Origin: Russula earlei
Taxonomy: Eukaryota > Basidiomycota > Agaricomycetes > Russulales > Russulaceae
Direction: 5' to 3'
NCBI GenBank assembly: GCA_025769875.1
Contig: JAGFNK010000071.1
Location: 91,087 to 155,086 of the forward strand
Length of the DNA stretch: 64,000 bases
In this document: piece after piece, positions 1 through 64,000 of the stretch
How the letters are laid out: each line of letters begins with the position of its first letter
How positions within the stretch are numbered: position 1 is the first letter of the stretch
Notes under the pieces: generated by a model
The model's input: the letters and a program-made list of their open reading frames with translations, nothing else
The model's database searches: none
What the model was told of the DNA's origin: nothing
Made by a program: the position numbers and the translations under genes

Positions 1-3000
1 CGCGCACGACTGAATCCGCATCTGTGGCCGCTACATATCCCAGTGTTACCGTCGCCCGTCGTAGAGGGAATTCATCATTAGCGCTGGATCGGGAGGAGTA
101 TGCGCGCCGCGTGTAAGCGCGCACGAGCACGCCGAGAAAGTGCAGCGAAGCACGGCGAAATGGCGGGAACGTTGCGTCGGCCGCCGTGGGATGGCTATCC
201 ATGCTCGCAGGCAAGCTGGAAGGTGCAGGAGATGGTTGTCCCCCCCGCGCATGCGCCTGCGCGCCTTCGATCTGCAGCAGATCCAACATTGCGTTTGCGA
301 GGTCATGTGCGTAGGGGAGCAACGCGACGTCGGCGGTGTCAGCGATCGTCGCTAGGAGAGAGAGGGAAGACGTGCGAAGCGTCGTCGGGAGATGCGAGCC
401 GCCGCCGCCGCGAACGAGCGCAAACAGAGGCGGAATCAAATGGTCGGCTGGAACTCGAAGAGGTAAGCAGGATTGCTCCCATCGATCAGGGAAAGATTGC
501 TGACAATACCGCGGCAACGTATCCCCGCATCGCCGAATGACCTGCCCGAGCGCCTCCCCGATACGTAGGCGCATGTCAACCTCCTGTCGAGTGAGAGCGC
601 CCGCACCTACCCCCTGCAAGCCATCTGCATAGATCCGCACCAGTGCACGCATCACATCGGCACCGAACGAATCCGCCAGCGTAGACAGGCCCTGCACGGC
701 GTTCAAAAATATGTACGAGTCCTCGTCTTGAACGGCTTGCAAGAATACATCACGAATAGCGGGCTCGAGCGCACGCACCGCCTCGTGCGGTGTGGTCCCA
801 GCGCGGACAACCACCAATTCGCGTAGGAGGAGCAGGCCATGCGCACGGACGGGAAGCAAGGCATCTTGGAGAAGCTTCAGCGCCCTCTGGTAGGTAGAAC
901 GTATGCGATCTTCCTCTGGCTCAGGAGCCCGTCCCGGGGAGGTCGTCGAGGCAGAGGCGAGACGTACCGTGAGCGCCATGCGTGCTTCTCGAGCAAGGGC
1001 ACGGACCGACTCGGACGGCGCCTTGGCGAGGCGTTCATGCATCCTCGAGGATTTCTTCGAGAATGGGAGCTGACTGCAAAGGAAAGCGTTGGATTTACTA
1101 AGAGAATGGTGAGTGATATGTCTTAATTATGTCTGGAGACGAAACAAGTCACCTTCAAGTACGCTGAGGAGAAGATTGAGGCCTGTTTCGGTCATTTCAT
1201 CGTTTGGTCGTGCCCCTTGAACCCCTGACGTCTCGTCATCACTATCACCTTCCGTGTCATTCTGCACTTCATCACGAACGATGCGAAGATCGTCCATGGT
1301 CAGTCCGTGCCGCGGACTAGAACCTTCTGATGCTTGTTTGGAAGTTGAATCTTGAATAGGGACACTCTGTAGGGCATGCTTAACAAATGAAAGTATATGC
1401 TCGGGCCTGTTGAGTATATTATCACTCGGTGAGGGACCGTCTTTCGACATCTGCGTTTGAACCTGGATGATTAGTTGTAAGAAGAGTAGTGTTCTGAGCA
1501 GTAGACTTGGTGAATACATAGACAATTAATGTGATGCTGGGATCACCTGAGGGGGTCACTCCCGTCACCAGCATTGAAATCTTGATAGCCCTTCAAAAGT
1601 CTAACGAATACTTCTGATGCCACGTCCGGTCGATCCAACGACTTCAGAAATTCCGACGAAGTGCACAGGGTCTGGGCGAAGGCCGAGATAGTTGGCATCG
1701 ATGTCGAAAGCACCGCTCTCCTCGGCTTTCTTGAGATCGTCGGGCGTGAAGAAAGCCAATGCGGTGTCTTGTTCCTGTCTAGTTCTCAAATAAAATTCTC
1801 GAATTCGTAAATATATATATACGCACTTCTCAACACGTCTTACGTTTCCAGCGATGTCAACAGTCCAGTCACCGCCTTGTCCGTCTATGCAAGTCCATAG
1901 GATCGCGACTGCCTCGTCTACGGGAACCACGCGTCCCCATGTAAGTAATAGACCACGTACAGACTCCCTCAGAGCCGGGTCTGTTGCCTTCACGCGCGCA
2001 AGCGCACCAAGGAGTACATACAACGAAGTGGCAATTGGCGATAAGACCGTGGAAAGGAGGCTCGGAGCAGGATCTGTATTCGTCAAGAACGCTTGGATGA
2101 TTTTGACAGCCTCGACTGGCGTTAGTGTCGCAGGAATCATGACCGATACAGAGGCAGGCGAGGAAAGAAGAATTGCACCGTGAAGCAACGAAAGTAGGAT
2201 GTTGGAAACGAGTGCATGATGCCGTGAGGTGTCTTCAGCGGTAATCATGCGCGAAAGCGTGAATGATGCTGCGCGAATGAAAGCGGGGGGAGGCTTCGCC
2301 CTGGGTGAGAGTATGTCAGTTAACCGGGGAACGACAAAGCGAAAGTATTCCTGTGACCGAGTGAGACGATATGCCTAGGTTGAAGTTGTAGTCGTACCTC
2401 GGCAGTGACCGCTGACGGGACAGCGCCAAGAACTTGAGCGACATGCAAAAGCTTCTCGAGCGGCGCTTCTTCTGACACGCCATCGCCAAACACCGCTTCG
2501 AAAAGGCCACGGACGCCATCTGGACGCATCAATTGTCGGCTGAGTAAGGATGCACAAGACTTGTGTACGTGTTGTGGAGGTGGCGGCGACAATGACATGA
2601 TGGCTCCGAGTGACGCAATGTTTTGTGATGGCGGTAACCTGGGAGGGAATGAACTCAACGTTGGAAACTTTAGTTGAACAAGGTTCATACATTGACATCA
2701 AACGCATGATGAAGGGCCTAAGATCATCTACTACCGAGAAAGACTCGGTCGACAGCGACTTGGGAACCCACCCAAGCGTGATCCCTGGGCGGAGGATGTC
2801 AGTGGCATGGCGATTCAAGATGGTCGACGTGATGAGCGTTTGAGGGATAGTGCCATGCACACCGCGAGGAAAAATTAAGGAGAGAAATTGCCGTATCATA
2901 ATCGTAAGTTTTACGTATGACCGAGGGGCATCATTCATTTCGAGAATCTTGGACCTAGGTTGCGCATGAGTGCTGCTTCTTTCTGGCCACACGACGTTTA

Positions 3001-3528
3001 TGCGCGCAAGCAGCGGCTCGGTACCCCATTTGAAGACGATAGAGAGGAGTGTACGGAGCTGCGAGATATCCCTCGTGCCGATGAGGGGCATCTCGTCAGG
3101 CGAGTCCTCATTGGAGCGTAAAGGATCATTGGGAGCCGGATGTGTCCTTTCATCTTGGTCGAGAATTCTCTGGACGCTTTCCACCACGGATAGGGCCTCC
3201 TGAGCGGTCTCCTCCTGCGCTTGCTCCAATGACATGGCGCCACAAACGCGTTCAGGAAGCCCTCGCTGAGCACGACATTGTGCAAGTCGCGTAAGAAGGA
3301 CCGCTCGAAGATTTGGCGCATCACCTCCTTTCTCGCTATGTATCAGCAAAGATCCAGCGGCGAGGCAACGGGAGAGCTCTTCCATTCCAGGCGAGCAGAT
3401 AGCGGACTTCCGATGGAGGAGATCAGAGCCAAAGGGCAAGGGACATCATCCTGTACTTGGCGGTGGTGGAGTGCGTGCGTGGGATAGATAACAGCGGCTC
3501 GAATTGGGCCGTCCGTACCAGCGCCCAT
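1..3528 (-). CDS. RTP1: RTP1/TANGO6-like RNA polymerase II assembly factor, 3' end outside window
   Basis: HEAT-repeat protein of the Rtp1/TANGO6 family, which in yeast helps assemble and import RNA polymerase II. Reading the minus strand, the middle shows RPDGVRGLFEAVFG (near 2520) and the C-terminal Rtp1 region shows LPVRAHGLLLLREL (near 830) followed by EDSYIFLNAVQGL (near 710), all family signatures. I start at ATG 3528 because a 50-nt intron (GTACAG...CGGAAG, about 3456-3407) joins it in phase to the long open stretch ending near 2700; other introns lie near 2690, 2380-2250, 1790, 1560 and 1130-1080. The protein runs off the left edge. Around 1038-1047 the frame breaks: ILEEILEDA runs into TGA while the downstream frame starts at HERLAKAPS, so one base seems extra. 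Family assignment is firm; exact exons are inferred. Confidence 0.85.
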
Positions 3529-3548
3529 TTCAATACAACTCTGCCACG
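3529..3548. promoter_or_regulatory. 20-bp gap between divergent start codons of RTP1 and UBXN1-like genes
   Basis: ATG of the minus-strand RTP1-like gene (3528) and ATG of the plus-strand UBX gene (3549) are only 20 bp apart. Each promoter and 5' leader must therefore overlap the other gene's coding sequence, unless the RTP1 start is further inside (an in-frame ATG, MEELSRCL, lies just downstream of intron 1). Confidence 0.5.
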
Positions 3549-5081
3549 ATGTCTGATAAAGACGTTCTCATCTCGATGGGATTCGATCCTGCAAGGGTCG
3601 AATGTACGTTCAAACCGATGATCTGACGACGTGAAGCTAAAAATAAAAAAAACGCAGGGGCCCTACGCGCTACAAACAACAAGGGACTGCAGCCCGCCAT
3701 GGACTTCATTCTCGAGCACAACGATGATCCAATACCAGATGCCACCTCCGGAGCTGCCGCTACATCGTCTGCTCAACCCGACAACGAGATGACACCCGAG
3801 GATGATGATGATGATCTGGCAGCGCTGCGCGCAGCGTACCGTCTCAAACCTGGTGCCGAAAGCCAGGCTGAGTCTAGCGCCGGTGTTGAGGCAAGGGTGA
3901 GAGGAGGCCATCGGCTCTTCACCTCACCGAGGAAGTTGATGATTCATATGACAGAGCATCAAATGTTCGGAGTGCGGGAAGATCTTCAAAAATACAGCGC
4001 TCGCCAACTTTCACGCGGAGAAGAGTGGGCACGATCAGTTCGAGGAGTCCACAGAGGAGGTGGGGTTCCTCATTTGGCTAATGATTCACACTTTACTTAT
4101 ACTGATGGATCGCTTCAGATCAAACCGCTTACGGAGGAAGAGAAAAAGCAAAAGCTGGCAGATCTACGCGAAAAGATGGCGGAGAAGCGCCGCAAAATGG
4201 CAGACGAGGAGGCCAAGGAGGCGAAAGCGAACGAGCTCATCCGGCGCAAGGCAGGAAAAGTACGTGCCGAGCCCCGCTCCCCTCCAAACAAATGTACCCA
4301 CGATGTATGCGCACAATCTACGATCGACAGGAAGTCGCGCAGACCAAAGAAGATCTGAAGAACAAACAGATCCTCAAGGACCTCGAGGCAAAGCGCCGCG
4401 GTTCGTCCTCGCTTTTCTTTTCTTTTTTTTTTTTCGTCTCCCGTCACGCCCCGTTTGATGCGATTGTACCGTCTCGTTTAGAGAAGGAGGAGGACAAGAG
4501 GGCCCACGCGGCGATCAAGGCGCAGATTGAGGCCGACAAGCGGGAGCGCGCTCAAAAGGCGGCGCAGGAAAAGGCGCTGCGCGAAGGCGTCGCCGCTGCT
4601 CCTGCTCTCACAGCCGCGGCCGCACCTGCACCTGCACCTGCACCTGCACCTGCACCTGCACCTGCACACGCACACGCAGCTCCGGCGACATCTTCGGTGC
4701 CCGGACGGGAGTTCAAGGAAACGCGCCTGCAGATCAGGCTGGCGAGCGGTGGGCAACCGCTGACTACGACGCTGCCGAGCGATGCCAGTTGCGTCCTCCT
4801 TCGTTTCGTCCGAGGTGTTCTGGTCTCCTGATCGTCCCGCGATAGCGCTGCGAGAGGTGGCGGAATTTGTCGCTGGCCATACGTTGACGGTGGACGTTGA
4901 CACAGTCACGTTCACTCAGCAGTTCCCTCGGTGCGTATCCCTTTTGTGTCGCTTGAGAATTTGGAATGCTGATGCCGATGCTTAAAGGAAACAATTCTCC
5001 CAGTCAGATTTCTCCAGGACTCTCCGTGACCTCGGGTTGACACCGTCTGCTGTGCGTTGTGCTCATTTACGTCGGGTTTAG
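3549..5081 (+). CDS. UBA-UBX domain protein, UBXN1/SAKS1-like p97 cofactor
   Basis: Ubiquitin and Cdc48/p97 adaptor. Exons deduced by frame: 3549-3603, 3658-3896, 3955-4059, 4119-4259, 4331-4400, 4482-4787, 4846-4930 and about 4987-5081. The order is an N-terminal UBA domain (MGFDPARVEWALRATNNKG spans the first splice), a C2H2-like finger CSECGKIFKNTALANFHAEKSGH, a long charged coiled coil (EEEKKQKLADLREKMAEKRR), an Ala-Pro linker and a C-terminal UBX fold (TRLQIRLASGGQPLTTTLPSDA ... LREVAEFVAGH). This is the SAKS1/UBXN1 layout. The end TPSAV is followed by RCAHLRRV and TAG; a last mini-intron could instead move the stop to about 5093. Convergent with the J-protein gene downstream. Confidence 0.88.
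4622..4678 (+). repeat. CACCTG hexanucleotide microsatellite in the UBX gene linker
   Basis: About eight tandem CACCTG/CACCTGC-type units, then CACACG units. Read in the gene frame they give a Pro-Ala then Ala-His linker between the coiled coil and the UBX domain. Its length is a multiple of six, so slippage preserves the frame. Confidence 0.9.
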
Positions 5082-5355
5082 AGGCTTACATAGCCGCTTG
5101 CCTCGTAGGTTTTGATTGCGTCGTAAATAATGTGCTGTACTGAAGGTCATTATTCACTGTACTTTTGTCTCATTACATCCAAACCTGGCCAGGGGTATAT
5201 GATACCACCCCGGACTCCTGGACACGAACCTCCAAATGTAGTAAAGGGTGTAGTCGGGTAAATCTCGACAACATCGCTCAAGAAAGATAACCGTCCGCAC
5301 TCCCCTCGGGACAAGAATGTTGGTCGCCAAAGGCCAAGCTGCCATACTACAGCAT
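5082..5355. other. Convergent 3' intergenic region
   Basis: Lies between the stops of the UBX gene and the J-protein gene. It can only hold 3' UTRs and transcription ends; no other feature seen. Confidence 0.6.
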
Positions 5356-7482
5356 CTAGAATCCACGGTGTCCATGCATACTGGCGCCAGAACCAAATGA
5401 GAATCCACCGCCAGGGCCGGCACTGAAATGCGTAAACATGCTCGCCAGATCTGGGGGCATGCCGCCGCGCATGTGGGACGAGTCGGTCATGCCGTCCTCA
5501 TCCTCGCCAAGATCGTATCGCTCGCGCCGTCGCGGGTCTGACAGCACTGCGTGGGCTTCGACGACAAGCTTGAACTTTTCCTCGTCACCGCCCTAAAAAA
5601 GGGGACCTCTTCATCAGCCAACATACGAACAACAACACAACAGCAACAATCAAAAGAAAAGGGACACACACACACGCACACACTACAAAGAGAGAAAAAC
5701 GAAAAGGGAGTGGGGAGGCGAAAGCGAACCTTGTCAGGATGATGCTTGAGCGACTCGCGTCGGTACGCCTTTTTGATGTCCGCCTCGTTGCAGTCGCGCG
5801 GGACGCCGAGAACCTTGTAGTAATCCTTCGTCTTGCTGCGCTTGAGAGCGGCTTCGGCTCGCTTGAGCTCCCCGCGCAGCGAGCGCACGTCACCGTCCGC
5901 GCTTTCGAACTCGGCCTGTTCAAGCGCGGAGCGGAAGTCCGCGATCGCGTCATCGTACTGTTCCTTGTGCAGTCGGATGCGCGCGCGCGTGCGCAACGCT
6001 TTGAAGGAGCCCGGTTGGAGCACCAGCGACGCCTCCGTGTCGACAAGGGCGTCGTCGTGGCGGGAGAGCTGTGTGTCGGGGTTGGGAGGGACGTATCAAA
6101 GCCATCGTCCAGCGGGCAGAAGGAGGAAGCGTGATGCGGCGACGTACCTTGACGAGGGTAGTGGCTCGGTTGGATAATAACAGCGCCCGCAACTGGCCAC
6201 CCTTCCCTTCCTCCTCCTTTTCGCCGACACGCTGGCGGAACAGAACAAGAGCTGAGGGACGAGAGGCGGGACAGAGCCCAGCGTGGCGGGCGGCGACAAC
6301 GCACCTCCAATGCATCGGTGTACAGTCTCAGCGCATCGTGCAGCTTGCCGTTCTTGAACGCCTTGTTGCCGTCCTCCTTTGACCGCTCGACATCTTTTAC
6401 GCGCTTGCGTAAACGTTGTGCGGGCTCGTGACCAGGGTCGTATCGCAGTGCCGATTGCGCATGCTGTAACGCCTGCGGGAGCCGCCCACAAAGGAAGAGG
6501 AACGAGTCCGCGGAGGGTGAGCACGTCGGAAGAGTTTGACTGCAGTCGTAGGGCGTCGCTATCAAGCAAGACCATTAGTACAGCGGGACAGCAGGAAGCA
6601 GGGAAAGAAGACTCACTTTGCCGCGTTGTTCGCGCCGTCCCAGTTGCCCCGGGCGAGCTCGATCTCGACCCGCCACAGACGCCACTCTGTCGGGATCTCG
6701 CTCCCCTCCGCCTCGATGACCTGCAGGCATCGTTCGAGCGCGACCCGCGCCATGGCCCATTCCCCACGCCGCCGCGACCCCTCAAGATTACGTACGTGGG
6801 CCTCGAGCTCGAGCGCCTTTGTCTGCATCTGCAAGGCAGGCGCATTACCTGGTTCCGCAGCGAGCACGCCGCGCAGCGTCGAGAGCGCCGCAGTCGTCTG
6901 CGCGAGGGCGAGCTGGCAGCGCGCCAGTCCGCAGGAGCGTCTTGGGCGGCGCGGGCACGCCGGTGGACGATGTTTGCAGGGCCGTGGCGAGTTGGCAGTC
7001 GGCGAGCGCTGGGCGGAAGCGCTTGATGGCGATGTAGGCCGCCGCGCGATTCGTGAGATAGGCTGGTTCCGGTTCGGTGGAGACCAGATCTGCGTGTAGT
7101 CGATTTGTTGCCCGTGGGCCAGTCAGCCGTGTCTGTAGGACAGAGGTTTTGGGGGAAGGACGAGGGGGCAAAGGGGGGGGGGGGGGGACGATGACACTGA
7201 GAAGGATGACGCACTTATTGCCTTGGTGTATAGGTCGACTGCCTGACCGTACAGCCCACGCTTGAACGAGTCGTTGCCCTGCTCTTTGAGTTTCTCTGCC
7301 TCCGCCGCTATCGCCGCGGGGTCAGGGTCGGGTTGAGCGACGGCGACAGCGTCCGTTTCTGGGACCTCTTCATCCCTCAGTTGGGGCGATTGGGATGGCG
7401 GCGGATGGGGAGAAGTAGGCGAGCGTGTCTCTTTCTCCTTGGCTACGTCTACAGGCGAGCTTGAGGTGGCGTCGGGAGACAT
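5356..7482 (-). CDS. DNAJC7: DNAJC7-like TPR and J-domain co-chaperone, with two apparent frame breaks
   Basis: Hsp70/Hsp90 co-chaperone of the TPR2/DNAJC7 type. From ATG 7482: a Ser/Pro/Asp-rich head, TPR 1 ([20 protein letters not shown]), TPR 2-3 ([20 protein letters not shown]), TPRs near 6480-6300 ([20 protein letters not shown]) and near 6010-5930, then a J domain with [20 protein letters not shown] and the HPD motif (SLKHHPDK), and a Gly/Met-rich tail ending in TAG at 5358-5356. Introns lie near 7215-7095, 6615-6555, 6320-6060 and 5735-5595. Two sites need one base fewer to keep the TPR frame: T at 6928 (KTLLR then ARCQLALAQ) and one G of 6499-6500 (LTLRGL then LFLCGRLPQ). Without correction the protein is cut after about TPR 3. 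Either assembly errors or a pseudogene. Confidence 0.85.
7175..7189. repeat. Poly-G run inside first DNAJC7-like intron
   Basis: A run of about 14-15 G on the plus strand (poly-C on the sense strand) between exon 1 and exon 2. It lies in intronic sequence and is a likely place for sequencing slippage. Confidence 0.7.
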
Positions 7483-7994
7483 GGTGAGTACGTTGGGTGC
7501 GAGAGGCTATACATACGGGGGGACTGCATGGCTTACTCACCCGGCGCTCGTGTCTGGTCCAGTCGCTTTGGCTAGCTTGGCTCGCTTTGAAACCTTTTCT
7601 CTTTCTGCCATAGAGATATAGAGCAACGGCGCGGGATGCAGGAGTGGCTGACACTGCCAGAACGGTGTCCAGAAACCCCCAAACAAACATTTATTTGGCT
7701 CGAGCCAGTTGAAAGCGAAGCTAAGGACATGTCTGGTGTCCTTGTTTTAACACCAAATTCCCCATACCAAAATGAAGCAAGCTTCTGAACACCGCAACAA
7801 CAGAACCGAAGGGTATGAGAGAGAAAATCAAAAAAAAATCCACCATGCCCGAGTACGAAAAATGGTACAGTAGATAGTCCAGTCGCGATGCACGATTTTT
7901 TTTTTTGCAGAGCTAATATCAAAGAGGCGCATTTGATTCAGGAGCGAACTCGTCTGGCGGAAATGAGCCTACACGCAGTGCAAGAGTCCGCGGT
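7483..7994. other. Upstream region of DNAJC7-like gene and 3' flank of Kre9-like gene
   Basis: Holds a short minus-strand ATG frame (7612 to about 7540) ending at GTGAGT. It could be a leader exon or upstream ORF of the J-protein gene, but I found no in-frame acceptor. Otherwise nothing. Confidence 0.35.
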
Positions 7995-8910
7995 TTACAC
8001 CATGAACATGACCATGCCGGCGACAATAGCCAGTGCGACACCAGCGTGCGCAGCCGGCGTAGATATTTCGCCGAGCATGAGCGCACCACCAGAGCTGCTT
8101 CCGGAAGACGTGGGAGCGTTGACGTTCGCGCTGGCCACTGCGGGTAGGCCAGAGGATGAACCGGTTGTGGCGCGAGACGGAAGGACGGATAGAGGGGTGG
8201 TGGTGACAGGGCCGCTTGTGGAGCTCGGTTGCATCACAGAGGAGGGTGTGAGAGGGATTGGCGGATTGATGATGGTCACCGGCGAGGTACTGTTCGTCGT
8301 GTTCGAGCCAGTGCTACCGCCAGGGAGATACGACGGAGGGGGTACGGCCGTGGAAGAGTCGACAAGGGCACCCGTGCCCCAGGGGATGGCCTGACCGTTT
8401 GGCTGGGTCGGATTTGGCGCAGGTTCAGTTGCGCCCGTCTGGTTCGAGATGGCAAATCGACCAGTCCAGAGAAGGTTAGTCGCAGAGTGCGAGAATTGGT
8501 AGAAATAGACGGGTGCGTGAAGAGTGACCTATACACAAGCGCGGAAGTTGAATGGGAAAGGCTGACCGGACAGATGCGGTAACACGTACCGGAGGACATG
8601 GGTAGCTGAATGTACCAGGAGAGGCAGTACCGTCAACTGTGGCGACAGCTGGGAGAAAAGAGACAAGGGTCAGGCATAAACCGTTTGAAAAAGATCGGTA
8701 GCACGGACTGGTCAAATGGACCATATTGAAGTTGTTACCGGTCATGAGCTCGATGTTCATGATCTTCCAGTTTCCGGTCGTGTCTGGGGTCCAATTAATC
8801 GTGCAAGCACTTCCCTCGGTAAAGACTTGTCCAGGGCTTGGCCCCGTAGGGATGGGATCCGCCAAAGCGACGAATGCGAGGGACAAAAAGAAAGCGCCGC
8901 GAGAAAACAT
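7995..8910 (-). CDS. Kre9/Knh1-type N-terminal domain, secreted GPI-anchored Ser/Thr-rich protein
   Basis: Cell-surface protein of the fungal Kre9/Knh1-like domain family. It starts at ATG 8910 with a signal peptide (MFSRGAFFLSLAFVALADPI), then the domain hallmarks: GQVFTEGSACTINWTPDTTG, an MNIELMTGNN strand, and after two introns (about 8710-8650 and 8595-8530) VYFYQFSHSATNLLWTGRFAI. A long Ser/Thr/Pro-rich, presumably O-glycosylated stalk follows (TSPVTIINPPIPLTPSSV). The tail SSGGALMLGEISTPAAHAG then a hydrophobic VALAIVAGMVMFMV fits a GPI-attachment signal. Stop TAA 7997-7995. The role in beta-1,6-glucan assembly is known only for the yeast founders. Confidence 0.85.
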
Positions 8911-9203
8911 TTGCAGCAACGAAAGTGAAAAAAGGGGGCGATGTGGGGTAGAGAGTGAGGTAACCGATTTTTTTGGGCGGCTGAGGGCCGAGATAAAGGA
9001 TAGACGAGAGTAAGAGAGTGACGTGAGGGAAAGAGCGAGGATTAGGATGCGAGGAAAGGAAAGGGTCGAGCTGGCAAAGGAGAAACTCGAGGAACGGTTG
9101 AGTGAGGCACGGGCGCGATCCCCTGGCCCTGACATATTGATTTGTCGGTGACGGTTGCGTTGGAACGAGCGAGCGCTCATAAAACATCGCTTGCACGACA
9201 GCC
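8911..9203. promoter_or_regulatory. Divergent promoter region between Kre9-like gene and COG8
   Basis: 293 bp between the two divergent start codons. The plus strand is purine-rich. No specific operator could be assigned. Confidence 0.5.
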
Positions 9204-10805
9204 ATGACGGCCTTGGGGGATGTCCTGGCCAGAGATCACTCCAAACTCGACTTGACATCCCCGAACGCGGCTTCCTATCTTTCTCACCTCACCAGCCTTC
9301 CAATCGACTCCTTGCTTGCCGAGCCTGATGTCCTCTCCTCGACCTCTTCCCAATTGACGAATGCACTCACAAATCTCTGCACTTCCTCCTACCCAACATT
9401 CTTGTCACTCCACTCAACAACAACAGGCCTCACTTCCACCCTTTCCTCCTTCTCTCATACACTCGACACCCTCCTCCAAGACATTCCCGCTCTAGAGTCT
9501 GCCGCCCGCCAGTTCTCCTCCGAGGTCGCGACCGTCCAGTCCTCTCGTCGCCGCGCTGCTCTCGTCCTCGAGCATTCATCAAAACTACAAGACATTCTTG
9601 AACTCCCCTTACTGGCAGATGCGTGCATTCGTGGCGGTCATTATCAAGAGGCGCTCGATCTTGCAGCGCACGCCGCCCGGTTGGCCGCGCGATTCCCGCC
9701 TGTCCAGGCAGTGCATGACGTGCATGCAGAGGTGAACAGTGCCATCCGCGCGCTCTTGGGCCAACTCCTCGCTACTCTCCGCGCGCCAGGCAAGCTCCCG
9801 ACCCTCTTCCGCGCCGTCAGCTTCCTGCGGCGGATGCGTGTGTTTCAGGAACGCGAGCTCGCTCTCGCTTTCCTAACCGGCCGCCTCGAGGCGCTAAACG
9901 TCGCCTTGACAAGCGCCGAGGGTGAGAAACGCGGTTTGGACGCGCCGGATGGGTGGGTCCGGTACATGAAGAAGTACATCGACACATGGCGTGAAGGCGT
10001 CCACGACCTCCTCACGCAGTATGCTGCAATATTCCTCGAACGGCCGCCCACGGATCTCTCCCCAGAAGACCTACACACTCTACGCTCGCTCCTCCCCGCA
10101 TGCACAACACAGCTGCTCTCACGGCTACTCGATGTGCTCCGCGCTGCCCTGCCACGGATGCCCGACGCGCCGGCATTGACGGCCCTCCTCACGCAGCTCA
10201 CATATTGCGCGACATCCTTCGCCAGGCTCGGCTTTGACTTTCGCTCGCTCCTTCCGCCGTTGTTCGAAGACGCGGTGCGCGCTCGCGTGTCTGGTGAATT
10301 CTCGAGGGCGGCGGAGGAGTTCGGACGTACTCCGGAGACGGGCTGGGCTGCCGTCGGAGCACCGCGGAAGGACTCGCGCGGCGGTGCTGGAATGACGAGT
10401 GGTGTGCTCCACATCCACATCCCACCGCAAGCGCTGGCCGTGTATCCCCCGGTTGCGGTGTTTGCCAACGCTCTCCTTGTAGCGTTGAATGGGCTGCGGC
10501 TGCTTGCACCAGCGGCTCTGCTAGGCGACCTTGCAAACTCCCTTGACGCCTCTTTGGCCAAGGCTATTGATAGACTGCTGGATGCTCCTCGTGTCGAGGC
10601 AACGGGCGCTGCGAGGGCGTTTGTTCGCTTGTTGGTTCCATTCCTGAGAAGAGGATTGATCGAGGGTGTGTATGGATATAGCATTGAGGACGTGCCTCCA
10701 AGCGACGTTTTGCGGGGGGGGATCGAAAAATTGAATGCGTGGGTCAGCGAGGATGAGTCCACAGAACCAGCGTTATCTCCACTTTCCTCTGCACTTGAAC
10801 ATTAG
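9204..10805 (+). CDS. COG8: Conserved oligomeric Golgi complex subunit 8 (Dor1-like)
   Basis: Single-exon 533-codon gene for a lobe-B subunit of the COG vesicle-tethering complex, which acts in retrograde traffic within the Golgi. The N-terminal third has the Dor1 pattern: YLSHLTSLPIDSLLAEPDVL, SSYPTFLSLHS, a helical TLSSFSHTLDTLLQDIPALE, then KLQDILELPLLADACIRGG and LRRMRVFQERELALAFLTGR, followed by YMKKYIDTWREGVHDLLTQY. The C-terminal third continues as helices to the stop at 10803-10805. Length is close to fungal Cog8. The frame is clean, unlike two of its neighbours. Confidence 0.9.
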   Translation: MTALGDVLARDHSKLDLTSPNAASYLSHLTSLPIDSLLAEPDVLSSTSSQLTNALTNLCTSSYPTFLSLHSTTTGLTSTLSSFSHTLDTLLQDIPALESAARQFSSEVATVQSSRRRAALVLEHSSKLQDILELPLLADACIRGGHYQEALDLAAHAARLAARFPPVQAVHDVHAEVNSAIRALLGQLLATLRAPGKLPTLFRAVSFLRRMRVFQERELALAFLTGRLEALNVALTSAEGEKRGLDAPDGWVRYMKKYIDTWREGVHDLLTQYAAIFLERPPTDLSPEDLHTLRSLLPACTTQLLSRLLDVLRAALPRMPDAPALTALLTQLTYCATSFARLGFDFRSLLPPLFEDAVRARVSGEFSRAAEEFGRTPETGWAAVGAPRKDSRGGAGMTSGVLHIHIPPQALAVYPPVAVFANALLVALNGLRLLAPAALLGDLANSLDASLAKAIDRLLDAPRVEATGAARAFVRLLVPFLRRGLIEGVYGYSIEDVPPSDVLRGGIEKLNAWVSEDESTEPALSPLSSALEH

Positions 10806-12016
10806 GATTACTTTCAGGCAGACGGCCAGGGTGGTTCACTTGGAAGTGAATGAGCCACCGCGTAGACTTGGGTTGTGGAAACCGTTGTACAGTAAATAGA
10901 ACTACAAGTACTAGTACTGATGTGGGTGCGGTGAACCATCATGCCATGTGGATGAGGGCGCGCTCTTCAAATCGACGGTCATTCTGAGACAGCTGTGGCG
11001 ACGTACTGACTGGTTGCAGTGATCGTACGGCAATGCCAAGTTCACACTTCACACAGCAGCTGGCAATCTGGTGCATATCCGTTCCATTCGACACCTCATC
11101 CATGATCGGGCGGGGACGGAGGGCGTTTCCGACGTTGCATCTAGTCTTCAAGCTTCGAGTTTCAAGCCCTGAAAATAACAGTCTTTGCTTGCCGGTGCAG
11201 CCCACACGCGCTTGTACAAAACCATGATGACTCTATGATGTTTTACAAGCCGCTTTGCACTGCGCTTGACCTCTCCTACCTATACAAACTCCGTAGCCGA
11301 TCAGATAAGCGCGTGCTTGTCGGATATGCTCAACGCGCACTCAGGAACCAACCCCCAACGTGCCCTCAATGTGCTCCGTTGACCCGGGAAACGAGTGTTT
11401 TGCGCACGACCGTTCGATCTTACCACAGTTGATCGAAGTCGCCGCTCTCTTTATAACTTCGACTGTCGGTGCACTGTCCGCCCCCTCCGCTTGGCTGATT
11501 CTAGTCTCCGGGTGAGTGACAAGTAGTGGTTTCTGCTCTTCAAGTTTTTTTTTTTCTGTCCATCGATACTCCAAGACAATGGAAGTGCCCTCTGACTTGG
11601 AGGCTCGACAACAAGGGGCAGGTCAGTGTCATATTCTCTCATCCTCTCCCGGCAGTTCCTCATTCCCCATATCCCAGTCTCCAGACCTAGACCAAGGACG
11701 CGACGGCGTCACATTACACCAAAGCCGAGTCGAGGACGGAAAGTTTCCACAAGTTGACTCTCTCTGAACTCAGCATGTCCCCCCAGTTGCTAAATATGGC
11801 GATACATCCCGCCACATATTGGAAATTGTGCGAGTCTGAAGCGGAAATCAAGGACAGGAAGTTCATCGAGAGGTTCAGGCGATACTAATTCAATGGTCTT
11901 CTTGGTGAGAGGTGACCTGTATCGGGTATCTCCCACTTCGTGTTGCAGCCATTTAACATCCCATTTCAGAATAGTTTGTTCTCCTCCATCGTTGCTAAAT
12001 ATACAAGTGGATCTTC
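10806..12016. other. Intergenic region, no supported gene
   Basis: About 1.2 kb downstream of COG8. A plus-strand ATG frame at 11579 (MEVPSDLEARQQGAG) of about 60 codons and a following short frame near 11780-11888 are the only candidates. Neither resembles a family I know. Confidence 0.5.
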
Positions 12017-12111
12017 TATGTCGGAAAATTGGGAGGGTGATTATATTTAAATATAATCACAATATGATGCTATAAAATCCAATATAATCACCCTCCCAAT
12101 TTTCTGACATA
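12017..12111. repeat. 95-bp hairpin MITE with TA ends
   Basis: Nearly perfect 31-bp inverted repeats at 12017-12047 and 12081-12111 (core GGGAGGGTGATTATATT and its complement, one mismatch in the first 6 bases) around a 33-bp AT-rich loop. Both ends are TA, as expected for a Tc1/mariner-type target. Reads as a tiny non-autonomous fold-back element. Confidence 0.8.
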
Positions 12112-12465
12112 TCTCAGCCCATCCAGCATTTGACTCCTTCTCAGCCCCCATCTTCAACAATCAGCCCTTTGTGTTTTCTGCCTCTGTTTCTTTCTCAGCA
12201 TGATAAGCACTCTGGGATGCGCTCAGATACATTGGTGTCATGAGTATTTTGTGATTTGCCTAGGTGTGCGGCAAGACCATTGGATGGTCCATGTCCCACA
12301 AGTTTATCCTTTTTTTGGCCTGGAAACAAGAAAACAACAACAGTATTGGGGATGAGGGCGCACGTGACCCATGTTGAGGTTGCAAATGGTGACTACCTTG
12401 TTTGCGGAGCTTTAAAATGCCTGGATGTGGCATCATTTGACTCGGAGTTTGAAGTAGTGTTTATA

Positions 12466-12683
12466 CAGTGACCCAAAAAACCGTTCAAATGTTTTGTACA
12501 TTTTCATTGTATTAACCATATCTAGAGAACCACTGCAGCTGATAACATGTTAGTGGGCTTGTTTTAAAGCTCTACATCATAGCTTTGTAATGAAATACTA
12601 TATATACTATGAACATAATTATGTAAGAAGATATAAGATATTTCTTCCAGTGTATCCATTTGAACAGTTTTTTTGCCTTGGTA
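12466..12683 (+). repeat. Left terminal inverted repeat of Tc1 element
   Basis: 218 bp, about 85% matching the complement of 13868-14085. Confidence 0.9.
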
Positions 12684-12707
12684 TCTAAATAGGGTATATG
12701 CCAAAAA

Positions 12708-13724
12708 TTAGTAGTTTGTGTATCCTCCATTTGCTTTGAACACCTCTTCCACCCTCCTAGGCATACTTTCTATCAAATTCTGCACAACAGTTTGATCAAT
12801 GGCCTCCCATTCCAGCTGTGTGCACTCCCAAAGTTCATTGATTCCCTTAGGGGGTGTTGGATAAGCTGCAAGCTTCTTTTTGAGATGAGCCCAAAGATGC
12901 TCAATAGGATTGAGGTCTGGGGATTGAGCTGGCCAGTCCATGACCTGAATTCTGTGGTCTTGGAACCAAGATGTGGCAAGCCTGCTCTTGTGGATAGAGG
13001 CATTGTCCTGTTGAAAGAGGGTATCTTTGCATTTCTTCTTGAAATACTTGATAGATGCAAGTAGTTCATCCTCCAAAATGCTGCAATAAAGTTCAGCATC
13101 CATCTTTCCATCAATCTTTGCTGCATGCCCAACTCCTTCCCAAGACATGCAGCCCCACAACATCAAGGAACCTCCTCCATGTTTGACTGTTGGCTGAACA
13201 AGGTGTTCAGAAAGGTGCTCTCCTCTTTTTTTCCAGGCCCATTTCTTGCCATCTGAGCCCATATGATTGATTTTGGTCTCATCTGACCAAATTACCCTCT
13301 TCCAGTCCTCCACAGTCCAGTATAGGTACTTTTCTGCAAAGTCCTTTCTGGCCCTATAGTGACTTGGTTTAAGGTAAGGCCTCTTCTTCTTTGTAACTGC
13401 CTTCAAGCCTGCCTTGTTAAGGTAGTTTCGAATGGTCTGATTGGAGATAGTGGACTCTTTGATGACCTCCAACCTTCTAGCAACCTGAGGAGCAGTATCT
13501 GCTTCTCCAGAGCTAAGAAGGCATGTGGCAAAGCGGATGTCAAGGTTAGAGAGCTTGGAAGGACGACCTCCAGAGGACTTTGGAAGGTCAGGAAGGTATT
13601 TCTGGCAAATGTTGGTGATTGAACCAATGCTTCTGTGTGCTGCCTTGGCAATGTTACGAACTGAATGGTTGGCCTGGAGAAGGGAGATGATGTAGTTGAC
13701 TTCATGAGGAAGAAGAGACTGCAT
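12708..13724 (-). CDS. Tc1/mariner transposase, DD34E, intact
   Basis: 338 codons from ATG 13724 (MQSLLPHEVNYIISLLQ) to TAA 12710-12708; the frame is open further upstream but has no ATG there. The N-terminus has a paired-type helix-turn-helix (SVRNIAKAAHRSIGSITNIC) and a GGRPSKL basic hook. A second HTH is followed by the catalytic core: WSDETKI (first Asp), QQDNASIH (second Asp) and SPDLNPIEHLW (Glu). Exactly 34 residues separate the second Asp and the Glu, the Tc1 spacing. No stops or frameshifts. With intact repeats and TA flanks it looks recently active. Confidence 0.95.
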   Translation of the reverse strand: MQSLLPHEVNYIISLLQANHSVRNIAKAAHRSIGSITNICQKYLPDLPKSSGGRPSKLSNLDIRFATCLLSSGEADTAPQVARRLEVIKESTISNQTIRNYLNKAGLKAVTKKKRPYLKPSHYRARKDFAEKYLYWTVEDWKRVIWSDETKINHMGSDGKKWAWKKRGEHLSEHLVQPTVKHGGGSLMLWGCMSWEGVGHAAKIDGKMDAELYCSILEDELLASIKYFKKKCKDTLFQQDNASIHKSRLATSWFQDHRIQVMDWPAQSPDLNPIEHLWAHLKKKLAAYPTPPKGINELWECTQLEWEAIDQTVVQNLIESMPRRVEEVFKANGGYTNY

Positions 13725-13867
13725 GATGTTGTTGGTGAAGAAGAAGCAGCTGTTTTGGCTTATTTGCACATGGTTTGAGTTTATTATAGGTCACATGACC
13801 TCCATCTTCGATTTTAGCCCTCTGGGGAAAGAATATGACTCTTAATCTGAGAAATAATGAATTCACT

Positions 13868-14085
13868 TACCAAGGCCAAAAAACTGTTCAAATGGGTACA
13901 CCAGCAAACATACCTTATATATTCCTAAATAATTATGCTTATGCTGTATAAAGTATACCATTACAAAGCTATGATGTAGAGCTTGAAAACAAACCTAGTT
14001 ACATATTATTAGCTGCAGTGGTTCTCTAGATATGGTCAATACAATGAAAATGTACAAAACATTTGAATGGTTTTTTGGGTCACTG
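13868..14085 (-). repeat. Right terminal inverted repeat of Tc1 element
   Basis: Complement of the left repeat, ending GGGTCACTG before TA. Confidence 0.9.
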
Positions 14086-14087
14086 TA

Positions 14088-14559
14088 CTAACACTGCTCC
14101 GCCTGCACAATTCTTGGTCCTTACAGGATCGGTGATACTCAATGCCAAATTCACACAAACCGGTTGATTGTGCATCTCCGGAAACCCCATTAGACTCCCT
14201 ACACACCACACTCACTTCACACCTTACCCCCGCATCACACAGCCAGATCCCCTCATTCCGCCCTCACCGCACACAGCCTGTACATCATGCCAAACTCACT
14301 CGGCACCATCGGGACACTCCATCTGTTCCCCGCATCCACTCTCATTTAGACATTCTGGGTCTTGCTCGCGTCCGCGTCCGAAATATCTCGGAGGGACTGC
14401 GCACGCAGATCCGAGAGGGGCGCTTGTCGCATACGGCTTGGCTACAGCGGAATAGATCTAGAGGCTACATATCGGGAAAGCCCCCTTTATCGGAATCTGC
14501 CGACAGGTGGCAAGTCGCGTATCCATATGTGATCGGCGCACTTGCGTAAACTGGTACCT
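14088..14559. other. Intergenic, possibly flank of decayed copia
   Basis: A Ser/Thr/His-rich open frame (14142-14549) without recognisable motif. Probably chance or retroelement debris. Confidence 0.35.
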
Positions 14560-14599
14560 GGGATCTCAATGATCTTATTGATCTTATCAGCATGGGTGT

Positions 14600-15720
14600 G
14601 TTAAGCACACAAATCCGTCAAGAGATTTCGCGCGCGCCTTCTAATTGCATAGGGGTTCACCCAAGTCGAAGGCATTGTAGTTGATGAAACCTTCTCACCA
14701 GTAGCCAGGTCCGAGTCTTAGCGACTCTTTATTAGCGTTGATCACGCTATAGGATTGGGAGATCCGAAGACGTCCAGTCGGCGTCCCTCTTCGGCTCACT
14801 GGGTGATGAAGATTAGATTCATTTGGAGCAACCGCAAGGTTTCATCACACCAAAAGCACTTACTGGTCTTACACAGACCTATCATACATGGGATTTATGC
14901 TCTCATGGAGTCCTTAGTGGCTCACGTTCACTCGCACGCATTCTCATGCGGGCATATGTCATCGCCAAGACGTGGGGGGATCGCATTATCATTTTATCAT
15001 TTCATCATTATCCTCTGTGTCGATGACGTTACTATCTTAGGCGACTCTCACAGTTTCCACGCCCACCTCTGCGGGCATACACCTCACACATCTATCTTTG
15101 TCTACGTGCTACGAGTTGACAGATCTAGGCGAGATCGCGTCATACCTTGGGATCCGCATTTCACGTGATCGCTCGGCTAACACAGACATCGATCAATCAA
15201 GGTACATCTCGGATTGCTTCGGGATGGCGGATTCCACTCCACTCCTGTAATCTCGGAGGTCTCACCTCGGGATGGCAGACTTCTGCTCCGCTTTCGCATT
15301 CCGCTCCGTTCCGACGCGGAAACGCAGTGATCAAGCACTCCGGAGAAGCAACACCTATGAAGACTAGGCAATATCAGCGTTCTATTGGAAGCCTCCTCTA
15401 TGTGCACATCTGGGACGCGTTTTACACACCTTCCTTTGCAGTCTCTCGACTGTAAGCTCACACGCATTCACACACTTTCTCTTGCAGTCTCTCGACTGTG
15501 CGTTCATACGCGTCCACACGCGTTCACCCTTCCTTTTGGAGTCTTTCGACTCACAGTCTCTGGACTCACCCACTTTTCATTCATTGCAGTCCTATCTTAT
15601 CAGGACGTCTACGCACTGATAGTCCACTTCGCTGCACGCCCACACGCGACTCCAGTCTTTTGTGTCACTGGATCAGATCTTATCTCGCATCGACCGCTGT
15701 ATCAATCATGGGGGGATGTT
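14600..15720 (+). pseudogene. Decayed Ty1/copia pol fragment (reverse transcriptase region)
   Basis: Several short plus-strand frames, in order, match copia reverse transcriptase: EQPQGFITPK (about 14824), a segment SYLGIRISRDRSANTDIDQS then RYISDCFGMAD (15130-15240), and RQYQRSIGSLLY (about 15367). They sit in different frames with stops, so nothing can be made. In the 3' part short direct repeats of CTTTCGACTC/GTCTCTCGACTGT type occur (15440-15570). Confidence 0.75.
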
Positions 15721-16175
15721 GAGATTACCACTGCTTTGGGCAGTCTGATGTAATCACAGCCCAGTCGCATTAACACGTCGGCTCCCACGGACCGGGCGCT
15801 CTCGGCTCACGCACGTCGCTCACGTGTCGGATCAGCCCGGACCGGCTCAGCTCAGATGCTGCAGCCTGCGTATGTTACAATGATAAGTTAATTGATGACA
15901 ATCGGTAGCTACTAACGACTGATCCTTTATGATACAAGTTGGTAGTTATGATTACTTTGCTTAGAGACGCTTTCGCGTATTTAAGAGGCACTCAATTAGC
16001 TAGATTGCTTCAGTTTTGTCTTACACAAACTGAAGTGAGTACTTACTGTTTCCTATCTTATCTATCACATCTAATCACGCGTTGTAGATATCCTTTGATA
16101 GGTATTACTTGATTTACAGTTTTGTCTTACACAAACTGAAATATCTTTTGATAGATCTTAAGGATCTTATCGCTC
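15705..16175 (+). repeat. Putative LTR remnant downstream of decayed copia
   Basis: Follows a purine stretch (ATGGGGGGATG, 15708-15718) that could be the polypurine tract. Contains a TATTTAAGAGG box near 15978. A hairpin-forming CAGTTTTGTCTTACACAAAC sequence occurs twice, at 16012-16032 and 16118-16138. Only one copy is present, so LTR status is inferred. Confidence 0.5.
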
Positions 16176-16199
16176 TTATCATAACCTGCGCCCATCTGC

Positions 16200-17506
16200 T
16201 TCAACAAAGAAGGGGGAAGAACGAAAACGCACTCAAAGGGTGAGACACCCATTGACTGCCTTGATGGACTGCGTCATCACCGCAGTGCTGCCCGGGCCGT
16301 TGCTGTGAGATGGGGTACAAACACGAACACGGGAATGGTCATGCACAAAAAACCCCCGCTTGCAAGTGGGCAAACTTGCATGGTTTTCAGGGTCGGGGAA
16401 GGACGCAAGGTAGAGCTGAGGAGGCAGAGGAAAAAAAATAAAGAAAGGTGTGAAACGCACGAAATGCGTGTCACACCACATGCTCCACTCCTCAGCGTTC
16501 TGATGGCTGTGACATCGCCGTGGCGCAGGCCATTCTGTTGCTGTGAGAAGAGGTTAAAAAGAGCGGAGTAAAAAATAAAATAAAAAAGATCAAACGCACT
16601 GGGTCATGGTTGCACAGGATAGTGTTCATGGCCATTTTGGTCTTGCACTGGAGTCGCCATGCGTGCTGGAGGAGATTGTGAAGCAGTGGGCATTGAGGTG
16701 CAATGGAATGTGTGATGATGGGAGAGCAAGAGAAATTTCGCCAGGGTGGATGTGCCATCATCACGGCCATGGGCACGTCGCCATCACGGCGGCCAGATCG
16801 TCACAGTGGCCATGGGCCATGCTCATGATTCGTGGCCATCGCGAGGTCGCCATGGCCATGCCCGAGTCGTCGTCATCGTCGTGAGGAGGAGGGGAATGGG
16901 GGCCAGTGGGTGGAGTGCTTCGCCAGGGCAAATGTGCCGTCGTCATGGCCATGAGCACACCACCGTCATGGCGGCCAGATCGTCACAGTGGCCATGGCCA
17001 CGCTCACGATTCATGGCCGTCGCGAGGGCACTATGGCCATGCCTGAGTCATCGTCATCGTCATCAATGCAGTGACACAGGATATGGGAGTGGGGAAGCAG
17101 CTTGAGTGGTAGTAAGGAGAGGGAGAGGATGAGAGAGAACGCATGAAAACGGAACAAAAAACGCACCTGCGGAAACAACAGCTCGCAGGAAAACTCCAAT
17201 GAGGCCAGTGAAATTTTGAGGAGGAAACCGGGGTTTTGAGAGTCTTGAACTGGGACCTTGGGGAAGGAAGAGTGGGAAGGAAAGGGGAAAGAGAGGAAGA
17301 GGGAAGGCAGAGAGAGGAAGGACGGCAGACAGAACAAAAAAACGAATGCGCGTTCGTAAAACGAAAACGCCGCAGCTGAAAGAATTTTTTCATTGCTTAG
17401 TAAACTTAAAGATCCATTTAAGGAAATTCTTGGTAAGCAAAAGCGTCCCAATGGAGGCAGCTCGGGGTGGACCCTGACTCTCTGTTCTCATTTTAATTAG
17501 TTGACA
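16200..17506. repeat. Non-coding repeat block, copy A
   Basis: GGCCAT-rich, A-run-rich sequence without coding potential. It includes two tandem units of about 140 bp (about 16742-16882 and 16923-17062) built on CGGCCAGATCGTCACAGTGG, and ends with a 130-bp segment (about 17376-17506) that recurs almost unchanged at 21335-21465. Direct orientation relative to copy B. Confidence 0.8.
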
Positions 17507-19839
17507 GCTGAAGCTTGCTTGGGCTTCGCCCAAGGGGTGCGCCTTCGGCAGGCCATGAGCAATACTCTTCATGTGTAATCCTTTTTTGGATAAAGGAAGA
17601 GGAGGTATATCATAATCTCACAATTATCATCATATGTAATCCTGTTTACTTATAAGGCCCATTTTAGCAGTTATATTGGTGATCTCTGAAAAATCCTTGA
17701 GTTTCAAATGTTTCACTTTGGGTTCAAAACTTTGTTTCTAAAAGGCCCTAATATGCCTTTAGTATCACTCATTACTGGGTATAATCCCTTTTTGAGTGAA
17801 TGTGTAATCTTCATGTCATCTAGTAGAACAATCCATATCATTATACTAAATCTCAACCAAAAACAGAGCTCTCACCATGATCCTATCAAAGACAGTAATT
17901 CATATGGCCAAGTCAACTGCCAATCAGTATGTGTCTTTGATGTTAATCACTCAACCAACCATAGTGCTGCAGCTCAGCCCAGTTAAATGGGATAGATTCA
18001 AATCATTTATCAATGGAAAATAAAAAAATCATTACATCCACTGAAAGTAACATAGTCAACTGGATTGCATTCGGTGTGATACATCCACATTTGTGAAGGA
18101 AATGGGCTGAGAGCTGGCCAAGAAAACACAACTCGACGTGACATCGCAAGTGCGGGAAACTGTCATGTGCCATCAGCGTCTTGGGGTGTGGGAATTGGCC
18201 CGGTCGTGTGTCGAAGGAGGTTGAAAGACTAAGGATAGGGAAGAGGGTATTTAGAAAACTGAAACAGGAAGAAAAGGAAAAATGCATGCACACACGGGGA
18301 AAAGAAAGCGAGCTGGAACAGGTCCAAGCGCAATAATCGCAGATTGTTGAACATTCAAGTGACTTGTCATTTGAGGCTGAGCTTGATGGTGGTGTAATCG
18401 TTGCGGACCTGGACGTGCTGTTACTATGACAGGATAGAAATCGAGAGTGAATCGAGAAGGAAAAAAAAAAAAAAAAAAAAGGAAATGCGTACAGGCCACT
18501 GTGGTGCTGTCCTCGCGTTTTGCAGCAAATGAGTAGAATTTTAAAAAAATGCACCGAGCCCGCGAAACAAAATGCATCGCGCGCACTTGAGTGGGTAGAG
18601 GAGATGGGAGGAGGGGGAGGACAGAGGACAGGACAGGACAGGGATGCGGAATGCGTCATGGTCGCGCGACCCCTAACGCGCGAGAACGCGAGAATGTCAT
18701 GCACACGGGAAGCACAGTTGTGTGCCATTCGGGGTTTCATGCACACCCCACCGTCGTTGGCCAGGGCCGCGCGAGGGATTTGAAAGCGGTGAGAACGGCC
18801 CATTTTGGCGTTGCAAATGGCCGCATCCATGCAATGCATTGACCCGTCGCTCACAGGAGGCCCTTTTTTGGCGGCGTGGGTCAACCGGAGCAGAGGGGAG
18901 GGGAGAGGAACACCGCGCGCTTGGAACTGGCATGTATAGGAGCTGGAGAGGAAAAGAAAATATCAAAAATTGTATAGAAATGAAAACGAAAAACGCACGT
19001 GGTCTTGGCCATTGTGAGGTAGTCATATCCATGGCCGAGTTGTCATGGTCACCACTGCAGGGGAATGGGTGCCATTGGGTGGGAGAGTGCTGCCGTGAGT
19101 GCCATAAGGACATCGCCTTGAAGCCCAACAGGGAACTGTGTATTGGGAAGGAGAGGATGAGAGAGCGTGTGAAGAAGTGAAAGAAAAAAGAAAAACGCGC
19201 ACCGGGTTCGTGATTCCACTGAATTGTTCTAGTGGCCATTTTGATCATGGTCTGGCGTTGACCCCATGGGCGGTGTTGACCGGTCTTGGACATCCAGAGA
19301 GGGTGGGGTGGAGGAGAGGGCAGAGGAGAGGAAAAAGGGGAAGAGAGAAGTGCGCCGCTCGCTTGAGCATTCGAGAATTTGACGACGTCAATAAGGCGTG
19401 CTTGACATTCGAAGTGCCGTCGCAGCACCGTGCATCGCTCTTGGGCAGTATGCTGTGCCATGTCACTGTAAGAACCGGTCAGAAAGAGCAATCCAAATGG
19501 AAAGAAAAAAAAACGCACCGGATGATGGAAACTGGCAGGTTGGGTCTCAGTGAGAGATTCGAGGCAGAGGAGAAAGGACCCGTGAAAACAAAAACGAACG
19601 ACGCACGGGTGCCACGCAATGGACACGGGAAAACACCTGTCACATGCACCACTTGAGGCCGAGCTTGATGGCTGTATTATCACCGTGGCCCATAGCTGTG
19701 CTGTCACTGGCCTGCATGCTGGAACCGGCACTTGCGTTCCTTGATTCGCAACTAAATCTGAGTGAGAACTCACATGAAATGAAAGAAAAAACAAAAGCAA
19801 AAGCAATAACGCATGCACAGAGCTTAACGCGTGAAACTT
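17507..19839. repeat. Spacer between repeat copies, degenerate repeat units
   Basis: From about 18450 repeated motifs recur: an A-rich run followed by ACGCAC(C/G) and a segment like GGGTTCGTGG, for example near 18990, 19200 and 19510. 17580-18000 is AT-rich and unique in the window. No coding gene seen; long frames here are low-complexity. Confidence 0.5.
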
Positions 19840-21465
19840 GTGCACGCGGGAAAACACGACATAAACCCATAGACACCCATTGAACCCTTGCAAGCGCCTT
19901 GACGACTGCGTCATCATTGCGGTCCTGGCCATTCTGTTGTTGTGAGAAGGGGAGTAAAAAAAAAAAAAACAAAGTGCACCAAGTTCGTGGTCACGCAGGA
20001 TTGTTTTCAAGGCCGTTGGGTGTTGTAGTGGTCTTGGCCTGGAGTCGCCATGTGTGCTGGAGTCGATTTGCAGGGCAGAGGGCATTGAATGCATAGGAAG
20101 TCGAGAAAGAAAAAAAATTGCCAGAAAAAACGCATGCGCATGCACCTGTTACAGACAGAATCTGGTTGAGGAACCATCTGGCATTGGCTGTTAGTCTTGC
20201 AGGAAGCGAGGCAGGAAGGGCAGGAAGGAGGGAAAGAGGGAGAGAAAGCAAAAAAAAAAGAGGACATGCGATGGTCACGCGCGAAAAATGCTGCTTGCAA
20301 AGCAGGCGAACTTGGCACGGTTTTCGGGGTCAGGGAAAGACACAAATTAGAGCTGAGGAGACAGGGTGAAATCACACGAAATGGGTGTCCCACGCATGGA
20401 CCACTCCTCAGTGTCTTGATGGCTGTCATTGCCATGGCGATGTACGTGCTGTCACTGTGAGAAAGGGTTAGAAAAAGTGCAACGGAAAAAAAGAATCAAA
20501 AAACGAAAGGAACATGAAACGCGCACCGGAATTGCGCGAGAGGTTTTGATGGCCACTGGGTGTGCTTGAGGTCCTGGCTCGGAGTGGTCACCCATGCTGG
20601 AAGGGCTTGTGCAAAACAATGGGCATGAAAGTGCAGGGGAACGCGAGAGGGTGGGAGAGCAAGCAAGAGAAAGCTTCGCCTGCCGTTGTCACGGCCATGG
20701 GCATGTCGCCATCACAGCGGCCAGATTGTCACAGTGGCCATGGGCCATGCTCACAATTCGTGGCCATCATGAGGTCGCCATGGCCATGGCTGAGTCGCCG
20801 TCATCGTCACAGCCACAGCATGGAGGTGCAGGGGATGGCAAGAAGGTGGGAGAGAAAGAGTGAGTGGAGCCATGTCGTCGTCAAGGCCATGGGTACGTCG
20901 CCATCATGGTGGCCAGATCATCACATTGGCTCATGGGCCATGCTCAAGATTTGTGACCGTCACGACATCGCTGTGGCCATGCCCAAGTCGTGGTCATCGT
21001 CACCACTGCAGTGATACAGGAGGAGAGGGGGCAGGTTGAAGAGGAGCTTGTCAGGGGCCTTCTTGGAAGAAAACGGGTGATGGGAAGGAGAGGGGTGAGA
21101 GGATGAGAGATGCACGCGAAAAAAAAAGAAACGAAAAACACACTGGAAACCACGGCTCATGGGAAAACTTGAAGAACTTGAGAATAGCCAGTGAAAACTT
21201 GAGGAAGCTGGCAGCTTGGGAGTGTTGACCTGGGACCCTGAGGAAGAAAGAGTGGGAAGGCCATGAGGGGAAGGAGAGAATGAATGATGGCAAAAGAAAA
21301 ACGAAAGCGCGTCGTAAAACGAAGATGCTGCAGGTGAAAGAATTTTTTCATTGCTTAGTAAATTTAAGAATCCGTTTAAGGGAATTCTTGGTAAGCGAAA
21401 GCGTCCAAATGGAGGCAGCTCGGGGTCGACCCTGACTCTCTGTTCTCATTTTAATTAGTTGATAT
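19840..21465. repeat. Non-coding repeat block, copy B
   Basis: Parallels copy A in the same order: the ACACCCATTGA/GACTGCGTCATCA segment (19880-19920), the GCTTGCAA...AGAGCTGAGGAG segment (20290-20365), paired CGGCCAGATTGTCACAGTGG units (about 20680-20820 and 20872-21010) and the terminal 130-bp segment. Copy B is longer by internal insertions. Confidence 0.8.
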
Positions 21466-21486
21466 ATAGACAATTGAGTAAGGGGG

Positions 21487-21659
21487 GCCTAAGGCCCATG
21501 ATACCAACTGAGAATTCTTGAACTTTGAACTTGAACTTGAATTTTGGGATTTTCCAAGAGTGACTGGTGTGACAAGTGTGATATAAGTGACATGGCATAT
21601 ATGATAAACTAATAGGTTTTTTTTTAATATGAGTTTTTATTCACTTGTGATTTGCATAT
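21487..21659 (+). mobile_element. Left part of a Harbinger-type MITE relic
   Basis: TAA then GGCCC...ACCAACTGAGAATTCTTG, the terminal repeat shared with 44782 and 63301. It is interrupted at 21659 by the nested LTR complex; its other half resumes at 37630 after the CATAT target duplication. Confidence 0.75.
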
Positions 21660-21806
21660 TGTCATGAACCAGTTCCCAGAGGGAGCCCTTGAAGGACCCT
21701 TACTTAATAGAGGAAACCCAGCCTCCATGGTGCCACCCTGTTCACATGGGCAAAAGGGGTGAGTAGAGATGTCCACAATATCACACATGCATTGTCGTGT
21801 GAGCAA
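21660..21806 (+). mobile_element. Outer S-family solo LTR, left piece
   Basis: Begins TGTCATGAACC after the target site CATAT (21655-21659). Together with 36814-37629 it makes 963 bp, exactly the length of the S LTR at 21883-22845. Split by the copia insertion, whose target duplication is AGCAA here (21802-21806) and AGCGA at 36809-36813. Confidence 0.85.
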
Positions 21807-23353
21807 TAGTGAAGAAATTGGGTGAAGGTCCGAGGGTGCAACAATCAGTGCATGAGAGCGGGAGCTGAAGGAGACATGCAGATGTCATGAACCATTCTCC
21901 GGAGAGGGCCCTTGAAGGACCCTTCCTTATGAGAGGAAACCCAGCCTCTATGGTGTCACCCTGTTCACATGAGCAAAAGGGGTGAGTAGAGGTGTCCACA
22001 ATATCGCGCGCGCATTGTCACGCGAGTGATTCTTGGCACAATCGACATACAGCAAGCCCCACTTAATGGCAACCCTTCTAGCAATAAAGAACAGTATTAG
22101 GGCCTTCCTAAGGACCCTTTAGGATGGCTCTAGGTGCTCTACAATAGGCACTAACCTAGTATCAAAGACCCTACAATGCGTTATTAGACCAACTCTAATA
22201 ACTATAGAATGAACTATAAGGCAATACTAAGGACCTTAATAGAAGTATTAGGGTTGACTCTAAGGACCCTAATAGAACTATATAAGAGCCTTATAAGATA
22301 ACACTATTCCCTAAACCAGACTACAGGTCCTCAAATGACCAGCCCTAAACTAACTAACAGAAAATGAATCAGGTGTGCGCACATGCACTAAAGCAGTGAA
22401 CATGTGGACAGTGAAGGCTCTTACTCATCAAGAGAAGCCTTCTTACTCAGCAGCTTACAGAGCATGACTGAGCATGCTCAGTAAGTGCACTCCGACTTCC
22501 TACTCATCACTCTATTGTGCTTGATAACAAGGTTATGACTTGTTCCCTATTTAGCAGTTCTCTTGTAGTATATAAGCGCTCAATAAAGTAGCAGACAGTC
22601 CTCAGACTGTCCATTTGTTTACAGCACTCTCTATCCCTGGGATACTCCTTTAAGGACCATCCCCTTGTGACCATTCTGGCCTCTTCCCTGTGTACCTGCT
22701 CAACTCTTCCAGTAACTATACCTCTCTGGTATTTGTTACTGCTTTGGACTCTTCTTCTTGCCCACACCGTCTTGGATGTCTATCGACTTGTCTTCGAGCT
22801 TACCCCTCGCTCTTGAACTGGATAGTTCAACAGTGAGTCTTGACAGCAGAGGCGTTTGGGATAGCAAGATGAGAGACTCTGTCTCCCTTTCTCTTGATTC
22901 ATTGTGGCTCACTTTCCGAGCCCTTTTAAGTACATTCTGTGTGTATAATATTTGTAAATACTTGATCGTAAGTTTTTATGAGACAGTAAGTAAATTTTTG
23001 AGGGTTAAGTAAATAGTGTTGCCTTTGTGGCCTTTAGCCACGGCGTTGAGCTTGCATTTGGTGAGCTCTGTGGTGTCCTCCATGAGTTAGGACTTTCTTG
23101 CTGCAATCTGTATCTGAGACAGTAAATTTTTTTTGTTTTTTTTTTTTGACTTTTTAACTTTTAGTATGAGCGATCAGGGGCTGGTGGAACAGTCATGGGA
23201 TCAAGACTAAGATTCCTGAAACATGTTAAAATCCCCCCACGAAGGGGGGTGTCCAAAAATTTTGTCCTGGGTCCTTCCAAACCCAGAGGTGGAGCGCATT
23301 GCACCACAAAGGTGCTCCACACGTTTTCACCTTTGGTGGAGCAAAATCCACCA
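21807..23353 (-). repeat. Copia 3' LTR, split by an S-family solo LTR
   Basis: LTR pieces 21807-21882 and 22851-23353 (about 579 bp) match 28845-28917 plus 36298-36808. The polypurine tract GAGAGGGGAG lies just inside, at 23354-23363 on the minus strand. Confidence 0.85.
21883..22845 (+). mobile_element. S-family solo LTR inside copia 3' LTR (963 bp)
   Basis: TGTCATGAACC...GAGTCTTGACA with 5-bp target duplication GCAGA on both sides (21878-21882 and 22846-22850). Contains a TATA-like GTATATAAGCG and a CAATAAAG signal near 22568-22590 on the plus strand, followed by a CT-rich tail, so its sense strand is probably plus. Confidence 0.9.
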
Positions 23354-23363
23354 CTCCCCTCTC

Positions 23364-24161
23364 AAGCTTGACACAATCCCAGAGAGGAAACATGAAAAAG
23401 CACCTTCCATTGGGAAGGGCTTTGGTTAACACATCCGTGGTCATGTCATCCGTCGGACAGTAGACTAGTTTTAGCACTTTTTCGGTGACAGAGTGCCAAA
23501 TGAAGTGATATTGAATATCAATGTGCTTGGTCCACGCATGGTAGTTGTCACTCATGGCAAGCTTGAGTGCTGACTGGTTGTCACAATAGAGTGTTGTGGG
23601 GTCAGTTTGTGCTTGGAATAGTTCCCCTATGAGTCTTTGGAGCCAGATGGCTTCTTTTGCTGCATGCATTGCGGTGATGTATTTGGCCTCAGCAGTGGAA
23701 AGAGTGACAAGCTCCTGCTTCCAGGAGCTCCAGGATACTGCCCCTCCATCAATGAGGAAGGCGTGCCTGGAAATGGCACACCTATATTCTTGATTCACGC
23801 CATCCATGTCGGTGTACCCTAATAGATCATGACGTTTGCCACCATAAGTTAGCTCGTATGTCCTGGTGCCAGTCAAGTATTGGAATATGCATTTTATGGC
23901 TTCCCAATGAATATGGCCCAGATTCTCGAGGTATTGCAATAGATTCACCACAGTGAATGCGATGTCTGGGTGGGTTGTGATGGAGGCATACATGAGGCTA
24001 CCAATGGCCTCTCTGTACAGCGTTTTTCTCATCTGGGCGAGTTCAGCTGGGCTGCATGGGCAGTCATCCCTGGAGTATGTCACTCCCAGGATCATGGGTG
24101 TGTCAAATGGCTTCACATCTTGAAGTGCGAAACACAAGAGGATGCTGTCGATGTATGTCAT
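23364..24161 (-). pseudogene. Copia RNase H and end of pol
   Basis: Long open frame with copia connection and RNase H motifs: GSLMYASITTHPDIAF, then GYTDMDG (first Asp), STAEAKYI (Glu), YCDNQSALKLA (Asp), HIDIQYHFIW and DVLTKALPNGR. The catalytic acidic residues are present. It is separated from the RT frame by a stop or frame change near 24170. Confidence 0.85.
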
Positions 24162-24179
24162 TTGAGATAGGGAAATGGT

Positions 24180-24896
24180 TCATGTGGATTGGTTGCGTGT
24201 CACTTTGATGCCTAGGAGCCAATGGATGGGCCCCAGATCAGTGAGTGAATACTTGCTGTTGAGTTTTGTTTTGTATTTGGCAATCAACTTGGATGAATCG
24301 CCTGTGAGAGCACAGTTGTCAACGTGTATGGTGAGGATGAGGGTGTGGTTCCCTTCACAAACATGGAACACCCCTAGGTCTGCATTGCTAACGTGAAAAC
24401 CCAGTTTGGCCAGAGCGCACAAGAGGGTGTCGTACCATTTCCGTCCTACCTGTTTCAGCCTGTATAACAACTTCCGCAGCCATTTTACTGTACCCTTGCC
24501 CTTCCCACCCTCATATCCTGGAGATGGTAGCATGTAGATTTCTTTGTCCTCGTCCAGTTCGCCGTTTAGATAGGCACTGTTGAAATCAAAAGAATCCACC
24601 TCCCAATTGAGGCAAGCGGCAAGCACGAGGATCGTGTGCAGGCCTGCGAGTTTGGCAACAGGGGAATAGGTATTGAAGTAATTGACCCTGTGCACTTGCA
24701 TGAATCCTTGTGCGACCAGTCGGGCCTTGTATTTGTTGACACTTCCATCAGCCATGCGTTTGATACAAAAAACCCACTTGGATCTGACAATGTTCTTGTT
24801 CTTTGGGTGCAGGATGTCATTCCATGTTTTGGCATTTTTAAGTGCCGTGATCTTGTGGTCCATGGCCTCTTTCCAAAGAGGCCAGTCAGTGTTCAC
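24180..24896 (-). pseudogene. Copia reverse transcriptase, catalytic motif altered
   Basis: Contains WKEAMDHKITALKNAKTW, KARLVAQGF, YFNTYSPVAKLAGLHTIL, VDSFDFNSAYLNGELDEDKE and LRKLLYRLKQVGRKWYD. The active-site motif reads HVDN instead of the copia HVDD, and YGLKQ reads YRLKQ, so the enzyme would be inactive. A TGA at 24899-24897 separates it from the upstream frame. Confidence 0.85.
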
Positions 24897-24899
24897 TCA

Positions 24900-26650
24900 C
24901 ACCTCAGAGAGTGTTCTTGGGTCACCCTCCACCTCCTGAATTGTGGCGGCAACCGCTTCGTTGAGTTCTGCACAGTATGCATGGTCTGCACATTCAGTGG
25001 TCAGATTAAGCATGCACTCTGTGAAGTTCAGGTGCCATGCTCGTGAGCGATGTGTTGCGGTTCTGTTGCCGTTGGGGCCCCTCCCGTCTGTCATGCCTTC
25101 ACCACTGGCAATTCTTTTGTAGTGATCTGAGGGTTTCGGAACTCGTTGAGATTGGCAAAGGGGTGCTGGCGATTGGTTAGTAGTGCTGGGTGGCATTACT
25201 GCCCGTTCCTCTTTTTCCTTCTCCTCAGTCTTAGGTTGCTTGTCTGTTTCCTGGTCCAAGTCATCCTCCACTTGAGGCAAAACCCCTCTGCTAATGACAT
25301 CAGGTGAGCTTGGCGTGCTCGGAGTGGGAGTCCCAGTGGGAGGCAGAGTTGCGGCTGCCAGCTGCAGCGTTGCGGCTGGCGTGTTGGTCGGCGTCGAAGG
25401 TGTCGTGAGCAGTATGACGTTGGTGCTGGAAGATGGGTGGTGGGTGGCTATGGGTACGAACACTATGTTCCGCTCCACCAAGATAGTTTTGCGCTCTGGC
25501 CAGTAGATTCTGTGTGCATGAGTGCTGTCAACATCATAGCCCACCCAATGCGCTTTGGTTGCATGTGTGTCCAATTTTGATCCTGTTTTGTTGTGCACCC
25601 AGACGCATTGGCCTCACTCTGGCACCCCTGATAGGTCAGGCTTGTCCCTGCAGAGATGTTTGTGAGGTGTCACATTACTGAGTACTCAAGTTGATGTGCG
25701 GTTCTTTAGCCAGACAGCAAATTGAATGACTTGTCCCCACAGATTCTTGGGAAGTTGTGTGTGATGCTGCATGGCATGTACGCATTCGAGGGGTCAGCGG
25801 TTGAGTGACTCAGCCACTCCATTGTGTTGAGGGGTATCATGTGTGGTAAGGCATCGCTCTGTTCCTTGTTCCTTGAGGAAATTTGAGAATTTGCTGCTGG
25901 TGTACTCCCCTCTGTGGTCCGAACGGAGTCACTTGATGGAAATGTTGTATTGGGTCTTGACCCACAATGCATACATCCTGTATGCCTCAAAGGCTTTGTC
26001 CTTCATCTGAAGGAGCACAATTTTGGTGTATCATGTGTGGTCATCTGTGAACATAATGTAATACTTGCGTGCCCCGAGGCTGATCATGCGGGCTGGCCCC
26101 CACATGTCTGTGTGTATTTTGTCCCCAAAGGCCTCAGCCTGAGGAGTGCTTCTCTCCTTCTTGATTGGCTTGCGTGTTGCTTTGGCATACTTGCATGACT
26201 TGCAAAAGAAATTGGAATGGGGATCTATTAACTGCAGTCCAGTGACTGCATTAGAGCAGACAAGAGTGTGGATAGAATTGGCGGTGATGTGCCCAAGGTG
26301 TCAATGGAGTGTGAGAATGTCCACATGTTCTGTTGCTGCATGCACTTGTTGTGCCGCATGGGCCACTTTGTAAAGTCTGTTCGGGCTTGCGCTTATGCAT
26401 CCCACCTCTTCCCTGCTCCCTTTTTGATTTTGCATGCATTGTCTTTGAAGGAAACTGAGTATCTAGAGTGTGCAATGTGGCTTATTGATACAATGGTGAG
26501 TGCCAAATACAGCACATGGAGGGCATTGCGTAATGTAACAGGCATGGTCAATGACCCATTTGGTACATCAATTTGCAGGTTGCCTGTTTCTATCGCATAG
26601 AAGATGCAATTATTGGCTGCACTGATGGGTCTGGGTGGTATGGGCTGATA
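24900..26650 (-). pseudogene. Copia integrase and linker, stop-riddled
   Basis: In one frame with stops read through: a CKSCKYAKATRKP zinc-finger end, KIHTDMWGPARMISLGARKY (first Asp), LRSDRGGEYTS-like second Asp region, then HNGVAESLNR (Glu). The Thr/Pro-rich linker (24900-25600) follows, with VGYDVDSTHAHRIYWPERKT. TGA stops at 25686, 25794, 25929 and 26031. Confidence 0.8.
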
Positions 26651-27148
26651 AGTGACAAAACAATGATGGAAGGGTGACATATGGGTAGAGGTGCCTGAGT
26701 CATAGAGCTTGGCCTTGTGCTTGGTGCATGTGTTGCCTGCTGAAGCTGCTGATAAGTCTTCAGTTTTTCAGGGCGGCAGCCCTTTGCTTTGGATTGCCCC
26801 ATCCCCTTCCTGTCCATCCTCCTCTACAACAGTCCATGCTTCCTCCATGTCCATTGCATACTTGGCATCATGCTGGTTGTGGCTGCGACCATCACAGTCC
26901 TCACGCGCCAGTAGATCTTGAAGACAATCGGCTTGATTTTCTTTGATACACTTGATGGCTGCCCAGGCCTCTGTGTCTTTGTCTTTCTTGGTCGCTCTGG
27001 CAGCCCCGTCCATCGACTGGGCTTTCTTTTTTGGTCCTTGTTCTTCTTTGCCACCGCCCTTGGCCCAACAGTCAGCTTTGACATGCCCTTTTTTGTGGCA
27101 GTTGTAGCATTCAATATCACATTTATTTTTCTTCTTTTAGGATCATGC
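26600..27148 (-). pseudogene. Copia gag end with CCHC zinc knuckle, and protease
   Basis: Minus strand just left of the inserted S LTR: CYNCHKKGHVKADC (CX2CX4HX4C) near 27110-27070, a Lys- and Gln-rich linker, then the aspartic protease motif DSGTSTH near 26705. One frame change separates the knuckle from the upstream DPKRRK segment. Confidence 0.8.
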
Positions 27149-28110
27149 TGTCATGAACCATTCTCCAGAGAGGGCCCTTGAAGGACCCTTCCTTATAGGA
27201 GGAAACCCAGCCTCTATGGTGTCACCCTGTTCACACGAGCAAAAGGGGTGAGTAGAGGTGTCCACAATATCGCGTGCGCATTGTCACGCAAGCAATTCTT
27301 GGCACATTGACATACAACAAGCCCCACTTAAGGGCAACCCTCCTAGCAATAAAGAACAGTATTAGGGCCTTCCTAAGGACCCTTTAGAATGACCATAAGT
27401 GCTCTACAATAGACTCTAACCTAGTATCAAAGGTCCTACAACACGTTATTAGACTAACCCAAATAACTATAGAACGAACTATAAGGCAATACTAGGGACC
27501 TTAATAGAAACATTAGGGTCGACTTTAAGGACCCTAATAGAACTATATAAGGGGCCTTATAGAATAACACTATTCCCCGAACCAGACTACAAGTCCTCAA
27601 ATGACCGGCCCTAAACTAACTAACAAGAAATGAATCAGGTGCTTGCACGTGTACTAAAGCAGTGAACACGTGGACAGTGAAGGCTCTTACTCATCAAGAG
27701 AAGCCTTCTTACTCAGCAGCTTACTGAGCATGACTGAGCATGCTCAGTAAGTGTACTCCAGCTTCTTACTCATCACTCTATTGTGCTTGATAACAAGGTT
27801 ATGACTTGTTCCCTATTTAGCAGTTCTCTTGTAGTATATAAGCACTCAATAAAGTAGCAGACAGTCCTCAGACAGTCCATTTGTTTATGGCACTCTCCAT
27901 TCCTGGGATACTCCTTTAGGACTGTCCTCTTGTGACTACCCTGGCCTCCTCTCTGCGTAACTGCTCTACTCTCACAGTAACAGTGCCTCTCTGGTATTTG
28001 TTACTACTCTGGACTCTACTCCTTGCCCATGCTGTCTTGGACGTCTATCGACTTGTCTTTGAGCTTATCCCTTGCTCTTGAACTGGATAGTTCAACAGTG
28101 AGTCTTGACA
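27149..28110 (+). mobile_element. S-family solo LTR inside copia gag (962 bp)
   Basis: Same ends as 21883-22845. Target duplication CATGC (27144-27148) and CGTGC (28111-28115), one CpG-type difference. Splits gag between FTAR and HDPKRRK. Confidence 0.9.
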
Positions 28111-28115
28111 CGTGC

Positions 28116-28760
28116 AGTGAACATGTCGTCACCTTTGGCCTTGCCCTTTCTTGGTGCACATTTGTTGTACTCGTCCATGATCAGGCAAATGACAGACATG
28201 GTGGTGACGTCTTTGCCGGTGATGTTGGCGGCAGTTGAGATGGAGTTGAGGGTGCCATCATATGATTCTGGTAATGACCCCATTACTATGTTAGCATAGT
28301 GTTTGTCACTGATGCTTTCACCCTTGGCAGCTAGCTGCTCATGCATGTCGGCGAGCTTTTCGAAGTGCTTGCACACATTGTCATCTTCTCCACATCAGGT
28401 GTTCTGGAGCTTTCTTCCTAAGTCAACAAGTAAGTTTCTAGATCTTCCTTTGAAGATCCCTTTTAATTTGTCCCACATGTCTTGTGCACAGGTGCCATCC
28501 TTGATGCAGTGGAACACCATATCAGGCACGGATGTTGTGACCATGTGCTTGACAATGGCCTTGTTTGAGGCCCAACGCGTCTTGGGGGTTATACCCCCAA
28601 TGCTCCCGGCGTCTTTGTATGCCTGAGTAATTGACGTGGAAGAGAGGTGGTCTTGCATGCTGCGGGCATTCAATGCCCACATCATCCAGTCATGGTAGGT
28701 GACCCAGTTTGAGCCGTCTGCTGTCAGCTTTGTAATTGTAGTCCTAAGGTCTTTGCTCAT
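28116..28760 (-). pseudogene. Copia Gag N-terminal part
   Basis: From ATG 28760: MSKDLRTTITKLTADGSNW and a WMMWALNAR stretch as in UBN2/retrotran_gag proteins, then VPDMVFHCIKDG, LKGIFKGRSRNLLVDLGRKL, a TGA at 28397-28395, and LPESYDGTLNSISTAANIT. Continues after the inserted LTR into the zinc knuckle at 27148. Confidence 0.85.
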
Positions 28761-28844
28761 GGTGCTCAGGTAACACAAGGTAAGTGCAAAGTGTTTCGAA
28801 TGGGGTGCATACTGATTAATTGGGCATCTCCAGGGCCCATAACC
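28761..28844 (-). other. Copia leader with presumed primer binding site
   Basis: Minus-sense GGTTATGGGCCC directly abuts the end of the 5' LTR (28845), the position of a primer binding site. The tRNA was not identified. Confidence 0.55.
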
Positions 28845-28917
28845 TAGTGAAGAAAGTGGGTAAAGGTCCAAGGGCATGACAATCAGTGCACAAGAGCAGG
28901 AGCTGAAGGAGGCATGT
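28845..28917 (-). repeat. Copia 5' LTR, inner piece
   Basis: Continues at 36298-36808 on the other side of the gypsy insertion (total about 584 bp). Confidence 0.85.
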
Positions 28918-29389
28918 TGTCACCGACTGGGGGCAGTGTCGCTGACAAATCAGTTCACACGCAAGACACTAAGTCTTCGCAAGTTTTGGGGATCTTGGAG
29001 ACGATATTGCCAAAGCAAATATGTTCTGCGGAGAGGGGAAACTACGAATAAGTCTTCACGTTGAGAAGGCTTATGAGTGGAGAAGGTTTCAGACAATATG
29101 CTTGATGTCTTGCAAGCCTACAAGTCCTGAAGTTTGAAATCCAGTGATATTTCACAGGAGAACAAGCTTAGGGCTTGTTCTCTCTTACTGACAGGTTTAT
29201 ATAGACAGTATTGTCCTATATCAAATAGTAGACATGAAGCAACAATGAGGCGATCGAGACTGGAACACGCTGGAAAGTAGTGGTACATGCAAGGCCGAAT
29301 GAGTCATGGGAACGTGTGGGAATTGTGAGGCCTGTCCGGGTAGGCTTGTCCAGTTGCCTGTCCGGTCCGATGGGCCGGTACTTGTGACA
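28918..29389 (-). repeat. Gypsy LTR (3' in element sense)
   Basis: 472 bp, TGTCACCGACTG...ACTTGTGACA. Lacks a 23-bp segment present in the other LTR; otherwise nearly identical. Confidence 0.92.
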
Positions 29390-29403
29390 TCACCCCCTTG
29401 TTA
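29390..29403 (-). other. Gypsy polypurine tract
   Basis: Minus strand AACAAGGGGGTGA lies directly before the 3' LTR, the expected plus-strand primer. Confidence 0.75.
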
Positions 29404-29407
29404 ACGT

Positions 29408-30650
29408 CTAAGCAATGTAGGGGAGGATGGTGGAGTCGCAGCGATGAGTGTGGAAATGGATCTGGTCGCGAGGGACTTGGCACATTCTGTCAGTCTTGCA
29501 TCGTCGGTGGGGGTTTCTGCAATGGTCAGCCATGTGTCCATGGCGATTGCAAAGAATACAGACAGCTAGTTTGGGACATTCTTGTGTGTCATGTCCTGCA
29601 TTGTGGCACCAAGCACATTTGTCGGAGAGTCGAGGGGAGAATTGATACCACGGGTCTAGGAGGGCTTGTTTGGCATCTTGGTGCTCTTATTCGGAAAGTT
29701 GGGGCATGGTCCCGAACAGGACCCATGGTTCGAGGCGAGCTTTGGCATTAGCTTTGGCCAGTTTGATTTCTGAGTCTCTTACTTCCCAGATCATGTTGTG
29801 GTATCTCTCACGAGCGGCGACAAGAGAGTTTGCCATTTGTCGTGTCTTCTTTATGGCAAATCGATAGCGGCGCACCTCAGCCTCTAGGGATAGGTCCTGT
29901 TCGAACCTAAGTGCCTCGTCTATGGCCGTGGTGTGTCTGAGGCCCTCTTTGAATAGGAAGGCATCTTTCTGTGTAAGAAGAGGGCGAGGGTAAGGGTCGG
30001 CTCGAGCTCAAATGGGGATACGGTGAGTGGGACACCCAGGGCCATAGGTGGCTAGCAGAGAGGGGAAACCATGCATAAGATCAGGAAGGACCAGGGGCAG
30101 TGTGTCGTCTTCATTGCCTGGGTCTAGGATTAGTAAATCTAGTCCAAGATCTCCTTCCTCCCATCCTTCTCCAAGTTCTTCCAACTCTGAGAGTTGGACG
30201 TGGTTGACAGGTGGCTCGTAGATGGGAGGTGGTGTCCTTTCGAGGTTTATCAGGGCGAAGTTTTCGTTGAGTAGGACGACGTTCTCGACTTGCTCGATGA
30301 TGGGGGTAGTGGTGCATGGGGGGAATTGGAATAGGGTCAGGTGAAGGGGAGCGAACATGGTAAGAGGGGCTGCGGGTCCTGACGGGTGAGTTGGTTCTTT
30401 GCATGGGGGATCAATTGCCGAAGGCACATAGTATAGTAGTGAGGGAGTCATCTTCCCATAGTTCGCGTGCTTGCACAATCATTGCAGCGTGTTGTGCGGC
30501 ACGTTGAATGAGTATTCTGGTGTTGATGGTTGCTGCTGTCGAGGGGGATGGCTCTCTAGATAGTGGCAAGTGGATAAGCGTGGGAGAGTGAGGGGGGGTA
30601 GGTACAAGGGTAGTAGTGGAAGTGGTGGGGGAGTTCTGTGTGGAAGTCAT
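29408..30650 (-). pseudogene. Extra gypsy ORF downstream of integrase, twin CCHC zinc knuckles
   Basis: Frame of about 410 codons from ATG 30650 (MTSTQNSPTTSTTTLVPTPP) to TAG 29410-29408, between the chromodomain end and the polypurine tract. The N-terminus is Thr/Pro/Ser-rich. After one frame change near 30415 comes an acidic middle (ELEELGEGWEEGDLGLDLL), then a charged, probably helical stretch (FAIKKTRQMANSLVAARERY ... SEIKLAKANAKARLEP). Two tandem zinc knuckles close it: CAWCHNAGHDTQEC (about 29616-29575) and CILCNRHGHMADHC (about 29561-29520), both CX2CX4HX4C. Two in-frame stops, TGA 30010-30008 and a TAA just left of 29690, break it; the same frame resumes after each. The function is unknown; nucleic-acid binding is likely from the knuckles. 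Confidence 0.75.
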
Positions 30651-30719
30651 GTTGTAGTGTCTGGGGATGGAGCAGTGAGGGTAGTCGTCTGTAGGTGGTG
30701 TCTTTTATATTTGGGATCA

Positions 30720-31730
30720 TCCAGCTGAAGCAGAATAGTATTCTTTTAGAAGTTCTGGGGCGTTGAGGTCATGGTGGTTGACCCATGAGTCATCTGATGC
30801 AGGGTATCCTTTCCAATGCATGAGGTATTGGAGTTTACGTGTTCGTCCAAACCTTCTAGCGTCTAAGATTGCTTCAATTTCGTATTCCTCCTCATTTTCA
30901 ATGGTTGGTGGAGGTCATGTAAACGGCGTGCCGTACTCCTCCATCTCCTTATCAGGGAGAAGTAGGTTGACGTGGAAGACGTCATGTATCTTCATTGATG
31001 GCGGAAGTTGTAGTTGATATGCAACTTTGGAAATTCTTTTTGTGATAGGAAATGGGCCATATCTTTTGTGCATAAGCTTGCGTGTCCCTCGTGTTTTGAG
31101 GTTCTTCACTTCTAGCCATACAAGAGTTCCTTCTTCCATTTCCTTGATGTCAGGTTTTAAGGGTTGTTGTTTGCATTCTAGAAGTTGTTGGGCATCTTGT
31201 CTAGCTTCTTCCAGTAGTTTCAAGCGATTAGTGGATGAAGGCATGTTGTTGTCTTCTAGATTGATGTTAATCTGGGGTTTGAACCCCATGAGGTGTTCGT
31301 GTGGTGATCTCCGCGATGTTTCGTGTCTCCATGAGTTATGTGCATATTCTGCTAAGGGGAGCATTTTTGCCCAGGAGTGAGGATGAGTCGTGGTCCAGGG
31401 TCTGAGGTATTGTTCTAGCCAAGCGTTCATCCGTTCTGTTTGTCCATCTGTTTGAGGGTGGAATGCAGTGGACATGTTTTGTTTGATGCCTAGGTTTTTA
31501 CATATGGCTTTGGAGAAGTTTGATGTGAATCGAGGGTCTCTGTCGGAGATGATTCTTTTGGGGATGCTGAACCAGGGCACAAGGTGTTTCAGATACTCGT
31601 GTGCGCCACCTGTTCCATTGATTGTTTTGTTGCATGGGATGAATTTTGTCGCTTTGGAGCATCCTTGATCAACTATGGTAAGGACGCTATCAAATCCTTC
31701 TGATTTGGGTAGGTCGGTAATAAGGTCCAT
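30720..31730 (-). pseudogene. Gypsy integrase core and C-terminal chromodomain
   Basis: Open stretch 31730-30915: MDLITDLPKSEGFDSVLTIV (first Asp), IISDRDPRFTSNFSKAI (second Asp), FHPQTDGQTERMNAWLEQYL (Glu region), then SWRHETSRRSPHEHLMGF and KIHDVFHVNLLLP. Just after a stop near 30915 the frame gives EEEYEIEAILDARR and LMHWKGYPASDDSWVNHHDL, a chromodomain, marking the chromovirus clade, which targets heterochromatin. Confidence 0.88.
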
Positions 31731-33590
31731 TGATACGTATTGAAAGGGGCCTTGTTCAACATGTGTGTTGAGTGGAAAGGTCGTGGCTTTCTTTCTGGGT
31801 ATATTGGTTTTGGACTCTTGGCATTTGGCACAACCTTTGACATATTGTTCTACTTTTGTCGTAGTCTAGGTCCTTTGTAGTGTTGTTTGACTAAGTCCCA
31901 GGTGTTAGCTATTCCTGGGTGTCCTGCGAAGGGGGTGTCATGAAATAGTCTTAAAATTTCTTGTCGTTTGTCAACTTTGTCTGGTAGATAGGTTTTTCGT
32001 GTGAGAATTTTGGGTGGTAGTAATGTGGTTTTTTGTTCTTCTACCCCCTTGTTAAGGTCTTTGCGACGAGAAAGTGTGTCGGCAATTGTGTGTGTGTGTC
32101 CAGACACGTGTTCCATGGTGATGTTGAAATCTTGCATGTATTGCATCCATCTGGCTTGTCGTCCTGTTAATTTTTGTGGTTCTTTGAAGTATGTGAGGTT
32201 TTTGTGGTCTGTTCTTATTCTAACTGGTTTATGGGCTCCTAGGGAGAATGGTCATCCACTTTTTAATCCGAATATTACTGCTGCTAGTTCTTTGTCATGT
32301 GCATTGTAGTTCCTCTCTGCATCCAATAGTGTTCTAGAATAGTATGCGATGGGATGTAAACCATCTTCATATTCTTGGGATATGACTGCTCCTATTGCGA
32401 ATCCTGACGTGTCGGTGTCTAGAATAAATTGTCTTGTCCATTCTGAGGTGCAGAGTACTGGGTAGGATACGCAAGTTTCTTTTAGGATTTGAAAGGCTCG
32501 GTCTTCCTTTGTTGTCCATTCCCACTGTTTATTTTTCTTTGTTAAGTCGTTTAGTGGTCTGGCTTTTATGGAAAAGTTGGGTATAAAATTTCGATAAAAG
32601 TTACAGAATCCCAAGAAACTTCTGACTTCCTTTAGCGTTGACGGGGTTGGCCAGTCTTGGATTCCTTTGACTTTGACAGGGGTCCATAGTTATTTTTCCT
32701 TCTCCTATGATTACTCCAAGGTATTCCTACCTTTCTTTTGTGGAATCGACATTTTTCTGGCATTGAGATAGAGGTCAGTGTTGTTTCAATTTGGATAGTA
32801 TATGGTTGACTTTGGACGCGTGTTCCATTTCATCATTTTTTGTAGCAATAATGATGTCGTCGATATAGATTTTTAACCATCCTTGTGCGAGTTCTTCTTG
32901 AAAGATGTCAGTCCATCATAGGTCTGAAAGGTAGCTGGGGAGTTCGTTAGTCCGAAGAACATTACTGTAGGCTCAAACAGCCCATCGCTGGTTTTGAAGG
33001 CTGCTTTCCACTTGTCTCCTTCCTTGATCTGAATGTTGTTGTAGCCCCATCTAACTGTCAAATTTGGTAAAGAGTTCTTTTCCTGCTAAGGCGTGGATAA
33101 GTTCTGGGATCAAGGGTAGTGGATATACATTGGGTATTGTCCACTTGTTTTAATTTCTATAGTCTTGTACTGGTCGAAATTTACCGTCTTTTTTCTTTAT
33201 GAGGAAGAATCCACTGGCGTATGGTGAGTTGGATCTCCTTATTCGTTTAAGTTGTAAGTTTTGTTCGAGAAATTTCCCTTGTTCCTCCTTCTCTTTAGGT
33301 GAAAGGGGGTATACTCTGCAAGTTAATCGTTGTTGGGGCGTCTGGTTTTAGGTCAATGGCGTGATCCCATTTTCTTGGTCCAGGGAACCTCTCTGACTCT
33401 TGTTCCATGAATACTGGCCCATATTGGTGGTATTGGTGAGGAACTATTTCTTGCCAGGTCTTTGGTTTGTCCTTTATTGTGCAATTCTGCCTAATTGTTG
33501 TGCTATGGTGGTTTTGCGTATTTGAGTTTGTAACCATAGTTCATCGCCTTCCTCCCAGTCTGCCAGTGCTTTGATCCATGCTGGAGTTTC
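31731..33590 (-). pseudogene. Gypsy reverse transcriptase and RNase H
   Basis: RT motifs: [12 protein letters not shown] (about 32960), YIDDIIIATKNDEMEH (active site, about 32865-32820) and MGFCNFYRNFIPNFS (about 32614). RNase H: RQFILDTDTSGFAIGAVI, YYSRTLLDAERNYNAHDKEL and VSGHTHTIADTLSRR. The integrase N-terminal region GHPGIANTWDLVKQHY is at about 31920. A TGA at 32254-32252 and several frame changes interrupt it. Confidence 0.85.
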
Positions 33591-33599
33591 TTGGTTTCC

Positions 33600-34010
33600 C
33601 TTGAGGGTAACTCTTCCCATAATGGTCCCTTTAGACCAATTTATTCTTGGATTGGTTGACTCCTAGGAATGGATATCCTAGGATGATATCATCTTGTCCT
33701 ATATCTGCGACCAGGAATTGGTGTGTATGTCTTTGTCCCAACAGTTTTAGTTCTAATTGGACAGTTTGGGTGACCTTTCCTGAACAGTTGAGCGTTCCAT
33801 CGACATTTTTGATGTTTTTGGTTGGGAATAATTTTCTGGTTTGTAGGTGTAGTTCCTCTGTCAATTTGGGAGATATAAGCATTCAGTGGCCCCACTGTCT
33901 ATTCAGGGCTTTCTTTTTGGCTTTGTTCAGTCCAATGTAAATAGTAGTCATCACTGATATTGACTTTCTTTGAGACTTGTACATGGAGTCGATACCTAAA
34001 GCTTGAGCAA
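33600..34010 (-). pseudogene. Gypsy aspartic protease region
   Basis: The active-site motif DSGATEC is readable near 33895-33875 and the rest, ISPKLTEELHLQTRKLFP ... DDIILGYPFLG, is in another frame. One base is missing right after the active site. Confidence 0.75.
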
Positions 34011-34022
34011 TTGCCATTATGC

Positions 34023-35717
34023 TCAAGCGTCCGAAAAATCCTGTCCTTTATCCTCATCATCTCCTGTTAGAGCTTTAATAAAGGCCTCTCTTTCCTCTAC
34101 TGAGAGCGCCTTTGCCGCCTTTGCAAGTTTGTCAGTCACGCTTTCTTCAATTATTTCTATGATAGAGGATTCGGATGTAGTGGTGGTTGTGTTGGTGGCG
34201 CACGCGCGAGTTGTCTCGCGTTTCGGTTTCGTGGGGCAGTCGCGGGCCAGATGTCCTCGGAGAGAACAGTGAAAGCACCTTCCTTCTTCTTGATGTTTTT
34301 GTTTTTCGGCTTCGGTTATTGCTTTGCGGGTGGCACCTGCACTGGTGTCCATCGCATTTGGGTCGCATGGTGGGAGGCGTGTGTGTGGCACGGTAGCGTT
34401 GTTGGTGGTGTTGCCACATGCACCCCAATTTGAAAGGCGGGCCCAAGGGCGGTTGGTATTTGAGTTGGTATTTCTGTTGTGAGTGTTGGCATGGTCAGTG
34501 AGGACCGCACGTTTGCACATCCAGATGCGATGTTGCTTCTGGGCACCGGACATCCACTCTTGAAAGGTGGTCGGGTCTTCTTGACTGATGATTGCTTCGA
34601 CTAATGGTTTGGGGAGACCGCACGCGAACAGGCGCATGACCATTGGGTCATCTGTGTGGAGGGATCCTCGTCGAGCCAGTAACTCAAAATTTGCTATATA
34701 TTCATCCAGGTTATTGTCCTTCATTTTTAGTTCGTGTAGCTGGTCTTGTGCATGTTCGCGTTCGGCATAATGGGTGAATGCCCATTTGAATTGTTGTTCC
34801 ATGGCTTGCCAAGCAGTGAGGCCAAAGGGAATTTCCTCCGGGTCAAGCATGACCTTTTCAAGCCACTCGTCCATCGCTTCGACCCAACCGTCGATGCGAG
34901 GTCCTTCCATCAATGATAGGAAGTAGGTGCATTTCTTGATGGGGTTTTGAGCAATTTTGCTGTCGAAATTCATCCTCATGAAGCGTCGGAATGCGGTGAG
35001 GAATGCGTGGGTGCATACGTGGTTGCCATTGAAGGCCTTAGGTGGGACGCCTTCAAGTTTACCGTTGTCGGATGGACATGTGTCGCGGTTGTACATGGCG
35101 TATGCGTCGAAGTCGTCGGGGTCTGGGCTCGGAGGTTGTCTTCCACGTCCTTTGAAGCCTTGGAAGAGGGATGGGCGTGGGTACGCCTGTGCCATTCCAG
35201 ACGACGCGAGTTGTTGAGGTATCTGTGCTGGTGGTTCTTCTGGTTTGTTGGCCGCGACGAAAACTTGTGTTGTGGTTTGTGGTTCTTGTTCCATGGGTTC
35301 AGCGGGTGCGGGTCCAGGGGTCGGAGCGCAAGACAGGTTCTTTGAGTTGGGAATTGGTTCTCCTGATTTGATGAGTTGTTCCATGTCAAGACCTTTGAGG
35401 GGGTCAAAGGTTAGTCCGAGAGCTGGGCACATGACGCGGTGGGCCTCGAAGTAGTCTTCACGGCGTCAAATTTCGAACCATATGCTGTAGAGGGTTCCAA
35501 GGCCTACTTTGGCATTCTTGTAATAAGCATAGTACCCAGTCCAAGGTACACTGTTTATTCCTACTCTGAGGAAGTGGGCATTTTCTCTGAAGGCCTCGGG
35601 AACAAGTGCGTCATTGAGGTCCGGGTTCAGTTTGAAGGGACATTTGAGTTTCTTTAGTCCCTCTTCTGTAGGCTTTCCTTGTCCTTTGAACCTCCAGTCT
35701 CTAGCCATGGAAGTCAT
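34023..35717 (-). pseudogene. Gypsy Gag with one in-frame stop
   Basis: From ATG at 35708-35717 (MTSMARDWRFKGQGKPTEEG, first Met by ATG near 35708) through TGA 35468-35466 and on in the same frame (REDYFEAHRVMCPALGLTFD) to the stop at 34023. It has a Pro-rich segment, a capsid-like helical core (FLTAFRRFMRMNFDSKIAQN ... WQAMEQQFKWAFTHYAERE) and a C-terminal knuckle CFHCSLRGHLARDC. Confidence 0.85.
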
Positions 35718-35797
35718 CTTTCAAAAATTGTTGTATTCGGGGGTGGATGCGTGTATGCGCGTTCGGGGTCAAGGGTTTGAGTGTAAGCTTGTTCTAA

Positions 35798-36292
35798 TGT
35801 CACTGACTGGGGGCGGTGTCGCTGACAAATCAGTTCACGTGCGAGACGAGCGCAGCAAGTTGAGCAAGACACTAAGTCTTTGCGAGTTTTGGGGATCTCG
35901 GAGACAATATTGCCAAAGCAAATATGTTCTGCGGAGAGGGGAAACTACGAATAAGTCTTCGTGTTGAGAAGGCTTATGAGTGGAGAAGGTTTCAGACAAT
36001 ATGCTTGATGTCTTGCAAGCCTACAAGTCCTGAAGTTTGAAATCCAGTGATATTTCACAGGAGAACAAGCTTAGGGCTTGTTCTCTCTTACTGACAGGTT
36101 TATATAGACAGTATTGTCCTATATCAAATAGTAGACATGAAGCAACAATGAGGCGATCGAGACTGGAACACGCTGGAATGTAGTGGTACATGCAAGGCCG
36201 AATGAGTCATGGGAACGCGTGGGAATCGTGAGGCCTGTCCAGGTAGGCTTGTCTGGTTGCCTGTCTGGTCCAATGGGCCGGTACTTGTGACA
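35798..36292 (-). repeat. Gypsy LTR (5' in element sense)
   Basis: 495 bp, differs from the partner mainly by a 23-bp insertion near 35850 (GAGACGAGCGCAGCAAGTTG and next bases). Confidence 0.92.
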
Positions 36293-36297
36293 CATGT

Positions 36298-36808
36298 GAA
36301 GGCGTTTGGGATAGCAAGACAAGAGACTCTGTCTCCCTTTCTCTTGATTCATTGTGGCTCATTTTCCGAGCCCTTTTAAGTACATTCTGTGTGTACGATA
36401 TTTGTAAATACCTGATCGTAAGTTTTTATGAGACAGTAAGGAAATTTTCGAGGGTTAAGTAAATAGTGTTGCCTTTGTGGCCTTTAGCCACGACATTGAG
36501 CTTGCATTTGGTGAGCTCCGTGGTGTCCTCCATGAGTTAGGACTTTCTTGCTGCAATCCGTATCTGAGACAGTAAATTAGTTTTTTTTTTTTTGTTTTGA
36601 CTTTTTAACTTTTAGTATGAGCAATCAGGGGCTGGTGGAACAGTCATGGGATCAAGACTAAGATTCCTGAAACACATTAGACAAAATCCCCCCACAAAGG
36701 GGGGTGTCCAAAAACTTTGTCCTGAGTCCTTCCAAACCCAGAGGTGGAGCGTGTTACACCACAAAGGCGCTGCACATGTTTTCGCCTTTGGTGGAGCAAA
36801 ATCCACCA
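36298..36808 (-). repeat. Copia 5' LTR, outer piece
   Basis: Matches 22851-23353 closely, including the homopolymer T tract and the CCCCCCAC(A/G)AAGGGGGG hairpin. Ends CCACCA at 36808 before the AGCGA target duplicate. Confidence 0.85.
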
Positions 36809-36813
36809 AGCGA

Positions 36814-37629
36814 TTCTTGGCACAATCAACATACAGCAAGCCCCACTTAGAGGCAGTCCTTTTAGCTATAAAGGACTATATTATAGCCTCTCTAAGGACC
36901 CCTTAGGACAACTCTAAGTGCCCTAAAAGAGGCACTAACAAGGCACTATAGGCCCTATAACATGTTATTAGACTAACTCTAATAACCATAGAACAAACTA
37001 TAAACCAATACTAACAACCTTAATAGAAGTATTAGGGTTGACTCTAAGGACCCTAATAGAACTATATAAGAGGCCTTATAGACAACTCTATTCCATGGAC
37101 AAAACCACAAGTCCTCAGATGACTGGCCCTAAACTAACTAACAGTAAATAAATCAGGTGCTTTGCACATGTACCAAGGCAGTGAACATGTGGACAGTAAA
37201 GGCTCTTACTCATCAATAGGAGCCTTCTTACTCAGCAGCTTACTGAGCCTGACTGAGCATGCTCAGTAAGTGTACCCCAACTTCTTACTCATCCATCAAT
37301 TGTGCTTGATAACAAGGTTAAGACTTGTTCCCTATTTAGCAGTTCTCTTGTAGTATATAAGTGCCCAATAAAGTAGTGGACAGTCTGAGGACTGTCCATT
37401 TGTTTACAGCACTCTCTATCCCTGGGATATTCTTTAAGGACTGTCCCCTTGTGACCATTCTGGACTTTTCCCTGTGTAACTGCTCGATGCTTCCAGTTAC
37501 CATACCTCTTTGGAATTCGGTACTGCTCTGGACATTACTTCTCACCCACGCCATCTTGGACGTCTATCGACTCATCTTCGAGCTTCTCCCTTGCTCTTGA
37601 ACTGGATAGTTCAACAGTGAGTCTTGACA
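36814..37629 (+). mobile_element. Outer S-family solo LTR, right piece
   Basis: Ends GAGTCTTGACA at 37629, followed by CATAT (37630-37634), matching CATAT at 21655-21659. Confidence 0.85.
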
Positions 37630-37872
37630 CATATTTGCTTGTGATTTGCACATTCACATACTCACGTATTTGTGTGTGATTGCACATAATGTGATGTGTA
37701 AGCCCTTTGTCAGTACCTTTTTCACCTTCACTTCAGCATGTTAAGATCTGACTGATCTTGTTACCAACTCTTCGTGAAAGAGTTGCTTGATTTAGTTCAA
37801 GCACTAGACTTCAAATCCTTTGATATTATCTCAGGAAGAATAGATGTAAGAGAAGAGAAGGGCCCCTTTCAC
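37630..37872 (+). mobile_element. Right part of the interrupted Harbinger-type relic and flank
   Basis: CATATTTGCTTGTGATTTGCA continues the sequence broken at 21659. No far terminal repeat is recognised, so it is truncated. Confidence 0.5.
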
Positions 37873-38053
37873 TTAGGCCCCATACAGCAACCGAGATTTC
37901 TTGAAACTTGAACTTGGAACTTGAATTTCGGGATTAGCTGGGAGTGACAGGAGTGATAGGTGTAATGACAGTGACATGTCATATAATTAACTAATATCAG
38001 TTGTTTTTGTCTGTTAACTGTAATTCACATATTTGCAGACGTGATGTCATGTA

Positions 38054-39775
38054 ATGACTTGGGCTCGGGAACAATTGGCGTGTCAATCTTTCTACCCCCC
38101 ACCTCCACCACCCTATATGATGCAGACCCGCTCATCAATAAGTCCAGATTCCATGGAAGGAAGTCTAATCTCAGAAAGTAACAAGGCTATATGGACAACT
38201 GAAGAGGAAGCTGCATTTCTACTGTTCCTTGTCGAGTGGAAACAAGAAGGAAACATGACCTCCAACACCATGTTCAAGGACCTTACCTTCAACCAAGCAG
38301 CCAATTCTATTAAGCCCATGCATGAGAAGGGTCCTATCAAGACTGGACCTATGTGCAAATCAAAATGGCAAAGGGTGTTACGAATCAAGGCCAAGTCCTG
38401 GCCGAGGACTGTCCTATTTTACTCAAGAAAGACCTCTCTCACTTTACATTGCCGACTCCCTTCCATTTTCTGGACTATCCCTCCTGTGGTACAAGATATT
38501 ACTATTGCAAAGGCACTATAACACGACCAGGCACCTGTTTCCTAATCGGGTAATCATCGCGTGGCAGCCACATGGCCACCCAGCCACCATGGACCCGAAA
38601 CAGCGGCACAAACTCCTAGAAACTGTTGCATAAATCATCTGATGTCATCAAGGCTCCAATGACATCATGGCTGACTGAGTGACTCCACAATGACCTCATA
38701 GGCTCACTAAGCGCTCCACAGTGACATCATAATGATGTCATCGCTCCACAATGATCAGTAATGCGCTCAGTAAGCCTGAAACTTGACACAAGCAAGTTTA
38801 TGCCTCTGTAGTCCTATTGGATGGTACCAAAGAGTCTAGAGTAGTCCCAGTGCTTTGTAATCGACCCTGTACACTGTATATAAGCCCCAATGAAGCATGG
38901 CAGTCGTCAGACTGTCCATTTGTGATACTCTCATCCTCCTGGGTACTCCCCCGCGACCGCTCAGTTTAAAGTCTACTCTCGTCTTCAAGGTACTCTTCAA
39001 TGACCGCCTTGTTTAAAGCCCCCTCGCTACACTGGCCTCTAGCCTTCACCTTTGTCTCTTGCAACATCTACCAGTCCCCATCTGGTACCTCCTCGTCATT
39101 TGGCTCGTCCTCCTGTTCAACGCCGCCTTTGCCACGTACCATCTGTTCCGACCCTTGCCCACCTGCTCCTGAGTCCTTAGTGATCAGCAGTACGTGTCTT
39201 GACAAAGGGTACGAAATGTTTTTGCTTTGCCATATCACACAGCTAACATCATCTACTACTAGATGAAGAAGGAGCACTTGGTAATCGTTGCTCTCAGGAA
39301 TGAGTCCGGGGTTGGGCACCTATGGACCGATGAGAATGGAATTGTTGTTCCACCTGAAATGGAATCGGTGTGGAGTGATCTAGTCAAGGTGTGTACATAA
39401 CATCTAATTTGTCAATGCCATCTGATCATTAGTAGAATAATCAAGAATACAAGAAGTACAGGGATAAAGGCTGGCTGCATTGCAGCATCATGAAATCTCT
39501 GATGCCATCAAGTGCAAGAGGCCAACATTCATATCGGGGCACACACTGAGACCACCCATCGGTCACTGGCAATTCAACATCTTACCAAGGATATTGAACT
39601 GAATGGTGAATGGCTCTCCATGGATGATGGTGTCCCTGTGATCAATATCTTGGGATCTTGTGACATCGTGCACATAGACAGTTATATTGTGCTTATGACT
39701 AATGGGTCAGTGTTGTCACGTGAGATTGCATGCAACTACATCAAGGATCTATTGGAGAAGGCCAGGACATCCTGA
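38054..39775 (+). pseudogene. Harbinger Myb/SANT-like DNA-binding protein, split by solo LTR
   Basis: N-terminal Myb/SANT-like domain: AIWTTEEEAAFLLFLVEWKQ ... MTSNTMFKDLTFNQAANSI ... CKSKWQRV. The 829-bp LTR plus TSD then interrupts. Past it, the frame continues VRNVFA, then MKKEHLVIVALRNESGVGHL and, after an intron, EYKKYRDKGWLHCSIMKSLM. The C-terminal part SLAIQHLTKDIELNGEW ... SREIACNYIKDLLEKARTS ends at 39775. In Harbinger elements this protein takes the transposase into the nucleus and to the terminal repeats. Possible starts are ATG 38054 or 38117. Confidence 0.8.
38376..39204 (+). mobile_element. D-family solo LTR 1 (829 bp)
   Basis: TGTTACGAATC...GTGTCTTGACA, target duplication AAGGG (38371-38375 and 39205-39209). 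TATA-like TGTATATAAGCC near 38875. No internal region. Confidence 0.92.
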
Positions 39776-39884
39776 CTGTAGTTGTACTTCTACAGTAGTC
39801 ACCCATCACATGCATGTATCGTAATTTGTTGAATGCCATGAAGTGTTCTTTCATTTTCTGAAAACATGTGGACATGTGTCTGAA

Positions 39885-41233
39885 CTAAATACCTGCTGCA
39901 CAATCCTCAAGTGTTTTCTGATACTGCTCCCACATCTCACCTGCAATCCTGTCTTGCCTGATATTTGCTTGCTCCCTCTCATAGCACATCACTACCCCTC
40001 TTCCTGGTTCACCAGCCACTTCATGATGACCCATCTGAGGGTCTACCCTGTCATCAAATACATCGATCTCACTGTGATCATAATGGCAAATAAAATTGTG
40101 AAGGGCTGCAAGTGCCAATGGGATGCGTGCTTGAATGTCCATGTTATACTCAGGGGGGTACTGAAGGATTTTGAAATGCCACTTGTGAATCCCAAACATA
40201 CGCTCTATGACGTTGCGAGCTTGAGCATGGCACAGATTGAATAATTCCTGGGGTGTGCGTGGCCTAGGACAAGTGTAAAAATTAGTGAGAAGATGGGAAA
40301 GAAAGAGAGAACGCACCATATGCCAGCATGACCCCACTCAGATAGATGATATCGTACACCTTGATAAGGAACAAGCAGTGTGGTTGATGAGGCAAAGCCT
40401 GCATCAGCGAGATAGTATTTCCCTCTTGGGATGGGGAAATCAGAATGATGGGCATCGTGGAAAAGAGTTGAGTCAGCGGTGGAGCCCTCCCAACCAGTCA
40501 AAAGATATGTGAAGCGGAGGTCAAATGAACAAGCAGCAAGGCAGTTCTGTGAGAGAATGCCGTTGCGGTCTCTTGTTGCATTGCGCTCTGCAGCAGTGGA
40601 GTAACAACCAATGTGGGTGCCATCGATAGCACCCAGGGCATCCTTGAAAAAGGGAAAAAATTTGGGATTCCCTTGGATAAAGGAGTGAGGAAGGGAAGTG
40701 GCATCAGGAAGCTGTACAAAGGTGGTGTAGAAAGGGGGGGTTGCGAGAACTCCACGTATCTTTTTAAAATATCTGGATATCCATCAGAAGATATATAGAA
40801 GGAAACCATGGGATACATACTTTGAGACCGTGCTTGGTGACCGCTGAAAATGCTCTCCAATATTTGTTGTTGACAGCCCAGTGGAAGCAGCATAGAGAAA
40901 TATGGCAACCTGTTCTTCAATTTGGACATGCCAAGATGATGCAACACCAAAGTTGTGAAGAGTCTGCTGGAGCTTGTGAAACACATGTTTATGGACCCCA
41001 AGTTCATTCCGGATGTGTTCTGGGTGGCCGGTGAGTAGTTCATGGACCCAGACAAGACCAGTGAGGGTGGAGGTGTGATATGGAATAGGAGGAGAACAGG
41101 GTTTGAGTATTGACAGTATGGCCTGGAAGCCATAAAGGGCATAACCTGTAAAATATAAAATCATTAGAAGTTGTTGGCATTGCCATTGTACCTGCTGCAG
41201 ATACAGCCTCTCCTGATCAAGGTAATCAGCCAT
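39885..41233 (-). CDS. PIF/Harbinger transposase (DDE_Tnp_4 type)
   Basis: From ATG 41233 (MADYLDQERLYLQQVQWQCQ) with introns near 41160 (ORF breaks there), 40790 and 40380-40250. The N-terminal HTH-like part reads EQVAIFLYAASTGLSTTNIG and RSPSTVSKYV. Catalytic motifs are DALGAIDGTHIGCYS (first Asp, about 40620), KYYLADAGFASSTTLLVPYQ (second Asp, about 40400) and ARNVIERMFGIHKWHFKIL (Glu, about 40215). The C-terminus ends at TAG 39887-39885. All catalytic residues are present and no stop is evident, so the protein may still be functional although its partner gene is split. Confidence 0.85.
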
Positions 41234-41495
41234 AGCATTGACCAGGGGACAGACAGTGACAACTTGAAATCGGGGGGTAAAAAATCAGCCATGACTTGGA
41301 GGGGCATAAAAAGTTTTTGGGCGCATCAGTCATTACAACAACAAATATGTGAATTACAGTTAACAGACAAAAACAACTGATATTAGTTAATCATATGACA
41401 TGTCACTGTCATCACACCTATCACTCCTGTCACTCCCAGCTAATCCCGAAATTCAAGTTCCAAGTTCAAGTTTCAAGAAATCTCAGTTGCTGTAT

Positions 41496-42323
41496 TGTCA
41501 AGACACGTACTGCTGATCACTAAGGACTCAGGAGCAGGTGGGCAAGGGTCGGAACAGATGGTACGCGGCGAAGGCGACGTTGAACAGGAGGACGAGCCAA
41601 ATGACAAGGAGGTACCAGATGGGGACTGGTAGGTGTTGCAAGAGACAAAGGCGAAGGCTAGAGGCCAGTGTAGCGAGGGACTTTAAATAAGGTGGTCATT
41701 GAAGAGTACCTTGAAGACGAGAGTAGACTTTAAACTGAGCGGTCGCAGGGGAGTACCCAGGAGGATGAGAGTATCACAAATGGACAGTCTGATGACTGCC
41801 ATGCTTCATTGGGGCTTATATACAGTGTACAGGGTCGATTACAAAGAACTGGGACTATTCTAGACTCCTTGGTACCATCCAATAGGACTACAGAGGCATA
41901 AACTTGCTTGTGTCAAGTTTCAGGCTTACTGAGCGCATTACTGATCATTGTGGAGCGATGACATCATTATGATGTCACTGTGGAGCGCTTAGTGAGCCTA
42001 TGAGGTCACTGTGGAGTCGCTCAGTCAGCCATGATGTCATTGGAGCCTTGATGACGTCAGATGATTTATGCAACAGTTTCCAAGAGTTTGTGCCACTGTT
42101 TTGGGTCCTTGGTGGCTGGGTGGCCATGTGGCTGCCACGCGATGATTACCCGATTAGGAAACGGGTGCCTGGTCGTGTTATAGTGCCTTTGCAATAGCGA
42201 TATCTTGTACCACAGGGGGGATAGCCCAGAAAATGGAAGGGAGTCAACAATGCAAGGTGAGAGAGGTCTCTCTTGAGTGAAAAAGGACAATCTACGGCCA
42301 GGACCTGGCCTTGGTTCGTAACA
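41496..42323 (-). mobile_element. D-family solo LTR 2 (828 bp)
   Basis: Complement of solo LTR 1 with scattered differences. Target duplication TGTAT at 41491-41495 and 42324-42328. It sits inside the right terminal repeat of the Harbinger element. Confidence 0.93.
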
Positions 42324-42729
42324 TGTATGGGGCCTTAGAGTTGTCACTATAGTTCATTTTAGAGTGTGGACAAGATGATGTTTCTTGTAAGAGAGTAAGT
42401 CGAGTGTAAGGCTCGACTTCTTGGTACAGCAGAGTATTTATACAATATCTTGATAACGGCTGAACCAATTTGTATGAAACTTGGGGTGCACATAGCTGAG
42501 GACCAGTAGTATCCAAAAACATAGAACGCAATTCAAAAGTATCAGAAATGACTCACACATGAGTCATCCTTTTCTAGTATCTGTCATCAAACAGTAAGCG
42601 GTGAGTAATCAATCAATAAGCTGACCACTAAGCAAATCACTAAGCAATCACTAAGCAGAAATAAGCACAGATGAGTCATCAAAGCACAGGTAAGCAGATG
42701 AGAATGCAGAATGCAAGAATTCTAACACA

Positions 42730-43952
42730 GTGTCACCCCACTTGTCAAGAAGCTCTGATTTCTCTGCAGAGGAAACCCAAGCAGATATCAACGCAAGATG
42801 GACAACTGAGGAGGAAGCCAAGTTCTTAAACTTCCTCTTGGAGCACAAGGACCAAATGACGTCCAACACTATGTTCAAGGATCAAGTCTTCAATGAGGTG
42901 GCCAGTCAAATTAGGTCCCTTTGTAAGAAGGGTGGCTTCAAAACTCTGAGCTCATGCAAAATGAAGTGACAAAGGGTACATGTTTCCTCTTTTCACTACA
43001 CCCCAACACTGACACCATTCAACTAGATGAAGACCAACTGGAACACCATTTCAGTGATCAAAAATAAGTCTGGTGTGGTTTGGGATGATGTGACAGGAAT
43101 GGACGTATCAGCAGAAAATCAAAATCAGGCAGTGTATGATGAGCTGGTCATGGTGTGTCTGTAACTGCTGATTTGTCAACAATATCTTACTTTAGTAGGA
43201 CAAACCAGTGGTCAAGAAGTTCCACCACAAGGGCTGGCCACATTGCGAGGCCATGGAATCTCTTGTAGGAACAAAAACTAAAGGCAAACATGCGTACCAG
43301 GCTTCTCAGCCAACACCTCTTGCTGAGCATGCTCCATCCCAGCCACCTACTCCTGCTCACCTGACCCCTGATTTGTCTCAAGTCGGCGGCAGCAGGAGGG
43401 CATCAACTTCACCATCAAATTACCTCATTTGACTTTGCAAATACCTCATTTGACTTCACAACCAACAAGCATAAATCACCTTGCATTGATGATATCCTGA
43501 TGTCTGAAACATCTTCAGCTAAAAAACAGAAGGGTGATACCATGGCATCTGCTGTCATGGGTGTTACAGCAGTCATGAACAGAGTTGTTGATGTCTTTGA
43601 CTCAACTGTCCATTCTCTTGGTCTCTCCCTGCCCATGCCTGAATTTGCACCCACACTTGCACCTGCACCTGCACCTGCACCCACACTTGCAGGTGATACC
43701 GTACCTGGATTTTTGGCACTTCCTGAGTATGCATGTTGGACACTGGCAGTCCAGCACCTTGCCAGTGATATCAAGGATATCACAAATGGTTGTTGGTTGC
43801 CAACTGATGATATTGTCCCAGCACTATCCCTGTTTGCCAATTGCGGCATTAGAGAGGTGGATGGCTACCTCACACTCATATCTGTGGAGTCATCATGTGA
43901 GTTTGCACATGGATACATATGTAATCTGGTGGAGAAAGTGAAGCGAGTGTAA
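42730..43952 (+). pseudogene. Myb/SANT-like protein of second Harbinger copy
   Basis: ARWTTEEEAKFLNFLLEHKD and TSNTMFKDQVFNEVASQIRS match the SANT domain of the element at 37876. TGA stands where CK-K-W expects Trp (near 42967). Next come a segment MKTNWNTISVIKNKSGVVWD, an intron, and HHKGWPHCEAMESLVGTKTK. A Thr/Pro-rich part with a CACCTG/CACTTG repeat (about 43650-43690) precedes the C-terminal block CWTLAVQHLASDIKDI ... GYICNLVEKVKRV, which parallels the C-terminus of the first copy. Confidence 0.75.
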
Positions 43953-44161
43953 GCAATGATTTGTGTTGTTGTATCATGTATGTGTATCCAAATAAATATT
44001 TCACATATGTGAAATTACATGTGATGTGCCAAAAAACATTTCTGTCAAAAAGTTGCTTGCTTTGTCCCCTGTTGTTGTCCCCTCCCTCTCTCATGATGCC
44101 CAATAACCCTCATCAGCAATGGGTACAATGGTGACACCAATGGCACCAATGGCTCTATGTC

Positions 44162-44374
44162 ATGTTAAATATGTCAACTGTTCTCCTACTTTGCTGCCAA
44201 GCATTACTTGAGCTCCTTGCGCCCCTCTATTGTCCTTGTATCCCATATTACACATCTTCATACACTGGGGCTAAGTGGGTTGAGGACCTACTCACTGGCC
44301 ATCCAGAGCGCATTTGGACTGAGCTTGGGGTGCATAAAAAAGTATTTATCATCCTCCAGCGGATCCTCCAATGA
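44162..44374 (+). pseudogene. Harbinger transposase N-terminal scrap
   Basis: PCIPYYTSSYTGAKWVEDLL and TGHPERIWTELGVHKKVFI match the N-terminal part of the transposase at 41233. It is cut off after about 70 codons. Confidence 0.75.
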
Positions 44375-44781
44375 CTTGGTATCTCATCATCATGACATGT
44401 CCAAGTTGAATGTTATGGCATCACAGCCATAAGAGCGTTAGCTCAGGGTTCAGTGGGGCCAAGTCCCTGTGACTTGGTTCAAGAATTCAGTGGGGCTGGC
44501 TCAAAGAGACCAGATCAAGAGTTTAGCGTCTCAAGGCTGAGTTAGATAATGACTCAGTCCGCAGACAGAGTTGATCTTCTGGTTTTACAGAAGAGGAGGA
44601 CAATGATAGAGCAAGAGAGGAGCAAGAGGGTCACAAGGGTTCCTCTTAGTGTGTTGATGTCAAGCAAGGTATGAGCCAGCACAAGCAAGTTGTGATTGAG
44701 AGAGTATACAGGGCAAGGGATGCGACAGGAAATGGGACAAAGCTAAGCTTGGGGCATTCCCCAGCTTCTACAGGTGCTTAA

Positions 44782-45324
44782 GGCCCCTTTTACCAACTGA
44801 GAATTCTTGAATCTTGAACTTGATTTCAGGATTTTCCAGGAGTGACAGGAGTGATGTAAGTGATATGATGTATATAATAAATTAATATGCATTTTTTTCT
44901 GTTGTCATTTGCATATTTGCATATATGGGGTTACACATGATGTGTCAGCATCAAACTCAGAGTCAAGCAGTCCAACTCGAGCTCAACATCTGGGTGCTTG
45001 CAGCCTCATTTTCACCAGAGCTGCACATACAAAATTTGCACAAAGATGTGCACCCACACATTGGTGACACATATTCTGCCTTAATGACATGCTTGCAATA
45101 CCCCACTTGGAAGGAGTGGAAGGAAGGGTTAGAAAAAATATTTTACATATCACATGTAAACCCAGCAAATCACACCAAAAAATAACTCATATTTGAAATG
45201 GACTCATATTAGTTTATCATGTCACTTACATCACACCTGTCCTGTCATTCTCATCACTCCTGGAGAATCCTGAAATCCAAGTTCAAGTTCAAGATTCAAG
45301 AATTCTCGGTTGGTAAAAGGGGCC
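44782..45324. mobile_element. Harbinger-type MITE, 543 bp, TSD TAA
   Basis: GGCCCCTTTTACCAACTGAG...GGTAAAAGGGGCC with TAA on both sides (44779-44781 and 45325-45327). Terminal repeats of over 100 bp; the next 30-60 bp after the first 20 follow the same pattern as the autonomous element (GAATTCTTGAATCTTGAACTTG). A related copy in inverse orientation is at 63301-63854. Confidence 0.92.
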
Positions 45325-45327
45325 TAA

Positions 45328-46651
45328 GAGACAGTTCTGTATTCCCGAATCCCCCTCACATGCCACTAGTCCTGCTCCCAGCTCCTGCATGTCATTGTGA
45401 TGTATTACTGATGCACTGTAGATATCACTCTGGGGTGTCAGCACAATGCTCTAGATAGTAGTTCCATTATTTGGATCAATTTATGGCTTAGTCAGGTCAA
45501 TATTACAGGCAGAGGAGCAGTAGTATACCTTAGTCTCAATTGCTCCTCTGCAGTTCCCTTTGAGTCCTGTGGACATAAGGGTGCTAATAGGTTGCTTATT
45601 TAACACCGCATACTGATTGTCATGCCCTCAGACCTTCACCTCAGCTTCATAATCTTTACTATGTTGCAGTGAAGCAGATCAATCTGGAGGGCTGCAAGGA
45701 GCGAAAGATCGCACAGCTTACTCACGAAGTTGAGCTGGTCAAACAGCTATCACATCCAAACATCATCAAGTACATGGGCATCATGGGCGCTCTGTATCGG
45801 TCAGAAATATAGCGCTGGACGGGCCCTGGAAATGACAAGAGACCACGTTTGCCCACAGCGGCCCTGCTGAGGAATTCTTTGATGCAATGAGACCGTAGTT
45901 GCGGGAGCTGGAGTGTTCTGGCCAGGGAAGGGAAAGTATGAATGTGGGTGTCCGTAGTATGTCAAGTTTGTGCTACGTGCTGCGTGAGGTCTCAGGTCTC
46001 ATAAGCCTCGTTCAAACCTGGAGCTCGGAAAAGTCGCAGCGTCAGCAAACACATGTGATCAGCCGAGGATGCCGATTTGAAGCGCCAAATCAAACTCTAA
46101 CACTGTGCGTGACATCCTCGACAATCCAAGAAAGGGGAAATCATCAAATGGGGTGTGACACAAAAACACATGAATGGACTCCCACTAATCAGCACTTTCA
46201 CCCAGGTTGAAAGAAATTTCAATCTTTATTGTTCATATATGCCTACATGTCCAGTCCGACTTCTGGGTAGCTCACTTAAGCTGTCCGGTATCAGGGTGAC
46301 CTACTGTAGGTATCAAACTTCGCTGTCCCCATTAGGTCAACTACTGTACCCATAAAGTGTCCTGTTGCTCGTGGCTCATGGATAATTCTAGACGATCACC
46401 TTACCCTCAGGCTACATCCTTACTAATGAACTTTCGCCCGTACGTCGAGCGAGTGTCACCATCCTTGCAGTCACTAAAAGGTTCACATAGTCGTCCTCGG
46501 CCTCTCCGATTCGTCTCCTCATTACTCACTGGCTTCGTCCAATCATTATTTCCTTGCGCCGCCTGCTCCTCGACTGCGATTGGTGGTCCTTCCCAAGCCT
46601 TGTTGGAAGCTAGTCCTTATGAACATCGCCAGGGTGTGTGTTTTTGCTCAG
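45328..46651. other. Intergenic region with a kinase gene scrap
   Basis: Apart from the kinase-like piece at 45667-45801 and the unresolved 5' part of the F-box gene, nothing is seen. Confidence 0.5.
45667..45801 (+). pseudogene. Protein kinase N-lobe fragment
   Basis: AVKQINLEGCKERKIAQLTH then EVELVKQLSHPNIIKYMGI is the VAIK-lysine, alpha-C glutamate and HPNI strand of a Ser/Thr kinase, most like MAP3K/Cdc15-type kinases. No Gly-rich loop before it and a stop shortly after (SEI then TAG), so only one exon-sized scrap remains. Confidence 0.7.
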
Positions 46652-48030
46652 TGTCCATAACGACCACTCACCAGTGGAGTTTAGACCAGGTGACAGTCAA
46701 CTCGCTCCCCGATGATGTCCTCGTGGAGATATTCCATTTCTATGTGAATTGCTGGCCCGTACGGACAAACAAGTGGCATACACTGGTCCATGTGTGTCAA
46801 AGATGGCGCCATGTCGTGTTTGCATCGCCAAATCGCCTGAGCCTGCGACTTGAGTACACAGGACAAAGACCGATATCTGAGATGTTGGACGTCTGGCCAG
46901 TCTTGCCTATGGTGATAAGCCAACCTCCCGCCTTATGGGAAGTCTGCTGGAGAAACGTAGCTGTTGCCCTCGAGTCGGAGCACCACCATCGCATATGTGG
47001 AATCGACTTGTTTAATATTCCAACTTTACACTGGGAAAGATTGGCGCCAGCGATGCAGAAGCCATTCCCGGGGCTGACATTTCTGCGGATTTCCGTAGCC
47101 AAAAACACTGCGACGTCCCTTCCGGATTCGTTCTTGGGCGGATCCACCCCACTTCTACGATATCTCACTTTGGACAACTGTCCGTTTCCAGGACTGCCGA
47201 AACAACTTTTGTCCGCTAATCAACTCGTCGTTCTTCACCTTCTCAATATTCCCCGTTCCGGTTGCATTTCGCCCCAGGATTTGGTCACCGCCTTGTCAGT
47301 CATGTCCAGACTTGAAACCCTTCTCCTTAAATTCCGATCCCCTCTATATCCGGCAAGTCGACCTCCACCTCCGCTCACACGCTCTGTCCTTCCCGTTCTC
47401 ACCCGACTTGAGTTCCGCGGCGTTCACGAGTACTTGGAAGACATACTGGCCCAAATCGAGGTTCCCCTTCTCAATAATCTCGATGTAACATTCTTCATAG
47501 ACATCGATTTTGTGATACCGCAACTTTACCAGTTGATCAGTCAGACAGAATCGTTCAAGACATGCGACAGGGCAACTGTGTACACTTCCGATCGTGGAAT
47601 TCGATTCACAACTTCGGGAACCACAAACCGGCTTCCGGAGCTCCAGTTGGAAATCAGCTGCAGAGAGTTAGATGGGCAGCTTGCATCGCTGGCCCAGGTC
47701 TGCAGTTCATCCTTTCTCCTCCTCTCCACTTTCGTTCAGCTCCACATCACGGATGGTGATCCTCCACCACACTGGAAAGATGACATGGAAACCACTCAAT
47801 GGCTGGAACTCCTGTACCCGTTCACTGCTGTGAAGGATCTGGTCCTATCCGGTCGAGTTGCGCCACATGTCTGCCAAGCGTTGGAAGAAGTAACAGGCGT
47901 CTTACCTGCGCTGCAGAACGTTTTCTTATGCGACCTCCGGTCAATGGAATCTGTTCCGAAATATATAATGACATTCGTCGCCGCGCGAGAACTCTCCGGT
48001 CACCCTGTGGCTGTCCACCGTCGGGGATAG
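46652..48030 (+). CDS. F-box protein with leucine-rich-like C-terminal region
   Basis: Main exon begins after a CAG acceptor at 46651. The F-box is DQVTVNSLPDDVLVEIFHFY then WHTLVHVCQRWRHVVFASP, the form common in Agaricomycetes. The rest has leucine-rich, LRR-like strands (LLRYLTLDNCPFPGLP, LVVLHLLNIPRSG, LPVLTRLEFRGVHEYLEDIL). The 5' exon is unclear: the position equivalent to the start of the sister gene reads ATC instead of ATG. Substrate receptor of an SCF ubiquitin ligase by family; target unknown. About 70% similar to 49691-51277. Confidence 0.75.
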
Positions 48031-49690
48031 GGCCTACGCAGGATGGATGAGTTCTCTGATCCTACTTCTGTGCACTGTCATTATTTCACTCCATGCATCC
48101 TGGTTACCGTACCATTACCCAGATCACGTTCTCCTAACGTCGTATGATGCCTTGAATCCAATGCGGAACACAGCTCCTGCACAGTTGTTGTCCGCCTTGT
48201 TTTCTTCCAAGCGCACATCCCTTGTAGTTCTAATCAACAAGAGTACTGGATGTAGAAACTTTTAGGTTTATGGGTAGTGCGACATATTGCAATGAACTTG
48301 TCTCCTTCGAGTGGAGGAGGATTGGCAACAGTGATGTCCGAGTCCAGCGGTAACAACTAACAAGTCCAAGGCAAAGTTGAGACCTACAGTCAACGGAACG
48401 AACGCCAAAGTCTCATCTTCCAGCAAAACGCGGGCCAAGAGCTCGACGGTCAGCAAGACCGTAGCAAGTTCTGCGTCGAGGCCATGCACTCGCAGTCGCA
48501 AGTGGATGACGCCACATTGTTACGACGGGGGACAGAAGCGGGGAGATCCTCGCTCTCGTTCGCTGTTCCTCCCTCTCACCGTCTGCGGGCCTTCATTTGC
48601 GCTCCATGCTGGTCACGGTAGGTCTGTCGATAGACGGATCCCCCATTCGTGGACTGACTGTGGACGGAATGTCGTGGGGGGGCTTAGCGATGGAAGCGGA
48701 ACCAATTCGTTTCCATTGGATGATGTAGTTGTTGCATGTCCTTCTCGTTCGTTGTTCCTCTAGTGTCGCACGGAAATATCAATGTGGATGTATTGCTGTG
48801 ATGTATCACACCGACACTGGCATGCATTCGATTCGATGCAGTGTCCTTGTAATTGTCTCAAGGACCGCGTGACGTCGTTTAGAAATGGCAAGGGAAGTGC
48901 GGATGAGTGTGCACTTGGAAGAAATCCCAACAGATGAGTATTCCATATAATGAGGGCTATGTTCTGCATTGGATTCAAAAGACGAGACCTGAGTGATGGT
49001 ACGGTAACTAGGGTGCTGGGAGTCAAATCAACGGCACAGAAGGTAAGTGATACCATATGCTAGTGGATCGGGAGCATAAATAACTCGTAGCACACCGAGA
49101 TGGTACGCTGAAGTTCGTAAGGCTGGACGAGGAGAGCCAACGATCGATGTCCCAAGTGAGCTGAGCAAGCCAAGTGTCTCGAAGCAGGCAAGAACAAGAG
49201 GAAAATGGAGAAAATGGAATACAAGAGGCTAGCTAGAGTTTCTATGTACAAGGAAGGACTAGAGGAGAGAAGAGACAAAGGGATAGGCATGAAAGGGGGG
49301 TTGAGACCGAGCCAGAAGTGAAACACAACACGGAGACAAAGAACAAAGACCAATCGAAGACGCATGGAGGGTACTGAAATATGGCACACCTATGACATCA
49401 GAGAGTACCCCCCAACCAATCAAAGTTTTCGAGGAAAGCACGGTGCGGCGAGGTAGGCGAGGCGAGGCGCGCTACGGGCAGCGAGTCCCAGCGTAGGCGG
49501 CGAAGTAGTGGCAGAGGTCAAGGAGGCACGCATAAGGGGTGTCTTGATGTAAAAGGTCGAGTCCTGAGCGATGCGAGGACGAAGGGAAAGTGGCAAGGGG
49601 GGAGAGGAAGGAGGGAGAGCGAACGCAAGAGCAAATGCGTGAACTGTGGCACATGTTTCCAAGGCCAGCCGAGAAACTCGTCGATCCTGC
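48031..49690. other. Region between the two F-box genes
   Basis: 1.66 kb between convergent F-box gene ends. Several 60-130-codon frames on both strands show no recognisable domain and no match to each other. No gene supported. Confidence 0.5.
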
Positions 49691-51277
49691 CTAGATCCCA
49701 CCCCAACGTTGGATAGCCACAGGGTGACCGGAGAGTTTTCGCGCAGCAACAAATCCTTCGATATATTCCGGAACAGTTTCCGATGGCCTGAGGCCGTTAA
49801 AGAAGATGTTCTGTAGCGCGGGTAAAAAGTCTGTTACTCTTTCTACCGCGAGCCTTTCCAGCGCTTGACAGACATGTCGCCCGACTTCCCTGGATAGGCG
49901 CAGGTCCTTCACGGCAGTGAACGGGTCCAGGAGTTCCAGCCATTGTGCGGTTTCCATGTCATCTTCCGAATGTTGTCGAGGAGCACCCTCCAGGATGTCG
50001 AGTTGTACCAAAGTGGAGAGGGGGGGAAAGGATGAACCGCAGATCTGGGCCAGCGATGCAAGTTGCGAATTCAACACCCTGCCCATGATTTGCAACGAGA
50101 GCCCCGGGGACGGCTTTGTGCTTCTGAGAATAATCAAGTCAATCTCACGAACGGAAGTGTACACAAATGCTGTGTCGCATGTCTTAAAGGATTCTGTTTG
50201 ACTGATTAACCGGCGAAGTTGTGGGACGACAAAGTCGAGGTTCATGTCGAACCATACAATGAGTTTGTTGAGAAGGGGAGCCTCGATTTGGGCCAGCAAG
50301 TCCTCCAAGTACCCGTGAACGCCTTCAAACTCAAGTCGGGTGAGAGCGGGGAGGACAGAGCGTGTGAGCGGAGGTAGAGGTCGACTTTCCGGAGATAGAG
50401 GGGATTCGAATCCAAGGCGAAGGTCTTCAAGTCTGGACATGGCCGACAGGGCGGTGCCCAAATCCTGGGGCGAGATGCCACCGGAACGGGGAATATCCCA
50501 AAGGTGAAGATAGACAAGCTGATTTGCAGACAAAAGTAGTTTAGGAATCCCTGGAAACGCACAATACCTCACTGAGAGATGTCGCAGAAGTGGGGCGGAT
50601 CCGCCCAAGAGCGGATCCGAAAGGGACGTCACAGCGTTGTCTCTCGTCGAAAGCCACAGATATGTCAGCTCGGGGAATGGTTTCAGCATCGCTGCTGCCA
50701 ATCGCTCCCATTGCGATTTTGGAATGCAGGACAAGAAACGTATTTCACGTATGCGATGGTGATGCTCGAGGGCACCAACTACGTTTTCCCAGGATTTCTG
50801 GACTTCCCGTGCAGGATCTCTTATCACCACCGGCACGACTGGCCAGACGTCCAGCACATCAGACATTGGCCTGCTCCCTTTGTACTTAATTCCCAGGTTC
50901 AGGCGACGTGGAGATGCAAACACGACATGGCGCCATCTTCGACACACATGAACCAGCGTATGCCATCCGTTTGTCCTGATGCCCCAGTGATTCACATGGA
51001 AATAAAATATCTCCACGAGGACATCATCGGGGAGCGTGTTGATTGTCACCCGGTCTAAAATCGATTGGTCAGTGGTCGTTATGGACACTGAGCAAAAAAG
51101 ACACACCCTGGCGATGTTCACAAGGACTTGCTTCTAACGACGCTTGGGAGAAACCGCCATTCGTGGTCGAGGAGCGGGCGGTGCAAGGCAATAATGACTG
51201 GATGAAATCAACGAGTGAGGAGACGTGATAATGGAGTCGCTAAAGACGACGATGTAAAGCTTACTGACTTCAGGCAT
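49691..51277 (-). CDS. F-box protein, sister of 46652-48030
   Basis: Likely two exons: ATG 51277-51265 (MPEV...) with donor GTAAGC, and 51087-49691 after CTCAG, joined in phase to give MPEVMSITTTDQS. F-box LDRVTINTLPDDVLVEIFYF, WHTLVHVCRRWRHVVFASP; then LRR-like strands as in the sister (LLRHLSVRYCAFPGIP, LVYLHLWDIPRSG). Stop TAG 49693-49691. The frame is fully open over more than 460 codons, so it is probably the functional copy. Confidence 0.8.
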
Positions 51278-51430
51278 GGATGATACTCGCTCGACGTACA
51301 GGCGAAATTTTAGGAGCGAGCCGAAAAGTTAGGAGTCAAAAATGATCATGAACGAAAGTGCAGCCACCAGGTGGCGTGTGAACAGACAGATCCGGACCGT
51401 ACGTGTAAATAAGTTCGTGTTGGCAATTTC
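51278..51430. other. Short flank between F-box gene and inverted duplication
   Basis: Upstream sequence of the F-box gene; no specific signal recognised. Confidence 0.4.
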
Positions 51431-51589
51431 GCACGGTGCATTCATTTTGGCGTGTATTTCCCGTCTCTGGATTAACACTAACGCCTATCCTACCCTAGAT
51501 TCTGTCGCCCATACGAGGTGTCCTTAATGAAGCATTAGAGCCCAATGGGTGTCGTTCTGAAGGCACCGTTTCCAGCGCTCTATCGCTAC

Positions 51590-52605
51590 CCGTCCAAGTG
51601 CCCTCGGTCCTGCAGGTAGATGGCCCATCCCCTGACGTCACCGGCCAAGACGTACCTACTACCTTCTATTCCCGTGCCGCTTCATCTGCATTGACCGCGC
51701 TTGACGATGAACACAGTACACCGCCCACATCCCCCCGTGACAGGTTCGCTGCACCGTCTCCTTTTTCATCTCCACCATCTTCCCCGCCTCCCTCGATGCG
51801 GCGAGAATTAAGGTCCCCACCACCCGACAACGCCAGCGCGGGCAGGCAGCACCCCGCTCTCCGCCCGCTCACCGAATCCGATTCGAACGTCGGGTCCGCA
51901 GCAACCTTGCCAGAGCCTCCACGCTCCGGCACCAAGCGGCGGCCGCCAGGATACGGACTCAAATGACAAGCCCCGGCGAAAGCGCAAGAAGCCATCCTCG
52001 ACGTCTGTCCCTGCTCACCAATCCTGCACACCCGCATCCGCCGCTCCGCCGATTCCGGCATCCACATCCACATCCCCATCCCCATCGCGCGCCTCTTCTT
52101 CAACCTCCACATCGACCCCCGATCCCACCGCCACCTCATCCACCTCATCCATCACGGACGCAAGCGCGAACGACGCCAACGATGATCCGATAAAGGACCC
52201 GGAGGGGGACCTCGACAACAATCCAGCCTGTTCGCACCCGGCGCTCCTAGGCACGCTTATCAAAGCGCTCGCCCTCTCCCGCGCCTCGTCCCTTCCGCTC
52301 TCGACGCTGACGCGCACGACGCCCGCGCTAGCTTGTTACCCGCACACCCTGATCACTTCCACGCTCGCATGGGCCGTGCGCTCGCGGATCCTCGGCTGCG
52401 TCCGTCCCTCCAGCGAGGCCCTCCCCCCGACGTACTTCTATAACCCTGCCTCGGACCCGGATCGCGAGCGTGGAGAGCTCCTCAAGTGCTTGATGCCTCG
52501 CGCTGGCAAGCGCCGCGAGACGATGAAGTATAAGCAGTATTATTGGGCGCCCGTCGTGGTCGGTCGGGGACGCACAAGCGCTTGGGATGTCGACTGGGAA
52601 GAGTG
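51590..52605 (+). pseudogene. Truncated copy of the Ser/Pro-rich unknown gene (see 56566-58947)
   Basis: VPSVLQVDGPSPDVTGQDVP starts inside the equivalent exon; all upstream exons are absent. A local change around 51940-51950 (GGCGGCCGCC where the intact gene has GGCGCGGCC) breaks the frame after GTKRR. The C-terminal block AGKRRETMKYKQYYWAPVVV reappears in another frame and ends DVDWEE. Non-functional. Confidence 0.85.
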
Positions 52606-52871
52606 ACTTCGTTAGGGTACTGCCGGCTAAATTATCGTTGTTATTCGTGTTCCTTGTTATTGAAGTGTACAGCCAGACATTATTACTACTACTGTAGTAA
52701 CGTTTTGTGTGGAATGCGAATTTCTGTTCCCCGTTGCACTCACTGCATCGCTTTGTATGAGTGATGAGTAGATAAAAACGTCGTGTTGGCCACCGGAAGA
52801 TTGCGAAACACACGATGGGTTCAGAGTAGCTCATACATGGTAGCAGAAACACCACCCATCGATCACCCACC

Positions 52872-53498
52872 TCAATCCCAAGCCGCTGGCGCCGCATCCC
52901 ATCCTGTTGCTGCGGCAGGTTCCGCTGCCCAGTCATTGCCACCTGATGGCTCCGCAGCCCAGTCGATAGCACCTATGTGGCGGCAGATAAGCGAGATGCC
53001 CCTTGCCACACCCATATCCGTTACTTACCATCTTGAGTTGCAAGCGCAGGGTTGATGCCACCGCCGACTGGCGCCGAAGGGACGTCCCACTCGGTGACAG
53101 GTGCTGCATCGCCCTCGCCAGTGGCAGCGGCCTTGGCCTGCGCCTCCTCCTGTTGCTGCTTCTCGACCTCTTCGGGATCGCGATAGAAGAACATGTCGAC
53201 CATGACGTTCCAGCCATCGGGGGTGCGGGGGATGGTGCCACGGAGGCGGAGCACCTCGCGCGCTAGAAGCCACCAGACGAGGCCGATCGCATGGCGTGAC
53301 TTGTTGTTCGTAGGGATGGCCACGTCGACGTACTTGAGCGGCGCGTCGGTGTCGGCGAGCGCGATGACGGGGATGTTGACGTAGGACGCCTCGCGGATCG
53401 CTTGGTGGTCCACGCGCGGGTCCGTCACGATGATCAGCCGGGGCTCCTTGAATGAGCGTGTGATGTAGTTCGTGAACGAGATTGGCAGTGAAGCGGCC
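52872..53498 (-). pseudogene. 5'-truncated copy of RPS0 (uS2)
   Basis: Carries the 3' part of exon 2 ([20 protein letters not shown] onward), the last intron and exon 3 ending AAWD-stop. The first exon and about 100 codons of exon 2 are missing. The frame is intact over what remains, but there is no start. Confidence 0.9.
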
Positions 53499-53519
53499 TG
53501 TTGCTATCAAAATAAAAAT

Positions 53520-53615
53520 GGTAGCGGCGAGGTTCGAACTCGCGCGGGTTTTCCCCACTGGGAGTCAAGTTATGGTACTTAAATCCAGCGCCTTAGACCA
53601 CTCGGCCACGCTACC
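53520..53615 (-). tRNA. tRNA-Leu (anticodon TAA), probably intron-containing
   Basis: Minus strand GGTAGCG ... CGCTACC gives a perfect 7-bp acceptor stem. D arm GCCGAGTGGTCTAAGGC is typical of tRNA-Leu. Anticodon arm CTGGATTTAAG, then about 14 nt probable intron directly after position 37, a long variable arm (GTGGGGAAAACCC) and a T arm GCGAGTTCGAACCTCGC. The base opposite A31 would be C, a weak pair at the loop end. Confidence 0.9.
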
Positions 53616-53726
53616 AACAAAGGTTTGCCTGGGATATCGTATCCAACCGGCTCAGGTTCGTATTTGGGATGGGGGCAGAGTGTGCAGATGTCGGCTCTCG
53701 CGGTCTGTCTGACTCCGTTGGGACGA

Positions 53727-55083
53727 ATGTTCAAACTCTTCCCACCTACTTTGCCGGTGCTCATCGACGGTGGTCTGGTGCATCGCCGTGCTTTTACTGG
53801 ATTCTTGAGCGTCACTGACAGTGGGGGTGATGGTGATGTCACTCATAGGGATCGACACTTGAGGACGTGTTTCAAATCGATACTGCCTCGTCCCTTTGGT
53901 CCTCGGAAGCTCTCATAAAGTGTCCTCAATCTGTTATTGACACTCACCTCATCTTCTTACGAGCTGGAGCACGTCTCATCGAAACCGCCTCGTGTGTGAT
54001 TTTTCCATGTGGCCCTCGATCTCACTTATGGTTCCATGTAGTTATCAAGGCTCGTTCAGCACCTACGCAAGGGCAGGCTACTCCCGAGACGATGCTAGAA
54101 GATTGATGCGGTCATCAGTCACGCTCGCCGCCGATGCACGCAGCCGATTCGCAGCAGAGGCACACGTCCCAATCGACGGCATCAAAATCGCACTGTCGCT
54201 CGCTGCGTATGGTGCATCTCTGTCCCTGCCCCACGAGTTCGACGGCCACTACCCGCCACCTTACGGTCCGCAAGCGTATGTCTACCCGCCGGATCCCATG
54301 AGCCCAAACCGGAACGCGTTTCGCGCGGATGAAAGCGCACAAGAGGCGCAAGCGGAGGAGTCCCTCATGGCGTTCCATCTCGAGCGTCTGCGCGTGTACG
54401 CCTCAGACAAGGAGACGTGGCGCGCGGTCAACGCGCTCGCGTTCGAGACCGTCCCGCTTGCGCGCGAGGTCCGGGCTATCCGCCGGGCTATCGCAGCGCT
54501 CGAGGGCGAAATCGCCCCGGGGGAGCGGAAGCCGTGGTGGATATGCGCCGTCTACACCGGGGGCCAGTTTCCCGAAGAGCGCCCGGGAGGGGGCGGCGAG
54601 CGACTGGGAGCCAAAGAAGTGATCGCGGCGTACTTCGATGATCCGCCCACTGCCGCCACTGGCGGAGATCGCGGTATCGGTCACGAAGGGGCGACACGCT
54701 ATGCGGTGCCCGACGCGTTCGGTATCAATTGCACCGCAGTGACGCACGTTGCGGGTGCTGTCGCTGCCGCAAACGATGCGCTCGCGGAAATGGGTGCCTC
54801 CTGCAGTAGCGGCGCGAAGCCCTGGCTCGTCCTTAAACCTAATGGTGGTCAGACGTATGATATGGACACGCGTAAATGGGGCTGGTATGGCGGGGAGGGG
54901 CGTTCACAAGGGGAGGAGTGGGCCAGGAAACTGGGTGACATCGTACGCACGGCCACTTCAAAGGGTGTTTGGGGTGGCGTTCTCGTCGGGGGCTGCTGTA
55001 AAACGGGCGAAGAGGAGTTGCGTATCCTGTCGAGAGTACTGCAGGAAAAGGAAAGTGAAGTGTGTGGGAACGACTCTCGGTAG
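53727..55083 (+). CDS. Homocysteine S-methyltransferase
   Basis: Methyl transfer to homocysteine, giving methionine (Mht1/Sam4/HMT type). Exons 53727-53777, 53849-53991 and 54042-55083: MFKLFPPTLPVLIDGGL joins GSTLEDVFQIDTASSLW, then LRAGARLIETAS joins YQGSFSTYARAGYS. Further blocks: FGINCTAVTHVAGAV with the first zinc Cys, KPWLVLKPNGGQTYD and VWGGVLVGGCCKTGEEELR with the GGCC zinc-binding pair. Length and order fit the family. Lies in the single-copy spacer of the inverted duplication. Frame clean. Confidence 0.88.
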
Positions 55084-55304
55084 ATGCCGGGAGGCCTGTG
55101 CGGGTGGAAGCAACGCTGGTCATCAACGCTAGGACTCGACACAAAGCCCCCGAACGTCGTCAGCACAGGCGTTCAGCCCGATTGTGCGTGTTTGTGTACC
55201 ATTTTTCTTTCCCTGCGAACAAATGGCCCTCTGTGGGTCAATTTTTGGGGTGGATGGTTTTCTGAAATCTCGGATAACTGATACGCTTTTGTGACAGCCC
55301 CAGC

Positions 55305-56300
55305 ATGTCGTCAAATTCAAAACTTCCCTCTATCCTAAGTGCAACAGAGGAGGACATACAGCTCCTCCTCGCCGCACAATGCCACATCGGCACGAAGAAC
55401 TGTGACAAACAGATGGAACCCTATGTTTGGAAGAGGCGGCAGGATGGTGAGCTCACCCATCCCTCCCTTGCGATCCCTTCTCTCAATAATTTTATTTTTC
55501 GGTGCAGGTATCCACATAATCAATATTGGAAAGACATGGGAGAAGCTCGTCCTTGCTGCGCGGATTATTGCCGCCATTGAGAACCCCAACGACGTTTGCG
55601 TCATCTCCGCACGCCCATACGGTCATCGCGCCGTACTCAAGTATGCCGCCAACACCGGCGCGCAAGCGATCGCAGGCCGCTTTACTCCGGGCTCGTTCAC
55701 GAACTACATCACACGCTCATTCAAGGAGCCCCGGCTGATCATCGTGACGGACCCGCGCGTGGACCACCAAGCGATCCGCGAGGCGTCCTACGTCAACATC
55801 CCCGTCATCGCGCTCGCAGACACCGACGCGCCGCTCAAGTACGTCGACGTGGCCATCCCTACGAACAACAAGTCACGCCATGCGATCGGCCTCGTCTGGT
55901 GGCTTCTAGCGCGCGAGGTGCTCCGCCTCCGTGGCACCATACCCCGCACCCCCGATGGCTGGAACGTCATGGTCGACATGTTCTTCTATCGCGATCCCGA
56001 AGAGGTCGAGAAGCAGCAACAGGAGGAGGCGCAGGCCAAGGCCGCTGCCACTGGCGAGGGCGATGCCGCACCTGTCACCGAGTGGGACGTCCCTTCGGCG
56101 CCAGTCGGCGGTGGCATCAACCCTGCGCTTGCAACTCAAGATGGTAAGTAACGGATATGGGTGTGGCAAGGGGCATCTCGCTTATCTGCCGCCACATAGG
56201 TGCTATCGACTGGGCTGCGGAGCCATCAGGTGGGAATGACTGGGCAGCGGAACCTGCCGCAGCAACAGGATGGGATGTGGCGCCAGCGGCTTGGGATTGA
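55305..56300 (+). CDS. RPS0: 40S ribosomal protein S0 / SA (uS2)
   Basis: Small-subunit protein uS2. Exons 55305-55446, 55508-56143 and 56200-56300 give 292 residues: [119 protein letters not shown], and an acidic W-rich tail (EWDVPSAP ... [16 protein letters not shown] ... APAAWD). All splice phases agree. The 3' two thirds are duplicated in the left arm. Confidence 0.97.
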
Positions 56301-57730
56301 GGTGGGTGATCGATGGGTGGTGTTTCTGCTACCATGTATGAGCTACTCTGAACCCATCGTGTGTTTCGCAATCTTCCGGTGGCCAACACGACGCTTTTAT
56401 CTACTCATCACTCATACAAAGCGATGCAGTGAGTGCAACGGGGAACAAAAATTCGCATTCCGCACAAAACGTTACTACAGTATTAGTAATAATGTCTGGC
56501 TGTACACTTCAATAACAAGGAACACGAATAACAACGATAATTTAGCCGGCAGTACCCCAACGAAGTCACTCTTCCCAGTCGACATCCCAAGCGCTTGTGC
56601 GTCCCCGACCGACCACGACGGGGGCCCAATAATATTGCTTATACTTCATCGTCTCGCGACGCTTGCCAGCGCGAGGCATCAAGCACTTGAGGAGCTCTCC
56701 ACGCTCGCGATCCGGGTCCGAGGCAGGGTCATAGAAGTACGTCGGGGGGAGGGCCTCGCCGGAGGAACGGACGCAGCCGAGGATCCGCGAGCGCACGGCC
56801 CATGCGAGCGTGGACGCGATCACGGTGTGCGGGTAACCAGCGAGCGCGGGCGTCGTGCGCGTCAGCGTCGAGAGCGGAAGGGACGAGGCGCGGGAGAGGG
56901 CGAGCGCTTCGATAAGCGTGCCTAGGAGCGCCGGGTGTGGACACGCTGGATTGTTGTCGGGGTCCCCCTCCGGGTCCTTTGTCGGATCATCGTTGGCGTC
57001 GTTCGCGCTTGCGTCCGTGATGGATGAGGTGGATGAGGTGGCGGTGGGATCGGGGGTCGATGTGGAGGTTGATGAAGAGGCGCGCGATGTGGATGTGGAT
57101 GTGGATGCCGGAATCGGCGGAGCGGCGGATGCGGGTGTGCAGGGTTGGTGAGCAGGGACAGACGTCGAGGATGGCTTCTTGCGCTTTCGCCGGAACTTGT
57201 CATTTGAGTCCGTATCCTGGCCGCGCCGCTTGGTGCCGGAGCGTGGAGGCTCTGGCAAGGTTGCTGCGGACCCGACGTTCGAATCGGATTCGGTGAGCGG
57301 GCGGAGAGCGGGGTGCTGCCTTCCCGCGCTGGCGTTGTCGGGTGGTGGGGACCTTAATTCTCGCCGCATCGAGGGAGGCGGGGAAGATGGTGGAGATGAA
57401 AGAGGAGACGGTGCAGCGAACCTGTCACGGGGGGATGTGGGCGGTGTACTGTGTTCATCGTCGAGCGCGGTCAATGCAGATGAAGCGGCACGGGAATAGA
57501 AGGTAGTAGGTACGTCTTGGCCGGTGAGGTCAGGGGATGGGCCATCTACCTGCAGGACCGAGGGCACTTGCACGGGTAGCGATAAAGCGCTGGAAACGGT
57601 GCCTTCAGAACGACACCCATTGGGCTCTAATGCTTCATTAAGGACACCTCGTATGGGCGACAGAATCTAGGGTAGGAAAGGCGTTAGTGTTAATCCAGAG
57701 ACGGGAAATACATGCAGCCAAGGATGCAAA
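55675..57730. repeat. Right arm of the 2-kb inverted duplication
   Basis: Source-like arm: both genes it cuts through are intact here and continue outside the arm. Spans the last about 470 bp of RPS0 exon 2 through part of the unknown gene. Confidence 0.9.
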
Positions 57731-58947
57731 ATGCACCTCACGCAGATGTCCTGACTTTGGCGATAAGGCTGCGGAGGACTCGGGAGCGAGAGGCCGGGGT
57801 GGAGCACTTGGATGGCGCTCATAGACAAGATGCTGTTCATTTGGGGTGGCTTCCGTAAGAAGGGAAGGCTGGTCAATTTCAACGTGTCAGCTTCAATTAG
57901 AAATAGAGAAATGATAGTGATAACGTGATAAGAAAATGAACGCACGGGTGGTGAAAGCACCTCATGCTCGGCCAACGGCAAATTGTCACTGTCTTCTTTG
58001 GACTCATCGCGTGACCACGTCGGAGCGCGATTGTCGGCCTCGGGGTGGTCCGAGGGTGTATGCGCCTGGATGCAAAATTTGGGGAAGTGATTGTCAGGTG
58101 AGAGGGGACAAATGTCAAACGTGAAGAACAAACATCACGTCAGAAAGGGAAGAAAATGATAAAGAGATAACCGTACGTGAAGTGGCTCCGATTTAGGTTT
58201 AGAACAAGGTACAAGGTGGGATGTCGATGGTTCCGAGCAGGCCTCGCAGTCGGTTTCTTCTGCGAATGGAGAGGATGGGGGTAACGGAGAAGATGCCGGG
58301 GTGGCGTGCCGGGACGGGGTTCTCTGGGCCGAGGTGGCGGGCGCGTGAACAAGGGGGTGATCGATAAGCGGAGCAGGCGTCGTAAGCAGGAGAGATGGCC
58401 GCGGAGGTGGGGATGGTGTGCGGGGCAGAACGAGGTTCCGCAGGGATGGGGTAACGGCCCCTGAACGTCGAGGAGGAGGTTGTTCCGCGGACACTGCCTG
58501 GGTCGGAAGCTGGGCTAGCACCGGTCGGGAAGGGTCAAGACGAGGTTGGGCATGGAGGGAAAGAAGCGCAGCAGCGATATCTTCCCGCATAGTGGAAGAT
58601 TTCGAGTCCGGGTGGTATGGCTTGTTGTACCTCGAAACGGGTGCCCGGGAGGACTGATGGGCACGGAAGAATGTTTCCTGCACGGGAGAAGAGACAATAT
58701 CGACATGGGCATCTTCTGCGTCGAGGGGTGCTAGAGAGGGTGCGCGGGAACAGCTAGATGAGAAGACTGTGAGGGCATCGTCGCTAGTGAGAGCGGGCTC
58801 GTGGTCAAAGTCATCGTCGCTGTCAAGCCATTTAGGTAGTGGGGATACGAAAGAGGAGGAGAACGATGCGATCGGGGAAAGCATTCGAGGGGATGGTGGG
58901 GGAGAGGATTTTCTGCGATATTTTAAGGGGAAAGTGAATGTGCCCAT
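56566..58947 (-). CDS. Large Ser/Pro-rich protein of unknown function, winged-helix-like C-terminal block
   Basis: From ATG 58947 (MGTFTFPLKYRRKSSPPPSP) through at least five exons to the stop near 56566. Introns lie near 58200-58070, 57960-57870 and 57740-57670. The N-terminal two thirds are disordered: Ser/Pro/Thr-rich with acidic patches and a basic KRRGQDTDSNDKFRRKRKK that could be a nuclear signal. The conserved-looking part is C-terminal: HPALLGTLIEALALSRASSL, STLAWAVRSRILGCVRSSGE, LPPTYFYDPASDPDRERGEL and AGKRRETMKYKQYYWAPVVV. The helix pattern of this block could be a GDS1-type winged helix, which I cannot confirm. Tail to tail with RPS0, 265 bp apart. Confidence 0.6.
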
Positions 58948-59048
58948 GGCGGTGGGTGGAGGAGCGGAGACGAGTCGATCAACAAGACAAAGCAAAGACG
59001 CGTCTTGATGATGTCACGCGTCTCTTCATCCCGTGATACGTCTTCATC

Positions 59049-59831
59049 ATGCCTTACTCTGAGGAAACCGCGGGCTACAGGGTAAATCACCTACTTGCCT
59101 TTTTAACGCCATTCTTCCTCTCTGTTACAGTTCAACCACACAATGTTGCGCATCAAAGATCCCAATATTTCCATCCCTTTTTACACAGATGCACGTTTTC
59201 CCATTTATTATTTCCACTTGCCCTCTTTCACCTTACTCTTCATTTCCCCTGCTAGATAATAGGAATGGACTTTATCCAAAGCGAGCAAATAAATATTTCG
59301 CCTCTTAGTTCCGGCTGACCTCACGCCCTCGGCCATCGCTTCCGCCAAAACTTGAGCAGAGCTGGAATTTAGCGACTTTACGCTCTATTTTTTCGCCTTT
59401 GATCACACCAAAGGCAAAGCCACAGAAACTGAGAAAAAGCAGGGCCGTCTCAATCGCGAAGGTCCGCCTCTTCCCCCATATGTTACACCCTCTCAGACAC
59501 TTTCTACGTCCGGATCTTACACCATTGCTTCTCATCGCGTCTATCAGGCATCCTCGAGCTTACCCACAACCATGGTACGGAGGTGCTTGAGGGGAACCCG
59601 TATCATTCCGGAAATTCTGAGCCGCGCGGGTTTGGCCACATCGCGATCACCGTTCCTGACGTCGAGGCAGCGTGTGCCCGCTTCGAGAGGCTCGGGGTGC
59701 CCTTCCAAAAGCGTTTAACAGACGGAAAGATGAAGCACATTGCGTTCATTTTGGACCCCGACGGGTACTGGATTGAAGTGGTGCGTCTCGGGTTGCCTCC
59801 GACCTCTTCAAGCGGTGACTTGGTAAACTGA
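59049..59831 (+). CDS. GLO1: Lactoylglutathione lyase (glyoxalase I)
   Basis: Detoxifies methylglyoxal as its glutathione adduct. Exon 1 ATG 59049 [11 protein letters not shown]; intron to about 59130; [19 protein letters not shown]; then GMDFIQSEQ near 59265; [19 protein letters not shown] near 59365; intron 59462 to about 59548; and [56 protein letters not shown] to the stop at 59829-59831. Metal ligands expected in HTM, LTHNHG and GYWIE are visible. Some middle donors are weak (GTTTTC, GTCCGC), and one exon joint near 59180-59260 is uncertain, so decay of the gene cannot be excluded. Confidence 0.75.
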
Positions 59832-60304
59832 TGATGCATCCATACAACTTCGTCCTCTGTGCAGCTCCAGCACACCCTTTGAATCGATCTTACACCTAGC
59901 TTCTCCGACAGAAAGTTCGTAGGATAAGAGAAACGAGGTTTTGTGTTATGTAGTTGTGATATGTGGCCGGAATCTCATCTTGTCGGCTGTGGGCACACTT
60001 GTGCACACCCGGAGCTGCAGAAAACGGGTAACAGGGGCCTAGTGCAACGATATGTACACACGCGATACCGCAGACACGCGAACGGCCCAGCACTCTGATT
60101 GAGCCCAAAGGCACAGAGGTGGGGGCAGAGCCAGGAGTTGAAAAGAGGATCGCGATGACAATACAGCAGATCATTGAACGAACCTCTCCATCATGGGATC
60201 ATCGTTGCCTTCGAGGGACAGCACTACTGAGCAACATTAATGCGAGCCTTTACTGTCATCCAAACATATTTCTTGTCACTGATTTCAGTGGGTTTCTCAA
60301 CTAC
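59832..60304. other. Intergenic, no gene seen
   Basis: Downstream flank of GLO1; short frames on both strands without motifs. Confidence 0.5.
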
Positions 60305-60693
60305 AACAGGCAGGAAGGGATAAGTCAAGTCTGCTTATAGTCAACTCAGTGGACAATAAAAGTAAAATATTTCAAGTGCTGATTAGGCTCTGTGCAGCCA
60401 CAAATTATATTACATAAATAATGACTTTAATTGAGCACAAAAAATGTGACAAAAAAGGTTAAATAAGGACAGTCTACTCATTCTGGCACAACTTTTAGCC
60501 AGGTTAGGGTAAATGTGTTGTGCTGGAATGAGTAGACTGTCCATATTTTGTCACATTTTTCATGCTCAACTAAAGTCATTACTTATGTAATACAATTTGT
60601 GGCTGCAAACAGAGCCTAATCAGCACTTGAAATATTTTACCCACTGAGTTGACTATCAGCAGAGTTGACTTATCCCTTCCTGCCTGTGGTGCT
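60305..60693. repeat. Fold-back (snap-back) element, about 390 bp
   Basis: Two arms of about 175 bp (from CAGGCAGGAAGGGATAAGTC at 60309 to TCTGGCACAAC near 60491, and its complement 60518-60690) around a loop of about 30 bp, close to a perfect hairpin. No coding capacity, so a MITE-like element. Confidence 0.88.
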
Positions 60694-60794
60694 ATGTGTC
60701 CCAATGTGTGACACAGGGAGGCATCAGCTAAACTTTGCCACATGGCATTGGTGGTCAGAAATTGTGCCATGAAAAGAGTTGTCATTTTCACATT

Positions 60795-61104
60795 GTTTGA
60801 GGGAAATTCTTCAAACTGCTATATCTCAACCATTTCTTGATGGATTGTCTTGAAATTTGGGGGAATTGCATCTAGTGTATCTAGGTGCAGCCTAAGATAG
60901 GAGTCTAATATTTTAGTTCCTGACAATTCAAAAGTTTGCACACCTTTGCACACCAAAAATTCAAATTTTAAGAACTGATTTGACTCCAAATCTTGGGCTG
61001 CACCTAGATACACTAGATGCAATTTGAATGCCCAAGACTCAAGACAATCCATTGAGAATGGTTGAGATATAGCAGTTTGAAATTTCACCCTCAAACAATA
61101 TCCA
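60795..61104. repeat. Second fold-back element, about 310 bp
   Basis: Arms ATTGTTTGAGGG...AAACTGCTATATCTCAACCA at about 60795-60895 and its complement at about 61000-61104. The centre holds complementary pieces around CTAGTGTATCTAGGTGCAGC. Confidence 0.85.
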
Positions 61105-62754
61105 AAAAGGAAGTGCAAAAGTCTGAAATGACAATAAAACATAATTTTTGTGACTGTAATAAACTGTCTACTGACACAGGCAATCCCAGAGAGCCATCCG
61201 TCTCTACTTCCGCCATCGTGAAAGGAATCTTGGCGTTTACTTACTGAGCCCAGTGGGCGGTAACAGCAAGCGCCCCCCGGAAACTTGCGCACTTCTTCCA
61301 TCAGTCTCACTTGTTCCTACTTCGCTACTCGGACTCTCCGCTATAGCCAACAGAAAAATAGGACGCCGCTTCAATGAAACGTGGGTCTTCCTGTGTGAAC
61401 ATCAACCCTATGAAGGAATACGCAAAACCGCAAGCACCCTCGTTCCACCGTCCCTACGACTGATCGTGTGATACTAGGACCCGTTCGTCAGGCGCATTTG
61501 CTCTGTCCCTGAACAAAACATCACCTCCCAATCACTGATCGTGCCTAAAGCATCGATTGGGATTCCATCATCCGTTTTTCTGTGCCTGAATCCTCCAGTT
61601 GCGTCTCCTACTTCCGCATCCTGCGCTATGTGGCGTCCTCCAATGTGGACAGATGTATCAAGGGCGCAAGGGACTTTTTCATCTCTGTGGGAATTAAGGC
61701 TACTGTATTTATAGGGAGGACCTGATACTTACGCACCCTCCGAGTCCTCAACATGTCAGGGCAAAGAGACATAATCGACCGCCAGCCACGGGTATGATCG
61801 CAATTTCCCATTGACTATGTATGCGCTGGACGATTTCTCTCCTCCCGTTTAGGGGATTGACCAGATGAATCGGATGGTTGGTGGCAACAGAAATGCTCGG
61901 GATCTTGCAATCGGAGTAGACGGACAACGTTACTGGAGCTATGGCTTGTTCGAATGCTTTCTGCGTTGGACCTTTGTGCGTACATCTCGAGCAAATCGCC
62001 ACGGTGTTCTGAACACGTTTCCTTCGCAGACTGTTGGGCCGTATTCTGCCCCTGTGATGTGCACGCCAGGACTAAGAGGCGTTTTATCCATATAGAAAAT
62101 TACGGCGTCCCTCTCCAGGGGGAAATCAACCCATTCAACGAGGACTGCTGCGTTTACTACTGCCTTTATTATAGCGCCCATTGGAATCCTCCTCAGGTAT
62201 GCTGCGACAACTTTTACCAGTAGGTCCGAGTTCGTCTCATCTGGTGCTTAGATGACTTTCGGTCGCGGCAATGTCCGCAGGCGCTACGGCATTCGTGGCC
62301 ACCCCACAGACGATTTCCTCGCTTCATTCTTTTGTCGTCCTTGTGCGCTCGCGCAGGAACGCCGGGAGGTTGAGTTGGAGGAGAATAGTCTCCGCGTTCG
62401 GAATTAAACAACATCTCAGTCCTCATCTGACCAAGTATCACCATGATCAGCATATGTAAAATATGTAGCAGCCCTTCAAATCACCAATCTTTACATAACC
62501 ATAACCAAGTTCTTTCCAATATACAAGACATGAGGGCACATGTTGATTGGGCTGAAAGGCAATTATGGGACATGTGAAATGAACATCAAGTCAAAACTCG
62601 GTGAAATGTGATACACTCACACAGACATGGGACATCTTCACCCAAAATTGTTCTGGCAACACTTCAATTCTAACAACAGAAGGGGTCCAAGATATGTGAT
62701 TTGCATTCCAAAAGATCCTTTAGGGCTGGCTGTTGAGAGACTTGTGGTTGCTTT
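61105..62754. other. Region without supported gene
   Basis: Minus-strand frames at 62453-62214, 62181-61939 and 62002-61748 follow one another and could be pieces of one spliced gene (VVNAAVLVEWVDFPLERDAV). No family recognised; the first has CGHCRDRKSS without the remaining cysteines of a Zn2Cys6 cluster. Confidence 0.35.
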
Positions 62755-62860
62755 TCAGGGTTAGTTTAGGGCCAGTCATTTGGGACTTCAAGGTTTTAAA
62801 GATTAGAAAGGTTCTAATCATGTTCTATAGACTGTATAAGGCCCTTAATATTGTAAGGTG
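62755..62860 (-). repeat. Scrap of S-family LTR, reverse orientation
   Basis: GGTTAGTTTAGGGCCAGTCA and ATAAGGCCCTTA correspond to the complement of the S LTR segment around 22300-22360. Confidence 0.6.
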
Positions 62861-63056
62861 ACCAGTCCTGCTGGCCTCAGAAGTCATGTGAGTACCCAGG
62901 GGTACTGTCACCAACCCAACAACCATGCAGCTTACTTAAGGTACCTAGCAATTGGTCAGTCACACATAGTCACAAGACATATAATGAAAACCTTGAAGTA
63001 CCGTTTGAACCTTACATTGTTGATGAGACAGGTAAAAACACTGCAATTGGAGGTTT

Positions 63057-63077
63057 GGGGGGGGGGGGGGGGGGGGG
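63057..63077. repeat. G21 homopolymer
   Basis: 21 consecutive G on the plus strand, followed by a purine run GAAGGAAAAAAG. Likely polymorphic and G-quadruplex prone. Confidence 0.9.
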
Positions 63078-63300
63078 AAGGAAAAAAGACAATGTAATAT
63101 TGTGTGCATACAGGAATTAACTAAACACTTGATGAGCACAGGGCTGCCAACCGTACTGTATATGGCTATGGCCGTACTCGATATGGTATGTATATGGCTA
63201 CTATCTGTACCGTTACCCGTACCATCTGCTTCCACTTCAGCAGCCTATACAGTACAGTATGGGGTAGAAGATGGCCATAATATGGCATTACGGGTTATTA

Positions 63301-63854
63301 GGCCCCTTTTACCAACCGAGAATTCTTGAATCTTGAACTTGAACTTGGATTTCAGGATTTTCCAGGAGTGACAGGAATGACAGGTGTGATGTAAGTGACA
63401 TAATAAACTAATATGAGTCCATTTCAAATATGAGTTATTTTCTGGTGTGATTTGCTGGGTTTTACATGTGATATGTAAAATATTTTTTCTAACCCTTCCT
63501 TCCACTCCTTCAAGTGGGGTATTGCAAGCATGTCATTAAGGCAGAATATGTGTCACCAATGTGTGGGTGCACATCTTTGTGCAAATTTTGTATGTGCAGC
63601 TCTGGTGAAAATGGGGCTGCAAGCACCCAGATGTTGAGCTTGAGTTGGACTGCTCGACTCCTAGTTTGACGCTGACACATCATGTGTAACCCCAAATATG
63701 TGAATATGCAAATGACAACAAAAACAAATGCATATTAATTTATTATATACATCATATCACTTACATCACTCCTGTCACTCCTGTCACTCCCGGAAAATCC
63801 CGAAATCCAAGTTCAAGTTCAAGATTCAAGAATTCTCAGTTGGTAAAAGGGGCC
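63301..63854. mobile_element. Harbinger-type MITE, 554 bp, TSD TTA
   Basis: Same terminal repeats as 44782-45324, in reverse orientation, with TTA on both sides (63298-63300 and 63855-63857). Internal sequence collinear with the other copy; 11 bp longer. Confidence 0.92.
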
Positions 63855-63857
63855 TTA

Positions 63858-64000
63858 CAGTCAAGAAAACTTTGATTAAACTTGATGAATGACATTGATA
63901 TCCAAGTCCAACTCTCTACAAATCCTTTTCTTTTGTCCCTCCCTTTTATATGGCTCTTTTCCTTCATCCACACCCTCCTTTTTCTTCCCCTCCCACCCAT
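63858..64000. other. Window edge, no feature seen
   Basis: Pyrimidine-rich sequence (TTTTCTTTTGTCCCTCCC type) that may be upstream of a gene outside the window. Confidence 0.3.

What the first reader, a model, noticed from the sequence alone, without database searches (positions are those of the whole stretch)
29408..30650. Extra gypsy ORF with two tandem zinc knuckles between chromodomain and 3' LTR
Seen: after the integrase and chromodomain, and before the polypurine tract, one frame of about 410 codons (two in-frame stops and one frame change) has a Thr/Pro-rich head, an acidic middle, a charged helical part and two CX2CX4HX4C knuckles at its end. Gag of the same element already has its own knuckle. 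Known: chromovirus elements normally end pol with the chromodomain, and I know no named family for this layout. Inference: an accessory, Gag-like nucleic-acid-binding protein, perhaps a chaperone for packaging or reverse transcription.
Basis: partly seen in the sequence, partly recalled or inferred. Interest (0 to 1): 0.85.

Follow-up and report, generated by a model that had tools for sequence, protein, structure and literature searches.

The report
Third gene in fungal gypsy retrotransposon
A very common family of jumping genes in a mushroom-type fungus carries an extra, strongly preserved protein gene beside the usual two, with zinc-binding ends that probably grip nucleic acid; what it does is unknown and testable.

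Summary
Minus-strand 29408-30650 is a decayed copy of a real third gene ("ORFx") of a complete Ty3/gypsy chromovirus (28918-36292, target-site duplication CATGT), between chromodomain and polypurine tract. The genome holds >100 copies; 32 of 102 scored matches have no stop. Among 17 distinct open copies median dN/dS is 0.068 in the coding frame and 1.8-2.8 in the other sense frames, nearly as low as integrase. Of 126 best integrase copies, 81 have a listed ORFx downstream; 5 of 5 readable checks among the other 45 also have it. Diverged relatives exist in Russula earlei and metagenomes. So it is neither a one-copy capture nor a relic. Beyond the two CCHC knuckles there is a conserved third Cys/His site, a PPxY motif (47 of 50 copies) and a predicted long helix; no membrane segment, no similarity to Gag. 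Best reading: a nucleic-acid-binding accessory protein from its own cistron, tethering element RNA or cDNA to a host factor; function is inferred. [quoted passage not shown] I found no described zinc-knuckle member.

The parts
28913..28917 (.). target-site duplication CATGT, left copy (right copy 36293-36297)
   Evidence: identical 5 bp on both flanks
28918..29389 (-). 3' LTR (sense TGTCAC...GTGACA)
   Evidence: 97% identical to the 5' LTR over 429 ungapped bases; 92% over the whole length, gaps included
29390..29399 (-). polypurine-type tract AAGGGGGTGA directly before the 3' LTR
   Evidence: sequence; role by position, inferred
29408..30650 (-). ORFx, third gene of the element; broken here by stops at 30411, 30008 and 29687 and one frame change; open in other copies (mostly 415 codons)
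29438..29509 (-). conserved third Cys/His site of ORFx (H-x2-C ... C ... C)
   Evidence: H383 48 of 48, C386 48 of 48, C392 47 of 48, C406 46 of 46 copies; kept in P0002 and P0003
29519..29560 (-). second CCHC zinc knuckle
   Evidence: C-X2-C-X4-H-X4-C; each of the four residues in 47-48 of 48 copies
29576..29617 (-). first CCHC zinc knuckle
   Evidence: C-X2-C-X4-H-X4-C; each of the four residues in 45-47 of 48 copies
29690..30007 (-). charged helical part (predicted long helix)
   Evidence: among the slowest-evolving parts; helix with the best confidence of the two poor models of the relative P0002
30212..30235 (-). TPPPxYxP = PPxY motif in the fastest-evolving segment
   Evidence: PPxY in 47 of 50 copies; motif columns 0.96-1.0 against a mean of 0.72 for the rest of the segment
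30321..30347 (-). PSPDPIPIPP proline motif
   Evidence: each residue in 47-49 of 49 copies; similar in P0002
30703..30709 (-). TATA-like TATAAAA (at the place of the pol stop TAA of other copies), about 55 nt before the ORFx ATG
   Evidence: of 59 copies 55 could be read: TATAAA 36, CATAAA 16, TATAAG 2, none 1; promoter role inferred
30717..30914 (-). chromodomain, end of pol
   Evidence: Pfam Chromo 43 bits, cut-off 25.1
30915..31865 (-). integrase core to SH3-like C-terminal domain
   Evidence: Pfam SH3_Tf2-1 65.2 bits, cut-off 30; rve 24.7 bits, below its cut-off of 32.6
31853..32689 (-). RNase H and integrase zinc-binding parts of pol, in two pieces
   Evidence: Pfam RT_RNaseH_2, RT_RNaseH, Integrase_H2C2 over cut-off
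32876..33085 (-). reverse transcriptase piece
   Evidence: Pfam RVT_1 24.8 bits, below its cut-off of 29.6
33634..33882 (-). aspartic protease piece
   Evidence: Pfam Asp_protease_2 E 0.002, below cut-off
34023..35720 (-). gag, with one premature stop at 35466; one CCHC knuckle
   Evidence: Pfam Retrotrans_gag 27.5 bits, cut-off 24.1; zf-CCHC 20.0, just below its cut-off of 20.8
35784..35795 (-). 12 nt after the 5' LTR complementary to LTR position 220 of 495: self-priming type of primer site
   Evidence: function inferred
35798..36292 (-). 5' LTR

Best explanation
ORFx is a genuine, selected third gene of a high-copy basidiomycete chromovirus. Shown: position, copy number, purifying selection, knuckle pattern, third Cys/His site, PPxY, no membrane segment. 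Inferred: it is translated as a separate protein, from its own short RNA or by re-initiation; the long helix makes it oligomeric; the knuckles plus third Cys/His site bind the element's RNA or cDNA; the Pro-rich head with PPxY and PSPDPIPIPP docks a host protein (PPxY is the ligand of WW domains of Nedd4/Rsp5-type ubiquitin ligases; recalled). It would act as an adaptor in handling the element's nucleic acid (export, packaging or delivery of the preintegration complex), beside Gag rather than as Gag. Confidence below is for 'nucleic-acid-binding accessory protein needed by the element'; the host-ligase step alone I put at about 0.3.
For: Copies with open frame; median dN/dS 0.068 over 136 pairs, with frame controls; antisense frames hold 9-30 stops in each of the 17 copies, so the constraint is not that of an antisense gene; 0.096 against 0.064 for integrase in the 6 copies without a stop in either; ORFx behind integrase in 81 of 126, and in 5 of 5 readable of six others tested; relatives outside this genome, with both knuckles and third site in P0003; PPxY 47 of 50; highest 19-residue hydropathy 0.93; pol stop to ATG 50-65 nt in the 17 open copies, 5/5/7 by remainder modulo 3, so not a fixed extension of pol; TATA-like core in 54 of 55 readable copies.
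Against: No RNA, protein or binding data. No Pfam family reaches its cut-off for ORFx or its relatives. Both structure models are poor (mean pLDDT 49.1 and 45.7), and they are of the relative P0002. PPxY is absent in P0005 and P0006 (SPPPDFDY instead), and P0002 lacks the first Cys of knuckle 1, so neither is universal. The TATA-like site overlaps the pol stop codon, and 16 of 55 copies read CATAAA.
Confidence: 0.62

Rival explanations
1. Regulator or counter-defence protein: ORFx acts on the host's silencing or ubiquitin machinery in trans and its zinc sites bind host nucleic acid or protein rather than the element's RNA.
For: PPxY nearly invariant; acidic middle; the copies decay by CGA-to-TGA change (38 of 42 stops), which suggests methylation-linked defence that an element might need to counter (inference).
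Against: Tandem CCHC knuckles are in known cases nucleic-acid chaperone modules (recalled); nothing here shows a host target.
Confidence: 0.18
2. Second Gag: a duplicated or alternative structural protein that forms or lines particles.
For: Knuckle-bearing C-terminus and a helical part before it; size near that of Gag.
Against: No similarity to the open part of the element's Gag and no capsid Pfam match, while Gag itself matches. A capsid-like fold without sequence similarity is not excluded, since the models are poor.
Confidence: 0.08
3. [quoted passage not shown]
For: Same place and sense as those ORFs (PMC7264820, passages).
Against: No hydrophobic stretch fit for a membrane helix in the two copies measured; zinc knuckles.
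Confidence: 0.03
4. Captured host gene or chance frame in this copy only.
For: None found; the homologous protein of Russula earlei is an unnamed gene model. An old capture, before the family spread, is not excluded.
Against: More than 100 copies, and coding-type constraint among them.
Confidence: 0.01
5. ORFx is a C-terminal extension of Pol made by readthrough or frameshifting.
For: It follows pol closely, and in several copies the open frame runs back over the pol end.
Against: Distance from pol stop to ATG takes all three values modulo 3 among the 17 open copies; the ATG with M-S-S or M-T-S behind it is conserved.
Confidence: 0.04

Closest known systems
Additional sense ORFs between pol and 3' LTR (aORF-3S) of plant LTR retrotransposons (Vicient & Casacuberta 2020, PMC7264820; passages read)
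   Different: Those are called env-like, some with membrane segments; the word zinc does not occur in the main text of that paper
Fungal chromoviruses with 'add. ORF ... with unknown function' (Novikova et al. 2010, PMC2864245; section 5 and passages read)
   Same: The legend of a figure on fungal gypsy elements (and one of a spikemoss) lists an additional ORF
   Different: Only the legend could be read; figures are not held and the supplementary files were not open to me, so whether any of these is ORFx cannot be told
CERV of C. elegans Cer1 (PMC10309623; abstract read)
   Same: Extra protein of an LTR retrotransposon, acting on the element's own RNA (nuclear export)
   Different: Made from a spliced RNA; sequence relation not tested
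ORF3 proteins of bdelloid rotifer LTR retrotransposons (PMC5408684; abstract read)
   Same: Third ORF beside gag and pol
   Different: Those are envelope, GDSL esterase or DEDDy exonuclease types
sORF1/sORF2 of Drosophila MDG1-group elements (PMC11952523; passages read)
   Same: Accessory ORFs of elements without Env; in some Lepidoptera sORF2 lies downstream of pol
   Different: sORF2 is short with a membrane segment; ORFx is about 415 residues with none
Retroviral nucleocapsid (NC) and LINE ORF1 proteins with CCHC knuckles (recalled; weak PDB hits to NC)
   Same: Tandem CCHC knuckles
   Different: No significant sequence match (best NC hit E 0.15); separate gene behind pol; extra third Cys/His site

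Membership tests
Ty3/gypsy chromovirus (whole element) | LTRs TG...CA with short target-site duplication | tested here: met
   LTRs TGTCAC...GTGACA and CATGT duplication
Ty3/gypsy chromovirus (whole element) | gag, protease, RT, RNase H, integrase, then chromodomain at the end of pol | tested here: met
   Pfam matches in that order; Chromo 43 bits over cut-off; RT, protease and rve below cut-off in this decayed copy
Ty3/gypsy chromovirus (whole element) | place in a named clade (MarY1, Laccy, Tcn, Puccy) by RT tree | not tested
   no tree was made
Sense additional ORF between pol and 3' LTR (aORF-3S) | sense, between pol and 3' LTR, present in most copies | tested here: met
   behind integrase in 81 of 126 by capped lists, plus 5 of 5 readable of six others; before the LTR read in the window copy
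Env-like ORF | membrane-spanning segment | tested here: not met
   highest 19-residue hydropathy 0.93 and 0.78 in two copies
Env-like ORF | spliced subgenomic RNA | not testable with these tools
   no RNA data; a YAG lies in the last 45 nt before the ATG in only 10 of 17 open copies
Retrotransposon Gag | capsid domain (Retrotrans_gag/Ty3_capsid) | tested here: not met
   no match by sequence; the element's Gag does match Retrotrans_gag
CCHC zinc knuckle (Pfam zf-CCHC group) | C-X2-C-X4-H-X4-C pattern | tested here: met
   twice, each residue in 45-48 of 48 copies
CCHC zinc knuckle (Pfam zf-CCHC group) | score over a Pfam cut-off | tested here: not met
   best zf-CCHC_4 16.1 bits, cut-off 27
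PPxY late-domain protein | conserved PPxY in a Pro-rich, probably disordered stretch | tested here: met
   47 of 50 copies, P0001 and P0002; not in P0005 and P0006
PPxY late-domain protein | binding to a WW-domain ligase | not testable with these tools
   needs bench work

The most novel reading that the evidence does not exclude
A new class of retrotransposon accessory gene, spread over agaricomycete chromoviruses and their environmental relatives, that links the element's RNA or cDNA (knuckles plus third zinc site) to the host Nedd4/Rsp5 ubiquitin-ESCRT route through PPxY: a budding or vesicle-sorting signal moved out of Gag into a separate trans-acting protein.
Probability: 0.12. Interest if true: 0.85.

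Novelty: new variant of a known kind. Interest (0 to 1): 0.6.

Why it matters
Chromoviruses are widespread gypsy elements usually described with gag and pol alone (recalled; the survey PMC2864245 says that most of its full-length elements had one or two ORFs). A third gene held under selection nearly as strong as that on integrase, in a family with hundreds of candidate copies in one genome (675 in the first look), means that the usual parts list is incomplete for these fungal elements. It gives a concrete protein, with three putative zinc sites and one docking motif, on which the question 'what do extra ORFs of LTR retrotransposons do' can be tested.

Tried and rejected
Rejected: chance frame, single-copy capture, neutral relic; antisense gene; Env; Gag duplicate by sequence; Pol extension. 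The weak Pfam match SLATT_4 (17.9 bits, cut-off 27; 11 of 13 members) and the TAL-effector and ATP-synthase hits in the PDB are short or helical matches without weight. Three viral contig scans found no relative. Two AlphaFold models were too poor to compare with structure libraries, so no fold search was made. I first took the elements L071-L073 for gag-only (note); one search showed that L071 and L072 keep the first 1.2-1.3 kb of the pol piece and that L073 keeps parts of it, so that was wrong. Two notes err: that gives 75 for a count that is 76, and that says that P0002 has both knuckles, while its first lacks a Cys. One alignment with misplaced short window pieces (A2) was dropped. Counts of stops are on codons mapped by tblastn, so 'no stop' there (29 of 50) does not mean no frame change; 20 of the 50 were fetched because one search showed no stop, so the share of open copies is biased upward. 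The 17 copies are those of 26 distinct open ones (28 rows, two of them repeats) whose start fitted a fixed pattern and that had both knuckles; one of them (L006) ends after 384 codons. The most diverged open copies (L053-L057) were left out by that pattern; those without a stop are. A first count of TATA-like sites (57 of 59) took some from elsewhere and is replaced.

Full report
WHAT IS THERE. The window holds a complete chromovirus on its minus strand, 28918-36292 (7,375 bases), with LTRs TGTCAC...GTGACA, 97% identical over 429 ungapped bases (92% over the whole length with gaps), and an exact 5-bp target-site duplication CATGT. In sense order: 5' LTR, gag with one CCHC, protease, reverse transcriptase, RNase H, integrase, SH3-like domain, chromodomain, the frame in question (ORFx), polypurine tract, 3' LTR. 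ORFx runs from the ATG at 30650 to the TAG at 29408-29410.

IS IT REAL. A DNA search of the same genome (66.6 Mb, 1,374 contigs, unnamed) gave 42 matches from 40 scored of 347 candidates. A protein search with an open copy gave 102 matches from 101 scored of 675 candidates, identity down to 73%, 32 of the 102 without a stop. Open copies, mostly of 415 codons, were read directly. Median pairwise dN/dS is 0.076 (pairs with dS over 0.05 among 19 rows, two of them repeats of a place) and 0.068 over 136 pairs of 17 distinct copies. The same alignment read in the other two sense frames gives 1.76 and 2.83. Antisense frames give 1.35, 0.13 and 3.69; the low one is the frame whose third positions fall on the sense third positions, and all three antisense frames hold 9-30 stops in each of the 17 copies, so there is no antisense gene. 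Codon positions 1, 2, 3 vary at 130, 74 and 352 of 384 codons. Integrase plus chromodomain gives 0.064 and ORFx 0.096 in the 6 copies with no stop in either; over 29 copies with both mapped the medians are 0.088 and 0.114. The constraint is of the same order, a little weaker in ORFx.

IS IT PART OF THE ELEMENT. Of the 126 best integrase matches (126 scored of 2,427 candidates), 81 have a listed ORFx downstream on the same strand, 76 of them at 227-518 nt and 5 at 793-1,281 nt. Of the other 45 I fetched six of my choice; five could be read and all five carry ORFx at that place, one of them cut by the contig end; the sixth held four bases before the contig end. The lists are capped, so the 56 of 139 ORFx entries (at least two places entered twice) without a listed integrase mean little. 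Against this: of three elements with a gag close to this one that I fetched beyond gag, L071 and L072 keep gag and 1.2-1.3 kb of the pol piece but show neither integrase nor ORFx, and L073 keeps only pieces of pol; they look truncated.

RELATIVES ELSEWHERE. In 5.8 billion proteins, the whole protein and then its profile found two: P0001 (Russula earlei, 65% over residues 57-244, a gene model that leaves the family before the knuckles) and P0002 (metagenome, 30% over 91%). The C-terminal profile found six more, P0003-P0008, E 3e-25 to 2e-11 (only the candidates sharing most words were scored). P0003 keeps both knuckles and the third Cys/His site; P0002 lacks the first Cys of knuckle 1. Their genomic context could not be read. 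Three scans of viral contigs found none.

ANATOMY. Residues by L008 numbering. 1-120: Ser/Thr/Pro-rich, 48 of 120 in L008 and 51 in L038. PSPDPIPIPPR at 102-112, the first ten in 47-49 of 49 copies. TPPPxYxP at 139-146: PPxY in 47 of 50 copies (one of the three misses looks like an alignment shift), although the segment 121-160 evolves fastest (dN/dS 0.19); motif columns 0.96-1.0, the rest of the segment 0.72 on average. P0001 has SPPPAY and P0002 TPPPFY; P0005 and P0006 have SPPPDFDY, and the other four do not cover it, so the motif is in 2 of 4 relatives. 121-200: acidic. About 245-330: long predicted helix, from models of P0002 (mean pLDDT 49.1 and 45.7). 347-360 and 366-379: knuckles. 383-406: a third Cys/His site, H383, C386, C392, C406, in 46-48 of the 46-48 copies that cover each, C392 lost in one, and in P0002 and P0003. 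No membrane segment in two copies measured. No similarity to the open part of the element's Gag. No Pfam family over its cut-off.

EXPRESSION. In the 17 open copies pol ends in TAA in 15 and in TGA in 2, and the ATG follows after 50-65 nt, 5/5/7 by remainder modulo 3: ORFx is a separate cistron. At the pol end lies a TATA-like stretch: of 59 copies 55 could be read, TATAAA 36, CATAAA 16, TATAAG 2, none 1, followed by a pyrimidine-rich stretch and an A-rich leader. That fits an internal promoter; it is an inference, and the TAA is partly kept for its own sake. A YAG lies in the last 45 nt before the ATG in 10 of 17 open copies, so splicing to that stretch cannot be the general way; an acceptor further upstream is not excluded.

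MECHANISM. Most likely an oligomeric nucleic-acid-binding adaptor acting on the element's RNA or cDNA beside Gag. Knuckle function is from known NC proteins (recalled); the PPxY partner from Nedd4/Rsp5 biology (recalled). Steps shown: gene, constraint, motifs. Steps inferred: separate translation, binding, oligomer, docking.

NOVELTY. [quoted passage not shown] Novikova 2010 lists 'add. The literature searches, of which several listed only the best part of their finds (for example 15 of 57, 20 of 50, 10 of 41, 12 of 36), showed no paper that I could recognise, by title and abstract start, as describing a zinc-knuckle third gene behind the chromodomain. Hence new variant of a known kind, not categorically new.

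Noticed in passing
window 35784-35795 and LTR position 220 of 495: Twelve bases just after the 5' LTR are complementary to a stretch inside the LTR, the layout of self-primed (Tf1/sushi-type, recalled) elements.
   Followed up: partly
ORFx copies, 50 mapped loci: All 42 in-frame stops are TGA and 38 of them stand where the commonest codon is CGA: CpG-type C-to-T decay, pointing to cytosine methylation or a RIP-like process in this fungus.
   Followed up: partly
L071 and L072 (contigs C565 and C188): Elements with a near relative of this gag match only the first 1.2-1.3 kb of the pol piece and show no further match to the element; both stop within about 110 bases of each other, which could be a transposing deletion form.
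   Followed up: no
gag against ORFx: The nearest gag copies (C628, C824, C565, C188) differ from the nearest ORFx copies (C1355, C29, C523, C137), and synonymous divergence is higher in ORFx than in integrase (0.93 against 0.51 in 6 copies): possible recombination among subfamilies.
   Followed up: no
window 21660-28916 and 37521-37630: The element sits beside or within another repeat: 21807-21878 matches 28845-28916, 28002-28111 matches 37521-37630, and open stretches at 23226-25613 look copia-like by eye: probably a nested insertion.
   Followed up: no
window LTRs 28918-29389 and 35798-36292: LTRs are 97% alike over 429 bases, yet ORFx and pol are broken and ORFx is 9-10% away from its nearest copies: the RNA that gave this insertion may already have been defective and helped in trans.
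   Followed up: no
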